A DNA stretch of 64,000 nt. Source: Bradyrhizobium sp. B097 (lineage in GTDB: Bacteria > Pseudomonadota > Alphaproteobacteria > Rhizobiales > Xanthobacteraceae). The notes beneath the pieces were generated by a model. It made no database searches. It saw only the letters and a program-made list of their open reading frames with translations, and was not told where the DNA came from. Of this stretch, positions 1 through 64,000 are shown piece after piece (the first letter of the stretch is position 1; each line of letters starts with the position of its first letter). The position numbers and the translations under genes are program-made. The stretch spans positions 8,428,501 through 8,492,500 of the forward strand of contig NZ_CP152412.1 of NCBI RefSeq assembly GCF_038957035.1. Reading direction: 5' to 3'.

Positions 1-2
1 CG

Positions 3-161
3 GTCGCGGTCGGCCTGCCGGCGGCGGCCGCGGCGCGATGGGCGCGGTTCGCGCGTCCCGCGCTGTTCTGGACCGCGTTCGTGTTGACCGGGATTCTCGG
101 CGCGCTATGGGGCGACATGCTGATCCGCCTGATCGGAGCCGGCCACGCGCTCTCCACCTGA
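3..161 (+). CDS. C-terminal fragment of an unidentified membrane protein
   Basis: This is an open frame that enters from the left edge and ends at TGA 159-161, giving 52 residues. It is rich in Ala, Leu, Phe and Trp and has one clear hydrophobic stretch (ALFWTAFVLTGILGALW) before a short polar tail, so it looks like the last membrane segment of an integral membrane protein. It converges on surf1, whose stop lies 2 bp away. The family cannot be named from the fragment. Confidence 0.5.
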   Translation, partial: VAVGLPAAAAARWARFARPALFWTAFVLTGILGALWGDMLIRLIGAGHALST

Positions 162-163
162 CC

Positions 164-997
164 TCAAGCTCCCCTGCGGCGCTGGCCGCGCCACCACAGG
201 CCGAAGGCGACCGTGACCGCGGCGGCCAGCGAGAACCAGGTGATGGCGTACTGCATGTGGTCGTCCTTGAGCCGCACCTTGAGCGGTCCGGGCTTCGGCG
301 TGCCGCTGTCGGGCACCGGCGCCTCGAGGTCGATATAGAACGGCGCGATTTGAGCTCCATCTTTGCCCCAGCCGAGCGCCTGCGCCATCGCGCGATGATC
401 GCGCACGAACCACAGCCGCTTCGTTGGATCTTCCTTCGGTGTCAGCCGGCCCGGCGGCTCGGGAAAGCGAATGTAACCGGTCAGCTCAACCGACGCGCCG
501 GTGACGAGGCGGCCGGTGACGCGATCCTCGAAGGCGCGATCCTGCATCGTGTTCTGGACAAAGCCGGTGTTGATCACGACGATCTCGCCGCTGCCGAGCT
601 TGGCCGGCAGGAACGCCCAGGTGCCGGGTCCCGCGACATCGTCGCGCACCGCCGAGCCGGAGCTGAAGACCATCGCGTCCGGCTGTTTCGCGTAGGTCGC
701 GGTCAGCGCAACGCGGCGGAATTCATCCTTGGCCGAGGTCACCGCAGGCCACGCCGATGGCGGCGGCAGCGCCTCGGTCGGGGCGGCCAGCCGCTCGTCG
801 AGCGCGGCAATCAGCGCATGCTTCTCGGCCCTGCGCTGCAACTGCCAAACGCCGAGGGCGATGAACACCGCGATCAGGATCAGCGTGAAAATGCCGAAGC
901 CGGCCGCGCTCGGCCGTTGAGAGCCTTTTGACGCGTCTCCTTCGCGTGAACCGGTGCCCGCTTCGCTGGAAAACGCCTTGTTCGTCGTATCATTCAT
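164..997 (-). CDS. surf1: SURF1 family cytochrome c oxidase assembly protein
   Basis: SURF1 proteins help insert heme a into subunit I of aa3-type cytochrome oxidase in the inner membrane. The 277-residue product has the typical two-helix layout: a first membrane segment at about residues 33-52 (FGIFTLILIAVFIALGVWQL) and a second near the C-terminus (ITWFSLAAAVTVAFGLWW), with the periplasmic domain between them. It is the last gene of the cox operon, and its ATG overlaps the DUF983 stop by 4 bp (ATGA), which fixes the start. Residues 8-24 are unusual: they resemble the translation of a palindromic repeat found at 34828-34930 and 37930-38027, and the usual short SURF1 N-terminus seems extended by it. 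Confidence 0.92.
   Translation of the reverse strand: MNDTTNKAFSSEAGTGSREGDASKGSQRPSAAGFGIFTLILIAVFIALGVWQLQRRAEKHALIAALDERLAAPTEALPPPSAWPAVTSAKDEFRRVALTATYAKQPDAMVFSSGSAVRDDVAGPGTWAFLPAKLGSGEIVVINTGFVQNTMQDRAFEDRVTGRLVTGASVELTGYIRFPEPPGRLTPKEDPTKRLWFVRDHRAMAQALGWGKDGAQIAPFYIDLEAPVPDSGTPKPGPLKVRLKDDHMQYAITWFSLAAAVTVAFGLWWRGQRRRGA
926..976. repeat. Repeat-derived segment inside the surf1 N-terminus
   Basis: Read on the minus strand this stretch (gcgttttcc.. to ..gacgcgtcaaaa) aligns without gaps to one half of the elements at 37930-38027 and 34828-34930, at roughly 80 percent identity by eye. It encodes AFSSEAGTGSREGDASK; the same frame of the 37930 copy reads AFSSEVDTGSREENASK. The hairpin half of the element is not present here. 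Confidence 0.6.
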
Positions 998-1380
998 TTC
1001 GGGTCGCGCTCGATCAATTGGCCTTCGGCGGCCTTGTGGTGGAATTGCAGCGCGATCAGCAGCGCCTTCATCGAACGCAGCGGCAGGATCGTGGTGACCA
1101 AAATCAACGGCAGCCACAGCGCGGCATGCACCCAGAACGGCGGCTGGTACTTCACCTCGACGATCAGCGCCGCCGCGACCACGATGGCGCCGGCCAGCAT
1201 GATGATGAAGACCGCCGGCCCGTCACCGGCATCGATGAAGGTGAAGTCGAGGTTGCAAGCCTGGCAGCGCGGCGCCAGCGTCAGGAAGCCCGAATAGAGC
1301 TTGCCCTTGCCACAGCGCGGGCAGCGGCAGGCGATGCCGCGCAGCGCGCTCTCGGTCACAGTGGGCGGGGTATCGGTCAT
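994..1380 (-). CDS. DUF983 family zinc-ribbon membrane protein
   Basis: The 128-residue protein belongs to the DUF983 family, commonly encoded beside cytochrome oxidase genes in alphaproteobacteria. It starts with a rubredoxin-like zinc ribbon: CRCPRCGKGKL at about residues 18-28 and CQAC at about 39-42. Two hydrophobic segments follow (about 58-75 and 83-101). Its role is not established; the position between coxC and surf1 suggests a part in oxidase maturation. A strong hairpin with a T-rich tail lies just upstream at 1391-1421, so its expression may be lower than that of the core cox genes. Its stop overlaps the surf1 start. Confidence 0.85.
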   Translation of the reverse strand: MTDTPPTVTESALRGIACRCPRCGKGKLYSGFLTLAPRCQACNLDFTFIDAGDGPAVFIIMLAGAIVVAAALIVEVKYQPPFWVHAALWLPLILVTTILPLRSMKALLIALQFHHKAAEGQLIERDPK

Positions 1381-1390
1381 CGGTCCTCTT

Positions 1391-1421
1391 CAAAGCAAAG
1401 GGGCGGCCGTTCGGCCGCCCC
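1391..1421 (-). terminator. Intrinsic terminator or attenuator after coxC
   Basis: A perfect 10-bp stem (GGGGCGGCCG/CGGCCGCCCC, 1400-1421) is followed on the minus strand by TTTGCTTTG. It lies between the coxC stop and the DUF983 start, so it could end most cox transcripts while letting some continue into DUF983-surf1. Confidence 0.65.
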
Positions 1422-1442
1422 CCTCTTAGCACGTCAGTGAAT

Positions 1443-2339
1443 TCAGTGTGCGCCGTGCGCCATGGACTCGGCGCCGTGGCCCCAGACGTAGATGCAGATG
1501 AACAGGAACAGCCAGACCACGTCGACGAAGTGCCAGTACCAGGCGGCAAATTCGAAGCCGAGGTGCTGCTTCGGCGTGAAGTGGCCGGCATAGGCGCGGA
1601 TCAGGCAGACCAGCAGGAAGATGGTGCCGACCAGCACGTGGAAGCCATGGAACCCGGTCGCCATGAAGAAGGTCGAGCCGTAGACGTTGCCGCCGAACGA
1701 GAACGTCGCATGGGCGTACTCATAGGCCTGCACGCAGGTGAAGCAGGCGCCGAGAATCACGGTGAGGATCAGGCCCTGCTTGAGGCCCTGGCGGTCGTTC
1801 TCCAGCAGCGCATGGTGCGCCCAGGTGACGGTGGTGCCCGAGGTCAGCAGCAGCAGCGTGTTGAGCAGCGGCAGATGCCAGGGATCGAAGGTCTCGATGC
1901 CATGCGGCGGCCAGGTGCCGGGAACCGAGCAGGCGCCCATCGCCGTGCCGGCGCCACAGCCGAACACCGCATCGCGGGTGGCGTGCACCGCATCGGCCGG
2001 GAACAACGCCGAATTGAAGAAGGCCCAGAACCAGGCGACGAAGAACATCACTTCGGAAGCGATGAACAGGATCATGCCGTAGCGATGGCTGATCTGCACA
2101 ACGCGGGTGTGGTCGCCCTTGTACTGGGCTTCCTTGATCACGTCGCCCCACCAGCTCGCCATGGTGTAGAGCACGCCGATGGTGCCGACGCCGAACACGA
2201 TCGGGGCGGCGGAGAACATGTGGTGCATCCAGCCGATCGCACCGAGCGCCATGATGAAGGCCGAGACCGAGCCGACAACCGGCCACGGGCTCGGGTCGAC
2301 GAGATGATAGTCGTGATGCTTGACTTGCGCCTCAGCCAT
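1443..2339 (-). CDS. coxC: Cytochrome c oxidase subunit III
   Basis: Subunit III of the aa3-type terminal oxidase is an inner-membrane protein that supports proton uptake and stability of the complex. The 298-residue product has seven hydrophobic segments and the family signatures [13 protein letters not shown] near the N-terminus, [16 protein letters not shown] in the middle, and [16 protein letters not shown] and [21 protein letters not shown] at the end. The ATG at 2339 (MAEAQVKHH) is preferred over an in-frame codon nine positions upstream because GGAGAGACGGCA precedes it. It follows ctaG with a 54-bp gap. Confidence 0.96.
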
Positions 2340-2393
2340 TGCCGTCTCTCCATTCGCGTGCCGCAAGGCACGTCTTAATCTTGAATTCCAGAA

Positions 2394-3032
2394 CTAGCCG
2401 CCCTTGCGCTGCTCCGCCTCGCCCGCAGCCACGGGCTTCGGCGCGGCGTCGCGCACGGGGAAGAAGGTGTAGGACAAAGTGATGGTTTTCAGCGTGTCGT
2501 TCTCGCTGTCCTTGGCCAGCGCCGGATCGACATAGAACACCACGGCCATCTCGCGCTTCTCGCCCGGCGCCATGGTCTGCTCGGTGAAGCAGAAGCAGTT
2601 GATTTTCTGGAAATAGGCGCCGACCGTCAGCGGAGCGACGTTGTAGGCGGCTTGTCCCGTCGTGGTGCGCGCCGACTGGTTGGTCACGGTGTAATAGACC
2701 GTGACGACCTGGCCGATCTTGACGTCGATCGTGGTCTGCTCGGCCTCGAACTTCCAGGGCAGGCCCGGCGCGACGTTGGAATCGAAGCTGACCGAAATGG
2801 TGCGCGCGAGCGGCGCATCCGTCGGCAGCGAGGTCGCGACCTGGGTGGTGCCGTTGAAGCCGGTGGTGCGGCAGAACCAGTTGTAGAACGGCACGGCCGC
2901 GTAGGACGCGCCGACCATCAGCACCACGACGAAGCCGCAGATCGACGCGACCATGGCGTCGCGCGTCAGCATGCGGCGCGTGACCTTGGCGCCCTCGCCT
3001 TGCGGAGCCTGCGGTGCGCCCTGTTTTGCCAT
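2394..3032 (-). CDS. ctaG: Cytochrome c oxidase assembly protein CtaG (Cox11 family)
   Basis: Cox11/CtaG delivers copper to the CuB site of oxidase subunit I. The 212-residue protein has a short cytoplasmic N-terminus, one membrane anchor (about residues 28-50) and a periplasmic immunoglobulin-like domain. The copper-binding CFCF motif is present in INCFCFTEQ at about residues 138-146. ATG 3032 (MAKQGAPQ) gives the usual family length. It begins 5 bp after the stop of the small coxF-like gene, so the two are probably translated together. Confidence 0.95.
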
Positions 3033-3037
3033 CTCAC

Positions 3038-3202
3038 TCACAGCGGCCGCACCAGCACGGCCGGCCCCTTGACGAGGGTGACGGCGAAGAACAGCACGAC
3101 CATGACGCCGAGCGCGAGCGCAATGGCGATCGAGCGCTGGCGGCGGCTCTTGAGCTGCGCCTCGGTGAGGACGATTCCTTCTGGTTCGCGTTTCTCGTCC
3201 AT
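3038..3202 (-). CDS. Small CoxF-like membrane protein
   Basis: A 54-residue protein with a charged N-terminus ([16 protein letters not shown]), a basic patch (KSRRQR) and a single hydrophobic helix ([20 protein letters not shown]). Genes of this size and shape sit between ctaB and ctaG in Bradyrhizobium and relatives and have been called coxF. The ATG at 3202 is chosen; an in-frame ATG 21 bp upstream (MGVHGIP) is possible. The exact role in the oxidase is unknown. The assignment rests on position and topology rather than a conserved motif. Confidence 0.7.
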
Positions 3203-3240
3203 TGGTATCCCATGCACCCCCATCTTGCCCCCCGGCGTCC

Positions 3241-4179
3241 CTACCCGATGAAGACAGGCAGGATCGCGCGGACGACCACCTCGGCGAGGAGGACGGCAAA
3301 CAGCGCGAACAGATAGAGGATCGAGAAGGCGAACAGCCGGCGCGTGGCGCGGTTGGCGGCAACACCCTCGCGGCGGCGATAGACCTCGATCGCGAGCCAC
3401 AGCATGCCGGCGCCCAAAACCAGCGAGGTGACGCCGTAGATCGCGTCGAAATAGCCGAGCGGCCACGGCGCCAGCGCGATTGCGACCAGCACGACGGTGT
3501 AGAGCAGGATTTGCAGCCGGGTCGCGTCGGGACCGGCGACTACCGGCAGCATCGGGATGCCGGCGCGCGCATAGTCGTCGCTGCGGAACAGCGCCAGCGC
3601 CCAGAAGTGCGGCGGGGTCCAGAAGAAGATGATCAGGAACAGCAGGATCGGCTCGACCGAGAGCGAGCCGGTCGCGGCCGCCCATGCCACCACCGGCGGC
3701 AGCGCGCCGGCGGCGCCGCCGATCACGATGTTCTGCGCGGTCCAGCGCTTCAGCAGCATCGTGTAGATCACGGCATAGAAGAAGATGGTGAAGGCCAGCA
3801 GCGCGCCCGCCACCCAGTTGACCAGGATGCCGAGCGTCATCACCGAAAAGAAGGCGAGCGTCAGGCCGAAGGCGGCGGCCTCGGCCGGAGTGATGCGGCC
3901 GCGCGGGATCGGCCGGTTGGCGGTGCGCGACATCAAGGCGTCGACGTCGCTCTCATAGGCCATGTTGAGCGCGCCGGAGGCGCCGGCGCCGACCGCGATG
4001 CAAAGGATCGAGGTGAACGCCAGCACCGGATGGACATGCACCGGCGCGATCATCAGCCCAACCAGCGCGGTGAAGATCACCAGTGACATCACGCGCGGCT
4101 TCAACAGCGCGATGTAGTCGCCCACTTCGGCCTCGGAAATCCGGGGCAGCTCGATGGCGTTGTGATCGACAACCGACAA
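3241..4179 (-). CDS. ctaB: Protoheme IX farnesyltransferase (heme O synthase)
   Basis: CtaB adds a farnesyl group to protoheme, making heme O, the precursor of the heme a used by the adjacent oxidase. The 312-residue protein is a polytopic UbiA-type prenyltransferase: [17 protein letters not shown] near the N-terminus, the first Asp-rich motif in [19 protein letters not shown] at about residues 72-90, and eight to nine hydrophobic helices. The start is TTG at 4179, since no upstream in-frame ATG exists before a stop; a GAGAGAAGTGAG purine tract lies upstream. It follows coxA across a strong hairpin (4206-4230). Confidence 0.95.
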
Positions 4180-4201
4180 GATCAGGTCTCACTTCTCTCA
4201 A

Positions 4202-4230
4202 AAGGCGCGGCGCACCCAGGGTGCGCCGCG
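4202..4230 (-). terminator. Hairpin between coxA and ctaB
   Basis: A 12-bp perfect inverted repeat (CGCGGCGCACCC/GGGTGCGCCGCG, 4206-4230) is followed on the minus strand by CCTTTT. It lies in the 62-bp gap between coxA and ctaB. The T-run is short, so partial termination or protection of the coxBA transcript 3-prime end are both possible. Confidence 0.55.
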
Positions 4231-4241
4231 TTGTCGTGGAC

Positions 4242-5909
<1,668 letters not shown>

Positions 5910-5939
5910 TTAGTCCATCTGCGCCGTGAGCCGTCAGGC

Positions 5940-6779
5940 TTACTGCGCCGCTTGACCAGCCGAGGCGTAGGAATTCGCCGGGTTGGTCGCAAACTTCTTC
6001 TTTGCCCCTTCAACCCAGGTCGCGAATTCCTGGTCGCTGACGACCCGCACCGCGATCGGCATGAAGGCATGGTCCTTGCCGCACAGTTCCGAGCACTGGC
6101 CGTAGAACACGCCGGTCTTGGTGGCCTTGAACCAGCTCTCGTTGAGGCGGCCGGGGACCGAGTCGATCTTCACGCCGAAGGCCGGCACCGCGAAGGAGTG
6201 GATCACGTCGGCGCCGGTGGTCTGGATCCGCACCACCTTGTTGACCGGGACCACCATCTCGTTGTCGACGCCGAGCAGCCGGGGCTGCTTGTCCTTGTCG
6301 AGCAGCGAGTCGAACTCGAACTTGCCGTTGTCCGGGTAGGCGTAGGACCAATACCACTGCTTGCCGGTGACCTTCACGGTGAGGTCCGGCTTCGGCACGT
6401 CGAGCTCCAGGAACAGGAGACGGAACGACGGCACCGCGATGCCGACCAGGATCAGGACCGGGATCAGCGTCCAGGCCACTTCGATCAGCGTGTTGTGGGT
6501 GGTCTTGGAGGGGACCGGGTTGGCCCTGGCGTTGAACTTCACCACCACGATGACGAGCAGCGCCAGCACGAACAGGGTGATGACGGTGATCAGCACCAGC
6601 AGGAAATTGTGAAACCAGATGATGTTTTCCATCACCGGGGTCGCGGCTTCCTGCAGCGTGTGCTCCCACGGCGCCGGCTGCCCCATTTCGGCGAAGGCCG
6701 ATCCCGCGGCGACTGACGCCACACTCGCCACCGCCAACCCCAGCAATTGCCTGCCCAACCGGCCAATCGACATCTTCAT
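5940..6779 (-). CDS. coxB: Cytochrome c oxidase subunit II
   Basis: Subunit II carries the CuA centre that accepts electrons from cytochrome c. The 279-residue protein has a signal peptide (about residues 1-30, ending AGSAFA), two membrane helices (about 55-75 and 92-112) and a periplasmic cupredoxin domain. The CuA ligands are visible in GQCSELCGKDHAFMP, with the upstream His in VIHSFAVPAFG and the Trp/Tyr-rich KQWYWSYAYP electron-entry region. ATG 6779 is chosen because AAGGGAG lies about 10 bp upstream; an in-frame ATG at 6800 is an alternative. It is the first gene of the cox operon. Confidence 0.97.
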   Translation of the reverse strand: MKMSIGRLGRQLLGLAVASVASVAAGSAFAEMGQPAPWEHTLQEAATPVMENIIWFHNFLLVLITVITLFVLALLVIVVVKFNARANPVPSKTTHNTLIEVAWTLIPVLILVGIAVPSFRLLFLELDVPKPDLTVKVTGKQWYWSYAYPDNGKFEFDSLLDKDKQPRLLGVDNEMVVPVNKVVRIQTTGADVIHSFAVPAFGVKIDSVPGRLNESWFKATKTGVFYGQCSELCGKDHAFMPIAVRVVSDQEFATWVEGAKKKFATNPANSYASAGQAAQ

Positions 6780-7266
6780 GCCGTTCGCGCTCCCTTGCAT
6801 TATTCCCCAACGCACCCCCGGCAATTGACCGGAGATACAGCACGATCCGCCCTGACAAATGGCCTTCCGGACATACCCGTCTCTGAGTCAAGGTGGGTAC
6901 GGGAGCCAGATCGCTAGAACGCGTCGAAATCCAGCCTCTCAAACCATAATTCGCAGGCGCTCGCAATGCAGTAGTACGGCCGAAAGCCATGCGCCTGCGA
7001 TGAAGCTGCCGCTTGCGAATTTTCCCGCAAAATCAAGCGAAAGTCGCCGAAACAACGCCGCGCACTGTTGACAGGGGGATTACCGGATGTACGCACAGAC
7101 GGGATGGCCGGCAGGAACCTGATTCGCTGCGGGCTGCCCCAATCCGGCGCGGGAATGGCTTCAAGATCGCCTTCAAGGCGCCCAATTGCGGTATCAGTCG
7201 ACTGATGCGTGCTACCCGGCGGCCTCGACGGCCGGACCGACCGAACAATCAAAGGATCGACCCCGG
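6780..7266. other. Divergent intergenic region, coxB / ialB-like gene
   Basis: The 487-bp gap separates two divergent genes and must hold the cox operon promoter on the minus strand. I see no strong sigma-70 boxes, no clear palindrome and no convincing small gene; frames that are open here lack ribosome sites and family features. Confidence 0.5.
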
Positions 7267-7794
7267 ATGGGCGCTTCGAAAATTCAGGCAGGACGAAAGG
7301 CCGGCTGGCTCGGCGGCCTGCTGATTCTGGCCCTTTCTCTTGGCCTGACCCAGCCGGCGAACGCGCAGGGCGCGGTGCGCTCGGTCCATGGCGACTGGCA
7401 GATCCGCTGCGACACCCCGCCGGGCGCCCAGGCCGAGCAATGCGCGCTGATCCAGAGCGTGGTAGCCGAAGACCGCTCCAATGCCGGCCTGACCGTGATC
7501 GTGCTGAAGACCGCCGACCAGAAGAGCCGCCTGATGCGCGTGGTCGCCCCGCTCGGCGTGCTGCTGCCCTCCGGCCTCGGCCTCAAGCTCGACAATCAGG
7601 ACGTCGGCCGTGCCGGCTTTGTCCGCTGCCTGCCCAATGGCTGCGTCGCCGAGGTCGTGATGGACGACAAGCTGCTCGGCCAGCTCAAGAACGCCAAGAC
7701 CGCGACGTTCATCATCTTCGAGACCCCGGAAGAGGGCATCGGCTTTCCGCTCAGCCTGAACGGCCTGGCGGAAGGCTATGACAAATTGCCGTAG
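7267..7794 (+). CDS. Invasion-associated locus B (IalB) family protein
   Basis: A 175-residue secreted protein with a signal peptide (residues 1-33, cleavage after LTQPANA) and the IalB-like core. It shows HGDWQIRCDTPPG, a conserved CALIQS region, LMRVVAPLGVLLPSGLGLKLD and RCLPNGCVAEVVMDD, with Cys pairs suggesting disulfides. The family is widespread in Rhizobiales; the name comes from a Bartonella invasion protein, and the molecular function here is unknown. ATG 7267 is preceded by AAAGGA. A palindromic repeat follows the stop at 7833-7954. Confidence 0.85.
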   Translation: MGASKIQAGRKAGWLGGLLILALSLGLTQPANAQGAVRSVHGDWQIRCDTPPGAQAEQCALIQSVVAEDRSNAGLTVIVLKTADQKSRLMRVVAPLGVLLPSGLGLKLDNQDVGRAGFVRCLPNGCVAEVVMDDKLLGQLKNAKTATFIIFETPEEGIGFPLSLNGLAEGYDKLP

Positions 7795-7832
7795 GGTGAC
7801 TCACCCTGCTGCGTCACAAGGCACAGCAGCAC

Positions 7833-7954
7833 GTAGCCCGGATGGAGCGCAGCGCAATCCGGGCCGCTCTCATCGCCGATTGACCAACCCCGGATTTCGC
7901 GGAGCCTGTCATCGGGCGCGCATACGCGCGACCCGTTGGCTTCATCCGGGCTAC
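7833..7954. repeat. Palindromic repeat, GTAGCCCGGATG family, copy 1
   Basis: The outer arms are GTAGCCCGGATGGAGCG at the left and its inverse (CATCCGGGCTAC) at the right. The inner part is less conserved and longer than in the other copies. It lies between the ialB-like gene and the TlpA-like gene, which converge on it. Confidence 0.85.
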
Positions 7955-7960
7955 GCCATC

Positions 7961-8563
7961 TCACCGCCCACCACCCGCATAATAATCAAACAACCCACTC
8001 GCCTCCGCGGACAGCCAGTCGGCCTCGCCCGTCATGTAGCCCTCGACCTGTCCGCTGACGCCGATCAGGAACGAGATCGGCATGCCGTAGAGCGCGAACG
8101 GCGTGTCGACCTCTGCCGCGTCGACGCGCGAGACGAGACCGCCGGGATCGAATCCGATCGCAAGGTGGCGCAGCTTGAACTGCTTGACGTAGGGCGCGAC
8201 CAGCGAGCGGTTACGATCAGTGCTGACAGCGATGACGACGAGATCGCTGCGGCCGCTGGCCGCGAGGCGGTCCAGCATCGGCAGTTCGGTCCGGCACGCC
8301 GCGCACCATGTGGCCCAGAAGTTCACCAGCACCAACCTGCCCTTGAACGCGGCGAGATCGAGCGTGCCGCCGGCGAGCGCCGGGATCGCCACCGGTGGCA
8401 CCGGGCGGGCGCCTTGAACCAGCGTGAACTGATGCCGGACGGTGCCGAATGGCGGCGGTCCCGACGCTGCGCGCGCCCGCGCTGCCGGTATCGCGAGCGA
8501 GACGCCGGCGCCGATCATGCCGGCGACGACGGCGCGGCGGGTGGGCACGCGAACTGACGTCAT
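7961..8563 (-). CDS. TlpA/ResA-like thioredoxin-fold protein
   Basis: A 200-residue exported thiol-disulfide protein. The N-terminus has a twin-arginine-like signal (TRRAVVAGMIGAGVSLAI) ending near ARAA. The thioredoxin domain carries NFWATWCAACRTELPML, where the active-site CxxC is CAAC, and a cis-Pro region in LYGMPISFLIG. Proteins of this type reduce periplasmic cysteines or act in cytochrome biogenesis. It lies downstream of the DoxX and DsrE-like genes in the same orientation, so the three may form one sulfur/redox-related unit facing the HxlR regulator. Confidence 0.85.
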   Translation of the reverse strand: MTSVRVPTRRAVVAGMIGAGVSLAIPAARARAASGPPPFGTVRHQFTLVQGARPVPPVAIPALAGGTLDLAAFKGRLVLVNFWATWCAACRTELPMLDRLAASGRSDLVVIAVSTDRNRSLVAPYVKQFKLRHLAIGFDPGGLVSRVDAAEVDTPFALYGMPISFLIGVSGQVEGYMTGEADWLSAEASGLFDYYAGGGR

Positions 8564-8592
8564 GTTGGAGTTCTCCGCTTAGGCTTGTTCGC

Positions 8593-9096
8593 TCAGGACC
8601 GGATGTAGGACCAGCCGGCTTCCTGCAATTCGATAATGCGTCCGGGCCCGTTCGGCACCAGATCGACATTGTCGAGCAGGACCAGCGGATGTCCCTCGGC
8701 GCGCTCCATGCCGAGCTTGGTGGCTTCACAGACCACGAAGCGGATGTCCGGCGTGAGTCCCCGCACCACCCGCAACAGGTCCTTCACCGGCGAGGTATCG
8801 GCGCGCAGCATGTGGACGCCGGCATTGTAGGCGACGACCTCGATCTCGAACGGCTCGTTGCGCTCCCGATAATATTTCGGGAGGTTGAGCGCGGTCGAGA
8901 TCAGCGCCCGCATCGTGGTCGGGTCGTCCGAGTTGATCGGCAGCACCACATGGTGCACCCGCGGCTCGGGTTTCTTTGGCTCCGGTTTGGAGACCGCCGC
9001 GACCGAACCGGTGAGCAGCAATGTCGCGGCGAACGGCACCGCGAAGGCCAGCGCGAGCCCCGCGGCCAGCGTCAGGATGCGGCGAGAGACGCGCAT
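8593..9096 (-). CDS. DsrE/DsrF-like family protein, exported
   Basis: A 167-residue protein with an N-terminal signal or anchor (residues 1-35) and a DsrE-like alpha/beta domain: HHVVLPINSDDP, IEVVAYNAGVHMLRADTSPV, and a Cys in FVVCEATKLGME. DsrE-type proteins often handle persulfide sulfur. ATG 9096 is chosen since GAGGTG lies just upstream; GTG 9105 is in frame. It starts within about 11 bp of the DoxX stop, so the two are probably co-translated. Confidence 0.75.
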   Translation of the reverse strand: MRVSRRILTLAAGLALAFAVPFAATLLLTGSVAAVSKPEPKKPEPRVHHVVLPINSDDPTTMRALISTALNLPKYYRERNEPFEIEVVAYNAGVHMLRADTSPVKDLLRVVRGLTPDIRFVVCEATKLGMERAEGHPLVLLDNVDLVPNGPGRIIELQEAGWSYIRS

Positions 9097-9106
9097 CGCG
9101 CCCACC

Positions 9107-9499
9107 TCACGGTGCGCTCGGGACCAGGGCGAACTGGCTGCGCTTGGCGTAGGCGACGATCGCGCTCAGCGCCAGCAGCACCAGGGCGGGCACCGGCGAG
9201 CCGCCGATCACGAACAGATGCGTGAGCGTGGCGCCGACCATAATGCAGCTCAGCAGCAGGCCGCCAAAGGCTGCGACCGGCGGCACCAGGATCAGGACCG
9301 CGCCGAGCAGTTCCAGCGATCCGGTGAGATAGCGGAACCACTGGCCGAGCCCGATATGCTCGAATTCCTCGACCAGCATCGGCACGCCATAGAGCTTGGC
9401 CGCACCGGCGGCGGCAAAGGCCAGCGCGAGCAATCCCCTGACGACCCACAGCGTGACGGATTTCCAGCGCGACGGCGCTGCGGCAACGGCAACTGACAT
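9107..9499 (-). CDS. DoxX family membrane protein
   Basis: A 130-residue integral membrane protein with four hydrophobic segments. The DoxX signature is seen in RGLLALAFAAAGAAKLYGVPMLVEEFEHIGLGQWFRYLTGSLELLGA. DoxX-like proteins are linked to redox or sulfur metabolism in some organisms, but most are uncharacterised. It is the first gene of the minus-strand group DoxX-DsrE-TlpA and is divergent from the HxlR regulator at 9618, which probably controls it. ATG 9499 is chosen; a longer frame upstream would run into the shared regulatory region. Confidence 0.85.
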   Translation of the reverse strand: MSVAVAAAPSRWKSVTLWVVRGLLALAFAAAGAAKLYGVPMLVEEFEHIGLGQWFRYLTGSLELLGAVLILVPPVAAFGGLLLSCIMVGATLTHLFVIGGSPVPALVLLALSAIVAYAKRSQFALVPSAP

Positions 9500-9575
9500 G
9501 GATGACTCCCCAAATGACCGCGCGACCACCCGCCCATTCGACCGGCCCACGGCTTTCGATGCACTAAATTCGGGG

Positions 9576-9620
9576 GTAGGATGAAAAGAACAAGTAGGAT
9601 GCTTTTTGTGAGGTAGTATG
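9576..9620. promoter_or_regulatory. Three direct repeats upstream of the HxlR gene
   Basis: GTAGGATG occurs at 9576-9583 and 9594-9601, and a variant GTAGTATG at 9613-9620, at 18-19 bp spacing. The last copy includes the regulator start codon. This is a plausible autoregulatory and doxX-control site for the HxlR protein. Confidence 0.5.
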
Positions 9621-10076
9621 AAAAAACTGACTATTGAGCCCGCCGAGCCTCCGGCGGCATCCGAGGCGTGCAACGGCGACCTGTCGGGGCAATTTCATCG
9701 GGCGCTGTCGGTGCTGGCCGGGAAATGGAAGGGCGACATCCTCTGGCAGCTGGTCGAGCGCAAGCGCCGGTTCGGCGAATTGCGGCAGGCGATCCCCGGC
9801 GTGACCCAGCACATGCTGACCACCCAGCTGCGCGATCTCGAGGCCAACGGCCTGGTCAAGCGCACGGTTTATCCCGAGGTGCCGCCGCGGGTTGAGTACG
9901 AGATGACGCCATCAGCCAAGGCGCTCAAACCGGTGTTCGACGAGCTGTACCGGTGGGCGCAGGAGCATGGTTTTCCGACCTCGGCACACGGCGCCGCGCA
10001 GCCGAAGCCTGAACCGTCGAGCGACGGCATCGCGCCGGAGGGCCAGCAGCGGAAGGCGGGGCGAGCAGGCCGATGA
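9618..10076 (+). CDS. HxlR family transcriptional regulator
   Basis: A 152-residue winged-helix regulator of the HxlR/MarR-like group. The HxlR core runs at about residues 20-115: GKWKGDILWQLVERKRRFGELRQAIPGVTQHMLTTQLRDLEANGLVKRTVYPEVPPRVEYEMT is split across helix-turn-helix and wing. The C-terminal 30 residues are Pro/Ala/Gln-rich and look disordered. It is divergent from the DoxX-DsrE-TlpA genes. HxlR proteins often sense electrophiles or oxidants through a Cys near the N-terminus; C17 (SEACNGD) is in that position. Confidence 0.9.
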   Translation: MKKLTIEPAEPPAASEACNGDLSGQFHRALSVLAGKWKGDILWQLVERKRRFGELRQAIPGVTQHMLTTQLRDLEANGLVKRTVYPEVPPRVEYEMTPSAKALKPVFDELYRWAQEHGFPTSAHGAAQPKPEPSSDGIAPEGQQRKAGRAGR

Positions 10077-10344
10077 CGACAAGGTGACAATCGCGTGGGG
10101 CTGCCGTGATCGACCGCATAGCCGCAGGCACTCCCGGTTTGCCACCCCAAACACTATCTTTGCCGATCGCCGTCCAGGCCTGAACCGGGACCGGCACAGG
10201 TTTCCGGGTTGTAAGGTGAGTTTTCCGCTCTTCTCTGCTTCAATCGCCCGAAAGTCCTGCTGCGGGTTCCGCACTGGCAATCAGCTGCGCTTCAGGCAAG
10301 GATGACAAGGAATCGCCAAGCAATAGCATTGCGTCGGAGTGACC

Positions 10345-11769
10345 ATGACCAATCCTGCCACCACCTCCCTGCTCGACCGCGCCAATCTGGACCGCGATGC
10401 CGTCCGCCGCGAGGTGTCCCGCGGACTTGATGGCGCCGACGACGGCGAGTTGTTCCTGGAGTTCGGGCAGACCGAGGCGCTGGTGTTCGACAATGGCCGG
10501 CTGAAACAGGCGACCTATGACACCTCGCAAGGCTTCGGCCTGCGTGCCGTCAAGGACGACGCGGTCGGCTATGCGCATTCCTCCGACGTCTCGATCCCGG
10601 CGCTGATTCGCGCAGCGGATGCGGTGGCGGCGGTCCGTGGCGGCTACGCCGGGACTTTCGCCGCGGCGCCGTCCCACACCAACATCAAGCTGTATGGCGA
10701 CGAGAACCCGCTGGATGGCCCGGCCTTCGAGGCAAAAGTAAAGCTGCTCGGCGAGATCGACGCCTATGTCAGGGACAAGGACCCACGGGTCCGGCAGGTC
10801 TCGGCCAGCCTCACCGCGACCTGGCAGGTGGTGGAGATCCTGCGGCCCGATGGCGAGAGCTATCGCGACATCCGCCCCCTGGTGCGCGTCAATATCTCCG
10901 TGGTCGCCGGCCAGGGCGACCGGCAGGAGAGCGGCAGCAAGGGCTATGGCGGCCGCGAGGGCTATGCGCGCTTCATCGAGACCAAGGCCTGGCGCGACGC
11001 CGCCGACGGCGCGCTGCGCGAGGCGCTGGTCAATCTCGAATCGGTGCCGGCGCCCGCCGGCGAGATGGACGTCGTGTTAGGGGCCGGCTGGCCCGGCGTG
11101 ATGTTGCATGAGGCCGTCGGCCATGGGCTCGAGGGCGACTTCAACCGCAAGCAGACCTCGGCTTTCGCCGGCCTGATGGGCCAGCAGGTCGCAGCCAAGG
11201 GCGTCACCGTGGTCGATGACGGCACCATGGCATCGCGCCGTGGCTCGCTGTCGATCGACGACGAGGGCACCCCGACCAACCGCACCGTGCTGATCGAGGA
11301 CGGCGTTTTGGTCGGCTATATGCAGGACCGCCAGAACGCCCGGCTGATGGGCATGAAGCCGACCGGCAACGGAAGGCGGCAGAGCTATGCCCATGTGCCG
11401 ATGCCGCGCATGACCAACACCTACATGCTGTCGGGCGACCGCGACCCGGCCGAGATTATCGCCTCGGTGAAGAACGGCATGTATGCCGCCAATTTCGGCG
11501 GCGGTCAGGTCGACATCACCTCGGGCAAATACGTGTTCCAGTGCACTGAGGCCTACAAGATCGAGAACGGCAAGCTCGGCGCGCCGCTGAAGGGCGCCAT
11601 GCTGATCGGCAATGGACCGACCGATCTCCACAGGATCACCATGATCGGCAACGATCTTGCGTTGGATACGGGAATCGGCACCTGCGGCAAGAACGGCCAG
11701 GGTGTGCCGGTCGGCGTCGGCCAGCCGACGCTCAGGATGGAACGGATTACGGTCGGAGGAACAGGCTAG
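10345..11769 (+). CDS. tldD: Metalloprotease TldD
   Basis: TldD pairs with TldE/PmbA as a zinc metallopeptidase that trims peptides and unfolded proteins. The 474-residue product has the N-terminal TldD fold and the metal motif HEAVGHGLEGD, with H255, E256 and H260. Conserved C-terminal blocks include DDEGTPTNRTVLIEDG, YAHVPMPRMTNTYM and GTCGKNGQGVPVGVGQP. ATG 10345 is chosen over GTG 10339, with CGGAGTG upstream. The stop overlaps the lepB start codon by one base. No tldE partner is in the window. Confidence 0.95.
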   Translation: MTNPATTSLLDRANLDRDAVRREVSRGLDGADDGELFLEFGQTEALVFDNGRLKQATYDTSQGFGLRAVKDDAVGYAHSSDVSIPALIRAADAVAAVRGGYAGTFAAAPSHTNIKLYGDENPLDGPAFEAKVKLLGEIDAYVRDKDPRVRQVSASLTATWQVVEILRPDGESYRDIRPLVRVNISVVAGQGDRQESGSKGYGGREGYARFIETKAWRDAADGALREALVNLESVPAPAGEMDVVLGAGWPGVMLHEAVGHGLEGDFNRKQTSAFAGLMGQQVAAKGVTVVDDGTMASRRGSLSIDDEGTPTNRTVLIEDGVLVGYMQDRQNARLMGMKPTGNGRRQSYAHVPMPRMTNTYMLSGDRDPAEIIASVKNGMYAANFGGGQVDITSGKYVFQCTEAYKIENGKLGAPLKGAMLIGNGPTDLHRITMIGNDLALDTGIGTCGKNGQGVPVGVGQPTLRMERITVGGTG

Positions 11770-12539
11770 TGAGCAGCGGAAACGAAGTCGTGGCGGCCAA
11801 GCCGACCAGCTGGCGCGGGCAGGCCGTGCAACTCGCCGCGATCGTGGCCGTCGTGTTCCTCGCCAAGGGCGCGATCGCCGAGCCGTTCTACGTGCCGTCG
11901 GGCTCGATGGAACCGACGCTGCTGATTGGCGACGCGCTGGTCGCCTCGAAATTCCCCTATGGCTACGGCGCGGCGTCGCTGCCGATCCAGATCACGCTGC
12001 CGGAGACCGGCCGGGTGTTCGGCGAGACGCCGAAGCGCGGCGACGTCGTCGTGTTCCGCTGGCCGGGCGACCGCTCGCAGGCCTGGGTCAAGCGCGTGGT
12101 CGGGCTGCCCGGCGATCGCATCCAGATGCGGCAGGGCCAGCTCTTCATCAACGATCATCCGGCGGCGCTGAAGCCCGACGGCACCGGCTTTGCCGAGGAC
12201 GATCGCGGCGGCGGCGAGGACGCCTACCGCTATATCGAGACCCTGCCGAACGGCGTCAGCCACGCGATCTTCAAGATCCGCGACAATGGCAGACTGGACA
12301 ACACGGCCGAAGTCACTGTGCCGCCCGGCAACCTGTTCGTGCTCGGCGATAACAGGGACAATTCCGCCGACAGCCGCGTGCCGGTGCGCGACGGTGGTGT
12401 CGGCCTGTTGCCGATCGACAATCTGATCGGCCGCGCCGATGCCGTGGTCGGCTCCTGGGACATGGGCATCCGCAGCCAGCCGGTCTGGACCTGGCTCTCC
12501 GGCTTCCGCCTCGCACGCTTCTTCACCTCGGTGCAGTAA
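11769..12539 (+). CDS. lepB: Signal peptidase I
   Basis: LepB cleaves signal peptides from exported proteins at the outer face of the inner membrane. The 256-residue protein has a membrane anchor at about residues 19-37 and the catalytic dyad: S46 in FYVPSGSMEPTLLIGD and K108 in AWVKRVVGLPGDRI. The late box GDNRDNSADSR is intact. The start is GTG 11769, overlapping the tldD stop (TAGTGA), so translation is likely coupled. A palindromic repeat follows 14 bp after the stop. Confidence 0.95.
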   Translation: MSSGNEVVAAKPTSWRGQAVQLAAIVAVVFLAKGAIAEPFYVPSGSMEPTLLIGDALVASKFPYGYGAASLPIQITLPETGRVFGETPKRGDVVVFRWPGDRSQAWVKRVVGLPGDRIQMRQGQLFINDHPAALKPDGTGFAEDDRGGGEDAYRYIETLPNGVSHAIFKIRDNGRLDNTAEVTVPPGNLFVLGDNRDNSADSRVPVRDGGVGLLPIDNLIGRADAVVGSWDMGIRSQPVWTWLSGFRLARFFTSVQ

Positions 12540-12553
12540 GCTCGAACGGACCC

Positions 12554-12636
12554 GTAGCCCGGATGGAGCGCAGCGCAATCCGGGATCTCTCGCTCGGCAA
12601 GATGTCCCGGATTTCGCTGCGCTCCATCCGGGCTAC
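12554..12636. repeat. Palindromic repeat, GTAGCCCGGATG family, copy 2
   Basis: Arms GTAGCCCGGATGGAGCGCAG and its near-perfect inverse close at CCATCCGGGCTAC, with the inner CAATCCGGGA/TCCCGGATTTCG pair. The element is 83 bp long and lies between lepB and the MmcQ/YjbR-like gene. Confidence 0.9.
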
Positions 12637-12648
12637 ATTCTTTATGGG

Positions 12649-13005
12649 ATGATTGCCGTGACCTTCGACGACATCAGGCACATCGCACTGGCGTGGCCGG
12701 AGGTCGAGGACGGCTCGTCCTACGGCACGCCGGCGCTGAAGGTGCGCAAGAGGATACTGGTGCGGCTCAAGGAAGACGGCGACAGCCTGGTGATGCCCGG
12801 CGTGCCGCCCGATGAGCGCGACATGCTGGTCGAGAGCCAGCCGACGGTGTTCTACTTCACCGATCACTACCGCGACTATCCGATCGTGCTGATCCGCCTG
12901 TCGAAGGCCAAGCGCGCGACCGTCGAGCCGCCGCTGCGCCGGCACTGGCGCGCGCTGGCATCGAAGAAGGCGGTCAGGGATTACGACGCGACCGCTTCGT
13001 CGTGA
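12649..13005 (+). CDS. MmcQ/YjbR family protein
   Basis: A 118-residue protein of the MmcQ/YjbR family, small CyaY-like folds once suggested to bind DNA. Typical features are the N-terminal IRHIALAWPEVEDGSSYGTPALKVRKRILVRL and the C-terminal LRRHWRALASKKAVRDYD blocks. ATG 12649 is used; GTG 12658 is possible. It begins only 13 bp after a palindromic repeat. The stop overlaps the next gene start (GTGA), so the two genes probably form a pair. The cellular role is unknown. Confidence 0.8.
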   Translation: MIAVTFDDIRHIALAWPEVEDGSSYGTPALKVRKRILVRLKEDGDSLVMPGVPPDERDMLVESQPTVFYFTDHYRDYPIVLIRLSKAKRATVEPPLRRHWRALASKKAVRDYDATASS

Positions 13006-13568
13006 CGCAAGACGAATTCCTCGCCGCGGCGCTGCGCAACCCCGCCAATGAAGCGATCACAGACGAGCTGCACCGCGTTGCCCTGCCCGATGCCTGGCTG
13101 GTGTCCGGCTGCCTGGTGCAGACCGTGTGGAATGCGCTGACCGGCCGGCCGCTCGATCACGGCATCAGCGACTACGACATCTTCTATTTCGATCCGGATA
13201 CGTCGTGGGAGGCCGAGGACGCTGTGATCCGCGAGCTGAAGGCACGGCTCGGCCATCTCGGGGTTGCGATCGAGGCGCGCAACCAGGCCCGCGTCCATCT
13301 CTGGTATCCCGGCAAGCACGGCCTGCCCTACCCGGCGCTGTCGCGCTCAACCGACGGCATCGATCGCTTCCTCACCGCGACCACGCAGATCGGCATCCGC
13401 CGCAGCACCGATGGTTACGACGTCTATGCGCCAAACGGTTTCGACGATGTCGCCGGCATGATCGTGCGGCCGAACCTCACCGCGAATTTTTCCGCGGCGA
13501 ACTATGCGAACAAGGCGGCACGGTGGAAGGCGTTGTGGCCGGAGATCACAGTGCTGGCGGCGGAGTAG
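13002..13568 (+). CDS. Nucleotidyltransferase family protein
   Basis: A 188-residue protein resembling the NTP_transf_6 group: GCLVQTVWNALTGRPLDHGI followed by SDYDIFYFDPDTSWEAED, in which the acidic DYDIFYFD block would bind metal. It ends with FSAANYANKAARWKALWPEI. The start is GTG 13002, overlapping the preceding stop by 4 bp. Substrate and pathway are unknown. Confidence 0.78.
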   Translation: MTQDEFLAAALRNPANEAITDELHRVALPDAWLVSGCLVQTVWNALTGRPLDHGISDYDIFYFDPDTSWEAEDAVIRELKARLGHLGVAIEARNQARVHLWYPGKHGLPYPALSRSTDGIDRFLTATTQIGIRRSTDGYDVYAPNGFDDVAGMIVRPNLTANFSAANYANKAARWKALWPEITVLAAE

Positions 13569-13575
13569 AGACTTC

Positions 13576-13663
13576 GTAGCCCGGATGCAGCGAAGCGAAA
13601 TCCGGGGCAGGTCCATCCGCGGCGAGCGCGCTCCCGGATTGCGCTTCGCTCCATCCGGGCTAC
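13576..13663. repeat. Palindromic repeat, GTAGCCCGGATG family, copy 3
   Basis: Arms GTAGCCCGGATGCAGCGAAG and the inverse CTTCGCTCCATCCGGGCTAC bound an 88-bp element. It starts 8 bp after the nucleotidyltransferase gene stop. Confidence 0.9.
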
Positions 13664-13741
13664 GGATTGCTCGCGCGCCCCGCCTTGCGGCGCGGCGGCT
13701 TGATCTCACCCGCACGGTTCTTGCAATGCTGCGTGCCTGAT

Positions 13742-13831
13742 CTAGGCGCCAACGATCAAGCTCAGACTCACCAGGAAAATCACGACAACGCCAAGCAAGA
13801 CGGCCAGCAGGAACCAGTACCGGTCAAACAT
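13742..13831 (-). CDS. Possible 29-residue single-pass membrane protein
   Basis: A short frame starts at ATG 13831 with a good ribosome site (GGAGACGTCG just upstream) and reads MFDRYWFLLAVLLGVVVIFL followed by a short hydrophobic tail. It is one hydrophobic helix with a charged start, like many bacterial small membrane proteins. It lies 40 bp downstream of the lipoprotein gene in the same orientation and could be the last gene of that group. No family is recognised. Confidence 0.45.
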   Translation of the reverse strand: MFDRYWFLLAVLLGVVVIFLVSLSLIVGA

Positions 13832-13871
13832 CGACGTCTCCAAAGCAGTTCTCCCAGCTTGTTGATTGGCA

Positions 13872-14630
13872 TCAGCGGACAGCCGCGAGATGCATGTCGC
13901 CCAACGTCGTCGGCAGGCTGCGCGTAATGAGGTCGACGATCGCCCGGTGCAGGCCCTCATCGTTGCCATCGCCCGAGCTGATCGGAAAATTCCCGTCGAC
14001 CGGCCGGCTCGGACCGGCGAGCGGGACGTTCCCCGCATTGCCCAGCGGCTGGGCCGCCTTCTTGTCGATGACGTCAAACGTCTTGCCGTCGATCACTCTG
14101 ATTTCATAGAGCGCATAGATCTGGCTGTAGGACTCCGTCACCGTGCGGTAGGTGATGAAGCCGACGCCTTCGACCTTTCGGTGGCCGCCACCGTAGACCG
14201 CCTGCGCCTTGGTGATGACGATATACGCATCGAGCCCTTGCGGAGACACCTCGGTCCGAACCAGCTGCTTGAACGGATCGCCGCGAACGAGGTTGGCGGG
14301 CGTGAACACGGAATCCTTGATCGTGGCGAAGGCGGAACGGCTGTAGGTGACCGGCTGCACCTGAAAGCGGCCGCCCAGCGCCGCCGTCACCTGCTGGACG
14401 ATCAGATCATCAAGTCCCCACGGCTCGATCGGGAAGCTTTTGCTGCCATTGTCCAGGCCCGTGAGCCCTCCCTTGGCGACGGTCACTTGATCGCCGACCG
14501 CCGAAATGATGCCGACGGTCTTGACCGCCTGCAGCTTGCTGTCGCTGGTCGCAAACGTCGCGCACCCGGCCACATTTGCGGCGACAAGAACGACCGCCGC
14601 GAAGCTTGCACATCGACCGCTGCGTCGCAT
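13872..14630 (-). CDS. Hypothetical lipoprotein
   Basis: A 252-residue protein with a signal peptide and a lipobox, VAGC at about residues 20-23, so it is probably anchored in the outer or inner membrane. The mature part is a mixed alpha/beta sequence containing KTVGIISAVGDQVTV, DAYIVITKAQAVYG and YALYEIRVIDGKTFDVIDKK, and it vaguely resembles lipoproteins related to LpoB/CsgG-like assembly factors; I cannot name a family. It is 6 bp downstream of the MipA/OmpV gene, so the two are probably one operon facing the two-component system. Confidence 0.75.
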   Translation of the reverse strand: MRRSGRCASFAAVVLVAANVAGCATFATSDSKLQAVKTVGIISAVGDQVTVAKGGLTGLDNGSKSFPIEPWGLDDLIVQQVTAALGGRFQVQPVTYSRSAFATIKDSVFTPANLVRGDPFKQLVRTEVSPQGLDAYIVITKAQAVYGGGHRKVEGVGFITYRTVTESYSQIYALYEIRVIDGKTFDVIDKKAAQPLGNAGNVPLAGPSRPVDGNFPISSGDGNDEGLHRAIVDLITRSLPTTLGDMHLAAVR

Positions 14631-14636
14631 GGGCTC

Positions 14637-15524
14637 TCATTGAACCTTGACGTCGAATGAATAGGAGGCGCCGACGCCGAACGTGGTCTGATTTGCCGAG
14701 CCGCGGACCGTCACGATCGGGCTCTTCGCGGCGTCGCCGAGCAGTCGATCGTATTCGACATAGGAATGAACTTCCCATTTCGGATTGATCCGATACGACA
14801 GCTGCGCGCCGACACCGGCCGAATGCGCCCCGCCTTTGGCGTCAAAGACCGGCAGCCCGGTCGCCATCGCATGCACGGTATCGACGCTGAAATAGGGCGA
14901 GACCGCCTTCGCGGTCTCCACGGTGAAGCGCGGTCCGGCGGAAACGGTGAAGCCGCCGAACACCGGCACGATGAAGTCCGCCGAGAAGTCGGAAACGATG
15001 CCGTGGTGCCCGCCGAGGCCCTGGCGCGTCTCGTTGCGCACACGAAACCAGTCGACCGGAAAGTATTCGACGAATCCGCCGAGCTCGAAGGCCGCGCTGA
15101 CGTCGGCAAGACCGTTGAGCTCGGAGTACCTGCTCGCCTTTCGCGACGTCACGAACTTGCCGACGGGGCCGGCCCGAAAATCACCGAAGTCGACGATCGC
15201 GATGCTCGCGTTGTCGCGCGGGCTGCGAAACTGGTCGACGGTGCCGGGGCGACGGATCGCGAAAACCGGGACCGGGGCGAACTTGCTGTGGTTTGTACCC
15301 TCGAAATCCGGTCTGGACGCCCCGCTCGCTCCAATCATCACAGTCCAGTTGCCCGAGACCGAGGGCAGGAAAGGGACTGAAAAAGGCGGAGCCGGCAACG
15401 TGAACGCGGTTTGCGCGGCAGCCTGACCGAGAAAGGCCGCGACAACGCCGAATGCGGCAGGAAGAGCAGCAACGACGGCACGACGCGCGGCCTTCGCGGC
15501 GCAAGAACGGGAGAACTCTCGCAT
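14637..15524 (-). CDS. MipA/OmpV family outer-membrane protein
   Basis: A 295-residue exported beta-barrel protein. A signal peptide ends near GQAAAQ, and the rest alternates in the beta-barrel manner (WTVMIGASGASRPDFEGTN, FELGGFVEYFPVDWFRVRNE, FIVPVFGGFTVSAGPRFTVE, SYRINPKWEVHSYVEYDRLL) and ends in an aromatic-containing strand (YSFDVKVQ). MipA/OmpV proteins act as scaffolds for murein enzymes in E. coli and are often under OmpR-type regulators. Here it lies 220 bp from, and divergent to, a response regulator gene. Confidence 0.85.
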   Translation of the reverse strand: MREFSRSCAAKAARRAVVAALPAAFGVVAAFLGQAAAQTAFTLPAPPFSVPFLPSVSGNWTVMIGASGASRPDFEGTNHSKFAPVPVFAIRRPGTVDQFRSPRDNASIAIVDFGDFRAGPVGKFVTSRKASRYSELNGLADVSAAFELGGFVEYFPVDWFRVRNETRQGLGGHHGIVSDFSADFIVPVFGGFTVSAGPRFTVETAKAVSPYFSVDTVHAMATGLPVFDAKGGAHSAGVGAQLSYRINPKWEVHSYVEYDRLLGDAAKSPIVTVRGSANQTTFGVGASYSFDVKVQ

Positions 15525-15744
15525 GGCGGAATGCTCAAAACCTCTGACCTGGGCCTTGTGGGAAGGGTTGCTGCATGGTCGCGGGTAGGTGGCCTGTGAT
15601 CATTGCCCGAAGATTGCCGCGCCGCGAGCGCGCGCAAGACGCGAAAGATTCGAGGCTTGTCTCGTCAAAGCGGACTGTCGACGCCGGCGCGATGCCGACA
15701 CAATCGTCTGCAAGATCATCGGCCAACCATGCGAGGGAAGGTCT

Positions 15745-16425
15745 GTGCGCTTTCTCGTGATCGAAGACGAACCGCAAATCGCCGCCTATCTCGACCGGCT
15801 GCTCGGACAGCTCGGCGGCGTTATCGACATCGTCGAGTCCGTGACGGATGCGAGGCATGCGCTGAGCAGTTTCAACTACGATCTGGCGATCGTCGACCGA
15901 ATGCTGCCTGATGGCGATGCGCTCAATATCGTCACGACGCTGAGCCGACGGCCGGACAGGCCGGCCATCATCATGCTGACCGCCAGGGACGCCAAGGAAG
16001 ACGTGATCGACGGGCTGAACGGCGGCGCCGACGACTATCTGGGCAAGCCCTTCGAGCCGCAGGAGTTCATCGCGAGAGCACGGGCCGTGCTGCGGCGGCC
16101 CCGCGTATCCGTGTCGTCAATGCTCTCGTTCGGCAATGTCGAACTGAAGATCGGCACCAACGAGGCGACCGTCGCCGGCCACAAGGTCCTGCTCCGGCGC
16201 CGCGAGGCCCTGATCCTCGAGGCGCTCTTGATGCGACGCGACCGCGTCATCGCGCGCGAGGCGCTGATCGAGGCCATTTACGGATTCGACGACGAGATCG
16301 AATCCAACACGCTCGAGGCGCAGGTGTCTCGGCTTCGCAAGAAGCTGTCCGAGATTGGCAGCAACGTCGAGATCCGCAGCATGCGCGGCATCGGCTACAT
16401 TCTCAGGATGGCAAATATCCGATGA
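15745..16425 (+). CDS. OmpR/PhoB-type response regulator
   Basis: A 226-residue regulator with a receiver domain (RFLVIEDEP start, phosphoacceptor D51 in AIVDRMLPDGD, conserved Lys in DYLGKPFEPQEF) and a C-terminal winged helix (RREALILEALLMRRDRVIAREALIEAIYG, LEAQVSRLRKKL, IRSMRGIGYIL). The start is GTG 15745 with AGGGAAGG upstream; longer in-frame N-termini have no family support. It overlaps the kinase gene by 4 bp and is divergent from the MipA-like gene, its likely target. Confidence 0.93.
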   Translation: MRFLVIEDEPQIAAYLDRLLGQLGGVIDIVESVTDARHALSSFNYDLAIVDRMLPDGDALNIVTTLSRRPDRPAIIMLTARDAKEDVIDGLNGGADDYLGKPFEPQEFIARARAVLRRPRVSVSSMLSFGNVELKIGTNEATVAGHKVLLRRREALILEALLMRRDRVIAREALIEAIYGFDDEIESNTLEAQVSRLRKKLSEIGSNVEIRSMRGIGYILRMANIR

Positions 16426-17789
16426 CGTCGATCGCACGGACATTGACGCTCTCGCTCGGGATGGCCGCCGCCGTGATTTTCTTCGCCGCGCTCGGCCTCG
16501 TGTTCTGGCTGTTCATCGCGAAGGAGCCCGAACGCAGCGCCTGCTTTGCGGCCGCCTACGTTCTTGGTCGCGCCACCGAGGTCAACCCCGGCGAAAGCCT
16601 CACAGTCCGCCCCACCGCCCGGTTGGAAGAGCTGAAATCCCAAAGCCCGGATCTGTGGTACGTCGTGGCCTACGGCGATATGACAAGCGAATTCGGGCGC
16701 GAGCGCAGGCCGCAGCTTCCGGTTTCGCTGCCCTTTGTCGGACCGAGCGGTCTTTCGATGCTCAAGTCGCTTGACCAGAATAGCTCGTTCTGCATGGCGG
16801 TGATGCACAGCGGCCACGTCCCCGAACTCGTGATGATGATCGGAAACGCCCACGTCCGTCGTGACCAGATCGCGATGTGGTTCATCCTGAAAAATCTGAT
16901 CGAGATTTCCCTCTACGCGGCGGGGTACGTATTGATCGTGGCGATCGGCGTGTTCCTCGCCGCGCGTTTCGTTGCGCGCAGCATCGAACGGGTGACGAAG
17001 CTTGCGCTCGCGATCGATCCGGCCGCGCCGCAGGGATCGATTTCACTCGACCGGGTCCCCGCAGAACTGAAGCCGCTGGCCACAGCGCTGAACCGCGCGT
17101 TTGATGAGATCCACGCCTACATCCGGATGCAGCGCCGGTTCCTGGGCAATGCCGCCCATCAGCTCCGCACCCCCCTGACGTTGTTGCGCGCCAGGGTCGA
17201 GGACGTGGCCGATCCCGCCTTGCGGGTGGAGCTGATTCACGATGTCCGCCGGCTGACATCGCTTGTTTCGGCCATGCTGGACCTGGCGCGGCTGCAAAAC
17301 GGGACGCTCGAAAAGCGGCCGATCGACCTTGCGACCGTGACGCGGGACGTGCTGGCAGATTTCAGCCCGTCGGCTTTGGACGCCGGGATCGAACTCTCGC
17401 TGGAACACAGCGACGAACCGGCCACCATGGTGCAGGGCGTCGAAGCTGCGATCAGGAGCGCGCTGGCCAACCTGGTCGGCAACGCACTGATTCACGCCCG
17501 GGGCGCCCGATGCATCAGGGCCAGCCTGAGCCGCGGCCGCGTATCGATCAGCGACGACGGCGCCGGACTCGCTTCGGGCTCGGAGCGCAAGCTGATCGAG
17601 CCATTCCAGACCGGCGGCACGGCCAGGAACAGCGCCGGCCTCGGCCTGTCGATCGTGCAGGAGATCATGGCCTCGCATGGGGGTGAGCTCGTCATTGCGT
17701 CGAACCGTGGACAGGGAACGACCGCTTGCCTTCGCTTTCCGGAGGCCGCGTTGGCCATGCCAATTCAGCGCGCGGCCGGGGTAATCTGA
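16422..17789 (+). CDS. Sensor histidine kinase
   Basis: A 455-residue inner-membrane kinase. Helices at about residues 9-31 and 161-184 flank a periplasmic domain of about 130 residues with two Cys (ERSACFAAAY and SSFCMAVMHSG). A HAMP-like linker follows, then the H box FLGNAAHQLRTPLTLLRARV with H246, the N box LVGNALIHA, the G1 box ISDDGAGLAS and the G2 box SAGLGLSIVQEI. It is translationally coupled to the response regulator. The periplasmic sensor belongs to no family I can name. Confidence 0.92.
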   Translation: MTSIARTLTLSLGMAAAVIFFAALGLVFWLFIAKEPERSACFAAAYVLGRATEVNPGESLTVRPTARLEELKSQSPDLWYVVAYGDMTSEFGRERRPQLPVSLPFVGPSGLSMLKSLDQNSSFCMAVMHSGHVPELVMMIGNAHVRRDQIAMWFILKNLIEISLYAAGYVLIVAIGVFLAARFVARSIERVTKLALAIDPAAPQGSISLDRVPAELKPLATALNRAFDEIHAYIRMQRRFLGNAAHQLRTPLTLLRARVEDVADPALRVELIHDVRRLTSLVSAMLDLARLQNGTLEKRPIDLATVTRDVLADFSPSALDAGIELSLEHSDEPATMVQGVEAAIRSALANLVGNALIHARGARCIRASLSRGRVSISDDGAGLASGSERKLIEPFQTGGTARNSAGLGLSIVQEIMASHGGELVIASNRGQGTTACLRFPEAALAMPIQRAAGVI

Positions 17790-17933
17790 GGGCGGCCGGT
17801 TGATGCGGATCGGATGGGCGATCATCGCATCCGGAGGCCGGTCAACACCCAGTGACACATTCGAGAGCCCAAGCGCCTGCCGGAGCGTCGCCCTTTCCCG
17901 GATCAGGTTACGCACCGACGATGCGCGGTGGCG

Positions 17934-18488
17934 CTACCGCACCACGCCTGAGGTGAACCCCGCCTTGCGGCGCGGCGGCTTGATCTCCTTCTTCAGGAAG
18001 CAATGCGCGTCGCGGCCGGCATAGCCGGGCCGGGCGTAGGTCCAGGCGCGGCACTTGTTGTCGGCGGTGCAGGCAGCCTGGCAGGCCTCGTCGCCGTCGC
18101 TGCTCTTCAGCTCGAAATTCTTGTAGTCGCCGCCGAGGCGGTCGATCGAGGTTTCGATGGCGCCGTTGCGCGGTTCGACGACGCCCGCGCCACGCACCCC
18201 GGAGACACAGCAGACGTCCTGCACCCGCGCCGGCACGGTGTTCTTCAACCAGCACACCGCACCACTATTGGCGTCGGTCGGATAGTTGAAGCTCCAGGCG
18301 CGGCAGCGGCGGTCGCGCTCACAGGTGAGCGCGCAATCGGCGGGATCGCCTGATGTCACCGGCGCGTTCAGATAGTCGCCGCCGGGACGGTCGAAATTGG
18401 TCTGCGCCAATGCCGGGCGTGCGACGAAAGCGGCCGCAAAAACCGCGAACATCACCATCCACGCCCTAAAGAGGCGACCTATCCCCAT
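17934..18488 (-). CDS. Exported protein with two PAN/Apple-like domains
   Basis: A 184-residue protein with a signal peptide (residues 1-28, ending RPALAQ) and two tandem Cys-rich repeats: GGDYLNAPVTSGDPADCALTCERDRRCRAWSFNYP and GGDYKNFELKSSDGDEACQAACTADNKCRAWTYARP are the matching cores. Each follows the PAN_4 pattern (C..C...C.AW). PAN domains bind proteins or carbohydrates outside the cell. The C-terminus (EIKPPRRKAG) recurs as an isolated fragment at 13678-13707. The 144 bp between the kinase stop and this gene show no clear terminator. Confidence 0.82.
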   Translation of the reverse strand: MGIGRLFRAWMVMFAVFAAAFVARPALAQTNFDRPGGDYLNAPVTSGDPADCALTCERDRRCRAWSFNYPTDANSGAVCWLKNTVPARVQDVCCVSGVRGAGVVEPRNGAIETSIDRLGGDYKNFELKSSDGDEACQAACTADNKCRAWTYARPGYAGRDAHCFLKKEIKPPRRKAGFTSGVVR

Positions 18489-18803
18489 GAGATTGCTTTC
18501 AAATTCGCACAGCCCCGCGCACTCCGCGGGGCGTCATTTGAACGCCATGAACCTGTACGGCTGATGAACGGCGGGTGCGACACCACCGCCGTCCGCGCGC
18601 GTTCCGGGCCCGGATCAGAGGTTGACCGGGGATTAGGGCGGCAGTTGCGCGCACGATCCAGATGCGGGCTGAAGCAGATTGGGTCTTGCGATTTCGTTTC
18701 GGCGGAATGACGCCGACACGTCCAAATCCACGCGCTTGACCCGATCGAGCCGTCCGATTGGTTACTTAGAAATCATGAGAGCCGTCGCTTACCTGCAGCG
18801 ACT
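18489..18803. other. Intergenic region, no supported gene
   Basis: The 315 bp between the PAN protein and the glutathione S-transferase tail show no convincing coding signal, repeat or hairpin. Confidence 0.5.
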
Positions 18804-19460
18804 TCAAACGGACGCCTCGGTCGGTTCTGACATCGTGATGCGGTTCTTTACGCTGGGACGCTCCTGCATCCTTGCGTACCAAGCCTGAAGTGCCTCGCAC
18901 TCCGCTGGCACCGGCAACTTGACGAGCCCCGCAAAGATCAAACCACCTATGACCGTGATGTCGGCCATCGAGAAGGCCTCACCGGTGACGAACGGCTGTC
19001 TTTTCAAAATGCCATCGAAGTAGTGCATGCCCCTTAGGGCTTTGTCGCGCTGACGGAACCCCCACTCGGCGTTCTGGTAGATCTCGACGTGAGGCCCAAG
19101 TCCCGGCGTGGCATGGTGGAAATAAACACTGATGGCGTCGAGTAACTCCAACTCGGCGCGCTTGCTCATCATGTGGATCAAGCCCTTCTCGCGCGGTGAT
19201 CTGCCGGTGAGTGCGGGAGCGCCGTCAAGCGCGTCAAGGTATTCGGTAATGGCCGTGCACTCGGCAAGAAGGGTCCCGTCGTCGAGTTCGAGCACCGGCA
19301 GCGTGCCTGAGTAGTTCTTGGCGAGGAACTCGGGCTTTTTGTGCTCGCCTTTCCAGAGATCGACCGACACAAACTGAACACGCGATTGCAGGTTCTTCTC
19401 GGCCAAGGCGATACGGACGCGGGCCGGATACGGGCCGGTGGCCCAATCGTAAATCTTCAT
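18804..19460 (-). CDS. Glutathione S-transferase, TetR-linked
   Basis: A 218-residue cytosolic GST. The N-terminal thioredoxin-like domain starts MKIYDWATGPYPARVRIALAE and has the cis-Pro and glutathione-site region GTLPVLELDDGTLLAECTAITEYLD. The all-helical C-domain contains FVTGEAFSMADITVIGGL. It would conjugate glutathione to electrophiles. ATG 19460 is chosen because GGAAG lies 5 bp upstream. The gene is divergent from a TetR gene, and its promoter carries two matching palindromes (19476-19495, 19528-19547), so induction by the TetR ligand is likely. Confidence 0.9.
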   Translation of the reverse strand: MKIYDWATGPYPARVRIALAEKNLQSRVQFVSVDLWKGEHKKPEFLAKNYSGTLPVLELDDGTLLAECTAITEYLDALDGAPALTGRSPREKGLIHMMSKRAELELLDAISVYFHHATPGLGPHVEIYQNAEWGFRQRDKALRGMHYFDGILKRQPFVTGEAFSMADITVIGGLIFAGLVKLPVPAECEALQAWYARMQERPSVKNRITMSEPTEASV

Positions 19461-19475
19461 TGTCACTTCCTTTTA

Positions 19476-19495
19476 CCTACCTAACGCTTGGTAGG
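19476..19495. promoter_or_regulatory. TetR operator, GST-proximal
   Basis: The palindrome CCTACC-N8-GGTAGG has sequence CCTACCTAACGCTTGGTAGG. It lies just downstream of the predicted GST -10 box, covering the start region of that transcript. Confidence 0.75.
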
Positions 19496-19496
19496 A

Positions 19497-19525
19497 CCAA
19501 TACGAGTTATAATTTGCGCTGTCAA
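19497..19525 (-). promoter_or_regulatory. Sigma-70 type promoter for the GST gene
   Basis: On the minus strand a TTGACA box (19520-19525) is followed after 17 bp by TATTGG (19497-19502). It is flanked by the two operator palindromes, as expected for TetR repression. Confidence 0.6.
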
Positions 19526-19527
19526 TG

Positions 19528-19547
19528 CCTACCTGTCACTTGGTAGG
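19528..19547. promoter_or_regulatory. TetR operator, regulator-proximal
   Basis: A second palindrome, CCTACCTGTCACTTGGTAGG, has the same CCTACC-N8-GGTAGG design. It is centred 52 bp from the first and 36 bp before the tetR start, so it can serve autorepression. Confidence 0.75.
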
Positions 19548-19583
19548 TAGTTGGTGACGAAGCAGCAGCGGTGAGGCCGTGAA

Positions 19584-20147
19584 ATGATTGCAAACTCTAA
19601 GGAAGCCATCCTCGCGGCCGCCAAACGGACCGCGCAGGCTCATGGCTACAGCGGCTTGAATTTCCGCGATCTTGCGGACGATGTGGGCATCAAGGCCGCG
19701 AGCATCTACCATCATTTCCCGAGCAAGGCCGATCTCGGCGCAGCGGTAGCGAGACGCTATTGGGAGGACACTGCGGCTGATCTCGAGTCGATGTTGGCCG
19801 AGACTTCGGATCCGGTCAGCTGCCTCAGTCGATATCCCGATGTGTTTCGCAAATCGCTCGAGAGCGATAATCGCATGTGCCTCTGCAGCTTCATGGCTGC
19901 CGAATATGATGACCTTCCGGAAGCCGTGAGGCAGGAGGTCCAAACCTTTGCCGACGTCAATGTGGCGTGGCTGAGCAGGGTTCTGTCCGCTGCGGCCGTG
20001 GTCAGTTCCGACGAAAGCGAAGGGCGGGCTCGCGCCATCTTCTCCGCTATCGCCGGCGCTCAGCTGATTGCGAGGAGCCGCTCGGATGTGTCGCTCTACG
20101 ACGCGTTGATCGATAGCTATCGCTTGGCGGGCCTCCTACCGGCATAG
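19584..20147 (+). CDS. TetR family transcriptional regulator
   Basis: A 187-residue repressor. The N-terminal helix-turn-helix (AKRTAQAHGYSGLNFRDLADDVGIKAASIYHHFPSKADLGAAVARRY is the full DNA-binding block, residues 13-59) is typical of TetR. The C-terminal ligand domain has several Cys (DNRMCLCSFMAAEY), similar to TetR proteins of the AcrR/NemR type that sense electrophiles. It is divergent from the GST gene, with two palindromic operators between them. GST induction by a toxic electrophile is a reasonable inference. Confidence 0.9.
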   Translation: MIANSKEAILAAAKRTAQAHGYSGLNFRDLADDVGIKAASIYHHFPSKADLGAAVARRYWEDTAADLESMLAETSDPVSCLSRYPDVFRKSLESDNRMCLCSFMAAEYDDLPEAVRQEVQTFADVNVAWLSRVLSAAAVVSSDESEGRARAIFSAIAGAQLIARSRSDVSLYDALIDSYRLAGLLPA

Positions 20148-20393
20148 ACGGTGCAATCTTCGATAGCCGACGCGTGGCACGGAAGCCCGGCGATTGGCGA
20201 CCTCCTGCTTCAGCCGGAGCTGAAGCCGCGGGCAAAAGGAATGCGTAAGCGCGAACATTCGCTTACGGGGCGGCATCAATAAGCATCAAACGACCGAGAT
20301 GGTGCTTTTCGGACGTACCGCGAAGATCGGCTTGCGTCCGCAATGCGCTTCAATGCGAACGTCATTCGACCAATCTGGATTGAGGTTCGCGTC

Positions 20394-21764
20394 TTAGAAG
20401 GCGTACTCCTGATAGGCCGGTTCAACCGAGCCCTTCCAGGGTCCGTTGAACTTCTCCAGCATCTCCTCCGCCGGCGAGCGTCCGGTCTCGATGATGCGCT
20501 CGAGCGGTTCGAGGAAGCGGCTTTCGTCGCGTCCGAGATGGTCGATCCGGCCGCGCCGCCGCAATCCGGCATGCGACAGGATCAGGCACTCCTTGGCGAT
20601 CTCGAACAGATAGCGGTCCTTGATCCGCGCCTTGAAGCCGAAACGCGGCACGTCGTCGCGCAACGCCTGCCGCTCCGGCGCGGTCCAGTGACGGACGATG
20701 TCCCAGGCGGCATCGAGGCTGTCATTGTCGTAGAGCAGCCCGACCCAGAACGCCGGCAGCGCCGGCAGCCGGCCCCACGGCACGCCGTCGGCGCCGCGCA
20801 TTTCAAGGTAACGCTTCAGCCGCACCTCGGGGAAGATCGTCGACAGGTGATTGGCCCAGTCCGACAGGGTCGGACGCTCGCCGGGCAAGGCGGCATTCTT
20901 GCCGGCGAAGAAATCGCGGAACGACGAGCCGGAGACGTCGATATATTCCTCGCCGCGCTTGACGAAATACATGGGAACGTCGAGCGCGTAATCGACGTAG
21001 CGCTCGAAGCCCATGCCGTCCTCGAACGCGAACGGAATCATGCCGCTGCGCGCGTTGTCGGTGTCGCGCCAGATCTCGGAGCGGAACGACAGGAAGCCGT
21101 TGGGCTTGCCTTCGGTGAAGGGCGAGTTGGCGAACAAGGCGGTCGCGATCGGCTGCAACGCCAGCGACACCCGCAGCTTCTTCACCATGTCGGCTTCGGA
21201 GGAGAAGTCGAGATTGGTCTGCACCGTGCAGGTCCGGAACATCATGTCGAGGCCGTATTTGCCGACCTTCGGCATGTAATTTCTCATGATCTTGTAGCGG
21301 CCCTTGGGCATCGCCGGGATTTGCGCCCGCGACCAGGACGGCGTCATGCCGAGGCCGAGGAAGCCGATGCCGAGCGGGGTTGCGATCTCCCGCACCTGCG
21401 CCAGATGCGCCATCAGCTCCGATTGGGTCTGGTGCACGGTCTCGACCGGCGCGCCCGACAATTCGAACTGCCCGCCCGGCTCGAGCGAAATCGCGCCGCC
21501 GCCGGTGACGTCATAGAGCCCGATGATGTTGCCGCGCTCCATGATCGGCTCCCAACCGAGCAAGAGCTTCATGCCCTCGAGCAGCGCGCCGATGCCCTTC
21601 GCGCCTTCATAGGGCACGGGGTGATGGCCCTCGAGCGTGAACGGGGTCTTCTCGTGCTCGGTACCGATCCGGAATTCGGACTCGGGCTTCACGCCGGCTT
21701 CAATCCACGCCACGAGTTCGTCGCGCGATTGCAGCGGCGTCATGTCGATCTGGTCACGCGCCAT
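20394..21764 (-). CDS. gshA: Glutamate-cysteine ligase
   Basis: This enzyme makes gamma-glutamylcysteine, the first step of glutathione synthesis. The 456-residue protein is the plant/alphaproteobacterial type: FRIGTEHEKTPFTL near the N-terminus, the substrate block GGGAISLEPGGQFELSGAPVETVHQT at about residues 88-113, FRTCTVQTNLDFSSEADMVKK, and PFAFEDGMGFERYVDYALDVPMYFV. It is bracketed by two GST/regulator pairs, giving a glutathione-centred region at 18.8-23.1 kb. ATG 21764 (MARDQID) is the natural start. Confidence 0.95.
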   Translation of the reverse strand: MARDQIDMTPLQSRDELVAWIEAGVKPESEFRIGTEHEKTPFTLEGHHPVPYEGAKGIGALLEGMKLLLGWEPIMERGNIIGLYDVTGGGAISLEPGGQFELSGAPVETVHQTQSELMAHLAQVREIATPLGIGFLGLGMTPSWSRAQIPAMPKGRYKIMRNYMPKVGKYGLDMMFRTCTVQTNLDFSSEADMVKKLRVSLALQPIATALFANSPFTEGKPNGFLSFRSEIWRDTDNARSGMIPFAFEDGMGFERYVDYALDVPMYFVKRGEEYIDVSGSSFRDFFAGKNAALPGERPTLSDWANHLSTIFPEVRLKRYLEMRGADGVPWGRLPALPAFWVGLLYDNDSLDAAWDIVRHWTAPERQALRDDVPRFGFKARIKDRYLFEIAKECLILSHAGLRRRGRIDHLGRDESRFLEPLERIIETGRSPAEEMLEKFNGPWKGSVEPAYQEYAF

Positions 21765-21857
21765 AGAAAATCCAACTCAAGGGCGCTTCGATCGAAGGCG
21801 CGCGGTGGCAGGGACATCCGCGAGCCACAACGGCCGCGGATGATGGGATCAGGAATA

Positions 21858-22370
21858 TCATCGGGCAGGCACGCCGTCTCGCGCCGGCGCGGCCTTGGTA
21901 TCGCTCTTTGCATCGACCTTGGTGTCACCGCAGGAGCAGCCCAGACGGTCGAGCAGACCGCACAGCCTGGCCGCGTCGGCATCGGACAATTTCGAGCCGA
22001 CATGCTTGTCGATCGCGGCCGAATAGGCGCTCCACATCTTCTTCTGGAGCTCGCGACCGGCCTCGGTGATCTCGACGAACTGGCCGCGCTTGTCGATCTT
22101 GCATTCGCGCCGGGCGGCAAGCCCCTCGTCGACCAGCTTGTCGATCAGCCGCGAGGTCGAATATTGCGGAATCAGCATCTGCCGCTCGAGCTCGACCGGG
22201 CGCAGCTCGCCCGACGGCGCGCGCGACAGCTCGAGCAAGGCGTCATACCAGGCGAGCGGCGGAAAGCCGGCCTTCTTCAAATCCTGCTCGACGCAGTCCA
22301 GCACCCGGCTCGGCACCCGCATCAGGCGGATCCAGGCGGCCGTCGCCTCGCTCGATAGCTTGCGTTTCAT
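21858..22370 (-). CDS. MarR family transcriptional regulator
   Basis: A 170-residue winged-helix protein: WYDALLELSRAPSGELRPVELERQMLIPQYSTSRLIDKLVDEGLAARRE covers the helix-turn-helix, with the wing CKIDKRGQFVEITEAGRELQ after it. The C-terminal tail holds a CSCG pair (LLDRLGCSCGD) that could respond to oxidants. It is divergent from a GST gene, and two ATGCA-N2-TGCAT palindromes lie in the 131-bp gap, which suggests control of both genes. Confidence 0.9.
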   Translation of the reverse strand: MKRKLSSEATAAWIRLMRVPSRVLDCVEQDLKKAGFPPLAWYDALLELSRAPSGELRPVELERQMLIPQYSTSRLIDKLVDEGLAARRECKIDKRGQFVEITEAGRELQKKMWSAYSAAIDKHVGSKLSDADAARLCGLLDRLGCSCGDTKVDAKSDTKAAPARDGVPAR

Positions 22371-22412
22371 CGTCTAGCCCATATGGTCCCGGAACCCACT
22401 GTACCGCACTGA

Positions 22413-22424
22413 ATGCATCTGCAT
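22413..22424. promoter_or_regulatory. MarR operator candidate, MarR-proximal
   Basis: The palindrome ATGCA-TC-TGCAT lies 43 bp before the marR start. It shares its design with the site at 22440-22453; the centres are 28 bp apart. Confidence 0.6.
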
Positions 22425-22439
22425 CAATCTTGACTATTT

Positions 22440-22453
22440 CATGCAGGTGCATG
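22440..22453. promoter_or_regulatory. MarR operator candidate, GST-proximal
   Basis: The palindrome CATGCA-GG-TGCATG lies 48 bp before the gst start and just downstream of a TTGACT box (22430-22435), so a bound regulator would cover the GST promoter. Confidence 0.6.
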
Positions 22454-22501
22454 TAGGCAATCCCTCTCCGGACGCCAAGAACAAGGGAAGGAAATACCCC
22501 C

Positions 22502-23119
22502 ATGAAGCTTTATTACTCCCCCGGTGCCTGCTCCCTCTCCCCCCACATCGCCCTGCTCGAGGCCGGCCTGCCCTACGACCTGGTCAAGGTCGATCTGCGC
22601 GCCAAGAAGCTCGAAAACGGCGACGATTTCCTGCAAGTGAACCCCAAGGGCCAGGTGCCCGCGCTGGCGCTGGATACCGGCGAGATGGTCACCGAAGGGC
22701 CGATCATCATCCAGATGATCGCCGACAAGGTCGCCGACAAGAAGCTGGCGCCGGCCCGGGATTCCAACGAGCGCTACAAGCTGCTCGAATGGCTGAACTA
22801 CATCACGACCGAGCTGCACAAGAATCTCGGCCCGATGTTCTCGCCGGTGCTCGCCGATGACGCCAAGGCCTTCTTCAAGGACCGCGCCATGGGCAAGTTC
22901 AAGTATGTCGAGAGCCAGCTCGCCGGACGTGAATACCTGATGGGCAACCAGTTCACGGTCGCCGACGGCTACCTCTTCACCATGATGATGTGGGCGCAAG
23001 ACCGGCTCGGCTTCGATCTGTCCGGCCTGCCGAATGTGATGGCCTACAAGGCGCGCGTCGCGGCGCGCCCGAAGGTGCAGGAAGCGCTGAAGAAGGAAGG
23101 CCTGCTGAAGGCGGCCTGA
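22502..23119 (+). CDS. Glutathione S-transferase, MarR-linked
   Basis: A 205-residue bacterial beta-class-like GST: MKLYYSPGACSLSPHIALLEAG carries the family CS pair near the N-terminus, QVPALALDTGEMVTEGPII forms the glutathione-binding region, and the C-domain has EYLMGNQFTVADGYLFTMM with the conserved folding motif. It detoxifies electrophiles with glutathione. It is controlled in all likelihood by the divergent MarR protein. A textbook terminator follows at 23151-23176. Confidence 0.93.
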   Translation: MKLYYSPGACSLSPHIALLEAGLPYDLVKVDLRAKKLENGDDFLQVNPKGQVPALALDTGEMVTEGPIIIQMIADKVADKKLAPARDSNERYKLLEWLNYITTELHKNLGPMFSPVLADDAKAFFKDRAMGKFKYVESQLAGREYLMGNQFTVADGYLFTMMMWAQDRLGFDLSGLPNVMAYKARVAARPKVQEALKKEGLLKAA

Positions 23120-23150
23120 GCTCTCGCGCCAGTTTCATGAGACATGAAGG

Positions 23151-23176
23151 GGCCGGATCAGGATCCGGCCTTTTTT
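23151..23176 (+). terminator. Intrinsic terminator of the GST gene
   Basis: The stem GGCCGGATC/GATCCGGCC (23151-23170) is followed by six T residues. Confidence 0.88.
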
Positions 23177-23542
23177 CTGCGTGCGACCTAAGAGGTCGCG
23201 GCAAGGAGTAACGCCTGGTCTCGCGGTCGCGCCGCAGCGCGCTGCAACGGGATTCCGCGGCTGCTCGGCGAACACGGCGAGCTCACCGCATCGATCGCAT
23301 GTTGCGCCGCAAGATATCGATCAGGTCAAGCTGGGCGTCGGCTTCATCGAATCGGCCTTCAGGGAGGAATGAGCGGTGCAAACTTTCGGCACGCGCTGGA
23401 ACAAATCAAATTTAATCCGCATTGTACCGATTAATACTAAGTCGGTGTACTTCCGGCTGAGGGCGTAGCTGTCCTTGTTCGTGCGATCCAACTAACCGAC
23501 TATGACCTGCGGCGCGCCCTCCGCTCCAACTGGTCTAAAAAT
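23177..23542. other. Intergenic region without supported gene
   Basis: The 366 bp after the terminator are lower in GC near 23400-23470 than their surroundings. No family-like frame or repeat is seen; the A/T-richer part may hold the promoter of the small membrane gene that follows. Confidence 0.45.
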
Positions 23543-23830
23543 GTGACGATCGCCTTGACGCTTTTATTGACCAGCACGCTCGTTGGGCTGGCAACCAGTT
23601 TGTACTTTCGGGTTTGGACATTGATGCTGGTGTCGCCGCTGATCGCGGTGCTCGCGGCAATCGTGCTCCAATCCGACGGCTATGCCTTTGCCACCGGCGC
23701 CCCGATCGTCGTCGCCTGCCTTGCATTCAACCAGATCGCCTATCTCGCCGGCGCGGTGCTCTCGCCGGACCATGACGGCTCAATGGCGGAAGAAGTCGAC
23801 GGCACTCCACGCGGCCGCCGCGAGAACTAG
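23543..23830 (+). CDS. Small membrane protein, about 95 residues
   Basis: The frame starts at GTG 23543 and has about three hydrophobic helices (residues 2-20, 26-44 and 54-72) and a polar tail rich in acidic and then basic residues (SMAEEVDGTPRGRREN). In size and topology it resembles small membrane proteins annotated in Bradyrhizobium as exopolysaccharide production repressors, but no motif proves this. Its 3-prime end overlaps that of a convergent small gene by about 50 bp. Confidence 0.55.
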   Translation: MTIALTLLLTSTLVGLATSLYFRVWTLMLVSPLIAVLAAIVLQSDGYAFATGAPIVVACLAFNQIAYLAGAVLSPDHDGSMAEEVDGTPRGRREN

Positions 23831-23977
23831 GTCCACGGCCAGAAAGAATAGCGCCAGGCCGAGCCAGGAAGGACCCTTGCCCCGCAAGCGCAGCGGATTC
23901 CCTCGTCGCGGCGGTGAGATCGAGACGGAATGCTTGCCGGCAGTCCCAGCGGCACCTTCCTTGAGCACAGAACGCAT
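23780..23977 (-). CDS. Possible small single-pass membrane protein
   Basis: A 65-residue frame from ATG 23977 (MRSVLKEGAAGTAGKH) with a basic Arg/Pro-rich middle and one strong hydrophobic helix near the C-terminus (WLGLALFFLAVDLVLAAAAW). The ribosome site is weak. It overlaps the 3-prime end of the plus-strand gene by 51 bp. No family is recognised. Confidence 0.4.
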   Translation of the reverse strand: MRSVLKEGAAGTAGKHSVSISPPRRGNPLRLRGKGPSWLGLALFFLAVDLVLAAAAWSAVDFFRH

Positions 23978-24149
23978 TGCAGGACACCCCAACCCTGATC
24001 GTCATCTTTGGTGATCGTCTTGGCGATCGACCAGCAAGAGTGATGCCAGCAGCATGGTGCCAGTGGGGAGCAAGCGTGGCGGGACTTTGACCTGCGCGAC
24101 CGTCACGCAACAGGATCAAGTCGGATCGATGACCGGGCCATTTCGGTTT

Positions 24150-24233
24150 CGTCATTGCGAGCGGAGCGAAGCAATCCAGTCCTCCGCCTGCTGAGGTATG
24201 GATTGCTTCGTCGCTTCGCTCCTCGCAATGACG
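24150..24233. repeat. Palindromic repeat, CGTCATTGCGAG family
   Basis: Arms CGTCATTGCGAGCGGAGCGA and the inverse (..CGCTCCTCGCAATGACG) are joined by inner GCAATCC/GGATTGC arms. The 84-bp element lies just past the fadB stop. Confidence 0.85.
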
Positions 24234-24255
24234 CGGCCGGAGCCTACTCCGCGGA

Positions 24256-26469
24256 CTAAGCCGCCTGCTTCTTCGGCGGGAAGCGGCCGTAGAAGGTCTC
24301 GCCCTTGGCCGCCATCTCCTCGAGCAGCTTCGGCGGCGTGAAGCGCGAGCCGTATTTCTTCTCGAAGGCGTGGCAGAGCGCGACGAAATTCTTGGTGCCC
24401 ATGAAGTCGATGTAGGACAGCGCACCGCCGGTGAACGGCGCGAAGCCGAAGCCGAGGATCGAGCCGACATCGGCCTCGCGCACGTCGGTGATGACGTGAT
24501 CCTCGACGGTGCGCGCGGCTTCCACCGCCTGCACCACCAGGAAGCGCTGCTTCAATTCCTCGACGCTCAGGGTATCCGGATCGAGCTGCTTCGGCTGCAG
24601 ATCGGCCAGTCCCGGCCACAGGCTCTTCTGACCCTTGCCCTTCTCGGGATAATCGTAGAAGCCCTTGCCGTTCTTGCGGCCGAAGCGACCCTGCTTCTCG
24701 ACCATCTCGACCATCAGCTTCTTCTGCGCCTGGTCGATCGCGTTGGGGCCGAGATCGGCCTCGGTCGCCTTGGTGATCTTGAGGCCAAGATCGAGCGCGA
24801 CCTCGTCCTGCAGCGACAGCGGTCCGACCGGCATGCCCGCCATCTTGGCGGTGTTCTCGATCATCGCCGGCGGCACGCCTTCGAGCAGCATCTCGTTGCC
24901 CTCGGAGATGTAGCGCATCACGCAGCGGTTGGCGAAGAAGCCACGGGAATCGTTCACCACAATCGGCGTCTTGCCGATCGCGCGGACATAGTCGAGCGCG
25001 GTCGCCAGGGCAACGTCGCCGGTGTTCTTGCCCAGGATGATCTCGACCAGCATCATCTTCTCGACCGGCGAGAAGAAGTGGATGCCGATGAACTTGCCCT
25101 GGTCCTTGAACTCCTCGGCCAGCGAATTGATCGGCAGGGTCGAGGTGTTGGAGGCGAAGATCGCGCCCGACTTCAATAGCGGCTGCGCCTTGGCATAGGT
25201 ATCGGCCTTGACCTTACGGTCCTCGAACACGGCCTCGATGACGAGGTCACAGTCCGAGATCACGTTGTAATCCGCAGTGGCCGAGATGCGCGCGAGGATG
25301 GCATCGCCCGCCTCCTGCTTCATCCGGCCCTTCGCGACCAGGCCGTCGACCACGGTCTTGGCGTGGCCCTTGCCCTTGTCGGCGCTGTCCTGGTCGCGGT
25401 CGACCAGCACGACATCGATGCCGGCCTGCGCCGAGACATAGCCGACGCTGGCGCCCATGAAGCCGGCGCCGATCACGGCGAGCTTCTTCACCTTGGTCGG
25501 CGGCACGCCTGCCGGGCGGCGCGCGCCCTTGTTCAATTCCTGCATCGACAGGAACAGCGAGCGGATCATCGCCGCCGCTTCCTTCGAGCGCAGAACCTTC
25601 GTGAAGTAGCGCGACTCGACCCGCAGCGCGGCGTCGATCGGCAACTGCAGCCCCTCATAGACGCAGCTCATGATGGCGCGCGCGGCCGGATAATTGTCGT
25701 AGGTCTCTCGGCGATAGATCGCGTTGCCGGCCGGGAACATCTGCATGCCCATCTTGGAGAAGACGGGGCCGCCGGGCAGCTTGAAGCTCTTCTCGTCCCA
25801 CGGCGCGACGGCCTTGCCGCCGCCCTTGATCCAGTCCTTCGCGGCCTTGATCAGATCGGCCGCCGGCACGACGGCATGGATCAGATTGAGCGCCTTAGCG
25901 CGGGTCAGATTGACCGCCTCGCCCTTGAGCAGCAATTGCATCGCGTCCTGCGGCGCCACCAGGCGCGGCACGCGCTGGGTGCCGCCGGCGCCCGGGAACA
26001 GGCCAACCTTGATCTCGGGCAGGCCGAGGCGAGTCTTGGGGTTCTCGGCCGCGACGCGGTAGTGGCAGGCCAGCGTGATCTCGAAGCCGCCGCCGAGCGC
26101 GAGGCCGTTGATCGCGGCGACCCACGGCTTGCCCGAGGTCTCGATCGCGCGAAACGACTGCGACATCTGGCGGCTCTGCTCGAACAGCATCTGGTTTGCG
26201 GCTTCCTCGCCCTTCTCCTTGAAGAGCTGCGCGTAGCTGCGGTTCATGCCCTCGAGCATCGAGAGGTCGGCGCCAGCGCAGAACGCCTCCTTGGCCGAGG
26301 TGATCACGACGCCCTTGATCGCGGCATCGCTCGTCGTCTGCTTGATGATCTCGCCGATCTCCCGGGTCGAGACCTCGTCGAACACGTTCATCGAACGGCC
26401 GGGGATGTCCCAGGTGACGAGCGCAATGCCGTCGGCATCGACGTCGAACTTGAAATTCTTGTAGGTCAT
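24256..26469 (-). CDS. fadB: Fatty-acid oxidation alpha subunit: enoyl-CoA hydratase / 3-hydroxyacyl-CoA dehydrogenase
   Basis: A two-function beta-oxidation enzyme that hydrates enoyl-CoA and oxidises the 3-hydroxyacyl-CoA with NAD. The 737-residue protein has an N-terminal crotonase domain (residues 1 to about 190; CAGADLSMLEG and INGLALGGGFEITLACHY form the CoA and oxyanion site) and a dehydrogenase part from about 320 (VIGAGFMGASVGYVSAQAGI nucleotide fold; IGIHFFSPVEKMMLVEII). It is last in the minus-strand set fadE-fadA-fadB. ATG 26469 (MTYKNFKFD) gives the usual length. Confidence 0.95.
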   Translation of the reverse strand: MTYKNFKFDVDADGIALVTWDIPGRSMNVFDEVSTREIGEIIKQTTSDAAIKGVVITSAKEAFCAGADLSMLEGMNRSYAQLFKEKGEEAANQMLFEQSRQMSQSFRAIETSGKPWVAAINGLALGGGFEITLACHYRVAAENPKTRLGLPEIKVGLFPGAGGTQRVPRLVAPQDAMQLLLKGEAVNLTRAKALNLIHAVVPAADLIKAAKDWIKGGGKAVAPWDEKSFKLPGGPVFSKMGMQMFPAGNAIYRRETYDNYPAARAIMSCVYEGLQLPIDAALRVESRYFTKVLRSKEAAAMIRSLFLSMQELNKGARRPAGVPPTKVKKLAVIGAGFMGASVGYVSAQAGIDVVLVDRDQDSADKGKGHAKTVVDGLVAKGRMKQEAGDAILARISATADYNVISDCDLVIEAVFEDRKVKADTYAKAQPLLKSGAIFASNTSTLPINSLAEEFKDQGKFIGIHFFSPVEKMMLVEIILGKNTGDVALATALDYVRAIGKTPIVVNDSRGFFANRCVMRYISEGNEMLLEGVPPAMIENTAKMAGMPVGPLSLQDEVALDLGLKITKATEADLGPNAIDQAQKKLMVEMVEKQGRFGRKNGKGFYDYPEKGKGQKSLWPGLADLQPKQLDPDTLSVEELKQRFLVVQAVEAARTVEDHVITDVREADVGSILGFGFAPFTGGALSYIDFMGTKNFVALCHAFEKKYGSRFTPPKLLEEMAAKGETFYGRFPPKKQAA

Positions 26470-26490
26470 GTCGTTCGTTCCCAGTCTCTC

Positions 26491-26623
26491 CGTCATCCCC
26501 GCGCAAAGGCTTTGCCTTTGTCGCTGGAGGTGGCCTCGCTCTTGCGAGGCCCTCGAAGGATGACCCGGTGAATTTATCCATCCTTCGAGGCTCGGGCTTC
26601 GCCCTCGCACCTCAGGATGACGG
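26491..26623. repeat. Palindromic repeat, CGTCATCC family
   Basis: The left end is CGTCATCCCCGCG and the right end CCTCAGGATGACGG, with an inner GCCCTCGAAGGATG / CATCCTTCGAGGC pair. It fills the gap between fadA and fadB without an open frame of its own. Confidence 0.75.
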
Positions 26624-26634
26624 TGCCTGCTCGG

Positions 26635-27843
<1,209 letters not shown>

Positions 27844-27889
27844 GACGCCCTCCTTGATATGAGGATCATAATATATACGGAAGGAAGCC

Positions 27890-27910
27890 CCGCCGCACAG
27901 GGTGCGGCGG
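27890..27910 (-). other. Intercistronic hairpin, fadE to fadA
   Basis: CCGCCGCAC/GTGCGGCGG forms a 9-bp stem with a 3-nt loop just after the fadE stop. No T-run follows on the minus strand, so mRNA stabilisation or processing is more likely than termination. Confidence 0.45.
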
Positions 27911-27916
27911 TAATTT

Positions 27917-29704
27917 TCAGAACGCTTCCGCGGCCAATTCCATCGTGGTGGCGCTGCCGCTCTGGATCCGGGCGAGATGCACGGCGGTTTCGGGCAGCAG
28001 CCTCTCCATGAAGAAGCGGCCGGTCACGAGCTTGGAGTTGAGGTAAGGCGTGGTGCCGGCGGCGGCCTTGTCCTGCGCCACCTTGGCCATCTTCGCCCAC
28101 ATGTAGCCGAGCGCGACGAGGCCGAACAATTTCATGAAATCGGTCGCGGCGGCGCCGGCATTGTCGGGCTTGGTCAGCGCGTTCTGCATCAGCCAGCCGG
28201 TGGCCTGCTGCAGATGGCCGAGCGCCGTGGAGAGCGGAGTGATGAACGGCTTCATCGCCTCGTCGCCGCCATGCTCCTTGGCGAAGGCCGTGACCTCGCC
28301 GAAGAACGCCATTGCGGCACGGCCGCCGTCGCGCGGCAGCTTGCGGCCGACCAAGTCGAGTGCCTGGATGCCGTTGGCGCCCTCATAGATCATCGCGATG
28401 CGGGCATCGCGCACGAACTGCTCCATGCCGTGCTCGGCGATATAGCCATGGCCGCCAAACATCTGCTGCGCGGAGACCGTGTTGGCGAAGCCGGTGTCGG
28501 TCAGAACGCCCTTCAGCACCGGCGTCATCAGGCCCATGTGATCGTCAGCGGCCTGACGATCCTTCGGGTCGTTGGAGCGGTGCGCGACGTCGCTCTTCAG
28601 CGCGGTCCACACCACCATGGCGCGCGCCGCCTCGTTGAAGGCGCGGATGGTGAGCAGCGTCCGGCGCACGTCGGGATGCACGATGATCGGATCGGCCGGC
28701 TTGTCGGCGGCCTTGACGCCGGTCAGCGCGCGGCCCTGCAGGCGCTCGCGCGCATAGGCGACCGCGTTCTGATAGGCGACCTCGGACTGCGCGAGACCCT
28801 GCACGGCGACGCCGAGGCGAGCCTCGTTCATCATCACGAACATGCCCTGCATGCCCTTGTTCTCTTCGCCGATCAGCCAGCCGGTGGCGTTGTCGTAGTT
28901 CATCACACAGGTGGAATTGCCGTGGATGCCCATCTTGTGCTCGATCGAGCCGCAGGTGACGCCGTTGCGCTGGCCGAGCGAGCCGTCGGCATTGACCAGC
29001 ACCTTGGGAACGACGAACAGCGAGACACCCTTGATGCCGGCCGGCGCGCCTTCGATGCGCGCCAGCACCAGGTGAATGATGTTGTCGGCAAGATCATGCT
29101 CGCCGGCGGAGATGAAGATCTTGGTGCCGGTGATCTTGAAGCTGCCGTCGGCCTGGCGCACCGCCTTGGTGCGGAGCAGGCCGAGATCGGTGCCGCACTG
29201 CGGCTCGGTCAGGTTCATGGTGCCGGTCCACTCGCCGGCGATCATCTTCGGCACATAGGTCTTTTTCTGCTCGGGGGTGCCGTGCACCAGCAGCGCGGCG
29301 GTCGCGCCCATGGTCAGCCCGCCATACATCGAGAACGCCATGTTGGCGGAGATCTGGAATTCGTTGACCGCCTGCGAGAGTGTCACCGGCAGACCCTGGC
29401 CGCCAAATTCGGTCGGCGCCGACAGGCCGAGCCAGCCGCCTTCGGCGACCTGCTTGAAGGCCTCCTTGAAGCCCTTCGGCGTGGTGACGCTGCCGTCGTC
29501 ACTGCGCTTGCAGCCTTCGAGATCGCCTGTGCGATTGAGCGGCTGCAGCACCTCCTCGCTGAGCTTGGCGGCCTCGCCGAGGATCGCCTCGCGCACGTCA
29601 GCCGACGCATCGGTGAAGCCGGGAAGATTGCCGTAACGGTCGATCTGGAAAACGTCGTTCAACAGGAAGCTGACGTCTTCGACGGGGGCTTTGTAGGTCG
29701 GCAT
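27917..29704 (-). CDS. Acyl-CoA dehydrogenase (FadE-like, long form)
   Basis: A FAD enzyme that makes the first double bond in beta-oxidation. The 595-residue length matches the long acyl-CoA dehydrogenases rather than the short 380-residue type. Features are MPTYKAPVEDVSFLLNDVF at the start, the conserved MNLTEPQCGTDLGLLRTKA and KITGTKIFISAGEHD blocks, and MIYEGANGIQALDLVGRKL near the end, where the catalytic Glu region lies. ATG 29704 has GGGAGA upstream. It is the first gene of the fad set. Confidence 0.93.
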   Translation of the reverse strand: MPTYKAPVEDVSFLLNDVFQIDRYGNLPGFTDASADVREAILGEAAKLSEEVLQPLNRTGDLEGCKRSDDGSVTTPKGFKEAFKQVAEGGWLGLSAPTEFGGQGLPVTLSQAVNEFQISANMAFSMYGGLTMGATAALLVHGTPEQKKTYVPKMIAGEWTGTMNLTEPQCGTDLGLLRTKAVRQADGSFKITGTKIFISAGEHDLADNIIHLVLARIEGAPAGIKGVSLFVVPKVLVNADGSLGQRNGVTCGSIEHKMGIHGNSTCVMNYDNATGWLIGEENKGMQGMFVMMNEARLGVAVQGLAQSEVAYQNAVAYARERLQGRALTGVKAADKPADPIIVHPDVRRTLLTIRAFNEAARAMVVWTALKSDVAHRSNDPKDRQAADDHMGLMTPVLKGVLTDTGFANTVSAQQMFGGHGYIAEHGMEQFVRDARIAMIYEGANGIQALDLVGRKLPRDGGRAAMAFFGEVTAFAKEHGGDEAMKPFITPLSTALGHLQQATGWLMQNALTKPDNAGAAATDFMKLFGLVALGYMWAKMAKVAQDKAAAGTTPYLNSKLVTGRFFMERLLPETAVHLARIQSGSATTMELAAEAF

Positions 29705-29812
29705 GCTGGTCTCCCGGCTGGGTCGCGGTCGCACGCGCGACCGATGCTGCGCAGCCTGTCCTTGGGTTTGTTGGAACGGACCTTATCCGGTTCGGAAGGT
29801 CCGCGGCAGGTC

Positions 29813-30229
29813 CTATCGAGACTGTGATTGCGACGTTGCGCCGCTCTGCTTCATCAACTCCTCGCCCATCATCCGATGCAGCAGGTTGATCGCCTTGAGC
29901 GGGCGCACCATCACCTTGAAATGCGTGATCCGGCCATCACCGTCGAACGTGACGATGTCGACGCCGTTGAGCTTGATGCCGTCGATCTCGTTCTCGAACT
30001 CGAGCACCGCGCCGGTGTCGTTGCGCCACTCGCCGAGATACTTGAAGGTCGGGCCGCCGAGCACCTTGGCGGCGCTGGTGAGATATTTGAAGGTGATGTC
30101 GCGGCCGCGCTGCGGCGTGTGCACGACCGGGCTTTCGAACACCGCGTCGGGATGCAGCAGATCCCACAATGCGGCGGTGTCGTGGGACTTCATGTAGGCG
30201 TACCACTTGTCGAGGCCCGGCTTGCTCAT
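29813..30229 (-). CDS. NTF2-like / SnoaL-like protein
   Basis: A 138-residue protein with the nuclear-transport-factor-2 fold pattern: WYAYMKSHDTAALWDLLHPDAVFESPVVHTPQRGRDI at the start and WRNDTGAVLEFENEIDGIKLNGVDIVTFDGDGRITHFKVMVRPL at the end. Such proteins are small hydrolases, isomerases or binding proteins, so the activity cannot be stated. It is upstream of fadE in the same orientation and divergent from a PadR gene; a PadR-type palindrome lies between. ATG 30229 is preceded by GGAGAC. Confidence 0.83.
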   Translation of the reverse strand: MSKPGLDKWYAYMKSHDTAALWDLLHPDAVFESPVVHTPQRGRDITFKYLTSAAKVLGGPTFKYLGEWRNDTGAVLEFENEIDGIKLNGVDIVTFDGDGRITHFKVMVRPLKAINLLHRMMGEELMKQSGATSQSQSR

Positions 30230-30303
30230 TCGGACGTCTCCTGCGGCGGGGGTTTAAGAAGCCTGAACATCGGCCGCGCGCGACAAGGCGGCACGCCGAT
30301 CAC

Positions 30304-30325
30304 CATATGCATATTGACGCATATG
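30304..30325. promoter_or_regulatory. PadR-type operator
   Basis: A perfect palindrome CATATGC-N8-GCATATG contains ATGC-N8-GCAT, close to the ATGT-N8-ACAT plan known for PadR regulators. It is in the 163-bp gap between the NTF2-like gene and padR. Confidence 0.7.
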
Positions 30326-30392
30326 CACAGTTGCGCATAAAGTCAAGCGAACTTCAGAATGGCCTTCTTGGGAACTGAGATGGAGGTGGGCG

Positions 30393-30980
30393 TTGGCACT
30401 CGGTGACGCAATCCTCGCATGCCTCACGGAACGTCCGATGACGGGCTATGAGCTCGCCAAGACGTTCGACGCCTCGATCGGCTTCTTCTGGAAGGCCGAC
30501 CACCAGCAGATCTACCGCGAGCTCTCCCGCCTGCGCGACAAGGGCCATGTCCAGGGCCGCGAGGTGGTGCAATCCGGCAAGCCGAACAAGCTGGTCTACA
30601 CCCTGACGGCCGAAGGCCGCGCGGCGCTGAAGCACTGGGCGGCGCGGCCGAGCGTTCCGCCCTCGATCAAGGACGACCTCTTGGTCCGGCTCTACGCGCT
30701 CGACTGCGTCGACATCGAGCCGCTGCGCACCGACCTGATGGCGCGGCTGGAGCATCACCGCGACCGCTATGAGCGCTACGAGCGGCTGTTGAACAAACGC
30801 TTCCCCGACGGCACCGCGCCGCCGGCCGATGTCGGCAAGATGCTGAGTCTGCGCCTCGGGATGCGCCATGAGCACATGGTGGTGGAGTGGTGCGAGGAAG
30901 CGCTCGACGCGCTCTCGGCGATGTCCGGCCGCGGCAATGTGCTGCCGCTCGACGACGGCAAGCGCGAAGGCAACGGCTAG
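30393..30980 (+). CDS. PadR family transcriptional regulator
   Basis: A 195-residue PadR protein: ALGDAILACLTERPMTGYELAKTFDASIGFFWKADHQQIYRELSRLRDKGHVQGREV covers the winged helix, and the C-terminal helices (DLMARLEHHRDRYERYERLL) form the dimer domain. The start is TTG 30393, fixed by an ideal GGAGGTG ribosome site 5 bp upstream. It is divergent from the NTF2-like gene and, beyond it, the fad genes; control of a lipid or aromatic degradation function is an inference from position only. Confidence 0.9.
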   Translation: MALGDAILACLTERPMTGYELAKTFDASIGFFWKADHQQIYRELSRLRDKGHVQGREVVQSGKPNKLVYTLTAEGRAALKHWAARPSVPPSIKDDLLVRLYALDCVDIEPLRTDLMARLEHHRDRYERYERLLNKRFPDGTAPPADVGKMLSLRLGMRHEHMVVEWCEEALDALSAMSGRGNVLPLDDGKREGNG

Positions 30981-31253
30981 AAAACAAATCTCATACTTTG
31001 CGCGTGCCGATGAGGGCGGGGAATCCGCTTTGCCGGAAAGCGATAGGCGTGTCCTGATCCGGCGCAACAGGTTCCCGGATTCCCTAACTTTAAGGCCCGC
31101 CGGCCGCATTCCTTAACCCGTTATTTACCGTGACGGGAAAAAGTCAGCAGCTGAAGCAGACGACCAGCGCAGAATTCGATTGTCTCTTAACGGGAATGCG
31201 CGGGGAGGCTGCGGGCGCAGGGTGTAGCGCCGGAGTCGGGACCGGACGGAATC

Positions 31254-34200
31254 ATGAATTCGCGCGTATCGTGGAGTGTTGACGGCATCGATCCCTCCGT
31301 CCGCGACAGGGCCGAAGCGGCTGCGCGCCGCGCCGGCATGTCGCTGAACGACTGGCTCAACTCCACGGTCGGCGAACCGAGCCCGCCGGATTGGCGCATG
31401 GCGCCCGAGCAACGGCAGCCGATGCCGAGCCGGGAAAGCCGCGAGGTCGCCGACATCCATCAGCGGCTCGACGCGATCACCCGCCAGATCGAACAGATTG
31501 CAAAGCCAATGTCGCGCGCCGAAGCCGTGCGCGCCGAAGTGCCGCGCGGCCAGCCCGCCGTCGCACGGCAGCTGAACGACGCGATTTCGCGCCTCGACGC
31601 GCGGCTGTCGCAGATTTCGCGACCGCAGCCCGCGCGCGAGCCGCAACCCCAGCCGATGCGTGAAGCGCAGATGCAGCGGGAGCCGCAGATGCAGGACCGG
31701 CAACTGGAGGAAAGGCTGCGCCAGGCGGAAGCGGTCGAGCGCGCCGCAGCCCAGGTCTACCGCCCCTCGCCGCCGCTCAGCCCGGCGTCGTTCGATTCCG
31801 CGATCGCGGAGATCGCCGCACGTCAGAACGAGCTCGACGGATCAGCGCAACGGCAGATGCCGCCGCGCACCGCTCAGCCGATGCCGCAAGCGGCTCCGCC
31901 GATGGCCGCCTATGCGCCGCCGCCGGCTGCGCCGGCCGGGCCCGATTTCTCCTCGCTCGAGCGGCACCTGCTCAAGATCACGAGCCAGATCGAGGCGCTG
32001 CAGCGGCCCGACCATATCGAGCAATCGATCGCAGCCTTCCGCGGCGAGCTTGCTGAGATCCGCCAGGCGATCACCGAGGCGATGCCGCGGCGGGCGATCG
32101 AATCGATCGAGAACGAGATCCGCTCGCTGCATCACCGGATCGACGAGATCCGCCAGGACAGCAGCAACGGCCAAGGCCAGGTGATCACCGGCATCGAACG
32201 CGCGCTGGCGGAAATCCGCGAGGCGCTGCGCACGCTGACGCCCGCCGAGCAGCTCACCGGCTACGACGAGGCGATCCGCAATCTCGGTGGCAAGCTCGAC
32301 ATGATCCTGCGCGCCAACGACGATCCGTCGACGGTGCACCAGCTCGAGAGCGCGATCGCCGCGCTGCGCGCCATCGTCTCCAACGTCGCCTCCAACGACG
32401 CGCTGCTGCAGCTCTCCGGGGACGTGCATGCGCTGGCCGCGAAGGTCGACCAGCTGTCGCAGATGTCGCGCGCAGAGTCCCACGTCGATGCCTTCGCCGG
32501 GATCGAGCAGCGCATCGCCGCATTGGCCTCGACGCTGGAAACCCGCGAGCGGCCGGTCGCCGGCTACGACAATACCGACGCCATCGAGGGCGCCCTGCGC
32601 TCGCTGTCGGAGCGGATCGACCGCCTGCAGGTCGGCAACGACAGCTCGTCGGCGTTCACCCATCTCGAGCAGCGTGTCTCCTATCTGCTCGAGCGCCTGG
32701 AGTCCGCCGACCAGCGCTCCGGCAATCTCGGCCGGGTCGAGGAGGGGCTGCATGACATCATGCGGCACCTCGAGGCGCAGCACGCCCATATCGCCTCGCT
32801 CGCCGATGCCACCCGCAACAACGTCAACACCTCGCCGCAGCCGATGATGGACAGCGGCATCGTCGACCTGGTGAAGCGCGAACTGTCCGACATCCGCTTC
32901 AGCCAGTCGGAGACTGATCGCCGCACCCAGGATTCGCTGGAGACCGTTCACAACACGCTCGGCCATGTCGTCGATCGGCTCGCGATGATCGAGAACGATC
33001 TGCGCACGGTCCGCACCGCGCCGCCGGCTCCGCCCGCCCCTGCTTATGCCGAACCGCGGATGGAAGCACCGCGGATGGAAATGCCGCGGGCGGCGATGCC
33101 GCAGCCGACCGCGCAGCCTGAATCATACAAGCCTGAAGCGTACAGGCCTGAATCGTACCGGCCCGAATTGCCCAATCCTGCGCTGGCGCAGGAGCACTTC
33201 ATGTCCGCGCCGCGCGAATTCCATGCCGCGCAGCCGGTCGAGACCGCGCCGCCGCCGCTGCCGCCGCGCGCGATCAGCGAGATCCTGGAGCCGCATGCCG
33301 CCTCCGCGCGCGCCGCGATCGCGCCGGATCTGCCGCCGGATCATCCGCTCGAGCCGGGCACACGCCCCTCGGGCCGCGCGTCGTCGCCGTCGGAGCGGAT
33401 CGCGGATTCCGAGCGCGCGATCAGCGACCTTCCCGCCGGCAAGAAGGAGCCGGTCTCGACCTCGAGCTTCATCGCCGCCGCGCGCCGCGCCGCGCAGGCC
33501 GCCGCCGCGCAGCCCGTCAACGACAAGGCCGCGCGCGCAGCGAGCAAGGCGGCAGCCAAGGCCAAGGAGAAGGCCGACAAGGCTGCGAAGGCCGCTGCCG
33601 GCAAGGCCGGCGTGCCCGCGACTGGCGCGCCGGCGACCGGTGCGCCGGAGGCCCAGCCTTCGACCATCACCTCCAAGATCCGCTCGCTGCTGGTCGGCGC
33701 GAGCGTGGTCGTGATCCTGCTCTCGACCGCCAAGATGGCGATGAACCTGCTCGACACCAGCTCCGCGCCGCAGACGCCGGCGATCGAGCACAGCGAGCCG
33801 GCAGCGCCGCCCGTGCAGCTGCCTACCGATAACTCCGTCGTCCCGGCGCCGGCGGCACCGTCCGGCGTGCCCGGGCTGTCAGTGCCCGGGCCGTCGATGA
33901 CCTCGCCGACCCCGCTCGGCCGCCAGTCCAACAACACAGCGTCGCCGAACACGCTCGACAGCGCGCAGGTAACGATCCCATCGGCGCCCGCGCCCGCCGT
34001 GACGCCGGAGCCGGCTGCGGCACCGGTCGCCGCCGCCAGCGACATCACCGGCACGATTCCGACCGCGCCGCCGCTCGGCGGCAAGCTTGCCATGGTCCAA
34101 ATTCCGGCGGGCGAGAAGCTGCCCGACGCGATCGGCGGTCCGGCGCTGCGCACGGCTGCGATCAAGGGCGATGCGGCCGCGGCCTATGAGGTCGGCGTCC

Positions 34201-34829
34201 GCTTTGCCGAAGGCAAGGGCGTGCCCGCCAATGTCGACGAAGCCGCCAAATGGTATGGCCGCGCGGCGCAAGCCGGCGTGGTGCCCGCGATGTTCCGGCT
34301 CGGCACCTTCTACGAGAAAGGCCTCAGCGTGAAGCGCGACTTCGATGTCGCACGGCGCTACTACGTGCAGGCCGCGGAGCGCGGCAATGCCAAAGCGATG
34401 CATAACCTCGCCGTGCTCGACGCCGATGGCGGCGGCAAGGGCGCCGACTACAAGAGCGCGTCGCAGTGGTTCCGCAAGGCGGCCGATCGCGGCGTTGCCG
34501 ACAGCCAGGTCAACCTCGGCATCCTCTATGCCCGCGGCATCGGGGTCGAACAGAACCTCGCCGAGTCGTTCAAGTGGTTCAGCCTTGCGGCCGCGCAGGG
34601 CGACGCCGACGCCGGCCACAAGCGCGACGATATCGCCAAGCGGCTCGACCCGCAGTCGCTGGCTGCAGCGAAGCTTGCGATCCAGACCTTTACCCCCGAG
34701 CCGCAGCCGAGCGATGCGGTCAACGTGCCGGCCCCGGCCGGCGGCTGGGACGGCGCCCCCGTGCAGCCCGCGGCGGCGAAGTCCGTCAAGCCACCGTCGA
34801 AGCGGACCGCGGCGCTGACCGCGCACTAG
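31254..34829 (+). CDS. podJ: PodJ-like polar localization protein with Sel1 repeats
   Basis: A 1191-residue membrane protein with the architecture of PodJL polarity factors of Rhizobiales. The N-terminus (PSVRDRAEAAARRAGMSLND) looks like a short helix-turn-helix. Long amphipathic coiled-coil stretches follow (about 65-590), with Pro-rich linkers (about 590-740) and an Ala/Lys-rich segment (about 760-790). One membrane helix lies at about 810-832, and a periplasmic part carries about four Sel1 repeats (about 975-1128; for example AAKWYGRAAQAGVVPAMFRL). PodJ marks the new pole and recruits division and envelope factors. The name rests on architecture, not alignment. Confidence 0.8.
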   Translation: MNSRVSWSVDGIDPSVRDRAEAAARRAGMSLNDWLNSTVGEPSPPDWRMAPEQRQPMPSRESREVADIHQRLDAITRQIEQIAKPMSRAEAVRAEVPRGQPAVARQLNDAISRLDARLSQISRPQPAREPQPQPMREAQMQREPQMQDRQLEERLRQAEAVERAAAQVYRPSPPLSPASFDSAIAEIAARQNELDGSAQRQMPPRTAQPMPQAAPPMAAYAPPPAAPAGPDFSSLERHLLKITSQIEALQRPDHIEQSIAAFRGELAEIRQAITEAMPRRAIESIENEIRSLHHRIDEIRQDSSNGQGQVITGIERALAEIREALRTLTPAEQLTGYDEAIRNLGGKLDMILRANDDPSTVHQLESAIAALRAIVSNVASNDALLQLSGDVHALAAKVDQLSQMSRAESHVDAFAGIEQRIAALASTLETRERPVAGYDNTDAIEGALRSLSERIDRLQVGNDSSSAFTHLEQRVSYLLERLESADQRSGNLGRVEEGLHDIMRHLEAQHAHIASLADATRNNVNTSPQPMMDSGIVDLVKRELSDIRFSQSETDRRTQDSLETVHNTLGHVVDRLAMIENDLRTVRTAPPAPPAPAYAEPRMEAPRMEMPRAAMPQPTAQPESYKPEAYRPESYRPELPNPALAQEHFMSAPREFHAAQPVETAPPPLPPRAISEILEPHAASARAAIAPDLPPDHPLEPGTRPSGRASSPSERIADSERAISDLPAGKKEPVSTSSFIAAARRAAQAAAAQPVNDKAARAASKAAAKAKEKADKAAKAAAGKAGVPATGAPATGAPEAQPSTITSKIRSLLVGASVVVILLSTAKMAMNLLDTSSAPQTPAIEHSEPAAPPVQLPTDNSVVPAPAAPSGVPGLSVPGPSMTSPTPLGRQSNNTASPNTLDSAQVTIPSAPAPAVTPEPAAAPVAAASDITGTIPTAPPLGGKLAMVQIPAGEKLPDAIGGPALRTAAIKGDAAAAYEVGVRFAEGKGVPANVDEAAKWYGRAAQAGVVPAMFRLGTFYEKGLSVKRDFDVARRYYVQAAERGNAKAMHNLAVLDADGGGKGADYKSASQWFRKAADRGVADSQVNLGILYARGIGVEQNLAESFKWFSLAAAQGDADAGHKRDDIAKRLDPQSLAAAKLAIQTFTPEPQPSDAVNVPAPAGGWDGAPVQPAAAKSVKPPSKRTAALTAH

Positions 34830-34930
34830 AGCATTTTTCGGTTCTGATTGAATCAGAACCGAAGCTCTAGATTCTTGTTTGACGCGTTTTCTTCACGCGA
34901 ACCGGTGTCCACTTCGCTCGAAAACGCTCT
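34828..34930. repeat. Composite palindromic element, copy A
   Basis: The 103-bp element has a hairpin (CGGTTCTGATT/AATCAGAACCG, 34839-34861) and a second part running to GAAAACGCTCT. Its reverse complement matches 37930-38027 over the whole length with few changes. It starts inside the podJ stop codon, so the hairpin may also end that transcript. Confidence 0.85.
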
Positions 34931-35055
34931 AATCGCACTCATTTGAAAGCTGCTGCGGCGCCTTGACGGCGCCGCTGTCCTATACCTGCGGGCCTCCGCC
35001 GTGTAGATAAGCGCAAAACCCCGCGCCAGCGGCGCATGCGTTCCGGAGGGCAGGC

Positions 35056-35940
35056 TTGTCTGTCGACGATCGTCAGGATGATGGAACGGGCCATCGTTCG
35101 TCGCCGACCGGTCCCCGCGTCGCGCCGCCGCGCCAGATGCCGTCGCCGTTTGCCGCGCCTCCCAAGCCTCGGCCTTCTCCTCCGCCTTCTCCGCCTTCCC
35201 CTCGGCCTCCACCCCCGCAAGGGCAAGGACAAGAGAGCCTGGCACCGCCGCTCCGCATCTTCCGGTTCTCGCTCTGGTCCGTCGTCATCTTCGTACTACT
35301 GGTGTCGAGCGTTGCCATTCAGGCCTATCGCGACTTGTCGAAGCCCGGCGCGTGGGACTTCTGGCGCGAGACCTACATCGCGGCGAGCATGGATTCGGCG
35401 GTGATTTCCGACGTCGACATCGACGGGTCGGGCCGCGGCCGGCGTGCGCTTGCGATCAGCGGCAAGATCGGCTCGGCCAGCGCAAGCTGGTTCCGCGATA
35501 GGCTCAGCGAGGCCCGTCTCGCACCCGGCGATGCCGTGCTGCTGTCGTCGCAGGGCGGTGCGCTGAACCAGGCCGCGATCATGGGCGAGGTCATCCGCAC
35601 ACATGGGCTCGTCACCGCCGTCGCTACCGCGGACGCCTCGGGCAAGCTCCGCCCCGCGGCCTGCGCCAGCGCCTGTGTGCTGGTCTATGCCGGCGGCCAG
35701 ACCCGCTATGGCATCGCGGACTCGCGGCTCGGCGTTCATCGCTTCACGACCAGCGCACCGGTCAGCGATCCCCTCGCCGAGGCGCAGCGCATCCAGGGCA
35801 TGGTGCTGGGCTACATGACCAAGATGGGCGTCTCCTCCGGGATCGTGGAAGCGATGTCGCAGACCTCGGATATCCGCTGGCTGAGCCCGAACGAAGCGCT
35901 CGCGCTGAACCTGATCACCAAGCCGGTCGATCGGCCCTAA
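35056..35940 (+). CDS. Membrane-anchored ClpP-fold protein (COG3904-like)
   Basis: A 294-residue protein with a Pro-rich cytoplasmic N-terminus (residues 20-60, PPPSPPSPRPPPPQG), one membrane helix (about 75-95) and a periplasmic ClpP/crotonase-like domain. The latter shows VLLSSQGGALNQAAIMGEVIR for the oxyanion region and AACASACVLVYAGG, where the Ser of SAC is in the nucleophile position. Such proteins are predicted serine proteases, mostly uncharacterised. The start is TTG 35056, supported by CGGAGGG 6 bp upstream. It lies downstream of podJ, separated by the composite repeat. Confidence 0.78.
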   Translation: MSVDDRQDDGTGHRSSPTGPRVAPPRQMPSPFAAPPKPRPSPPPSPPSPRPPPPQGQGQESLAPPLRIFRFSLWSVVIFVLLVSSVAIQAYRDLSKPGAWDFWRETYIAASMDSAVISDVDIDGSGRGRRALAISGKIGSASASWFRDRLSEARLAPGDAVLLSSQGGALNQAAIMGEVIRTHGLVTAVATADASGKLRPAACASACVLVYAGGQTRYGIADSRLGVHRFTTSAPVSDPLAEAQRIQGMVLGYMTKMGVSSGIVEAMSQTSDIRWLSPNEALALNLITKPVDRP

Positions 35941-36217
35941 AGCATGACAAGCCGACACCGGCGTCATTAATCTGAATTATCAACCACGTCCGCAGCCGGG
36001 CGGCCACGTGCGGCGAAAAATGCCATCGAGGGCGGATTCTTTAGTCCCTCCGCTCGCCGATTTCGGTTATGCAAGAACGCGGCAATCGACCCGCGTTCGC
36101 CTGCTTCTTGCGCGCCGACCGGATTCGTTCAGCCGGAGAATGCCCGACCAGAACGACATCACGCCGTGATGCGGCCTTGCGCCCCAGCATGTGGCGAACC
36201 GACAAGAAGCGACGCGC
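35941..36217. other. Intergenic region with nested inverted repeats
   Basis: The gap holds AACGCGG/CCGCGTT (36076-36097) nested within GCAAGAA/TTCTTGC (36071-36111), which can form competing stems, about 105 bp before the TSUP gene start. I see no coding signal. Confidence 0.4.
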
Positions 36218-37147
36218 GTGCAGCTCTACCTCCCGATCGCCGACATTCCGGTCAATGTCTTCCTCATCCTGGCGATGGGCGCGGCGGTTGGATTCGTCTC
36301 CGGCATGTTCGGGATCGGCGGCGGCTTCCTGATGACGCCGCTCTTGATCTTCGTCGGCATCGCGCCCGCGGTCGCGGTTGCCTCGGTGGCGAGCCACATC
36401 GCGGCCTCCTCATTCTCCGGCGCGATCTCCTATTGGCGCCGGCGCGCGATCGACCCGCTGCTGGCGGCGGTGCTGCTGGTCGGCGGCACGATCGGCACCG
36501 CGCTCGGGGTGTGGACCTTCACCTTCCTCCGCTCGCTCGGCCAGCTCGATTTGATGATCGCGCTGTCCTACGTCATCCTGCTGACCACGGTCGGCGGGCT
36601 GATGTTCTGGGAAGGCCTGCGCGCGATGCTGCGTTCCAGGCGCGGCGGCCCGGTGACGCTGCGCAAGCCCGGCAGCCATGGCTGGATCCACGGCCTGCCG
36701 CTGAAGCTGCGCTTCAAGCGCTCCAAGATCTACCTCTCGGTCGTCCCGGTCGTCGTGGTCGGGCTCGTGATCGGCTTCATCGGCGCGGTGATGGGTATCG
36801 GCGGCGGCTTCATCCTGGTGCCGCTGATGATCTATGTGCTGCGGGTGCCGACCTCGACCGTGATCGGCACCTCGATGGTGCTCACCCTCGTCACCATGGT
36901 GTTCGCGACCCTGCTGCACGCGGTGACCAACCATTTGGTCGACGCCGTGCTGGCGCTGATCCTGATGGTCGGCGGCGTCACCGGCGCGCAGTTCGGCGCC
37001 CGCGCCGGCCAGAAGATCCGCGGCGAGCATCTGCGCCTCTTGCTCGGGCTGCTCGTGCTCGCGGTCGGCATCCGGTTTGCCGTCGAGCTGGTGATCCGGC
37101 CGCAGGACCTGTTCAGCATCCGCGAAACCGGCGGAGCCCCGCCATGA
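36218..37147 (+). CDS. TSUP family (TauE/SafE) permease
   Basis: A 309-residue integral membrane transporter. The TSUP signature repeats are present in both halves: MGAAVGFVSGMFGIGGGFLM near the N-terminus and IGFIGAVMGIGGGFILVPLM in the middle. Family members export sulfite, sulfoacetate or related anions. GTG 36218 (VQLYLPIADIPVNVF) is preferred because family members start at this block; GTG 36191 is in frame. The stop overlaps the next start (ATGA), tying it to the TIGR02186 protein. Confidence 0.9.
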   Translation: MQLYLPIADIPVNVFLILAMGAAVGFVSGMFGIGGGFLMTPLLIFVGIAPAVAVASVASHIAASSFSGAISYWRRRAIDPLLAAVLLVGGTIGTALGVWTFTFLRSLGQLDLMIALSYVILLTTVGGLMFWEGLRAMLRSRRGGPVTLRKPGSHGWIHGLPLKLRFKRSKIYLSVVPVVVVGLVIGFIGAVMGIGGGFILVPLMIYVLRVPTSTVIGTSMVLTLVTMVFATLLHAVTNHLVDAVLALILMVGGVTGAQFGARAGQKIRGEHLRLLLGLLVLAVGIRFAVELVIRPQDLFSIRETGGAPP

Positions 37148-37926
37148 GGCTGCGCGCGCCGCTTGCGATCGTGGGCCTCGTCGCCGCCAGCCTGGCGGCG
37201 GTACCGGCGCGTGCCGAGCGGCTGATCGTGTCGGTCTCCAACCACCGCGTCACGGTGACGCCGAACTATTCCGGCGGCGAGCTCGTGCTGTTCGGCTCGG
37301 TCGAGAAGGACGACAAGACTCCGTCCAATCGCGACAATTACGATCTCGTCGTCACCGTGTCCGGCCCGCGCGCCGACATGGTGACGCGGCGCAAGGAGCG
37401 CAAGTTCGGGATCTGGATCAACACCGACTCGCGCCAGTTCCTGCAGGTGCCGGGCTATCTCGCGCTGTTCTCCAATCGCCCGTTCGACCAGATCGCCTCG
37501 CCGGAGGTGCAGCGGCGGCAACAGCTCGGGCTCAACAACGTGCTGCTGATGCAGCGGGTCGGGCCCGACTTTGCCGACGTGGTGCCGAACGATCCGTTCC
37601 GCAGCGCCTTCGTCCGGCTGCGCTCCGAGCACGGGCTGTACCGCGAGGCGACCTCGGCGGTGACGTTCCTGACCCCGACCCTGTTCCGCACCGGCATTCC
37701 GCTGCCGGCGGAGGTGCCGATCGGCACCTACAATGTCGAGATCAAGCTGTTTTCCGACGGCGCGCTGGTGACCAAGACCGAGACCGCCTTCGAGATCGTC
37801 AAGGTCGGCTTCGAGCAGTTCGTCGCCACCACCGCACGGCAGAACGGCCTGATCTACGGCCTCGTCACCGCGTTCATGGCGCTGATGACCGGCTGGATGG
37901 CCTCGATCGTGTTCCGCAAGGATTGA
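37144..37926 (+). CDS. TIGR02186 family exported membrane protein
   Basis: A 260-residue protein with a signal peptide (ending ARAERL), a beta-rich periplasmic part (ERLIVSVSNHRVTVTPNYSG, ELVLFGSVEKDD, IWINTDSRQFLQVPGYLALFSN) and one C-terminal membrane helix (LIYGLVTAFMALMTGWMASIVF). It matches the TIGR02186 alphaproteobacterial family of unknown function, which is usually encoded beside TSUP permeases. It overlaps the permease gene by 4 bp, so a joint transport role is likely. Confidence 0.85.
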   Translation: MRLRAPLAIVGLVAASLAAVPARAERLIVSVSNHRVTVTPNYSGGELVLFGSVEKDDKTPSNRDNYDLVVTVSGPRADMVTRRKERKFGIWINTDSRQFLQVPGYLALFSNRPFDQIASPEVQRRQQLGLNNVLLMQRVGPDFADVVPNDPFRSAFVRLRSEHGLYREATSAVTFLTPTLFRTGIPLPAEVPIGTYNVEIKLFSDGALVTKTETAFEIVKVGFEQFVATTARQNGLIYGLVTAFMALMTGWMASIVFRKD

Positions 37927-37929
37927 TCT

Positions 37930-38025
37930 AGAGCGTTTTCGAGCGAAGTGGATACCGGTTCGCGTGAAGAAAACGCGTCAAAACAAGAATCTAGAGCCCC
38001 GTTCCGATTCAATCGGAACGGGGCT

Positions 38026-38027
<2 letters not shown>
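37930..38027. repeat. Composite palindromic element, copy B (inverted to copy A)
   Basis: The 98-bp element runs from AGAGCGTTTTCGAGCGAAGT to the hairpin CCCCGTTCCGATT/AATCGGAACGGGG (37997-38023). It is the inverted relative of 34828-34930 and lies between two convergent genes, where the hairpin can act as a terminator in both directions. Confidence 0.85.
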
Positions 38028-39387
<1,360 letters not shown>

Positions 39388-39482
39388 TTATGCCCCCGAC
39401 ACAGCAATGACGTTGCGATTTGAGATGCATTTTGCCCGTTCTTCTGCGACCAATTGCGTAAAAGACGGGAAATACGAAAGAA

Positions 39483-39965
39483 ATGGGAACCACAATCGTG
39501 ATCGACGAGATGGACCGGAAAATCCTCGACGTGCTGCAGGTCGAAGGGCGCATCACCAATCTCGAGCTGGCCGAGCGGATCGGCCTCTCTTCCGCCCCTT
39601 GCATGAGACGCGTCCGGACCCTGGAAGAGACCGGCGTCATCAATTCCTATGTGGCGCTGGTGGACCCTGCGCGAATTGGACTTGGGTTCGACGTGATCGT
39701 CGAAGTCCGCCTCAAGCAACAGGACAGGGAGTCCTTCGCTCGCTTCGAGAAGAAGGTGATCGGCCTTCCGGAGGTCGTCGAATGCTGCATGATCGCCGGC
39801 GACTGGGATTACTCGCTGCGGGTCGTGTCCTCAGATCTCGCAAGCTATCAATCGTTCATCCTCGACCGCCTCATGCATCCGGACACGGATATCGCGAGCT
39901 ACCGCACGACCATCATCCTGCGGAAGGTGAAATCAACGACGAAGATCGACAGCTCGCTGTTCTGA
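39483..39965 (+). CDS. Lrp/AsnC family transcriptional regulator
   Basis: A 160-residue Lrp-like protein: the helix-turn-helix MDRKILDVLQVEGRITNLELAERIGLSSAPCMRRVRTLEETGVI is followed by the RAM ligand domain (VEVRLKQQDRESFARFEKKV, VVECCMIAGDWDYSLRVV). The Cys pair and the GDWDY loop sit where amino acids bind in Lrp proteins. It is divergent from dgdA across 146 bp and probably controls it in response to an amino acid. In Burkholderia the dgdA regulator is a LysR protein, so the regulator differs. Confidence 0.9.
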   Translation: MGTTIVIDEMDRKILDVLQVEGRITNLELAERIGLSSAPCMRRVRTLEETGVINSYVALVDPARIGLGFDVIVEVRLKQQDRESFARFEKKVIGLPEVVECCMIAGDWDYSLRVVSSDLASYQSFILDRLMHPDTDIASYRTTIILRKVKSTTKIDSSLF

Positions 39966-39985
39966 CCGCAAGGATCAAACAAGGA

Positions 39986-41317
39986 TCAAACAAGCACCCC
40001 GACCCCCATCGCGATCACGCTGAGCGCCATCGCGCCGGTCGAGAGCCAGCCGAGCCAGTAGAGCCACCCGCCGATCACGAAGCGACCCATCACCGCCTTG
40101 TGGCGGGCCATCAACATCAGCAGCACCATCACGGGCACCGCGAGCACGCCGTTGACGACCGCGCTCCAGTACAGCGCCGAGATCGGATCGATCGGCGTGA
40201 AATTCAGCGCGATGCCGATGGCGCCCGACAGCGCCAGCACCGAATAGAACGCAATCGCCTCCTTCGGCTTGCGCGCCAGTCCAACCGGCCATCGCCGGCC
40301 CTCGCCGACCGCGTAGGCAGTCGCGCCCGCGAGCACCGGGATCGCCAGGAGGCCCGTGCCGACGATGCCGAGCGCGAAGATCACCTCGGCGAACGGCCCG
40401 GCAATCGGGCGCAACGCCTCGGCGGCCTGCGCCGAGGTCTGGATGTCGGTCTTGCCGGCGGCATGCAGCGATGCGGCGGCGGTGACGATGATCGACAGCG
40501 CGATCAGGTTGGAAAACGCCATGCCGGTGACGGTGTCGGCGCGAATGCGGGAAAACTCCTTCCGTGCGCCGTAATGCTTCTCGATCAACGGATGCTTGGT
40601 GACATCGACCCGCTGCTCCTCCGCCTCCTGCGAGGCCTGCCAGAAGAACAGATAGGGCGAGATGGTCGTGCCGAAGATCGCCACGATGGTGGTGAAATAA
40701 TCCGAGCTCCAGGTCAGGCGCGGAACCAGCACGCCGGCCAGCGCTTGCATCCACAACACCTTGGCAAAGGCGAGCGCCGCGACATAGGCGAACAGGCTGA
40801 GCGTCAGCCATTTCAGGACGGCGACGTAGCGGCGGTAGTTCATGAAGATCTGGGCGGCGACCGAGGTCACGCCGAACAGCACGACGTAGAAGATGGCCGG
40901 ACCGCCGATCAGGAGCTTGGTCGCGTCCGCCATGGCCGACAGGTCGGCGGCGATGTTGACGGTGTTGGCGATGAACAGCAGCGTCACCACGATGATCAGC
41001 AGCCAGCCCGGATAATGCCGGCAGACATTGCCCGATATGCCGTGCCCGGTGACACGGCCGACCCGCGCGGAGATCTCCTGGATCGCGGTCATCAGCGGGA
41101 ACGTCAGCAGCATGGTCCAGCCAATGCCGTAGCCGAGTTGCGCGCCGGCCTGGCTGTAGGTGCCGATGCCCGACGGATCGTCGTCGGAGGCGCCGGTGAT
41201 CAGGCCGGGGCCGAGCGACTTCACGACGCGCTTGAAACTGAACGGCTCGCGCCGCGGCTTCGCCGCCGGCGCATCTTCATCCTTGTCGTGTCGCGAGATC
41301 GTCTCTTGCGGCGTCAT
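39986..41317 (-). CDS. NRAMP family divalent metal transporter
   Basis: A 443-residue proton-coupled transporter, mainly for Mn2+ or Fe2+. The metal-site motif of helix 1 is seen in LGPGLITGASDDDPSGIGTYSQAG (DPSG variant of the DPGN motif), and helix 6 regions include FGTTISPYLFFWQASQEAEEQRV. About eleven hydrophobic helices are present. The helix-1 Asn is replaced by Ser, as in a distinct NRAMP-related subgroup whose substrates are less certain. ATG 41317 (MTPQETISRHDKDED) is the first credible start. It lies 58 bp downstream of an MBL hydrolase gene. Confidence 0.88.
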   Translation of the reverse strand: MTPQETISRHDKDEDAPAAKPRREPFSFKRVVKSLGPGLITGASDDDPSGIGTYSQAGAQLGYGIGWTMLLTFPLMTAIQEISARVGRVTGHGISGNVCRHYPGWLLIIVVTLLFIANTVNIAADLSAMADATKLLIGGPAIFYVVLFGVTSVAAQIFMNYRRYVAVLKWLTLSLFAYVAALAFAKVLWMQALAGVLVPRLTWSSDYFTTIVAIFGTTISPYLFFWQASQEAEEQRVDVTKHPLIEKHYGARKEFSRIRADTVTGMAFSNLIALSIIVTAAASLHAAGKTDIQTSAQAAEALRPIAGPFAEVIFALGIVGTGLLAIPVLAGATAYAVGEGRRWPVGLARKPKEAIAFYSVLALSGAIGIALNFTPIDPISALYWSAVVNGVLAVPVMVLLMLMARHKAVMGRFVIGGWLYWLGWLSTGAMALSVIAMGVGVLV

Positions 41318-41375
41318 GTCCGGTTCCAGCCGTCTGACAACGGGCCGGATGCCGCCAAGGTTCCTGGGATGAAAC

Positions 41376-42140
41376 CTAACCCTCGATGACCGTGGCGACG
41401 CCGGGTTCGAGGATGCGCAGACGGCGGCCGAAGCCGAGCGTATCGAAGCTCGCGCGCAGGTCACTCGCGTTCTGCCGGAAATGCGCCCAGCCATCGGTAT
41501 GAACGGGCACGATGACGGCGTCCGCAAAGGCGCGCGCGGTCTCGATGGTGTCGTTGGTGTCCATGGTGAGATGGAACGGGCCGCGCGTCTGTGCAGCACC
41601 GGCGAACGGCAGCACCACGCCGCAAGCAAAGCGCCGCGCGACCTCGGCGACACCGTCGAACCAGGTGGTGTCGCCGCTGACATAGACCGGACGGCCGGGC
41701 TTCGCCGGTTCCAACACGAAGCCGATGACGTCGCCGGACAACGGCTCGATGCCCGCGGGCCCGTGCCGCGCCGGCGTCGCAGTGACGGTGAGCGCCCGTC
41801 CGCCCTTCTCCAGTGTGGTCGAGGCCCAGGGCGCAAAACCCTCGGCGTTGCCGCCGAGCCGCTTGGCGCCGGCCTCCGTCGTCAGCACCCGCTTCGCCAT
41901 TCTAAGGAAATCCCGGCCAGAATGGTCGAGATTGTCGGAATGCTGATCATGGCTGAGCAGCACCGCATCGATCTCGCCGACGTCGCGCGCACTGAGCGCG
42001 GGCCCCGTCAGCTTCTCCAGCTTCACATGCGGCAGCTGATAGTCGCCGGGCGCATCGAAGGTCGGATCGGTGAGCAGGCGGAACCCGTCGATCTCGATCA
42101 GGGCGGTCGGGCCTCCGATCAGGGTGATGGTGATGCTCAC
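41376..42140 (-). CDS. MBL-fold metal-dependent hydrolase (UlaG-like)
   Basis: A 254-residue metallo-beta-lactamase-fold protein: IDAVLLSHDQHSDNLDHSG carries the HxxHSD metal motif in a DQHSDN variant, and TATPARHGPAG, VYVSGDTTWFDG and VIVPVHTDGWAHF give the remaining ligands. The layout matches UlaG-like hydrolases, but the substrate is unknown. It is co-directional with the EamA gene upstream (9-bp gap) and the NRAMP gene downstream. Confidence 0.85.
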   Translation of the reverse strand: MSITITLIGGPTALIEIDGFRLLTDPTFDAPGDYQLPHVKLEKLTGPALSARDVGEIDAVLLSHDQHSDNLDHSGRDFLRMAKRVLTTEAGAKRLGGNAEGFAPWASTTLEKGGRALTVTATPARHGPAGIEPLSGDVIGFVLEPAKPGRPVYVSGDTTWFDGVAEVARRFACGVVLPFAGAAQTRGPFHLTMDTNDTIETARAFADAVIVPVHTDGWAHFRQNASDLRASFDTLGFGRRLRILEPGVATVIEG

Positions 42141-42149
42141 GTTACACTC

Positions 42150-43079
42150 CTATTTGGGCGAAGCCGCGGCGGGGCGGGTCACCAGGTAAATGCCGAGCGC
42201 GACCGGAACGATCCCGAGCAGATCGCGAAATTCGACATGCTCGCCGAGCACGAGATAGGCGAACAGCATGCCGAGCGGCGGCATCAGGAAGTGATAGGCG
42301 CTAGCGGCGGTCGCGCCACACACTTTCAGGAGATGAAACCAGAGCAGGTAGGCAAGGATAGAACCGCCGAGCACGAGGAAGGCGAAGGCACCGGCGAGCC
42401 GCATGCTGGGCACGACGTCACTGAGGCTGGAGAGCGTGAAGGCGAACGGCATCACCGCAAGGCCACCGGCGATGTTCTGGATGCCGTTGCCGATCCACAG
42501 GCTGCCCTTCGGCGCCAACAGCTTGAACAGGACGGTGCCGGCGACGATCGAGGCGAGCGAAGCCAATGTGAAGAGTATGCCGTGCGGGCTGTCGGTCCCG
42601 ACCTTCATGCGATGCCAGACGATGAAGGCGACGCCGGCGATGCCGAGCACGAGGCCAACCACCTTGCGCAAGGTCATGGTCTCGCCGAGGAACATCGCGG
42701 CCAGCATGGCGGTGAAGACCGGATTGGCGGAGACGATCAGCGCGCCGAGCCCGGCGGAGACCGTCTTCAGGCCGGTATAGCCGAGGCCGAGATAGAGCGC
42801 GTTGTTGGCAACGCCGAGCACGGCGAAAACCGCCGCATCGCGCCAGCTGAGATCCCATTGATCCCGGCGCAGCAAGGAGGCGCCGAGGATCAGGACTCCG
42901 GCGAGCGAGAATCGCGCGACGAGCAGGATCAGCGGCGGACAATCGGTAACGCCGATCTTGCCGGCGACGAAGGCGTAGCTCCAGAGCAGGCAGAACAGGG
43001 CGATCAACAGCGGCAGGGTGTTGAAGCGGGTGCGGGGGACCGGCACTGAGGTTGCGGCGGGCGAGCTTGCAGAGGACAT
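42150..43079 (-). CDS. EamA/DMT family transporter
   Basis: A 309-residue membrane protein with ten predicted helices in two EamA repeats (LLIALFCLLWSYAFVAGKIG and LFTLASLASIVAGTVLFKLL begin the halves). DMT transporters export metabolites such as amino acids; the substrate here is unknown. ATG 43079 is preceded by GGAGAAACTGCC. It is divergent from a LysR gene across 98 bp, so LysR control is probable. Confidence 0.9.
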   Translation of the reverse strand: MSSASSPAATSVPVPRTRFNTLPLLIALFCLLWSYAFVAGKIGVTDCPPLILLVARFSLAGVLILGASLLRRDQWDLSWRDAAVFAVLGVANNALYLGLGYTGLKTVSAGLGALIVSANPVFTAMLAAMFLGETMTLRKVVGLVLGIAGVAFIVWHRMKVGTDSPHGILFTLASLASIVAGTVLFKLLAPKGSLWIGNGIQNIAGGLAVMPFAFTLSSLSDVVPSMRLAGAFAFLVLGGSILAYLLWFHLLKVCGATAASAYHFLMPPLGMLFAYLVLGEHVEFRDLLGIVPVALGIYLVTRPAAASPK

Positions 43080-43177
43080 GGCAGTTTCTCCTTCGCCCGA
43101 TGATCTAGGCCCGCGCCTTGTCATTTGGAAATTAAATGATAGACTGACTTGCAGTGGATTTATAAATGGAGGCTGCG

Positions 43178-44041
43178 ATGCTCGACCTGGAGCTGCTGCG
43201 CAGTTTCGTCTCGGTGGTCGATGCCGGCGGCTTCACCCGCGCGGGCGAGCGCGTCCACCGCACGCAATCGACGGTGAGCCAGCAGATCAAGCGCCTGGAG
43301 GAGGATGTCGGCCAGCCGCTGTTGATCCGCAGCGGCAAGGACGTCACCCCGACGGAAGCCGGCGAGCGGCTGCTGACCTATGCGCGGCGGCTGCTGTCAC
43401 TTGCCGAAGAAGCCCGCGACGTGCTCTCGCGCCCCGGCAGCGAGGGTGCGATCCGGATCGGCATCACCGAGGATTTTGCCGCCTATCGGTTGACGAGATT
43501 GCTCGCGACCTTCGCGCGCAGCCACCCCAATCTGCGGCTCGACGTGCGTTCCGGCCAAAGCCTGTTCCTGTACCGCGATCTGGAGCGCGGCGATCTCGAT
43601 CTCGCGCTGATCAAGCGCGCCGCCAGCGAGAAGGGCGGCATCGCGGTGTGGCCGGAACGGGTGCACTGGGTCACCAGCAAGAGCCATCCACGCGACACGG
43701 CGACCGGCTCGGTGCCGCTGATTGGCTTCGGCTCGGGCTGCCTCTATCGCGCCCATGCCATCCATGCGCTGGAGCGCGCGGGCCGTAACTGGCACATGGC
43801 CTACACCTCCTCCAGCCTCGCCGGGATCCAGGCCGCGGTCGCGGCGGGCCTGGGCTTAAGCATTCTCTCGGAAATGTCGATCCAGGCCGAGCATCGCGTG
43901 CTGACGGCAAAGGACGGCTTTGCGCCGATCGAGCGGACCGAAGTCGCCCTTGTCGCCACCCCCGAAGCCAGCCCCGCAACGCTGCGGCTGGCGGATCGGC
44001 TGGCGGAGTATTGCGAGAGCGTGCAGGCGAAGGCGGCGTAG
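43178..44041 (+). CDS. LysR family transcriptional regulator
   Basis: A 287-residue LysR protein: LDLELLRSFVSVVDAGGFTRAGERVHRTQSTVSQQIKRLEEDVGQPLLIRSGKDVTPTEAGE is the DNA-binding domain, followed by a PBP2-type effector domain (AIRIGITEDFAAYRLTRLLATF). ATG 43178 is chosen over ATG 43166 since GGAGG lies 5-6 bp upstream of it. It is divergent from the EamA transporter, a common exporter/regulator pairing. Its last codons and stop form the start of a tandem repeat array. Confidence 0.9.
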   Translation: MLDLELLRSFVSVVDAGGFTRAGERVHRTQSTVSQQIKRLEEDVGQPLLIRSGKDVTPTEAGERLLTYARRLLSLAEEARDVLSRPGSEGAIRIGITEDFAAYRLTRLLATFARSHPNLRLDVRSGQSLFLYRDLERGDLDLALIKRAASEKGGIAVWPERVHWVTSKSHPRDTATGSVPLIGFGSGCLYRAHAIHALERAGRNWHMAYTSSSLAGIQAAVAAGLGLSILSEMSIQAEHRVLTAKDGFAPIERTEVALVATPEASPATLRLADRLAEYCESVQAKAA

Positions 44042-44601
44042 GGCGGGGTCGCGCCGCTACTTCACTGTCGTCCCTGCGAAAGCAGGGACCCATAACCACA
44101 GGGCTGTGTTGCTGAAGCAAGCTGTGGCCCCAGCGTCGCGCATCAACGACGATCGGTGGTTATGGGTCCCGGGTCGCGCTTCGCTTGCCCGGAACGACAC
44201 CGCGTGTGTGGTGCGGCAGGCCAAGGCGGCATAGGGCGAGGTTGCGCCGCTACTTCACTGTCGTCCCTGCGAAAGCAGAGACCCATAACCACAGGGTTGT
44301 GTTGCTCAAGCAAGCTGTGGCCCCAGCATCGCGCAACAACGAAGCCCTCTGGTTATGGGTCCCGGGTCGCGCTGCGCTTGCCCGGGACGACACCGCGTGT
44401 GTGGCGCGGCAGGCGAAGGCGGCGTGGGGTGAGATCGCGCCGCTACTCCACTGTCGTCCCTGCGAAAGCAGGGACCCATAACCACAGGGTTGAGTTGCTG
44501 AAGCAAGCTGTGGCCCCATCGTCGCGCAACAACGACCATCCGTGGTTATGGGTCCCGGGTCGCGCTGCGCTTGCCCGGGACGACACCGCGTGTGTGGCAG
44601 G
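44023..44601. repeat. Tandem array of three units of about 193 bp
   Basis: Units begin at 44023, 44216 and 44409, each at a GCAGGC(G/C)AAGGCGGC motif, and differ at scattered positions. Each unit carries the lysR tail copy and a palindrome whose arms are GTCGTCCCTGCG..GGGACCCATAACCA and the inverse TGGTTATGGGTCCCGGG..GGGACGAC. Related single copies lie at 48193-48335 and 59123-59253. Unit 1 includes the true lysR stop; units 2 and 3 repeat that sequence outside a gene. Confidence 0.88.
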
Positions 44602-44609
44602 CCGATCGC

Positions 44610-45320
44610 CTAGTAACACCGCGACGCCGCGAACGCGTGGACGTGGTTGTCGCCGAGCACGTGGGCCATGAAGCCGGGCGATCCAAAAATCCGCGCGAAC
44701 GCGGCGTCGCGGATGCTGAGGCCCCCGGTGTAGGCGCCGAACGCCGGCATCACCGCGCGCTCGCCGTCGGAGGCGAAACAACGGCGCTCGATCGAGCGGC
44801 CGCGGGTCGGCACCCGCGCCTTGGGGTGGAGGTGCCCGGCTATCTCGCCGGCAGCGCCAGTCGGCTCATGGCGGAACACAATCGGGCCGATCGCGACCTC
44901 GGTCGCGACCACGCCGCCGAGACTGGTCGGCAGCGCCGGATCGTGATTGCCCGAGATCCAGATCCAGTTGCGCCGCATTTGCAGCGCCGCGAGCGCCTTG
45001 CGATCCGGCGCCGACAAGCGCGCATGCGCATCGCGATCGTGAAAGCTGTCGCCGAGTGCGATCACCTGTCGCGGATCGTGCCGCGCGATGACGGCGGCGA
45101 GCCGGCTCAACGTCGCCACCGTATCGTAAGGCGGCAGCAGCACGCCGCGGCTGGCAAAGCTCGAGCCTTTTTCCAGATGCAGGTCGGAAACCACGAGCAG
45201 GCTCCGCTCTTCCCAGAACAGCGCGCCGGAGAAATCCGCCACGAAGCCGACGTCCGCCACCGTGACCCTCGAAACGCGCATGTCGTCACCGTCTCGCAAA
45301 ACCTGCGCGCTTGCCGCCAC
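44610..45320 (-). CDS. pdeM: Ligase-associated DNA repair phosphoesterase PdeM
   Basis: A 236-residue calcineurin-like metallophosphoesterase of the ligase-associated DNA damage response set. Metal motifs are LLVVSDLHLEKGSSFA, ALGDSFHDRDAHAR, WISGNHDPALP and IAGHLHPKARV. It probably acts as a nuclease or phosphodiesterase in DNA end processing together with Lhr, Exo and the ATP-dependent ligase encoded nearby. GTG 45320 is preferred for its GGGGAA site; ATG 45281 is an alternative. It follows lhr with a 24-bp gap. Confidence 0.9.
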   Translation of the reverse strand: MAASAQVLRDGDDMRVSRVTVADVGFVADFSGALFWEERSLLVVSDLHLEKGSSFASRGVLLPPYDTVATLSRLAAVIARHDPRQVIALGDSFHDRDAHARLSAPDRKALAALQMRRNWIWISGNHDPALPTSLGGVVATEVAIGPIVFRHEPTGAAGEIAGHLHPKARVPTRGRSIERRCFASDGERAVMPAFGAYTGGLSIRDAAFARIFGSPGFMAHVLGDNHVHAFAASRCY

Positions 45321-45344
45321 GTGCTGTTCCCCACAGTGCCAGTA

Positions 45345-48119
45345 TTACGTCGTCGCCTCCCGCACGAGTTCCTCGGCCGCCTCGGCCAGAAGCTCGTCGG
45401 ATGCTTCGCCATAAACTGACTCGCGGCCGATTTCCAGCAGCGCGGGCACGGCAAGCGGAGAAACGTGGTCGAGATCCTTGTGGGTGATTCGGCCGTGAAT
45501 GCGCGAAAGCATGTCGCTGAGGCGGCGGAGATCGAGCAATCCCGTGGCGGCATCGCCGCGCGCGGCGCGCAGCAGCACGTGGTCGGCCTGGTGCTTGCGC
45601 AGCACGTCGTAGATCAAATCGGTCGAGAACAGCACCTGGCGGCGCGACTTCTCCTCGTCGGTGAAGCGGCGCGCAATCAGTCCGGAAATGATGGCGCAGT
45701 TGCGGAAGGTGCGCTTCATCAGCGCGGATTCCGCGAGCCACGCCTCGAGATCGTCGCCGAGCATGTCGGGATCGAACAGCGCGTTGAGGTCGAGCTTGCC
45801 GTGCCGGATCATGAAGGAGAGATCGCCGACGCCCCACACTGCCAGCGCGTATTCGTTGGCGACGAAACCGAGCGGACGGGCGCGGGCGCGTTCCAGCCGG
45901 CGGGTCAGCAGCATGCCGAGCGTCTGATGCGCCAGCCGGCCCTCGAAGGGATAGCAGACCAGATAATGGCTGCCGCCGCGCGGAAAGGTTTCCACCAAGA
46001 GCTCGCGCGCCGCAGGCACACGCGAGAATTTTCGCTGCAGCGACAGCCAGTCGTGCACCTGATCCGGCAATCCGTTCCAGGCCCGGCTGTTGTCGAGCAG
46101 CTTGCGGACGCGTTCGGCGAGATAGGTCGAGAGCGGAAACTTGCCGCCCATATAGGACGGGACTTTTGCATCCTTATCATTGGCGCGGGAGACATAGACC
46201 TGGTCCTCGACCAGCGCCTCGTAGCGCACCACTTCACCGCCAAAGACAAAAGTGTCGGCGGGCACGAGGCCCTCGATGAAGACCTCCTCGATCTCGCCGA
46301 GCATCCGGCCGCCGCGGGCGATCGCGCCGGTCGAACCGCTGCCGCCGGCGCGCGAGCGCACCAGCCGCACCTTCAGCATGGTCTCCTCGACGATGGTCCC
46401 GACATTGAGGCGGTAGCTCTGCCGCACCTTGGGATTGGTGACGCGCCAGCGGCCCTGCTTGTCCTGCTTGATGCGCGCGAAACGCTCATAGGTTTTCAGC
46501 GCATAGCCGCCGGTCGCGACAAAATCGACGACGTCATCGAAATCGGTCCGCGCCAGTGCTGCATAGGGCGCTGCGGTCCTGACCTCATCATAGAGTTCGT
46601 CGGACAGGAACGGCTTGCCGCAGGCGCAGCCGAGCACGTGCTGGGCCAGCACGTCGAGCGCGCCCGAACGCAGCGGCGGCGTGTCCTGCGCATTCTCCGC
46701 AATGGCGTCGATCGCGACGGCGCATTCCAGCACCTCGAACCGGTTGGCCGGCACCAGCACGGCGCGCGAGGCCTCGTCGAAGCGGTGGTTGGCGCGGCCG
46801 ATCCGTTGCATCAGCCGCGACGAGCCTTTGGGTGCGCCGATATTGATGACGAGGTCGACGTCACCCCAGTCGACGCCGAGATCGAGCGAGGAGGTGCAGA
46901 CCACGCCGCGCAGCCGGCCAGCGGCCATCGCGTCCTCGACCTTGCGGCGCTGCGCGACGTCGAGCGAGCCGTGATGCAGCGCGATCGCGAGCCCGTCATC
47001 GTTCATGCGCCACAGATCCTGGAACAGCATCTCGGCCTGGCTGCGCGTGTTGACGAACACCAGCGTGGTCTTGTTGCGCTTGATCAGCTCGTAGACCTCG
47101 GGCAGCGCATGGCGCGCGCTGTGGCCGGACCACGGCAGCCGTTCGCGTGTGTCGAGCATCTCGACCACCGGCGGCGCGGCGCCGCCGGCGATCACGACGT
47201 CGGCAGACACGTTCTCGCCGCCCGGCTGCGGCACCAGGAAACGCGCCAGCTGCTCCGGCTCGGCCACCGTCGCCGAGAGACCGATCGCGCGCGCCTGCGG
47301 CGCGATGGTCCAGAGCCGCGTAAGCCCGAGCGAGAGAAGATCGCCGCGCTTGGAGGTGACCAGCGCATGCAGCTCGTCGAGCACGACGCGCTTCAGCGAG
47401 GAGAACAGGAAAGGCGCGTCGTCGGACGCCAGCAGCAGTGCCAGCTGTTCCGGCGTGGTGAGCAGAATATCCGGCGGATAACGCCGCTGCCGCTGCCGCC
47501 GCGACACCGGCGTGTCGCCGGTGCGGGTCTCGATCTTGATCGGCAAGCCCATCTCGGCAACCGGCGTCTCCAGATTGCGCGCGATGTCGACCGCGAGCGC
47601 TTTCAGCGGCGAGATGTAGAGCGTGTGCAGCCCACTGGAACGTCGAACGCCGCGGCCGGTGGAGATGAGAGTCCTTCTTGGCTCCGCAGCGCTCGCTGCC
47701 AGGGCTCCCTCCCCCCTTGCGGGGGAGGGCTGGGGAGAGGGGTAAGCCGGATCGTTCGGAGCAAGCGGCATACCCCTCTCCCGCCGCCCCCCGACGCGCG
47801 ATTGCGCGTCAGAGGACGTCGACCTCCCCCGCAAGGGGGGAGGTGGCGATCGAGTATGCGACAAAAGCTTTCCGTCTCTCGCCTCGTTCTCCCCACTCAA
47901 CTCCACCAGCGTCGGCAGGAACCCTGCCAGCGTCTTGCCCGCACCGGTGGGCGCAATCAGCAGCGCGGAGCGTTCCTCGCGCGCCTTCGCCAGCAGCGCG
48001 AGCTGATGCTCGCGCGGCGACCAGCCGCGCGACGCGAACCAGTCGCGAAACCGGCGCGGCAAGAGATCGGCCGTTTCCGACGGCGGAACGGAAAAGAGAT
48101 CGAGCGTCGACACGCCCAA
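45345..48119 (-). CDS. lhr: Ligase-associated DEXH helicase (Lhr family)
   Basis: A 924-residue superfamily 2 ATP-dependent 3-to-5-prime DNA helicase linked to DNA repair. Motifs are Walker A in IAPTGAGKTLAGF (residues 55-67), YISPLKALAVDIARNLE, the DELH box in VLDELHALVTSKRGD, SATVAEPE, and TSSLDLGVDWGDVDLVI and IGRANHRF in the second core domain. The start is TTG 48119 or GTG 48113. Residues about 75-160, between motifs I and Ia, are an in-frame expansion made largely of a palindromic repeat (47705-47846), which makes the protein longer than usual. Confidence 0.9.
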   Translation of the reverse strand: MGVSTLDLFSVPPSETADLLPRRFRDWFASRGWSPREHQLALLAKAREERSALLIAPTGAGKTLAGFLPTLVELSGENEARDGKLLSHTRSPPPPLRGRSTSSDAQSRVGGRRERGMPLAPNDPAYPSPQPSPARGEGALAASAAEPRRTLISTGRGVRRSSGLHTLYISPLKALAVDIARNLETPVAEMGLPIKIETRTGDTPVSRRQRQRRYPPDILLTTPEQLALLLASDDAPFLFSSLKRVVLDELHALVTSKRGDLLSLGLTRLWTIAPQARAIGLSATVAEPEQLARFLVPQPGGENVSADVVIAGGAAPPVVEMLDTRERLPWSGHSARHALPEVYELIKRNKTTLVFVNTRSQAEMLFQDLWRMNDDGLAIALHHGSLDVAQRRKVEDAMAAGRLRGVVCTSSLDLGVDWGDVDLVINIGAPKGSSRLMQRIGRANHRFDEASRAVLVPANRFEVLECAVAIDAIAENAQDTPPLRSGALDVLAQHVLGCACGKPFLSDELYDEVRTAAPYAALARTDFDDVVDFVATGGYALKTYERFARIKQDKQGRWRVTNPKVRQSYRLNVGTIVEETMLKVRLVRSRAGGSGSTGAIARGGRMLGEIEEVFIEGLVPADTFVFGGEVVRYEALVEDQVYVSRANDKDAKVPSYMGGKFPLSTYLAERVRKLLDNSRAWNGLPDQVHDWLSLQRKFSRVPAARELLVETFPRGGSHYLVCYPFEGRLAHQTLGMLLTRRLERARARPLGFVANEYALAVWGVGDLSFMIRHGKLDLNALFDPDMLGDDLEAWLAESALMKRTFRNCAIISGLIARRFTDEEKSRRQVLFSTDLIYDVLRKHQADHVLLRAARGDAATGLLDLRRLSDMLSRIHGRITHKDLDHVSPLAVPALLEIGRESVYGEASDELLAEAAEELVREATT
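47705..47846. repeat. Palindromic repeat inside the lhr coding frame
   Basis: A 21-bp arm (CCTCCCCCCTTGCGGGGGAG plus G, 47708-47728) matches its exact inverse at 47823-47843, and inner GAGAGGGGTA/TACCCCTCTC arms strengthen it. The whole element is read in-frame as helicase residues about 92-138 (for example YPSPQPSPARGEG). The same family is at 52307-52456. Confidence 0.85.
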
Positions 48120-48192
48120 GAGGTAGGTGGTTCAGCGGGTTTCGTCGAGGGCGGACGAAAATGGCGGCAGGTGGCAGGGCCGCCCTCCTCCA

Positions 48193-48335
48193 CGTCGTCC
48201 CGGCCTAGTGCGCAATTGCGCATGGGGGGCCGGGACCCATTACCCCGAATGCGTGTTGTGGAGTGACGCCGGGGCCGCAGCCTTCTAAATCACGGACAAC
48301 GGTGGTTATGGGTCCCGGCTTTCGCCGGGACGACG
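48193..48335. repeat. Palindromic repeat, GTCGTCCC/GGGACGAC family, single copy
   Basis: The ends are CGTCGTCCCGGCC and CGCCGGGACGACG, with inner CCGGGACCCATTACC / GGTTATGGGTCCCGG arms. It relates to the units at 44023-44601 and fills most of the lhr upstream gap. Confidence 0.8.
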
Positions 48336-48353
48336 CAACAGAGTTGGCGCCCC

Positions 48354-49580
48354 CTACTCCGTCATCGGCTCGCCCAGGAGGTCCCAGTCCTTGCCGTTGA
48401 AGATCGAGACATAGAGCGTCTTCATCGGCGTGTAGTCGTCGGGCGTATAGCTGTAATTGATGCCGTCGAGGAAATAGGGCGAGTGGAAGCCGGCCAGCGT
48501 GGTGGCGTGCTTCAGCACGTTGGCGCGGGTCAGATCGTCGCCGCAGCGGCGCAGGATTTCGCCCATCGTCGCCGCCTGGCCGTAGCCGGCGAAGGCGATG
48601 GTGTTGTCAGGATCGATGTTCGGCAGGTACTTCTTGCGCAGCTCCTCGAACGCGACCACATCCGCATCCTTCTCGTAGCGGGGCACGCCGACTTCCTTGT
48701 TGTAGCGGATCGCGACGATGTCCTTGGCGTTCTCGAGGCCCGCGGCGCTCAGGATCGAGCGGCCGGTCGAGCCCGCCGACAACAGCTGCAACGGCTTCCA
48801 GCCGAGCTCGGCCACCTTGCGGATCGACTGCGACGTCGCCTTGCCGGTGGTGATGTTGTAGAACACGTCGGCGCCCGACTTCGAGAGATTGATGAGCTGG
48901 GAATCGACCGTCGGATCGGTGAGATCGTAGGTCTGCTCCATGATCACCTGTGCCTTGCCGCCGGCATCGGCCAGCACCTTCTTGAACGGCCCCAGGAAGT
49001 CGCGGCCAAAATCATCGTTCTGGTAGAGGATGCCGATCCTGGCGTTCGGCTTCACGCTGACGACGTGCTTGGCGAGGATGCGCGCCTCGGTCGGATAGAG
49101 CGGCAGGCCCGCCATGGTCCATTTATTGTTCTTCGGATCGTTCCATTTCGAGGCGCCGGTGTTCAACAGCAATTGGGGGACGCCCTTGGAATTGAGGTAT
49201 TTGTGCACGGCGGTCTGCGGCGCGGTGCCGAGCGAGCCATAGAGCGCCAGCACCTCCTCCTGCTCGACCAGGCGGCGCGTCGCCTCGACGCATTTCGGCG
49301 CGCTGTAGGCGTCGTCCATGGTGAGGAATTTTACCTTGCGGCCGTTGATGCCGCCCTTGTCGTTCAGCATCTGGAAATAGGCTTCGCCGACCCGGCCGAG
49401 CACGCCATAGAGCGACCCGGGGCCGGAATGCGGCACGGTCTGGCCGAGCTTGATCTCGGTGTCACCAGCGCCCGGATCGTACTTCTTGTCGGCGGCCCGG
49501 ACGAACGGCGCAGGCAGCACGGACGCTGCGATCACGGACAATGCGGTGGCGCCGAACTCGCGCCGGGTATGTTTTTTCAT
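48354..49580 (-). CDS. ABC transporter substrate-binding protein (branched-chain amino acid type)
   Basis: A 408-residue periplasmic binding protein of the Leu/Ile/Val-binding family. It has a twin-arginine-type signal (KKHTRREFGATALSVIAASV) and the family blocks IKLGQTVPHSGPGSLYG, LNDKGGINGRKVKFLTMDD, ARIGILYQNDDFGRDFLGPF and FAGYGQAATMGEIL. No permease or ATPase genes are adjacent, so it is an orphan binding protein whose ligand is unknown. GGGAGAGAAACA precedes ATG 49580. Confidence 0.92.
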   Translation of the reverse strand: MKKHTRREFGATALSVIAASVLPAPFVRAADKKYDPGAGDTEIKLGQTVPHSGPGSLYGVLGRVGEAYFQMLNDKGGINGRKVKFLTMDDAYSAPKCVEATRRLVEQEEVLALYGSLGTAPQTAVHKYLNSKGVPQLLLNTGASKWNDPKNNKWTMAGLPLYPTEARILAKHVVSVKPNARIGILYQNDDFGRDFLGPFKKVLADAGGKAQVIMEQTYDLTDPTVDSQLINLSKSGADVFYNITTGKATSQSIRKVAELGWKPLQLLSAGSTGRSILSAAGLENAKDIVAIRYNKEVGVPRYEKDADVVAFEELRKKYLPNIDPDNTIAFAGYGQAATMGEILRRCGDDLTRANVLKHATTLAGFHSPYFLDGINYSYTPDDYTPMKTLYVSIFNGKDWDLLGEPMTE

Positions 49581-49719
49581 TGTTTCTCTCCCTGAGGCGA
49601 AAAGCTCTCGCATTCCGCCTTGCGCCGGGCAAGCGCGAAGTCACGGCTTTGCGGCGCAATGCCGCGTCACGGCAAATGCGTAGCGTGTAGACTCAAGTCT
49701 GAGAGCGATGCGTCGCTCT

Positions 49720-49862
49720 CTTACCTTCTCCCCTTGTGGGAGAAGGTGGCGCGGACGCAGTCCGCGACGGATGAGGGGTATGCATCCGCGGAGAGAAACC
49801 CCTCACCCGGCTTCGATGCTAGCGCATCGAAGCCACCCTCTCCCACAGGGGGAGAGGGTGAG
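49720..49862. repeat. Palindromic repeat, CTTCTCCC/GGGAGAAG family
   Basis: Two self-complementary ends (ACCTTCTCCC/GGGAGAAGGT at 49723-49747; ACCCTCTCCC/GGGAGAGGGT at 49835-49859) bracket GATGAGGGGT / ACCCCTCACC arms and a central GGCTTCGATGC/GCATCGAAGCC hairpin. It lies between the binding-protein gene and the methyltransferase stop. Confidence 0.82.
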
Positions 49863-49867
49863 AAAGA

Positions 49868-50794
49868 TCACGGCTTGACGGCGACAGCCACGAGCCCGGG
49901 CGCCGGGATGTTGTCCTCATTGCGCGCCGAGAGATCGTCGAGCAGAGCCAGCGTCAGCCCGGCGGCGGCGACCGAGGCGCGCACGTAGGCCGCGCTGTGG
50001 GCGTAGCGCAGCCCCTCGCCGAGGATGACGCCCTCGCCGTCATGGGTCTCGGTCGTGAAGGCGATCACGCCGCCCCCGACCAGCACGCGCGCAGCCTCGG
50101 CAAGCACGGGCGCGAGATCGGCGACATAGACCATCGCGTCCGCAGCGATGATCAATTCGGCACTGGCGTCCGGCTTGCCCGAAATACCCCTCAGCATGTC
50201 GTCGACCTCGAGCTCGGCATAGAGCCCGGTCGCGCGCGACTTGTCGATCATGCGCGGCGACAGGTCGATGCCGATGAAGCGATCGACGTGCTGCGCGAAT
50301 GCAGCGGCCGCGAGGCCGGTGCCGCAGCCGAGATCGATCGCGCGCTTGAAGAACGCCGGCTTCCTCGCAGAGGCGCGCACCGACAGCACCGCCTTGAACA
50401 GCAGCGCCGGGCCGCGATAGCCGAGATCGCCGACCAGCGCGGCCTCGAAGCGCGGCGCATATTGATCGAACAACGTCTGCACATAGCCCGGCGGCATCGC
50501 GCTGACGGCCTCGACGCCGAGTTGCATCAGATGCAGGCCGGCGCCATGGCGGTCTTCGGGGTCGGCATCGCGTGCGGCGCGGAAGGCTGCGATCGCGGCT
50601 TCACGCTGGCCGAGCTCGAGGCGGATCTTGCCCAGCGTGTACCAGGCCGACGGGAATTCCGGCACCAGCTCGATCGCCTGTTCGAGCAGCTCGGCGGCAG
50701 CCGGCAGATCGCCCTTCAATTGCAGGTCGCGCGCGAACTCGTAGCGGCGGTCGGCAACCAGGTCGCCGGAGGACAGAAACAGGCGGGGGGCCAT
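49868..50794 (-). CDS. TPR-containing SAM-dependent methyltransferase
   Basis: A 308-residue protein with an N-terminal tetratricopeptide part (residues about 15-90: ARDLQLKGDLPAAAELLEQAIEL, AWYTLGKIRLELGQREAAIAAFRAA) and a class I methyltransferase domain (IDLGCGTGLAAAAFAQHVDRFIGIDLSPRMID). The substrate is unknown; similar fusions are annotated only as predicted TPR methyltransferases. It is divergent from the repair exonuclease gene across 132 bp. Confidence 0.88.
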   Translation of the reverse strand: MAPRLFLSSGDLVADRRYEFARDLQLKGDLPAAAELLEQAIELVPEFPSAWYTLGKIRLELGQREAAIAAFRAARDADPEDRHGAGLHLMQLGVEAVSAMPPGYVQTLFDQYAPRFEAALVGDLGYRGPALLFKAVLSVRASARKPAFFKRAIDLGCGTGLAAAAFAQHVDRFIGIDLSPRMIDKSRATGLYAELEVDDMLRGISGKPDASAELIIAADAMVYVADLAPVLAEAARVLVGGGVIAFTTETHDGEGVILGEGLRYAHSAAYVRASVAAAGLTLALLDDLSARNEDNIPAPGLVAVAVKP

Positions 50795-50926
50795 TTTCTC
50801 TTAGGGAACCGATCTTGGCCAGGTCCGGCCATCCATCAAAGCATGGACTTTTTCCGGAGATGGAAGCGCCGGTCAAGCCCGCTCGCGACCGCTAAACATC
50901 GCCGAGGGAGCACCTATATTGCGACA

Positions 50927-52006
50927 ATGCGCCCGCAAGACATCCTGATGCCCGTCCCCGCCGGGCTTTGCTGCAAGCCCGGCGGCTTCCACATCGATCC
51001 TGTCAGGCCGGTCGAACGGGCGCTGATCACGCATGGCCATTCCGACCATGCGCGGGCGGGTCATGGCGCGGTTCTCGCGACCCAGGAAACGCTCGACATG
51101 ATGCGGCTGCGCTACGGCGAGAATTTCGCCGGCACGACGCAGGCGGTCGCTTACGGCGAGGAGATCAGGCTCGGCGACGTCACGGTGACGTTTCATCCCG
51201 CCGGCCACGTATTGGGCTCCGCCCAGATATCGGTCACCTGCAAGGACACCCGCATCGTCGCCTCCGGAGACTACAAGGACGCACGCGACCCGACCTGCGC
51301 GCCGTTCGAGCTCGTGCCGTGCGACGTCTTCATCACGGAGGCGACTTTTGGGCTGCCGGTGTTTCGCCATGGCGATGCCGCCGACGAGGTGAAGAAACTG
51401 CTGGCCTCCGTAAAACTGTTTCCGGAGCGCGCGCATCTGGTCGGCGCCTATTCGCTCGGCAAGGCGCAGCGCGTCATCGCGCTGCTGCGCGAGGCCGGCT
51501 ACGACGCGCCGATCTATCTGCACGGCGCGATGGAGAAGATCACTTATTACTATCAGGAACGCGGCATCCCGCTCGGCGAGCTCCGGCCGGCGCGCGGCAT
51601 GAAGAAGGCCGAGCTTGCCGGCACCATCACGCTGGCGCCGCCGAGCGCGACCTCCGATGTCTGGACGCGCCGCTTCCCCGATCCGGTCACGGCTTTTGCG
51701 TCGGGCTGGATGCGGGTGCGCGCCCGGGCGCGGCAAGGCGGCATCGAGCTGCCGCTGGTGATCTCGGATCACGCCGACTGGGACGGACTGACGGCGACGA
51801 TCGCAGCCACCGGCGCCGGCGAGATCTGGGTCACCCACGGCCAGGAAGATGCGCTGGTGCATTGGTGCAAGAGCAAGGGACTTGCGGCGCGGCCGCTCGA
51901 TCTGGTCGGCTATGGCGACGAGGACGAGAGCGAGGCGGCAGCGGTCACCGGCGAGGCGGAGCCCACCGGCGAAGGCCAGCCCGTCGGCGAGACCAAGAAG
52001 CCATGA
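50927..52006 (+). CDS. Ligase-associated DNA exonuclease (MBL fold)
   Basis: A 359-residue metallo-beta-lactamase/beta-CASP nuclease of the ligase-associated repair set. It has the metal motif ITHGHSDHARAGHG, FHPAGHVLGSAQI, VASGDYKDARDPTC, a beta-CASP region (LVGAYSLGKAQRVIALLREAGYDAPIYLHGA) and the late VISDHADWDGL. It trims DNA ends before ligation. Its stop overlaps the ligase ATG (ATGA), so the two proteins are coupled. The last 35 residues are acidic and low-complexity. Confidence 0.92.
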   Translation: MRPQDILMPVPAGLCCKPGGFHIDPVRPVERALITHGHSDHARAGHGAVLATQETLDMMRLRYGENFAGTTQAVAYGEEIRLGDVTVTFHPAGHVLGSAQISVTCKDTRIVASGDYKDARDPTCAPFELVPCDVFITEATFGLPVFRHGDAADEVKKLLASVKLFPERAHLVGAYSLGKAQRVIALLREAGYDAPIYLHGAMEKITYYYQERGIPLGELRPARGMKKAELAGTITLAPPSATSDVWTRRFPDPVTAFASGWMRVRARARQGGIELPLVISDHADWDGLTATIAATGAGEIWVTHGQEDALVHWCKSKGLAARPLDLVGYGDEDESEAAAVTGEAEPTGEGQPVGETKKP

Positions 52007-53925
52007 ATCGCTTTGCCGAGCTGCTCGACCGACTCGCCTACGAGCCGGGCCGCAACAACAAGATCAAGCTGCTGGTTGCCTATTTCCGCGAAACCGAGGA
52101 TCCCGACCGCGGCTACGCGCTGGCGGCGCTGACCGGCGCGCTGTCGTTCAAGCACGCCAAGCCGGGCTTGATCCGCGACCTGATCACCGAACGCACCGAC
52201 CCGGTGCTGTTCGGCTACTCCTATGACTACGTCGGCGATCTCTCCGAAACCGTCGCGCTGATGTGGCCGAAGGCTGGAGCAAATTACGTCGAGTCTTTCC
52301 TGGGCCACCCCTCTCCCCAACCCTCCCCCACAAGGGGGGAGGGAGCCCAACCGTCGTGCTCACCTCACAGCGATGTTGAAGGAATTGATGTCAGTAAGGG
52401 ACGTGTCACTGGACAGGCTCCCTCCCCCCTTGCGGGGGAGGGCTGGGGAGAGGGGTACCGCGGGCGAGGTGTCGGTGAGATCACTCGCACCCACAACAAC
52501 CCGCCTCCGCCCACCCTCACCGACGTCGTCACCACGCTGCGCACGCTCGGCAAGGCCGAGTTGCCGGCGCAGCTGGCGCGCTGGCTGGACGAGCTCGACG
52601 AGACCGGGCGCTGGGCGCTGTTAAAACTCGTCACCGGCGCGATGCGGATCGGAATCTCGGCGCGGCTGGCGAAGACCGCGGCGGCGGCGCTCGGCGATAA
52701 GGATCCACACGAGATCGAGCTGATGTGGCCCGGCCTGTCGCCGCCCTATCCCGAATTGTTCGCCTGGCTCGAAGGCCGCGGCGACAAGCCGGTCAACCTC
52801 GATCCAACGCCGTTCCGCCCGGTGATGCTGGCGCATGCAATCGAGGATGCCGATTTCGCCAATCTCGACGCGGCCGATTTCAGCGCGGAATGGAAGTGGG
52901 ACGGCATCCGTGTGCAGGCTGTCGCCGGCCGCGATGCGTGCGGTCACATCCGGGCGCGGCTCTATTCACGCACCGGCGAGGACATCACCGGCAGCTTCCC
53001 CGACCTCGTGCCGTCGCTGCATCTCCAAGATACTCTAGATTTGAAGCATGATGACTCCCGAAAACCGCTTCACACTTTTCGGCATCATGCTTCATTCGCG
53101 ATCGACGGCGAATTGCTGGTGCTGCGCGACGGCCGCGTGCAGACCTTCAACGTGTTGCAGCAGCGGCTGAACCGCAAGGTTGTCTCGCCGAAGCTGATCA
53201 AGGAGTTTCCGATCCACTTGCGCGCCTACGACCTGCTCGGCGACGGCGAAAACGATTTGCGCGAGCTGCCCTTCACCGAGCGCCGCGCGCATCTCGAAGC
53301 CTTCGTCGCGAAGCTGAACGATCCGCGCATTGATCTGTCGCCGACAGTCCCGTTCGCGAGCTGGGAAGAACTGGCCGCGGCGCGGGCCGATCCGAAGAGC
53401 GCCGGCGCCGGCGACGATGCCGACGCGGTCGAGGGCGTGATGCTGAAGCGGCGCGACGCGCCCTACCTGCCCGGACGGCCGAAGGGCCCGTGGTGGAAGT
53501 GGAAGCGCGATCCGCACATCATCGACGCCGTGCTGATGTATGCCCAGCGCGGCCACGGCAAGCGCTCGTCCTATTACTCCGACTACACGTTCGGGGTCTG
53601 GACCCGTGGCGATGCTGGCGACGAGCTGGTGCCGGTCGGCAAGGCCTATTTCGGCTTCACCGACGAGGAACTGTTGCAGATCGATCGCTTCGTCCGCCGC
53701 AACACCACCGAGAAGTTCGGCCCGGTGCGGCATGTCGTGCACGAGCCGGATCAGGGGCTGGTGCTGGAAGTCGCCTTCGAGGGCCTGCAACGCTCGCCGC
53801 GTCACAAATCCGGCATCGCGATGCGCTTTCCCCGGATCAGCCGCCTGCGCTGGGACAAGCCGCCGCGCGAGGCCGACCGGCTGGAGACACTTGAACGGAT
53901 GTTAATCTCCATGACAGGAAGTTAA
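52003..53925 (+). CDS. ATP-dependent DNA ligase of the ligase-associated repair set
   Basis: A 640-residue ATP-dependent ligase; the usual family length is nearer 540-550. The N-terminal domain (FAELLDRLAYEPGRNNKIKLLV) leads to the nucleotidyl-transfer motif EWKWDGIRVQAV with K298, then FAIDGELLVL, EGVMLKRRDAPYLPGRP and WWKWKRDPHIIDAVLMYAQRGHGKRS, and an OB-fold end. Two palindromic repeats are read through: residues about 102-152 (52307-52456) and about 347-364 (53043-53093). Both lie outside the catalytic motifs, so the enzyme may be active. It is coupled to the exonuclease gene. Confidence 0.92.
   Translation: MNRFAELLDRLAYEPGRNNKIKLLVAYFRETEDPDRGYALAALTGALSFKHAKPGLIRDLITERTDPVLFGYSYDYVGDLSETVALMWPKAGANYVESFLGHPSPQPSPTRGEGAQPSCSPHSDVEGIDVSKGRVTGQAPSPLAGEGWGEGYRGRGVGEITRTHNNPPPPTLTDVVTTLRTLGKAELPAQLARWLDELDETGRWALLKLVTGAMRIGISARLAKTAAAALGDKDPHEIELMWPGLSPPYPELFAWLEGRGDKPVNLDPTPFRPVMLAHAIEDADFANLDAADFSAEWKWDGIRVQAVAGRDACGHIRARLYSRTGEDITGSFPDLVPSLHLQDTLDLKHDDSRKPLHTFRHHASFAIDGELLVLRDGRVQTFNVLQQRLNRKVVSPKLIKEFPIHLRAYDLLGDGENDLRELPFTERRAHLEAFVAKLNDPRIDLSPTVPFASWEELAAARADPKSAGAGDDADAVEGVMLKRRDAPYLPGRPKGPWWKWKRDPHIIDAVLMYAQRGHGKRSSYYSDYTFGVWTRGDAGDELVPVGKAYFGFTDEELLQIDRFVRRNTTEKFGPVRHVVHEPDQGLVLEVAFEGLQRSPRHKSGIAMRFPRISRLRWDKPPREADRLETLERMLISMTGS
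52307..52456. repeat. Palindromic repeat inside the ligase frame, element 1
   Basis: 41-bp inverted arms lie at 52307-52347 and 52416-52456 (beginning ACCCCTCTCCCC) with two mismatches and a 68-bp loop. It encodes PSPQPSPTRGEG on the left and PSPLAGEGWGEGY on the right, in the ligase frame. It is the same family as 47705-47846. Confidence 0.9.
53043..53093. repeat. Palindromic repeat inside the ligase frame, element 2
   Basis: GAAGCATGATG at the left pairs with CATCATGCTTC at the right, with inner CCGAAAA/TTTTCGG arms around CCGCTTCACAC. It is a second, unrelated repeat type, encoding KHDDSRKPLHTFRHHAS in the ligase. Confidence 0.82.
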
Positions 53926-53969
53926 ACCCGCAAGCCGCATGGCAGCCATTGATCGCGGCTCGCGGGTTT
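53924..53969 (+). terminator. Hairpin at the end of the ligase gene
   Basis: AAACCCGC (53924-53931) pairs with GCGGGTTT (53962-53969), with AGCCGC/GCGGCT inside. Only three T residues close it, so it is a weak intrinsic terminator. Confidence 0.45.
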
Positions 53970-54022
53970 CCCATGTGCTGCGCCGTGACCTATAATGCGG
54001 GCGATTCCGCCAGGAGAGAACG

Positions 54023-54334
54023 ATGCCGAACGACGTCAGGGACTTGCCGGCCGGCCAGAGCCAGAGTGACGGCCTGTACCGCTTTCTCGGCGGATCGCCG
54101 CTCTCGGTAGCGTTCCGGCTGATCCTGCTCTCGATCCTGGTCGGCGTCGTGCTTGCCGCGATCGGCCTCGACCCATGGAATATCCTCAACAGCGTCCGCC
54201 GGCTGTTCCAGACCATCTGGGATTTCGGCTTCGACGCGATCAACTGGGCCTGGCGCTACTTCCTGCTCGGCGCCGTGATCGTGATCCCGATCTGGCTGTT
54301 GTCGCGGCTGTTCGGCACGCCGCGCGGCCGCTGA
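54023..54334 (+). CDS. DUF6460-like small membrane protein
   Basis: A 103-residue protein with a polar N-terminus and two hydrophobic segments (VAFRLILLSILVGVVLAAIG and YFLLGAVIVIPIWLLSRLFG) with the linker LDPWNILNSVRRLFQTIWDFGFDAINWAW. It resembles the DUF6460 group of alphaproteobacteria, whose function is unknown. ATG 54023 has a strong AGGAGAGA site. It precedes the MBL hydrolase gene by 22 bp, so the two are likely co-transcribed. Confidence 0.75.
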   Translation: MPNDVRDLPAGQSQSDGLYRFLGGSPLSVAFRLILLSILVGVVLAAIGLDPWNILNSVRRLFQTIWDFGFDAINWAWRYFLLGAVIVIPIWLLSRLFGTPRGR

Positions 54335-54356
54335 TCCAGAGGAGCACTCGCAGCCG

Positions 54357-55091
54357 ATGCAATTGCAATTTGTCGGCTGCGGCGATGCGTTCGGCTCCGG
54401 GGGCCGCTTCAACACCTGCTTCCATGTCACCGGCGCGCGCGTCAATTTCCTGATCGATTGCGGTGCGTCCTCGCTGCCGGCACTGAAGCGGCTCGAGATC
54501 GATCGCGACGCAATCGACCTGATCCTGATCACGCACTTTCACGGCGATCATTTTGCCGGCCTGCCGTTCTTCCTGCTCGACGCGCAATTCTCCCGCCGCA
54601 CCCGGCCGCTCGTGATCGCCGGACCCGAAGGCATCGAAACGAAATTGCCTGAGGTGATGGAGGTGATGTTCGAACATTCCTCCAAAACCAAACAGCGCTT
54701 CGATCTGTCCGTCGTCACGCTCGCACCGCAGGAACAGCGCAGCTTCGGCGAGGTGAGCGTGACGCCCTATCCTGTGGTGCATGGCGAATCCGGCGGGCCA
54801 TTCCTCGCCTATCGCATCGAGGCGGAAGGCCGCGTCGTCAGCTACAGCGCCGACACCGAATGGACCGACGCGCTGATCCCGGCCGCGCAAAACGCTGACC
54901 TCTTCATCACTGAGGCCTATACCTACGACAGGATGGTCAAGAACCATCTCAGCCTGAAAACGCTGGAAGCGCATTTGCCGGCCATCAACGCCAGGCGCGT
55001 GATGCTGACCCATATGAGCGACGATATGCTCGGCCGCGTCGACGACCTGCCCTACACGGCGGCGAGCGACGGCATGGTCGTGGTGTTCTGA
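54357..55091 (+). CDS. MBL-fold hydrolase (RNase Z-like)
   Basis: A 244-residue metallo-beta-lactamase protein: LQFVGCGDAFGSGGRFNTCF begins the fold, ILITHFHGDHFAGLPFFLLD holds the metal-binding HxHxDH, and VVHGESGGPFLAYRIEAEG, SYSADTEWTDAL and VMLTHMSDDML give the rest. The layout is like RNase Z and arylsulfatase-type hydrolases. At 244 residues it lacks the exosite of true tRNase Z, so the substrate is uncertain. Confidence 0.88.
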   Translation: MQLQFVGCGDAFGSGGRFNTCFHVTGARVNFLIDCGASSLPALKRLEIDRDAIDLILITHFHGDHFAGLPFFLLDAQFSRRTRPLVIAGPEGIETKLPEVMEVMFEHSSKTKQRFDLSVVTLAPQEQRSFGEVSVTPYPVVHGESGGPFLAYRIEAEGRVVSYSADTEWTDALIPAAQNADLFITEAYTYDRMVKNHLSLKTLEAHLPAINARRVMLTHMSDDMLGRVDDLPYTAASDGMVVVF

Positions 55092-55205
55092 CCATGCCAT
55101 GCCTTGTCGGCTGCCCCTCCGCCACCGCATTGCTCTGAGTACAATTCCGACATGGTCGCGCGACGGATGTCGCGATAGAAACGCCTATTCCTTGCAACTG
55201 TAGCC

Positions 55206-56528
55206 ATGCACGCCCCCACCCACCCAAAGATCACGACCCGCCAGGTGTTCGCCATCGCCGGTCCCGCGATGGTCGCCAACCTGACCACGCCGCTGATCGG
55301 CATCGTCTCGACCACCGCGATCGGCCGGCTCGACGATGCCGCGCTGCTCGGCGGGGTGGCGATGGCCTCGGTGATCTTCGACTGCCTGTTCTGGCTGTTC
55401 GCCTTCCTGCGCATGAGCACGCTGGCCTTCACCGCGCAGGCGCAGGGCGCGGGCGAGCCGCAGGAATATGCCGCGATCCTGGTGCGCGGCTTCATCGTCG
55501 CCGGCCTGATCGGCGCTGCGCTGATCGCGTTGCAGGTGCCGCTCGCCGCGATCACATTCCAGCTGATGGGCGGCAGCGAAGGCGTCACACGTGCGGCCAA
55601 GAGCTATTTCATGATCCGGATCTGGTCGGCGCCGCTGGCGCTCGCCAATTACGTCATCCTGGGCTGGCTGGTCGGCCAGGCGCGCGCCAATCTGGCGCTG
55701 GCGCTGCAGATCGTGATCAATTTGATCAACATGGCCGCAACCGTGCTGCTGGTGCAGGTCTACGGCGCCGGCATCGCCGGTGCCGCGATCGCCGCCGTGC
55801 TTGCCGAGACGACCGGCTTCGCTGCCGGCATCGTCGTGGCGTGGCGGATCTCGCAAGGCGGCTTCGCTGTTCCAGCGGCCACGCTGTTCGACCGCGCCAA
55901 GCTGATGCGCATGCTGGCCGTCAACCGCGACATCATGGTCCGCACCGCGGCGCTGATCGTCGTGTTCCTGTTCTTCACCGCCAAGGGCGCGCGCGAAGGC
56001 GACGTCACGCTGGCGGCGAACTCGGTGCTGAACAATTTCCTGCTGGTGAGCGCCTTCTTCCTCGACGGCCTCGCCAACGCTGCCCAGCAGCTCTGCGGCC
56101 GCGCCTTCGGCGCCCGCGACGCACGCGGCTTCGCCGATTCGACCCGGCTGGTGCTGCTGTGGGGTGTCGGCTTCGCGCTGGTCGTCTCGGTGCTGTTCGC
56201 GCTGTTCGGACCCGCGCTGATCAACCTGATGACGACAAGCGACGACGTGCGCCGCTATGCGCGCGAGTTCCTGGTGTTCGTGATCCTGGCGCCGTTACCC
56301 GGCGTGTTCGCGTTCGGCTTCGACGGCATCTATGTCGGCGCGACCTGGGCGCGCGAGATGCGCAATTTGATGCTGGCCTCGCTCGCGATCTTCCTCGCCG
56401 CGTGGTGGGCGCTCAGCGGATTTGGCAACACCGGGCTGTGGATCGCGCTGCTCGGCTTCTACGTCGCGCGCGGCGGTCTGCAAGGCCTGCGCTATCCGGC
56501 GCTGCTGAGGAAGTCGTTCAAATCGTAG
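55206..56528 (+). CDS. MATE family efflux transporter
   Basis: A 440-residue multidrug and toxin extrusion type exporter with twelve predicted helices in two halves: AIAGPAMVANLTTPLIGIVSTTAIGRLDDA starts the first MatE repeat and LIVVFLFFTAKGAREGDVTLAANSVLNNFLLVSAFFLDGLANAAQQLCGRAFGA is the second. It resembles the DinF branch. It probably exports cationic compounds with Na+ or H+ as counter-ion. It is preceded by a 114-bp gap with no obvious regulator. Confidence 0.92.
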   Translation: MHAPTHPKITTRQVFAIAGPAMVANLTTPLIGIVSTTAIGRLDDAALLGGVAMASVIFDCLFWLFAFLRMSTLAFTAQAQGAGEPQEYAAILVRGFIVAGLIGAALIALQVPLAAITFQLMGGSEGVTRAAKSYFMIRIWSAPLALANYVILGWLVGQARANLALALQIVINLINMAATVLLVQVYGAGIAGAAIAAVLAETTGFAAGIVVAWRISQGGFAVPAATLFDRAKLMRMLAVNRDIMVRTAALIVVFLFFTAKGAREGDVTLAANSVLNNFLLVSAFFLDGLANAAQQLCGRAFGARDARGFADSTRLVLLWGVGFALVVSVLFALFGPALINLMTTSDDVRRYAREFLVFVILAPLPGVFAFGFDGIYVGATWAREMRNLMLASLAIFLAAWWALSGFGNTGLWIALLGFYVARGGLQGLRYPALLRKSFKS

Positions 56529-56532
56529 TTGC

Positions 56533-56617
56533 GTAGCCCGGATGGAGCGAAGCGAAATCCGGGGTCTGCATCCGCGGCGAGACTGTCCCGGATTGCGCTG
56601 CGCTCCATCCGGGCTAC
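56533..56617. repeat. Palindromic repeat, GTAGCCCGGATG family, copy 4
   Basis: Arms GTAGCCCGGATGGAGCGAAG and the inverse ending CCATCCGGGCTAC. It begins 5 bp after the MATE stop. A lone right arm (CATCCGGGCTACG) recurs at 56767-56792, beside the pyrD stop. Confidence 0.88.
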
Positions 56618-56628
56618 GAAGTTCTCTT

Positions 56629-56761
56629 CCCCTTCCCCCTGAAAGGGGGAAGGTTGGGATGGGGGTCAGCCGCAGGCGACGCAGCTCATGGAGAGAGCTG
56701 ACCCCCACCCGCTTTGCTCTGGCGAGCAAAGCAACCTCCCCTTTTCAAGGGGAGGTTGGGG
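56629..56761. repeat. Palindromic repeat, CTTCCCC/GGGGAAG family
   Basis: The left arm CCTTCCCCCTGAAAGGGGGAAGG is self-complementary. The right arm AACCTCCCCTTTTCAAGGGG is followed by AGGTT, with an inner GGGGGTCAG / CTGACCCCC pair and a central GCTTTGCTC/GAGCAAAGC hairpin. It lies in the convergent gap between MATE and pyrD. Confidence 0.82.
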
Positions 56762-56797
56762 CGCAGCCGGATTTCGCTTCATCCGGGCTACGAGCAC

Positions 56798-57895
56798 CTA
56801 CCGCACCGGCCAATCCTCGGCCGTGATGGTCGCGGCATCGGCGCCGACGATTTCCGACAGCGAGTCGCGGCCGGTGCGCAGCAAGGTCGAGGACAGATCG
56901 CGCTTGATGTCGTCGACCAGGCCGATGCCCTTGTAGACCAGCGAGGAATAGAGCTGGATCAGGCTGGCCCCGGCGCGGATCTTGGTCAGCGCGGCGCCGC
57001 CGCTATCGATGCCGCCGACGCCGATCAACGGAAACGCGCCTTCGACGCGGACATAGGTCTCGGCGACCATCCGGGTTGAGAGGCGGAACAGCGGACGGCC
57101 CGACAGGCCACCCTGCTCGCTGGCACGGTTCTCCTCGCGCAAGGTCGAAGGACGCGCCAGCGTGGTGTTGGCGACAATCATGCCGTCGACGCGCCGCGAG
57201 CGCGCGATATGAACGACATCGTCGAGCTCGGCGAGGCTCAGATCCGGCGCGATCTTCAGCAGCACCGGCGAATCGCCGGCGTTCTTGCGCACGCGCTCGC
57301 GGGTATCGATCACCCGCGCCAGCAAATCGTCGAGCGCCGCCGATTGCTGCAGATTGCGCAGGCCCGGCGTATTCGGCGAGGAGACGTTGACGGTGAAATA
57401 GCTCGCGACCGGGGCAAACGTTTCGATCAGCTTCACATAGTCGGCGACGCGGTCGGTCGAATCCTTGTTGGCCCCGACATTGACCCCGATGATGCCGCCG
57501 CCACTGGCGCGCGCGGCGAGCCGGCGCAGCACCGCTTCCGCGCCGTCATTGTTGAAGCCCATGCGGTTGATGACGGCTTCGTCGCGCTCCAGGCGAAACA
57601 GCCGCGGCCGCGGGTTGCCGGCTTGCGGCTTCGGCGTCACCGAGCCGATCTCGACAAAGCCGAAACCAAGCCGCAGCAGCGCGTCGGGCACCTCGGCGCT
57701 CTTGTCGAAACCCGCCGCCATGCCGATCGGGTTCGGAAAGTTCAGCCCGAAGGCACGCACCGCGAGCTTGGGATCATCCGGCCGCTGCCGGATCGGCGGC
57801 AGCAGCTTCAAGCCCTGGATCGCCATGCGATGGGCATCTTCAGGATCGAACCAGCGCAGCAGCGGCAGCGAGAAGGCGTCGAAGGCTCGGATCAC
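56798..57895 (-). CDS. pyrD: Dihydroorotate dehydrogenase (quinone), class 2
   Basis: PyrD oxidises dihydroorotate to orotate in pyrimidine synthesis, passing electrons to quinone at the inner membrane. The 365-residue protein has the class 2 N-terminal membrane-association part (LPLLRWFDPEDAHRMAIQGLKLL), FPNPIGMAAGFDKSAEVPDAL, INRMGFNNDGAEAV, the catalytic Ser in YFTVNVSSPNTPGLRNLQ, and LKIAPDLSLAELDD, VANTTLARP and GVGGIDSGGAAL. It overlaps the DUF952 gene by 4 bp (ATGA), so the two are coupled. Confidence 0.96.
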   Translation of the reverse strand: MIRAFDAFSLPLLRWFDPEDAHRMAIQGLKLLPPIRQRPDDPKLAVRAFGLNFPNPIGMAAGFDKSAEVPDALLRLGFGFVEIGSVTPKPQAGNPRPRLFRLERDEAVINRMGFNNDGAEAVLRRLAARASGGGIIGVNVGANKDSTDRVADYVKLIETFAPVASYFTVNVSSPNTPGLRNLQQSAALDDLLARVIDTRERVRKNAGDSPVLLKIAPDLSLAELDDVVHIARSRRVDGMIVANTTLARPSTLREENRASEQGGLSGRPLFRLSTRMVAETYVRVEGAFPLIGVGGIDSGGAALTKIRAGASLIQLYSSLVYKGIGLVDDIKRDLSSTLLRTGRDSLSEIVGADAATITAEDWPVR

Positions 57896-58230
57896 GGCTT
57901 GAGCTCCGGAACGTCGTGTCCGCCGTCGGAGCGCGCGCGAAGGCTGAGGATTTCGGTGACCGCGCCGAGGTCGAGTTCGCCATAGAGATGCGGGAACAAT
58001 TCGTCATTGCGCGAGCGTTCCCAGCGCAAGGCGTCGCCGAGCGCATCGGCATCGACCGCGACCAGGAACAGGCCGGTTTGCCCGTGGTAGTGCTTGCGCG
58101 CGGTCTCGGCCACCTGGGAGGCGGTGGAAAAATGGATGAAGCCGTCGCGATTGTCGTCCGCACTGCCCCGGTAGACGCCCTGCCGCTCGGCCTCGCGCCA
58201 AGCCGAAGCGGGAGTGATTTTGTAGATCAT
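57892..58230 (-). CDS. DUF952 domain protein
   Basis: A 112-residue protein of the DUF952 family, often encoded next to pyrD in alphaproteobacteria. Signatures are MIYKITPASAWREAERQGVYRGSADD, GFIHFSTASQVAETARKHYHG and the acidic RWERSRNDELFPHLYGELDL. DUF952 resembles glutathione-S-transferase-like or ADP-ribose-binding folds, but no activity is proven. ATG 58230 is used; GTG 58236 is close and has the better ribosome site. Confidence 0.82.
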   Translation of the reverse strand: MIYKITPASAWREAERQGVYRGSADDNRDGFIHFSTASQVAETARKHYHGQTGLFLVAVDADALGDALRWERSRNDELFPHLYGELDLGAVTEILSLRARSDGGHDVPELKP

Positions 58231-58436
58231 GGGCACGGCCCGGCCTTCCCTTTTGTCCTTGAGTCTCTTGGGGTTTTATCCGGATTTGAGGGGAAATGCC
58301 CCAGACGCCATATGGCGAGCGAGGGACCGTATCGGCGGCAGCGGCGCAACTCAAGCGGTGGGCGGACACATCCGACGGCAGATTTGCGGAAACTCCCGGT
58401 TTCAGGTAATAATTCCTACCATCCGGGGTGTCCTCG

Positions 58437-59090
58437 ATGGCCAAACAGTCCAAAGCCGCCCGACCGCTGACCCACGCGCAGGTCTGGGCCGCGCTCGACC
58501 GGCTCGCCGAACGCGCCGGCCTGTCGCCATCAGGCCTTGCCAAGCAGTCCGGTCTCGACCCCACCACCTTCAACAAGTCCAAGCGCGTGACCGGCGACGG
58601 ACGCGAGCGCTGGCCGTCGACCGAATCGCTCTCCAAGGCGCTGGCCGCGAGCAATGCCAGCATGGAGACCTTCGTGCAGTTGCTCGGCGATGGTCCGCGC
58701 GCCGGCCAGTCGGTGCCGTTGCTCGGCTTCGCGCAGGCCGGCGCCGGCGGCTATTTCGACGACTCTGGCTTTCCCGCCGGCAAGGGCTGGGATGAAGTGG
58801 CACTGCCGGCGACCACTGACGAGCACGCCTATGCGCTGGAGATCGAGGGCGACTCGATGAAGCCGGCCTATCGCGAAGGTGACATCATCGTAGTGTCACC
58901 CGCGACCGCGATCCGCCGCGGCGACCGCGTCGTGGTGCGCACGACCGGCGGCGAGGTGATGTTGAAGGAACTGAGGCGACGCACCGGCAAGGTGCTGGAA
59001 CTCGCATCGCTCAATCCGGAGCATCCCGACCGCATGCTCGAGGCCGAGGAGGTCGCGTGGATCGCACGCGTGGTGTGGGCGAGCCAGTAA
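58437..59090 (+). CDS. S24/LexA-like self-cleaving repressor
   Basis: A 217-residue protein with an N-terminal helix-turn-helix (LAERAGLSPSGLAKQSGLDPTTFNKSKR) and a C-terminal S24 peptidase domain: catalytic Ser in LEIEGDSMKPAYREGDIIVV and catalytic Lys in VMLKELRRR. The Ala-Gly cleavage site region is likely AQAGAGGYFDD at about residues 98-108. It resembles phage C2/CI-type and stress repressors. No prophage genes are adjacent, so it probably regulates a host response to DNA damage. ATG 58437 or GTG 58428 could be the start. Confidence 0.85.
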   Translation: MAKQSKAARPLTHAQVWAALDRLAERAGLSPSGLAKQSGLDPTTFNKSKRVTGDGRERWPSTESLSKALAASNASMETFVQLLGDGPRAGQSVPLLGFAQAGAGGYFDDSGFPAGKGWDEVALPATTDEHAYALEIEGDSMKPAYREGDIIVVSPATAIRRGDRVVVRTTGGEVMLKELRRRTGKVLELASLNPEHPDRMLEAEEVAWIARVVWASQ

Positions 59091-59122
59091 GCTGTGGCGA
59101 TTCAGTCGCCACAAAAACCAGT

Positions 59123-59253
59123 GTCGTCCCGGGCAAGCGAAGCGCGACCCGGGACCCATAACCACCACTCATTTTGTTTGAGTAAGCTGGGGCCACAGCC
59201 TGCTCTAACAACCAACCCCTGTGGTTATGGGTCCCTGCTTTCGCAGGGACGAC
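59123..59253. repeat. Palindromic repeat, GTCGTCCC/GGGACGAC family, inverted single copy
   Basis: The ends are GTCGTCCCGGGCAAGCGAAG and GCAGGGACGAC, with the GGGACCCATAACCAC / GTGGTTATGGGTCCC inner arms. It is inverted relative to the units at 44023-44601 and lies between the repressor and aldolase genes, which converge on it. Confidence 0.83.
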
Positions 59254-59271
59254 GGTGGAGTTTGACGCGAA

Positions 59272-60057
59272 TTACGTCGCGTAGTCCGGCTCCTTGCGGT
59301 CCAGCATCCGCTTCAGTGCATCGAAATGCCGCTGCGACGGGGACGGGCCGGTGTAGAGGTGGTCGTCGCGGAAATCGCGCTTGGTCTTCTCGACCACATG
59401 CTGCGGCAATTGCTTGAGCGGCTGCTGGGTCCACATCGCATAGATCTGCACCTGCGCGGCGCGCTCGATGTAATAGAGCCGGTCATAGGCGTCGGCGACG
59501 GTCTCGCCGACGGTCGAGATACCGTGATTGGCCATGAACAGGATGGTCTTGTTGCCGATCACCTTGGCGAGCCGCGCGCCTTCCTCGGGATCCAGCGCAG
59601 GGCCGGCGTAGAGATCGTCATAGGCGATCGCCTCCGACAGCCCGACCTCGGTCTGGCCGATCTCCTTGATGCGCGGATCCTCGAGCCGCGTCAGCGCGCT
59701 TGCATACGGCATATGGGTGTGGAACACCGCCTTGGCCTGCGGCAGCGCCTTGTGGATCGGCGCATGGATGCAATAGCAGGAGCGCTCGACCTCACCCTCG
59801 CCGCGCTTCACCTCGGCATCGTCGATACCGACCTCCATGAAGGACGACGCGGTGACCTCCGACCAGTGCATGCCGAACGGGATCTGATAGTAGCGATCGC
59901 TGCGGCCGGGCACCACGAAGGTGAGATGGTTGAAGATGCCTTCCGAAAAGCCGTGGTTGTAGGCGAGCCGATGCGCCGCCGCGAGGTCGACCCGCGCCTG
60001 CCATTCCTCGGCGCTCGAACTGTCCTGCAGCGATGTCGGCGAAACCCTGAACTGCAT
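59272..60057 (-). CDS. Class II aldolase/adducin family protein
   Basis: A 261-residue protein of the class II aldolase fold. The metal site shows IFNHLTFVVPGRSD (the GNxS-like stretch), the acidic SFMEVGIDDAEV, AVFHTHMPYASAL with the HxH pair, and FMANHGISTVGETVADAYDRLYYIERAAQ. Members include fuculose aldolases, methylthioribulose dehydratases and adducin-like proteins; none is singled out. ATG 60057 is preferred, as GGGAG sits 8 bp upstream; ATG 60063 is in frame. Confidence 0.85.
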   Translation of the reverse strand: MQFRVSPTSLQDSSSAEEWQARVDLAAAHRLAYNHGFSEGIFNHLTFVVPGRSDRYYQIPFGMHWSEVTASSFMEVGIDDAEVKRGEGEVERSCYCIHAPIHKALPQAKAVFHTHMPYASALTRLEDPRIKEIGQTEVGLSEAIAYDDLYAGPALDPEEGARLAKVIGNKTILFMANHGISTVGETVADAYDRLYYIERAAQVQIYAMWTQQPLKQLPQHVVEKTKRDFRDDHLYTGPSPSQRHFDALKRMLDRKEPDYAT

Positions 60058-60204
60058 GCGCATGCTCCCATCTGTGCCGGCCTCTCGACGGAGGCCGTGC
60101 TGATTTTGTGGAGCGAGTGTAGCGCAATCCGGCGGCAACCCCGGCTGAAATTGCCGGGGATCAGCCATCCGGATTTTGCGGCGCTACGCCGCAGCCGTGG
60201 TGCC

Positions 60205-60290
60205 GTAGCCCGGAAGGAGCGCAGCGCAATCCGGGGCACCTGGGCAGCTGGGAACGCTTCCCGGATTTCGCTGCGCTCCATCCGGGCTAC
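60205..60290. repeat. Palindromic repeat, GTAGCCCGGATG family, copy 5
   Basis: Arms GTAGCCCGGAAGGAGCGCAG and the inverse CTGCGCTCCATCCGGGCTAC. A more decayed relative seems to lie just upstream at about 60117-60188 (AGCGCAATCCGG..CCGGATTTTGCGGCGCTACG). It stands between the aldolase start and the lysS stop. Confidence 0.87.
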
Positions 60291-60302
60291 ACGTTCCTCA
60301 AA

Positions 60303-61946
<1,644 letters not shown>

Positions 61947-62010
61947 TCAGGCTCTCTCCAAAAAGGCCGCGAAAACTAACGCTTTCGCGGAAAAATGCAA
62001 AACGGCGCTC

Positions 62011-62152
62011 CCTCGCCCCGCCCTTGCGGGGAGAGGGTTGGGGTGAGGGGCTCTATCCGCGTAACCGGCAAGAGAGGAATTCGCGGAGGCCCCCCTCACC
62101 CGGAATTCAAGCTGCGCTTGAATTCCGACCTCTCCCCGCAAGCGGGGCGAGG
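62011..62152. repeat. Palindromic repeat, CCTCGCCCCG / CGGGGCGAGG family
   Basis: The outer arms CCTCGCCCCGCCCTTGCGGG..AGAGG and CCTCTCCCCGCAAGCGGGGC..GAGG pair, with inner GGTGAGGGG / CCCCTCACC arms and a central GAATTCAAGC/GCTTGAATTC hairpin. It sits between lysS and the solute-binding protein gene. Confidence 0.85.
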
Positions 62153-62166
62153 TGAAGATCACCGCA

Positions 62167-63198
62167 TCAGAACGGGCTGATCGAGAAATAGCGCAGCCAC
62201 AGATCGGTGAAGCGGCCTTTTTCCCAGATCCGGAACAGCGCCCAGTTCAGCGATTGCCGCAGCAGATCGTTGCCCTTGCGCACGGCGATGCCGACACCCT
62301 CGCCGAAATAGCGGCTCTCGACAAAGGGGCCGCCGGAAAACGCGCAGCATTCGGCGGAATCGGTGCCGTTGATCCAGAACGCGAGCGAGATCGCATCGCC
62401 AAAGATGAAGTCGACCTCGCCGCGGCGCAGCGCAGCGCGCAGCGCGTCGTTGTCCGGATAGGAATGGATCTCGGCGTCGGTGAACATCGCCTTGAGATAG
62501 GCCTCGTGCGAGGTGCCGGCGATGACGCCGACCTTCTTGCCCTCGAGATATTCCGGGCGGATTTCCGGCATCACATTGTCGCGGCGCGACGCGAAGCGCG
62601 CCGGCGCGCGATAATAGGGATCGGTGAAATCGACCTTGGCGCGCAGCTGCGGCGTCACCGCCATCGACGCGATGATGGCATCGCCCCGGTTGGTCGCCAG
62701 CGCATCGATCAGGGTCTCGAAGCGGCGCATCTGGATGGTGCAGGTGACCTTGATCTCGTCGCAAAGCGCGCGCGCCAGGTCGACATTGAAGCCGGCGGGA
62801 TTGCCGTCGGGTCCGGTGAAGTTGAACGGCGGATAGTCGGTCTCGGTCAGGAAGCGGATCACGGTGAGGCGCGACAGGTCCGGCCGATCCGGCCGCCGCC
62901 GCGGGTCCCAGAAGCCCGGCACCGCCTGCGGCGCCGCCTCGGCAGCCTTGGGCGGCTGATTCGGAGGCGACGGGGCGGCAGCTGCCGGCGGCGTTGCTAC
63001 CGGGGGCGTCGCTGGTGCCGCTTGTGCAGGGGCAGGCCTGGCGGGCTGGGCCGGTGCCGCCGCCTTGGGCGCCGCCGATGCCGGGGGCGTCTGTGCGCCC
63101 GCGGACCCTGCCATCACCAGCACGACGGCCGCCATTGCCGCGGCCAGGCGAAACTGGCGCGGGCGGACGGAAAAAGGCTGGGCAGTCGGATTTGGCAT
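62167..63198 (-). CDS. Extracellular solute-binding protein (amino acid ABC type)
   Basis: A 343-residue exported protein with a signal peptide ending near AGSAGAQ, a Pro/Ala-rich linker of about 70 residues (APAQPARPAPAQAAPATPPV is part) and a family 3 solute-binding domain. Its blocks are IRFLTETDYPPFNFTGPDGNPAGFNVDLARAL, DAIIASMAVTPQLRAKVDFTDPYY, VGVIAGTSHEAYL and VDFIFGDAISLAFW. The long linker is unusual and would hold the domain away from an anchor. The start is uncertain: ATG 63198 gives a good signal peptide, ATG 63237 is in frame. No ABC partner genes are nearby. Confidence 0.88.
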   Translation of the reverse strand: MPNPTAQPFSVRPRQFRLAAAMAAVVLVMAGSAGAQTPPASAAPKAAAPAQPARPAPAQAAPATPPVATPPAAAAPSPPNQPPKAAEAAPQAVPGFWDPRRRPDRPDLSRLTVIRFLTETDYPPFNFTGPDGNPAGFNVDLARALCDEIKVTCTIQMRRFETLIDALATNRGDAIIASMAVTPQLRAKVDFTDPYYRAPARFASRRDNVMPEIRPEYLEGKKVGVIAGTSHEAYLKAMFTDAEIHSYPDNDALRAALRRGEVDFIFGDAISLAFWINGTDSAECCAFSGGPFVESRYFGEGVGIAVRKGNDLLRQSLNWALFRIWEKGRFTDLWLRYFSISPF

Positions 63199-63289
63199 AA
63201 CCGGCAATATCAGGAAATTGAACGGCTTATAGACCATCCGGCGCGTGATGCGAGCGCCGAATGGGTTAATTCTGAGCCGGAAAAAGGGG

Positions 63290-63880
63290 TCAAAGATAGC
63301 GTTTGAGATCGGTCGCCGCCTCTTCCGGCGTCCGTTTCAGATTGAACGGCGCGACGAAATGGCCGTCGCGGTCCATCAGATAGATCAGCGCGGTGTGATC
63401 CATCGTGTAGTCGCCATCCTTCAGCGGCACTTTCTTGGCGTAGACCCGATAGCTCGACAGCACCTTGGCGATCGCGGCGGGATCGCCGGTCAGGCCCTTG
63501 AGGTGCGGATCGAAGCTCGAAAGGTAATCCTTCATCGCCGTGGCGGTGTCGCGTTCCGGGTCGACCGAGACGAAATAGGCATTCACGCGGTCGGCGTCCT
63601 TGCCCATCGCCTTCAGGACCTCGGAGATCTCGAACAGCGAGGTTGGGCAGATGTCCGGGCAATGGGTGAAGCCGAAGAAGATCAGCGTCGGCTTGCCCTG
63701 GAGGTTCTTGTCGGTGACGGTCTGGCCGGACTGGTCGGTGAGCTGGAACGGCCCGCCGATCGCGGCCGGCGCCGCGACGGTGCGCAAGCCGCCGACCGCC
63801 CACAACATGAGGAACAGGCCGACCGCCAGACTGCCCGCGAAGGCTGCAAAGATCACCAATGGGCGCGTGGTCCGGGGCAT
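63290..63880 (-). CDS. SCO1/SenC family copper chaperone
   Basis: SCO proteins deliver copper to the CuA site of cytochrome oxidase subunit II or act as thiol reductases. The 196-residue protein has one N-terminal membrane anchor (residues about 8-28), the copper-binding FFGFTHCPDICPTSL (CxxxC), VSVDPERDTATAMKDYL, and the distal metal His in TMDHTALIYLMDRDG. It probably serves the aa3 oxidase encoded at 1.4-6.8 kb, although the genes are about 57 kb apart in this window. Confidence 0.93.
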   Translation of the reverse strand: MPRTTRPLVIFAAFAGSLAVGLFLMLWAVGGLRTVAAPAAIGGPFQLTDQSGQTVTDKNLQGKPTLIFFGFTHCPDICPTSLFEISEVLKAMGKDADRVNAYFVSVDPERDTATAMKDYLSSFDPHLKGLTGDPAAIAKVLSSYRVYAKKVPLKDGDYTMDHTALIYLMDRDGHFVAPFNLKRTPEEAATDLKRYL

Positions 63881-63898
63881 GATGCGAGGGCGTCCTTG

Positions 63899-64000
63899 TC
63901 AGAAGCAGGCAGCGATGCCGGCCGTGATCATTTCGAAAAACACCGCGGTCCCGTAGTGGAACCAGAGCGCGGCAGCGGCGAGCAAGGCCAATCCGCCGAT
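63899..64000 (-). CDS. C-terminal part of a small membrane protein, cut by the window edge
   Basis: An open frame enters from the right edge and ends at TGA 63899-63901, giving 33 residues: IGGLALLAAAALWFHYGTAV then FFEMITAGIAACF. It is one or two short hydrophobic helices, and the gene lies upstream of the SCO gene on the same strand. Small proteins of this type are seen next to sco genes in the group, but the function is unknown. Confidence 0.5.
   Translation of the reverse strand: MGGLALLAAAALWFHYGTAVFFEMITAGIAACF

Follow-up and report, generated by a model that had tools for sequence, protein, structure and literature searches.

The window analysed here, a stretch of 64,000 nucleotides from the genome of Bradyrhizobium sp. 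B097 (9.25 Mb, single contig), carries on its + strand a gene for an ATP-dependent DNA ligase of 640 amino acids (52003..53925). The product matches TIGR04120 (cisplatin damage response) with 790 bits, against a curated cut-off of 400, and its frame begins with the ATG at 52003 and stays open up to a stop codon whose last base is 53925, taking in two palindromes on the way. The ligase start is overlapped by the stop of the + strand frame 49997..52006, which contains a ligase-associated exonuclease (TIGR04122, residues 317-642) and in which no arm of the ligase palindrome was found. A ligase-associated DEXH helicase of 924 amino acids (TIGR04121, by profile match) is encoded on the - strand at 45345..48119. 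The Rfam scan of positions 47500-53300 gave no match near the gathering score.

Structure of the palindrome and its copies in the genome

The first palindrome (52307-52456, 150 bp) consists of a left arm (52307..52347, + strand, 41 nt) that is itself a REP-like hairpin, a spacer of 68 nt (52348..52415, + strand) and a right arm (52416..52456, - strand, 41 nt) that is an inverted copy of the REP-like unit of the left one. This unit is a small hairpin of the form ACCCCTCTCCCCAACCCTCCCCC(A/G)CAAGGGGGGAGGGAGCC. An earlier note on this DNA had described 41-bp arms with two mismatches inside an open ligase frame and had considered the hairpin to be an intergenic-type repeat inserted in frame, and these points were borne out by our analysis. 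In fact, 39 of the 41 arm positions are paired (95% complementary), and the RNA fold of the element reaches -112.3 kcal/mol, against a mean of -73.2 for shuffled versions (z -8.8; 0 of 200 shuffles as good); the frame is uninterrupted across the element, and close relatives with a near-identical ligase do not have it.

The palindrome is also present at dozens of further sites of the genome, again as a doublet of inverted REP-like hairpins, with at least 131 blastn matches when 40 of 167 candidate stretches were scored. With the same scoring, the matches listed include no copy between 2.96 and 6.07 Mb, a third of the chromosome. A chance palindrome was ruled out by the arm pairing, the copies across the genome and the fold z of -8.8 against shuffles. 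Exact arm cores number 5 + 45 in this genome, including the coding ones, and 31 inverted arm pairs were found in the window and 33 fetched stretches, in both relative orders: 10 of them, including that of the ligase itself, are arranged as in the ligase and 21 in the opposite way. On average, 1.8 of the six frames are open through an arm pair. Most copies lie outside recognised genes, and among 10 scanned frames that span other copies a single one, that of DnaE2 (locus L250; loci are given as L numbers), matched a protein family across the copy. Of five further stretches with long frames (L333-L337), L333 and L334 were inspected, and in both the repeat was judged by eye to be outside of, or antisense to, the likely genes. 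Another frame (L257:1519-2268) matches NfeD at residues 195-247 only, with a degenerate repeat copy upstream of that match, and a diverged single arm is located at positions 62010-62051 of the window. Finally, the Y1/RAYT transposase profile PF01797 had no match in this genome, in a search whose control was positive in 5 of 14 genomes, and a RAYT was on this basis rejected as the mover of the palindrome, although an unrelated or degenerate mover may be present.

Insertion site

When compared to the nearest empty relatives, the DNA without counterpart extends approximately from 52274 to 52490 (+ strand), where L132 has 13 nt, and the palindrome lies inside this stretch. The gap at the site is 237 nt in the window and 33 nt in repeat-free relatives, a net difference of 204 nt, and the added residues are thus about 68 (68 codons) and not the 50 or so that the earlier note had proposed. 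Likewise, the borders are not exactly those of the repeat, a point that the earlier note had proposed to check: against the nearest relatives with an empty loop, a further 33-34 nt are extra at either end of the palindrome. The sole case close to an exact border is that of L160 (an allele identical to L045) and its tree neighbour L128, which differ by 144 nt, nearly the palindrome alone. Because the extra stretch exceeds the palindrome, the initial insertion may have involved more DNA or may have occurred stepwise.

In the ligase frame the insert would be translated into a Pro/Ser/Gly-rich peptide. The AlphaFold model of the enzyme, whose fold aligns to human ligase 1 over its whole length, gives residues 93-164 a pLDDT below 50, between helices at residues 80-87 and 172-181. 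This model thus places the insertion in a disordered loop inside the N-terminal DNA-binding domain, and not between this domain and the catalytic part, as the earlier note had it.

Filled and empty alleles among relatives

We collected ligase loci from the 80 best named records, 32 of which belong to Bradyrhizobium, and from 110 of 146 searched genomes of the genus, whereas for the other 36 the best match was weaker or not listed. As 4 named and 3 genus loci lacked the N-terminal part, 76 + 107 = 183 loci were left, with some strains present in both sets. In the genus set the loop is filled (at least 20 residues) in 64 of 107 loci and empty in 43, with a patchy distribution over the gene tree; empty loci have a short loop of 10-12 residues that ends in HNNPPPP or nearly so. 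Repeat types were set by motif and, for L160, L182 and L190, changed after visual inspection; the filled loci comprise 56 with the repeat type of the window, one with this and another type, two and four with two other types, and one with the flanks without palindrome. In the named set (n=76), 40 loops have at least 20 residues, 34 are shorter and two have a broken frame.

Four loci whose ligase is 96-100% identical to that of the window over the first 91 residues (L132, L134, L138 and L139) have no palindrome at this site. L132 and L134, identical or 99% identical over those residues, carry the second palindrome only, L112-L114 the first one only, and L138 and L139 neither. The stem has been lost in some alleles (L140, L222). 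Further short in-frame insertions, some of them palindromic, are located near the arm tips in L121, L130, L177, L178, L186, L188, L189, L196, L203 and the DnaE2 locus L250.

Whatever the filling, a single frame is kept across the loop in 181 of 183 ligase loci, some of which come from the same strain. The two exceptions, both from Rhodopseudomonas palustris, lose the frame where the repeat would lie: L080 (a run of N) and L087 of strain JSC-3b (a 133-nt gap). These two loci are what could be cited for a decaying ligase, broken by the insert and open by chance. However, many ligase residues are invariant in a 38-row alignment that includes the window, and the core has a pN/pS of 0.08 among pairs all carrying the insert, on which a pseudogene was rejected; together with the in-frame loci, this makes decay extremely unlikely.

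The patchy distribution could result either from many independent insertions, one per lineage, or from the exchange of old alleles. On the ligase gene tree the filled/empty state changes 31 times, against 32.6 (sd 2.6) for shuffled labels (99 rows), and such a number of changes, with no more order than shuffled labels have, would be expected if insertions were independent. However, beyond the palindrome itself, filled alleles across the genus have the same flanks (ESF/ESL..GH and GY..), an indication of shared ancestry, and the state tracks the 130 nt just upstream of the insert (23 changes against 32.5 when shuffled, z -4.0). For all 261 upstream nt the z was -2.8, and no linkage was found to the parts downstream of the insert (z -0.5 to 0.2). 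Some discordant sister pairs show a local rise in differences, such as L122/L231 with 12 in 87 nt, against about two elsewhere; a rise is also seen in the concordant pair L120/L127, and other discordant pairs show none. We therefore regard independent insertion of this repeat as rather unlikely, while it is likely for the other repeat types. Filled and empty alleles would instead have been exchanged, probably as the main route, through recombination events whose breakpoints fall close to the loop.

Evolution of the insert and the enzyme core

In 22 pairs of filled alleles, with each row used once, pN/pS is 0.08 for the core and 0.64 for the filled loop, at about equal pS (0.255 and 0.264, respectively). 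The comparison of regions by codon position, made over all (non-independent) pairs, gave for the nearest pairs 0.24/0.25/0.26 differences at the three positions of the spacer, that is, no codon-position bias; in the flanks, third positions have no more than a slight excess, and the HNNPPPP tail is under ordinary codon constraint. Over the four distance bins, differences per site amount to 0.05-0.12 in the arms, whereas they range over 0.13-0.37 at core third positions; the weakest point is the nearest pairs, where second positions of the left arm (0.115) come close to core third positions (0.131). The unbiased spacer and the arms conserved at all positions indicate that the spacer drifts as if it were untranslated and that the arms are held as DNA. 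The loop would then be translated, with the insert as a passenger at the DNA level.

The pN/pS of the insert, which is below 1, and the presence of a loop of at least 20 residues in 64 of 107 genus genomes could also indicate that the peptide has been recruited for a function, as a linker or contact site. This is very unlikely in our view, since codon position matters little in the flanks and not at all in the spacer, the remaining 43 genomes do without a filled loop, and the conserved arms together with the HNNPPPP tail can explain the value of 0.64. Furthermore, other genes read this DNA in phases that differ from those of the ligase, with the exception of one helicase arm: the two arms are in phases 2/2 for the ligase, 1/2 for the helicase and 0/0 for DnaE2, so that they do not differ throughout.

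Within a gene the arm tips agree, with G/G in 25, A/A in 15 and mixed tips in three of 56 cases, the other 13 being unread on one or both sides. The tip of a coding arm is the commoner one of its genome in 41 of 47 left and 40 of 44 right informative arms, a match that does not reach significance when kinship is taken into account, with too few pairs then left, and the arms may or may not have been homogenised by genomic copies. The co-varying tips, the conservation of the arms at all codon positions and the very stable fold would also fit a hairpin that acts in mRNA or DNA, slowing the ribosome, a polymerase or an exonuclease, and is selected for that. We consider such a role unlikely, as the element is missing in 43 of 107 genomes, the stem is lost in L140 and L222, and copying between arms or from genomic copies is expected to give the same pattern.

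Other palindromes, repair genes and genera

The ligase contains a second in-frame insert of 72 nt (53029..53100, + strand) with perfect 12-nt arms (53042-53053 and 53083-53094), at a site that has 6 nt in 168 of 183 ligase loci. It belongs to another genomic repeat family, for which the scoring of 40 of 78 candidate stretches gave at least 40 matches. This insert is also present at the same place in L132, L134, L039, L046 and L079 (a Nitrobacter MAG), and remnant-like short loops in L064, L075, L133, L153 and L158, those of L064 and L153, and of L075 and L158, being letter-identical.

Further coding copies of the ligase repeat, a search for which had been suggested, were found in DnaE2 of this genome (L250; NF004225, 1414 bits) and in the adjoining helicase, whose variable loop (47646..47891, - strand) contains an in-frame copy with perfect 21-nt arms at 47708-47728 and 47823-47843. 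In the best 30 loci of each gene, from 60 genomes searched, the helicase and DnaE2 have one place each with variable filling, whose length keeps the frame in 28 of 30 helicase and 30 of 30 DnaE2 loci. The helicase exceptions are L287 (a broken loop of 223 nt) and L288 (a run of N). Of the 30 helicase loops, 13 are shorter than 90 nt and the other 17 were tested; in 14 of the latter, and in 29 of 30 DnaE2 loops, the palindrome exceeds those of shuffled versions. It is striking that three repair enzymes have the same habit, but this was seen in a search made with one repeat in one genome.

Among 38 ligase inserts of at least 60 nt that are not of the window type by motif (L190 included), 26 have a palindrome that scores above the best of 20 shuffled versions, and in the other 12 the score stays below; the 26 include records of Methylobacterium, Methylorubrum, Afipia and Xanthobacteraceae and a Rhodobacteraceae MAG. 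Two Methylobacterium inserts are multi-copy in their own genomes, with at least 92 (40 of 148 stretches scored) and at least 71 (40 of 104) matches. Blastn clustering put 149 of 150 inserts in one group at low thresholds and split them into 15 groups at 60 bits, and because most inserts are chained together in this way, we give no count of repeat families. With the site filled repeatedly within the genus as well as in other genera, and a second palindrome in the same gene, the insert is not a single oddity. That many relatives have this repeat, or a different one, at the corresponding position suggests that the enzyme tolerates repeat DNA in one loop.

Discussion

All these data make it very likely that a REP-doublet palindrome of this genome was inserted in frame in a tolerant loop of the ligase, between two helices of the DNA-binding domain. 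As this loop would accept any length that keeps the frame, the insert is very probably translated, as a disordered passenger peptide, and the enzyme should still work. The same loop, together with those of the helicase and DnaE2, has been filled repeatedly by this and other palindrome types in related bacteria, and filled and empty alleles would have been swapped among strains by homologous recombination. The arms may be kept at the DNA level, either by copying between repeats or by selection on the hairpin, which would explain why they resemble the genomic repeat, while the peptide itself would not be kept. A broader and rather doubtful extension is that loops of repair enzymes (the LigC-type ligase, the helicase and DnaE2) are preferred, repeatedly refilled landing sites of palindromic mobile repeats in Hyphomicrobiales, and that the exchange of filled and empty alleles leaves strains with different variants of these enzymes.

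The palindromes are a case, outside the Rickettsiales, in which repeat DNA of a selfish type has repeatedly entered open frames at fixed positions of repair enzymes that are conserved. Since close relatives have shortened and differently filled alleles besides filled and empty ones, it can be tested directly how coding palindromes are gained and lost and what they cost. Moreover, proline- and glycine-rich runs such as PSPQPSPARGEG in these enzymes would be translated repeats, and so a trap for annotation.

Conserved enzymes can have insertion-tolerant disordered loops that vary in length and have little sequence constraint, and the ligase loop is like them in both respects, but its filling is identifiable repeat DNA and is still so at the DNA level. 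Regarding the DNA element, BIMEs have two REP-like hairpins inverted around a spacer and many copies per genome. REPINs are described from extragenic space and together with RAYT transposases (Bertels and Rainey 2011, PMC3116915). The palindrome shares with REPINs the two REP-like units inverted into a hairpin around a spacer and the many copies per genome; it differs in that the ligase copy is coding and not extragenic and that PF01797 was not found in this genome.

Finally, the insert may be regarded as analogous to the Rickettsia palindromic elements, likened by description rather than by sequence, and the parallel drawn in the earlier note, an in-frame repeat in a conserved gene, is a fair one. 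These elements, reportedly treated by Ogata in 2002, and similar ones in Wolbachia are palindromic repeats of about 100-150 bp that are read in frame in conserved genes. As in their case, the palindrome described in this work lies in frame in a protein-coding gene of conserved function. In contrast to them, it belongs to another alphaproteobacterial order and has a GC-rich REP-doublet sequence; furthermore, most of its copies are in no recognised gene, and one and the same loop has been refilled by several palindrome types.
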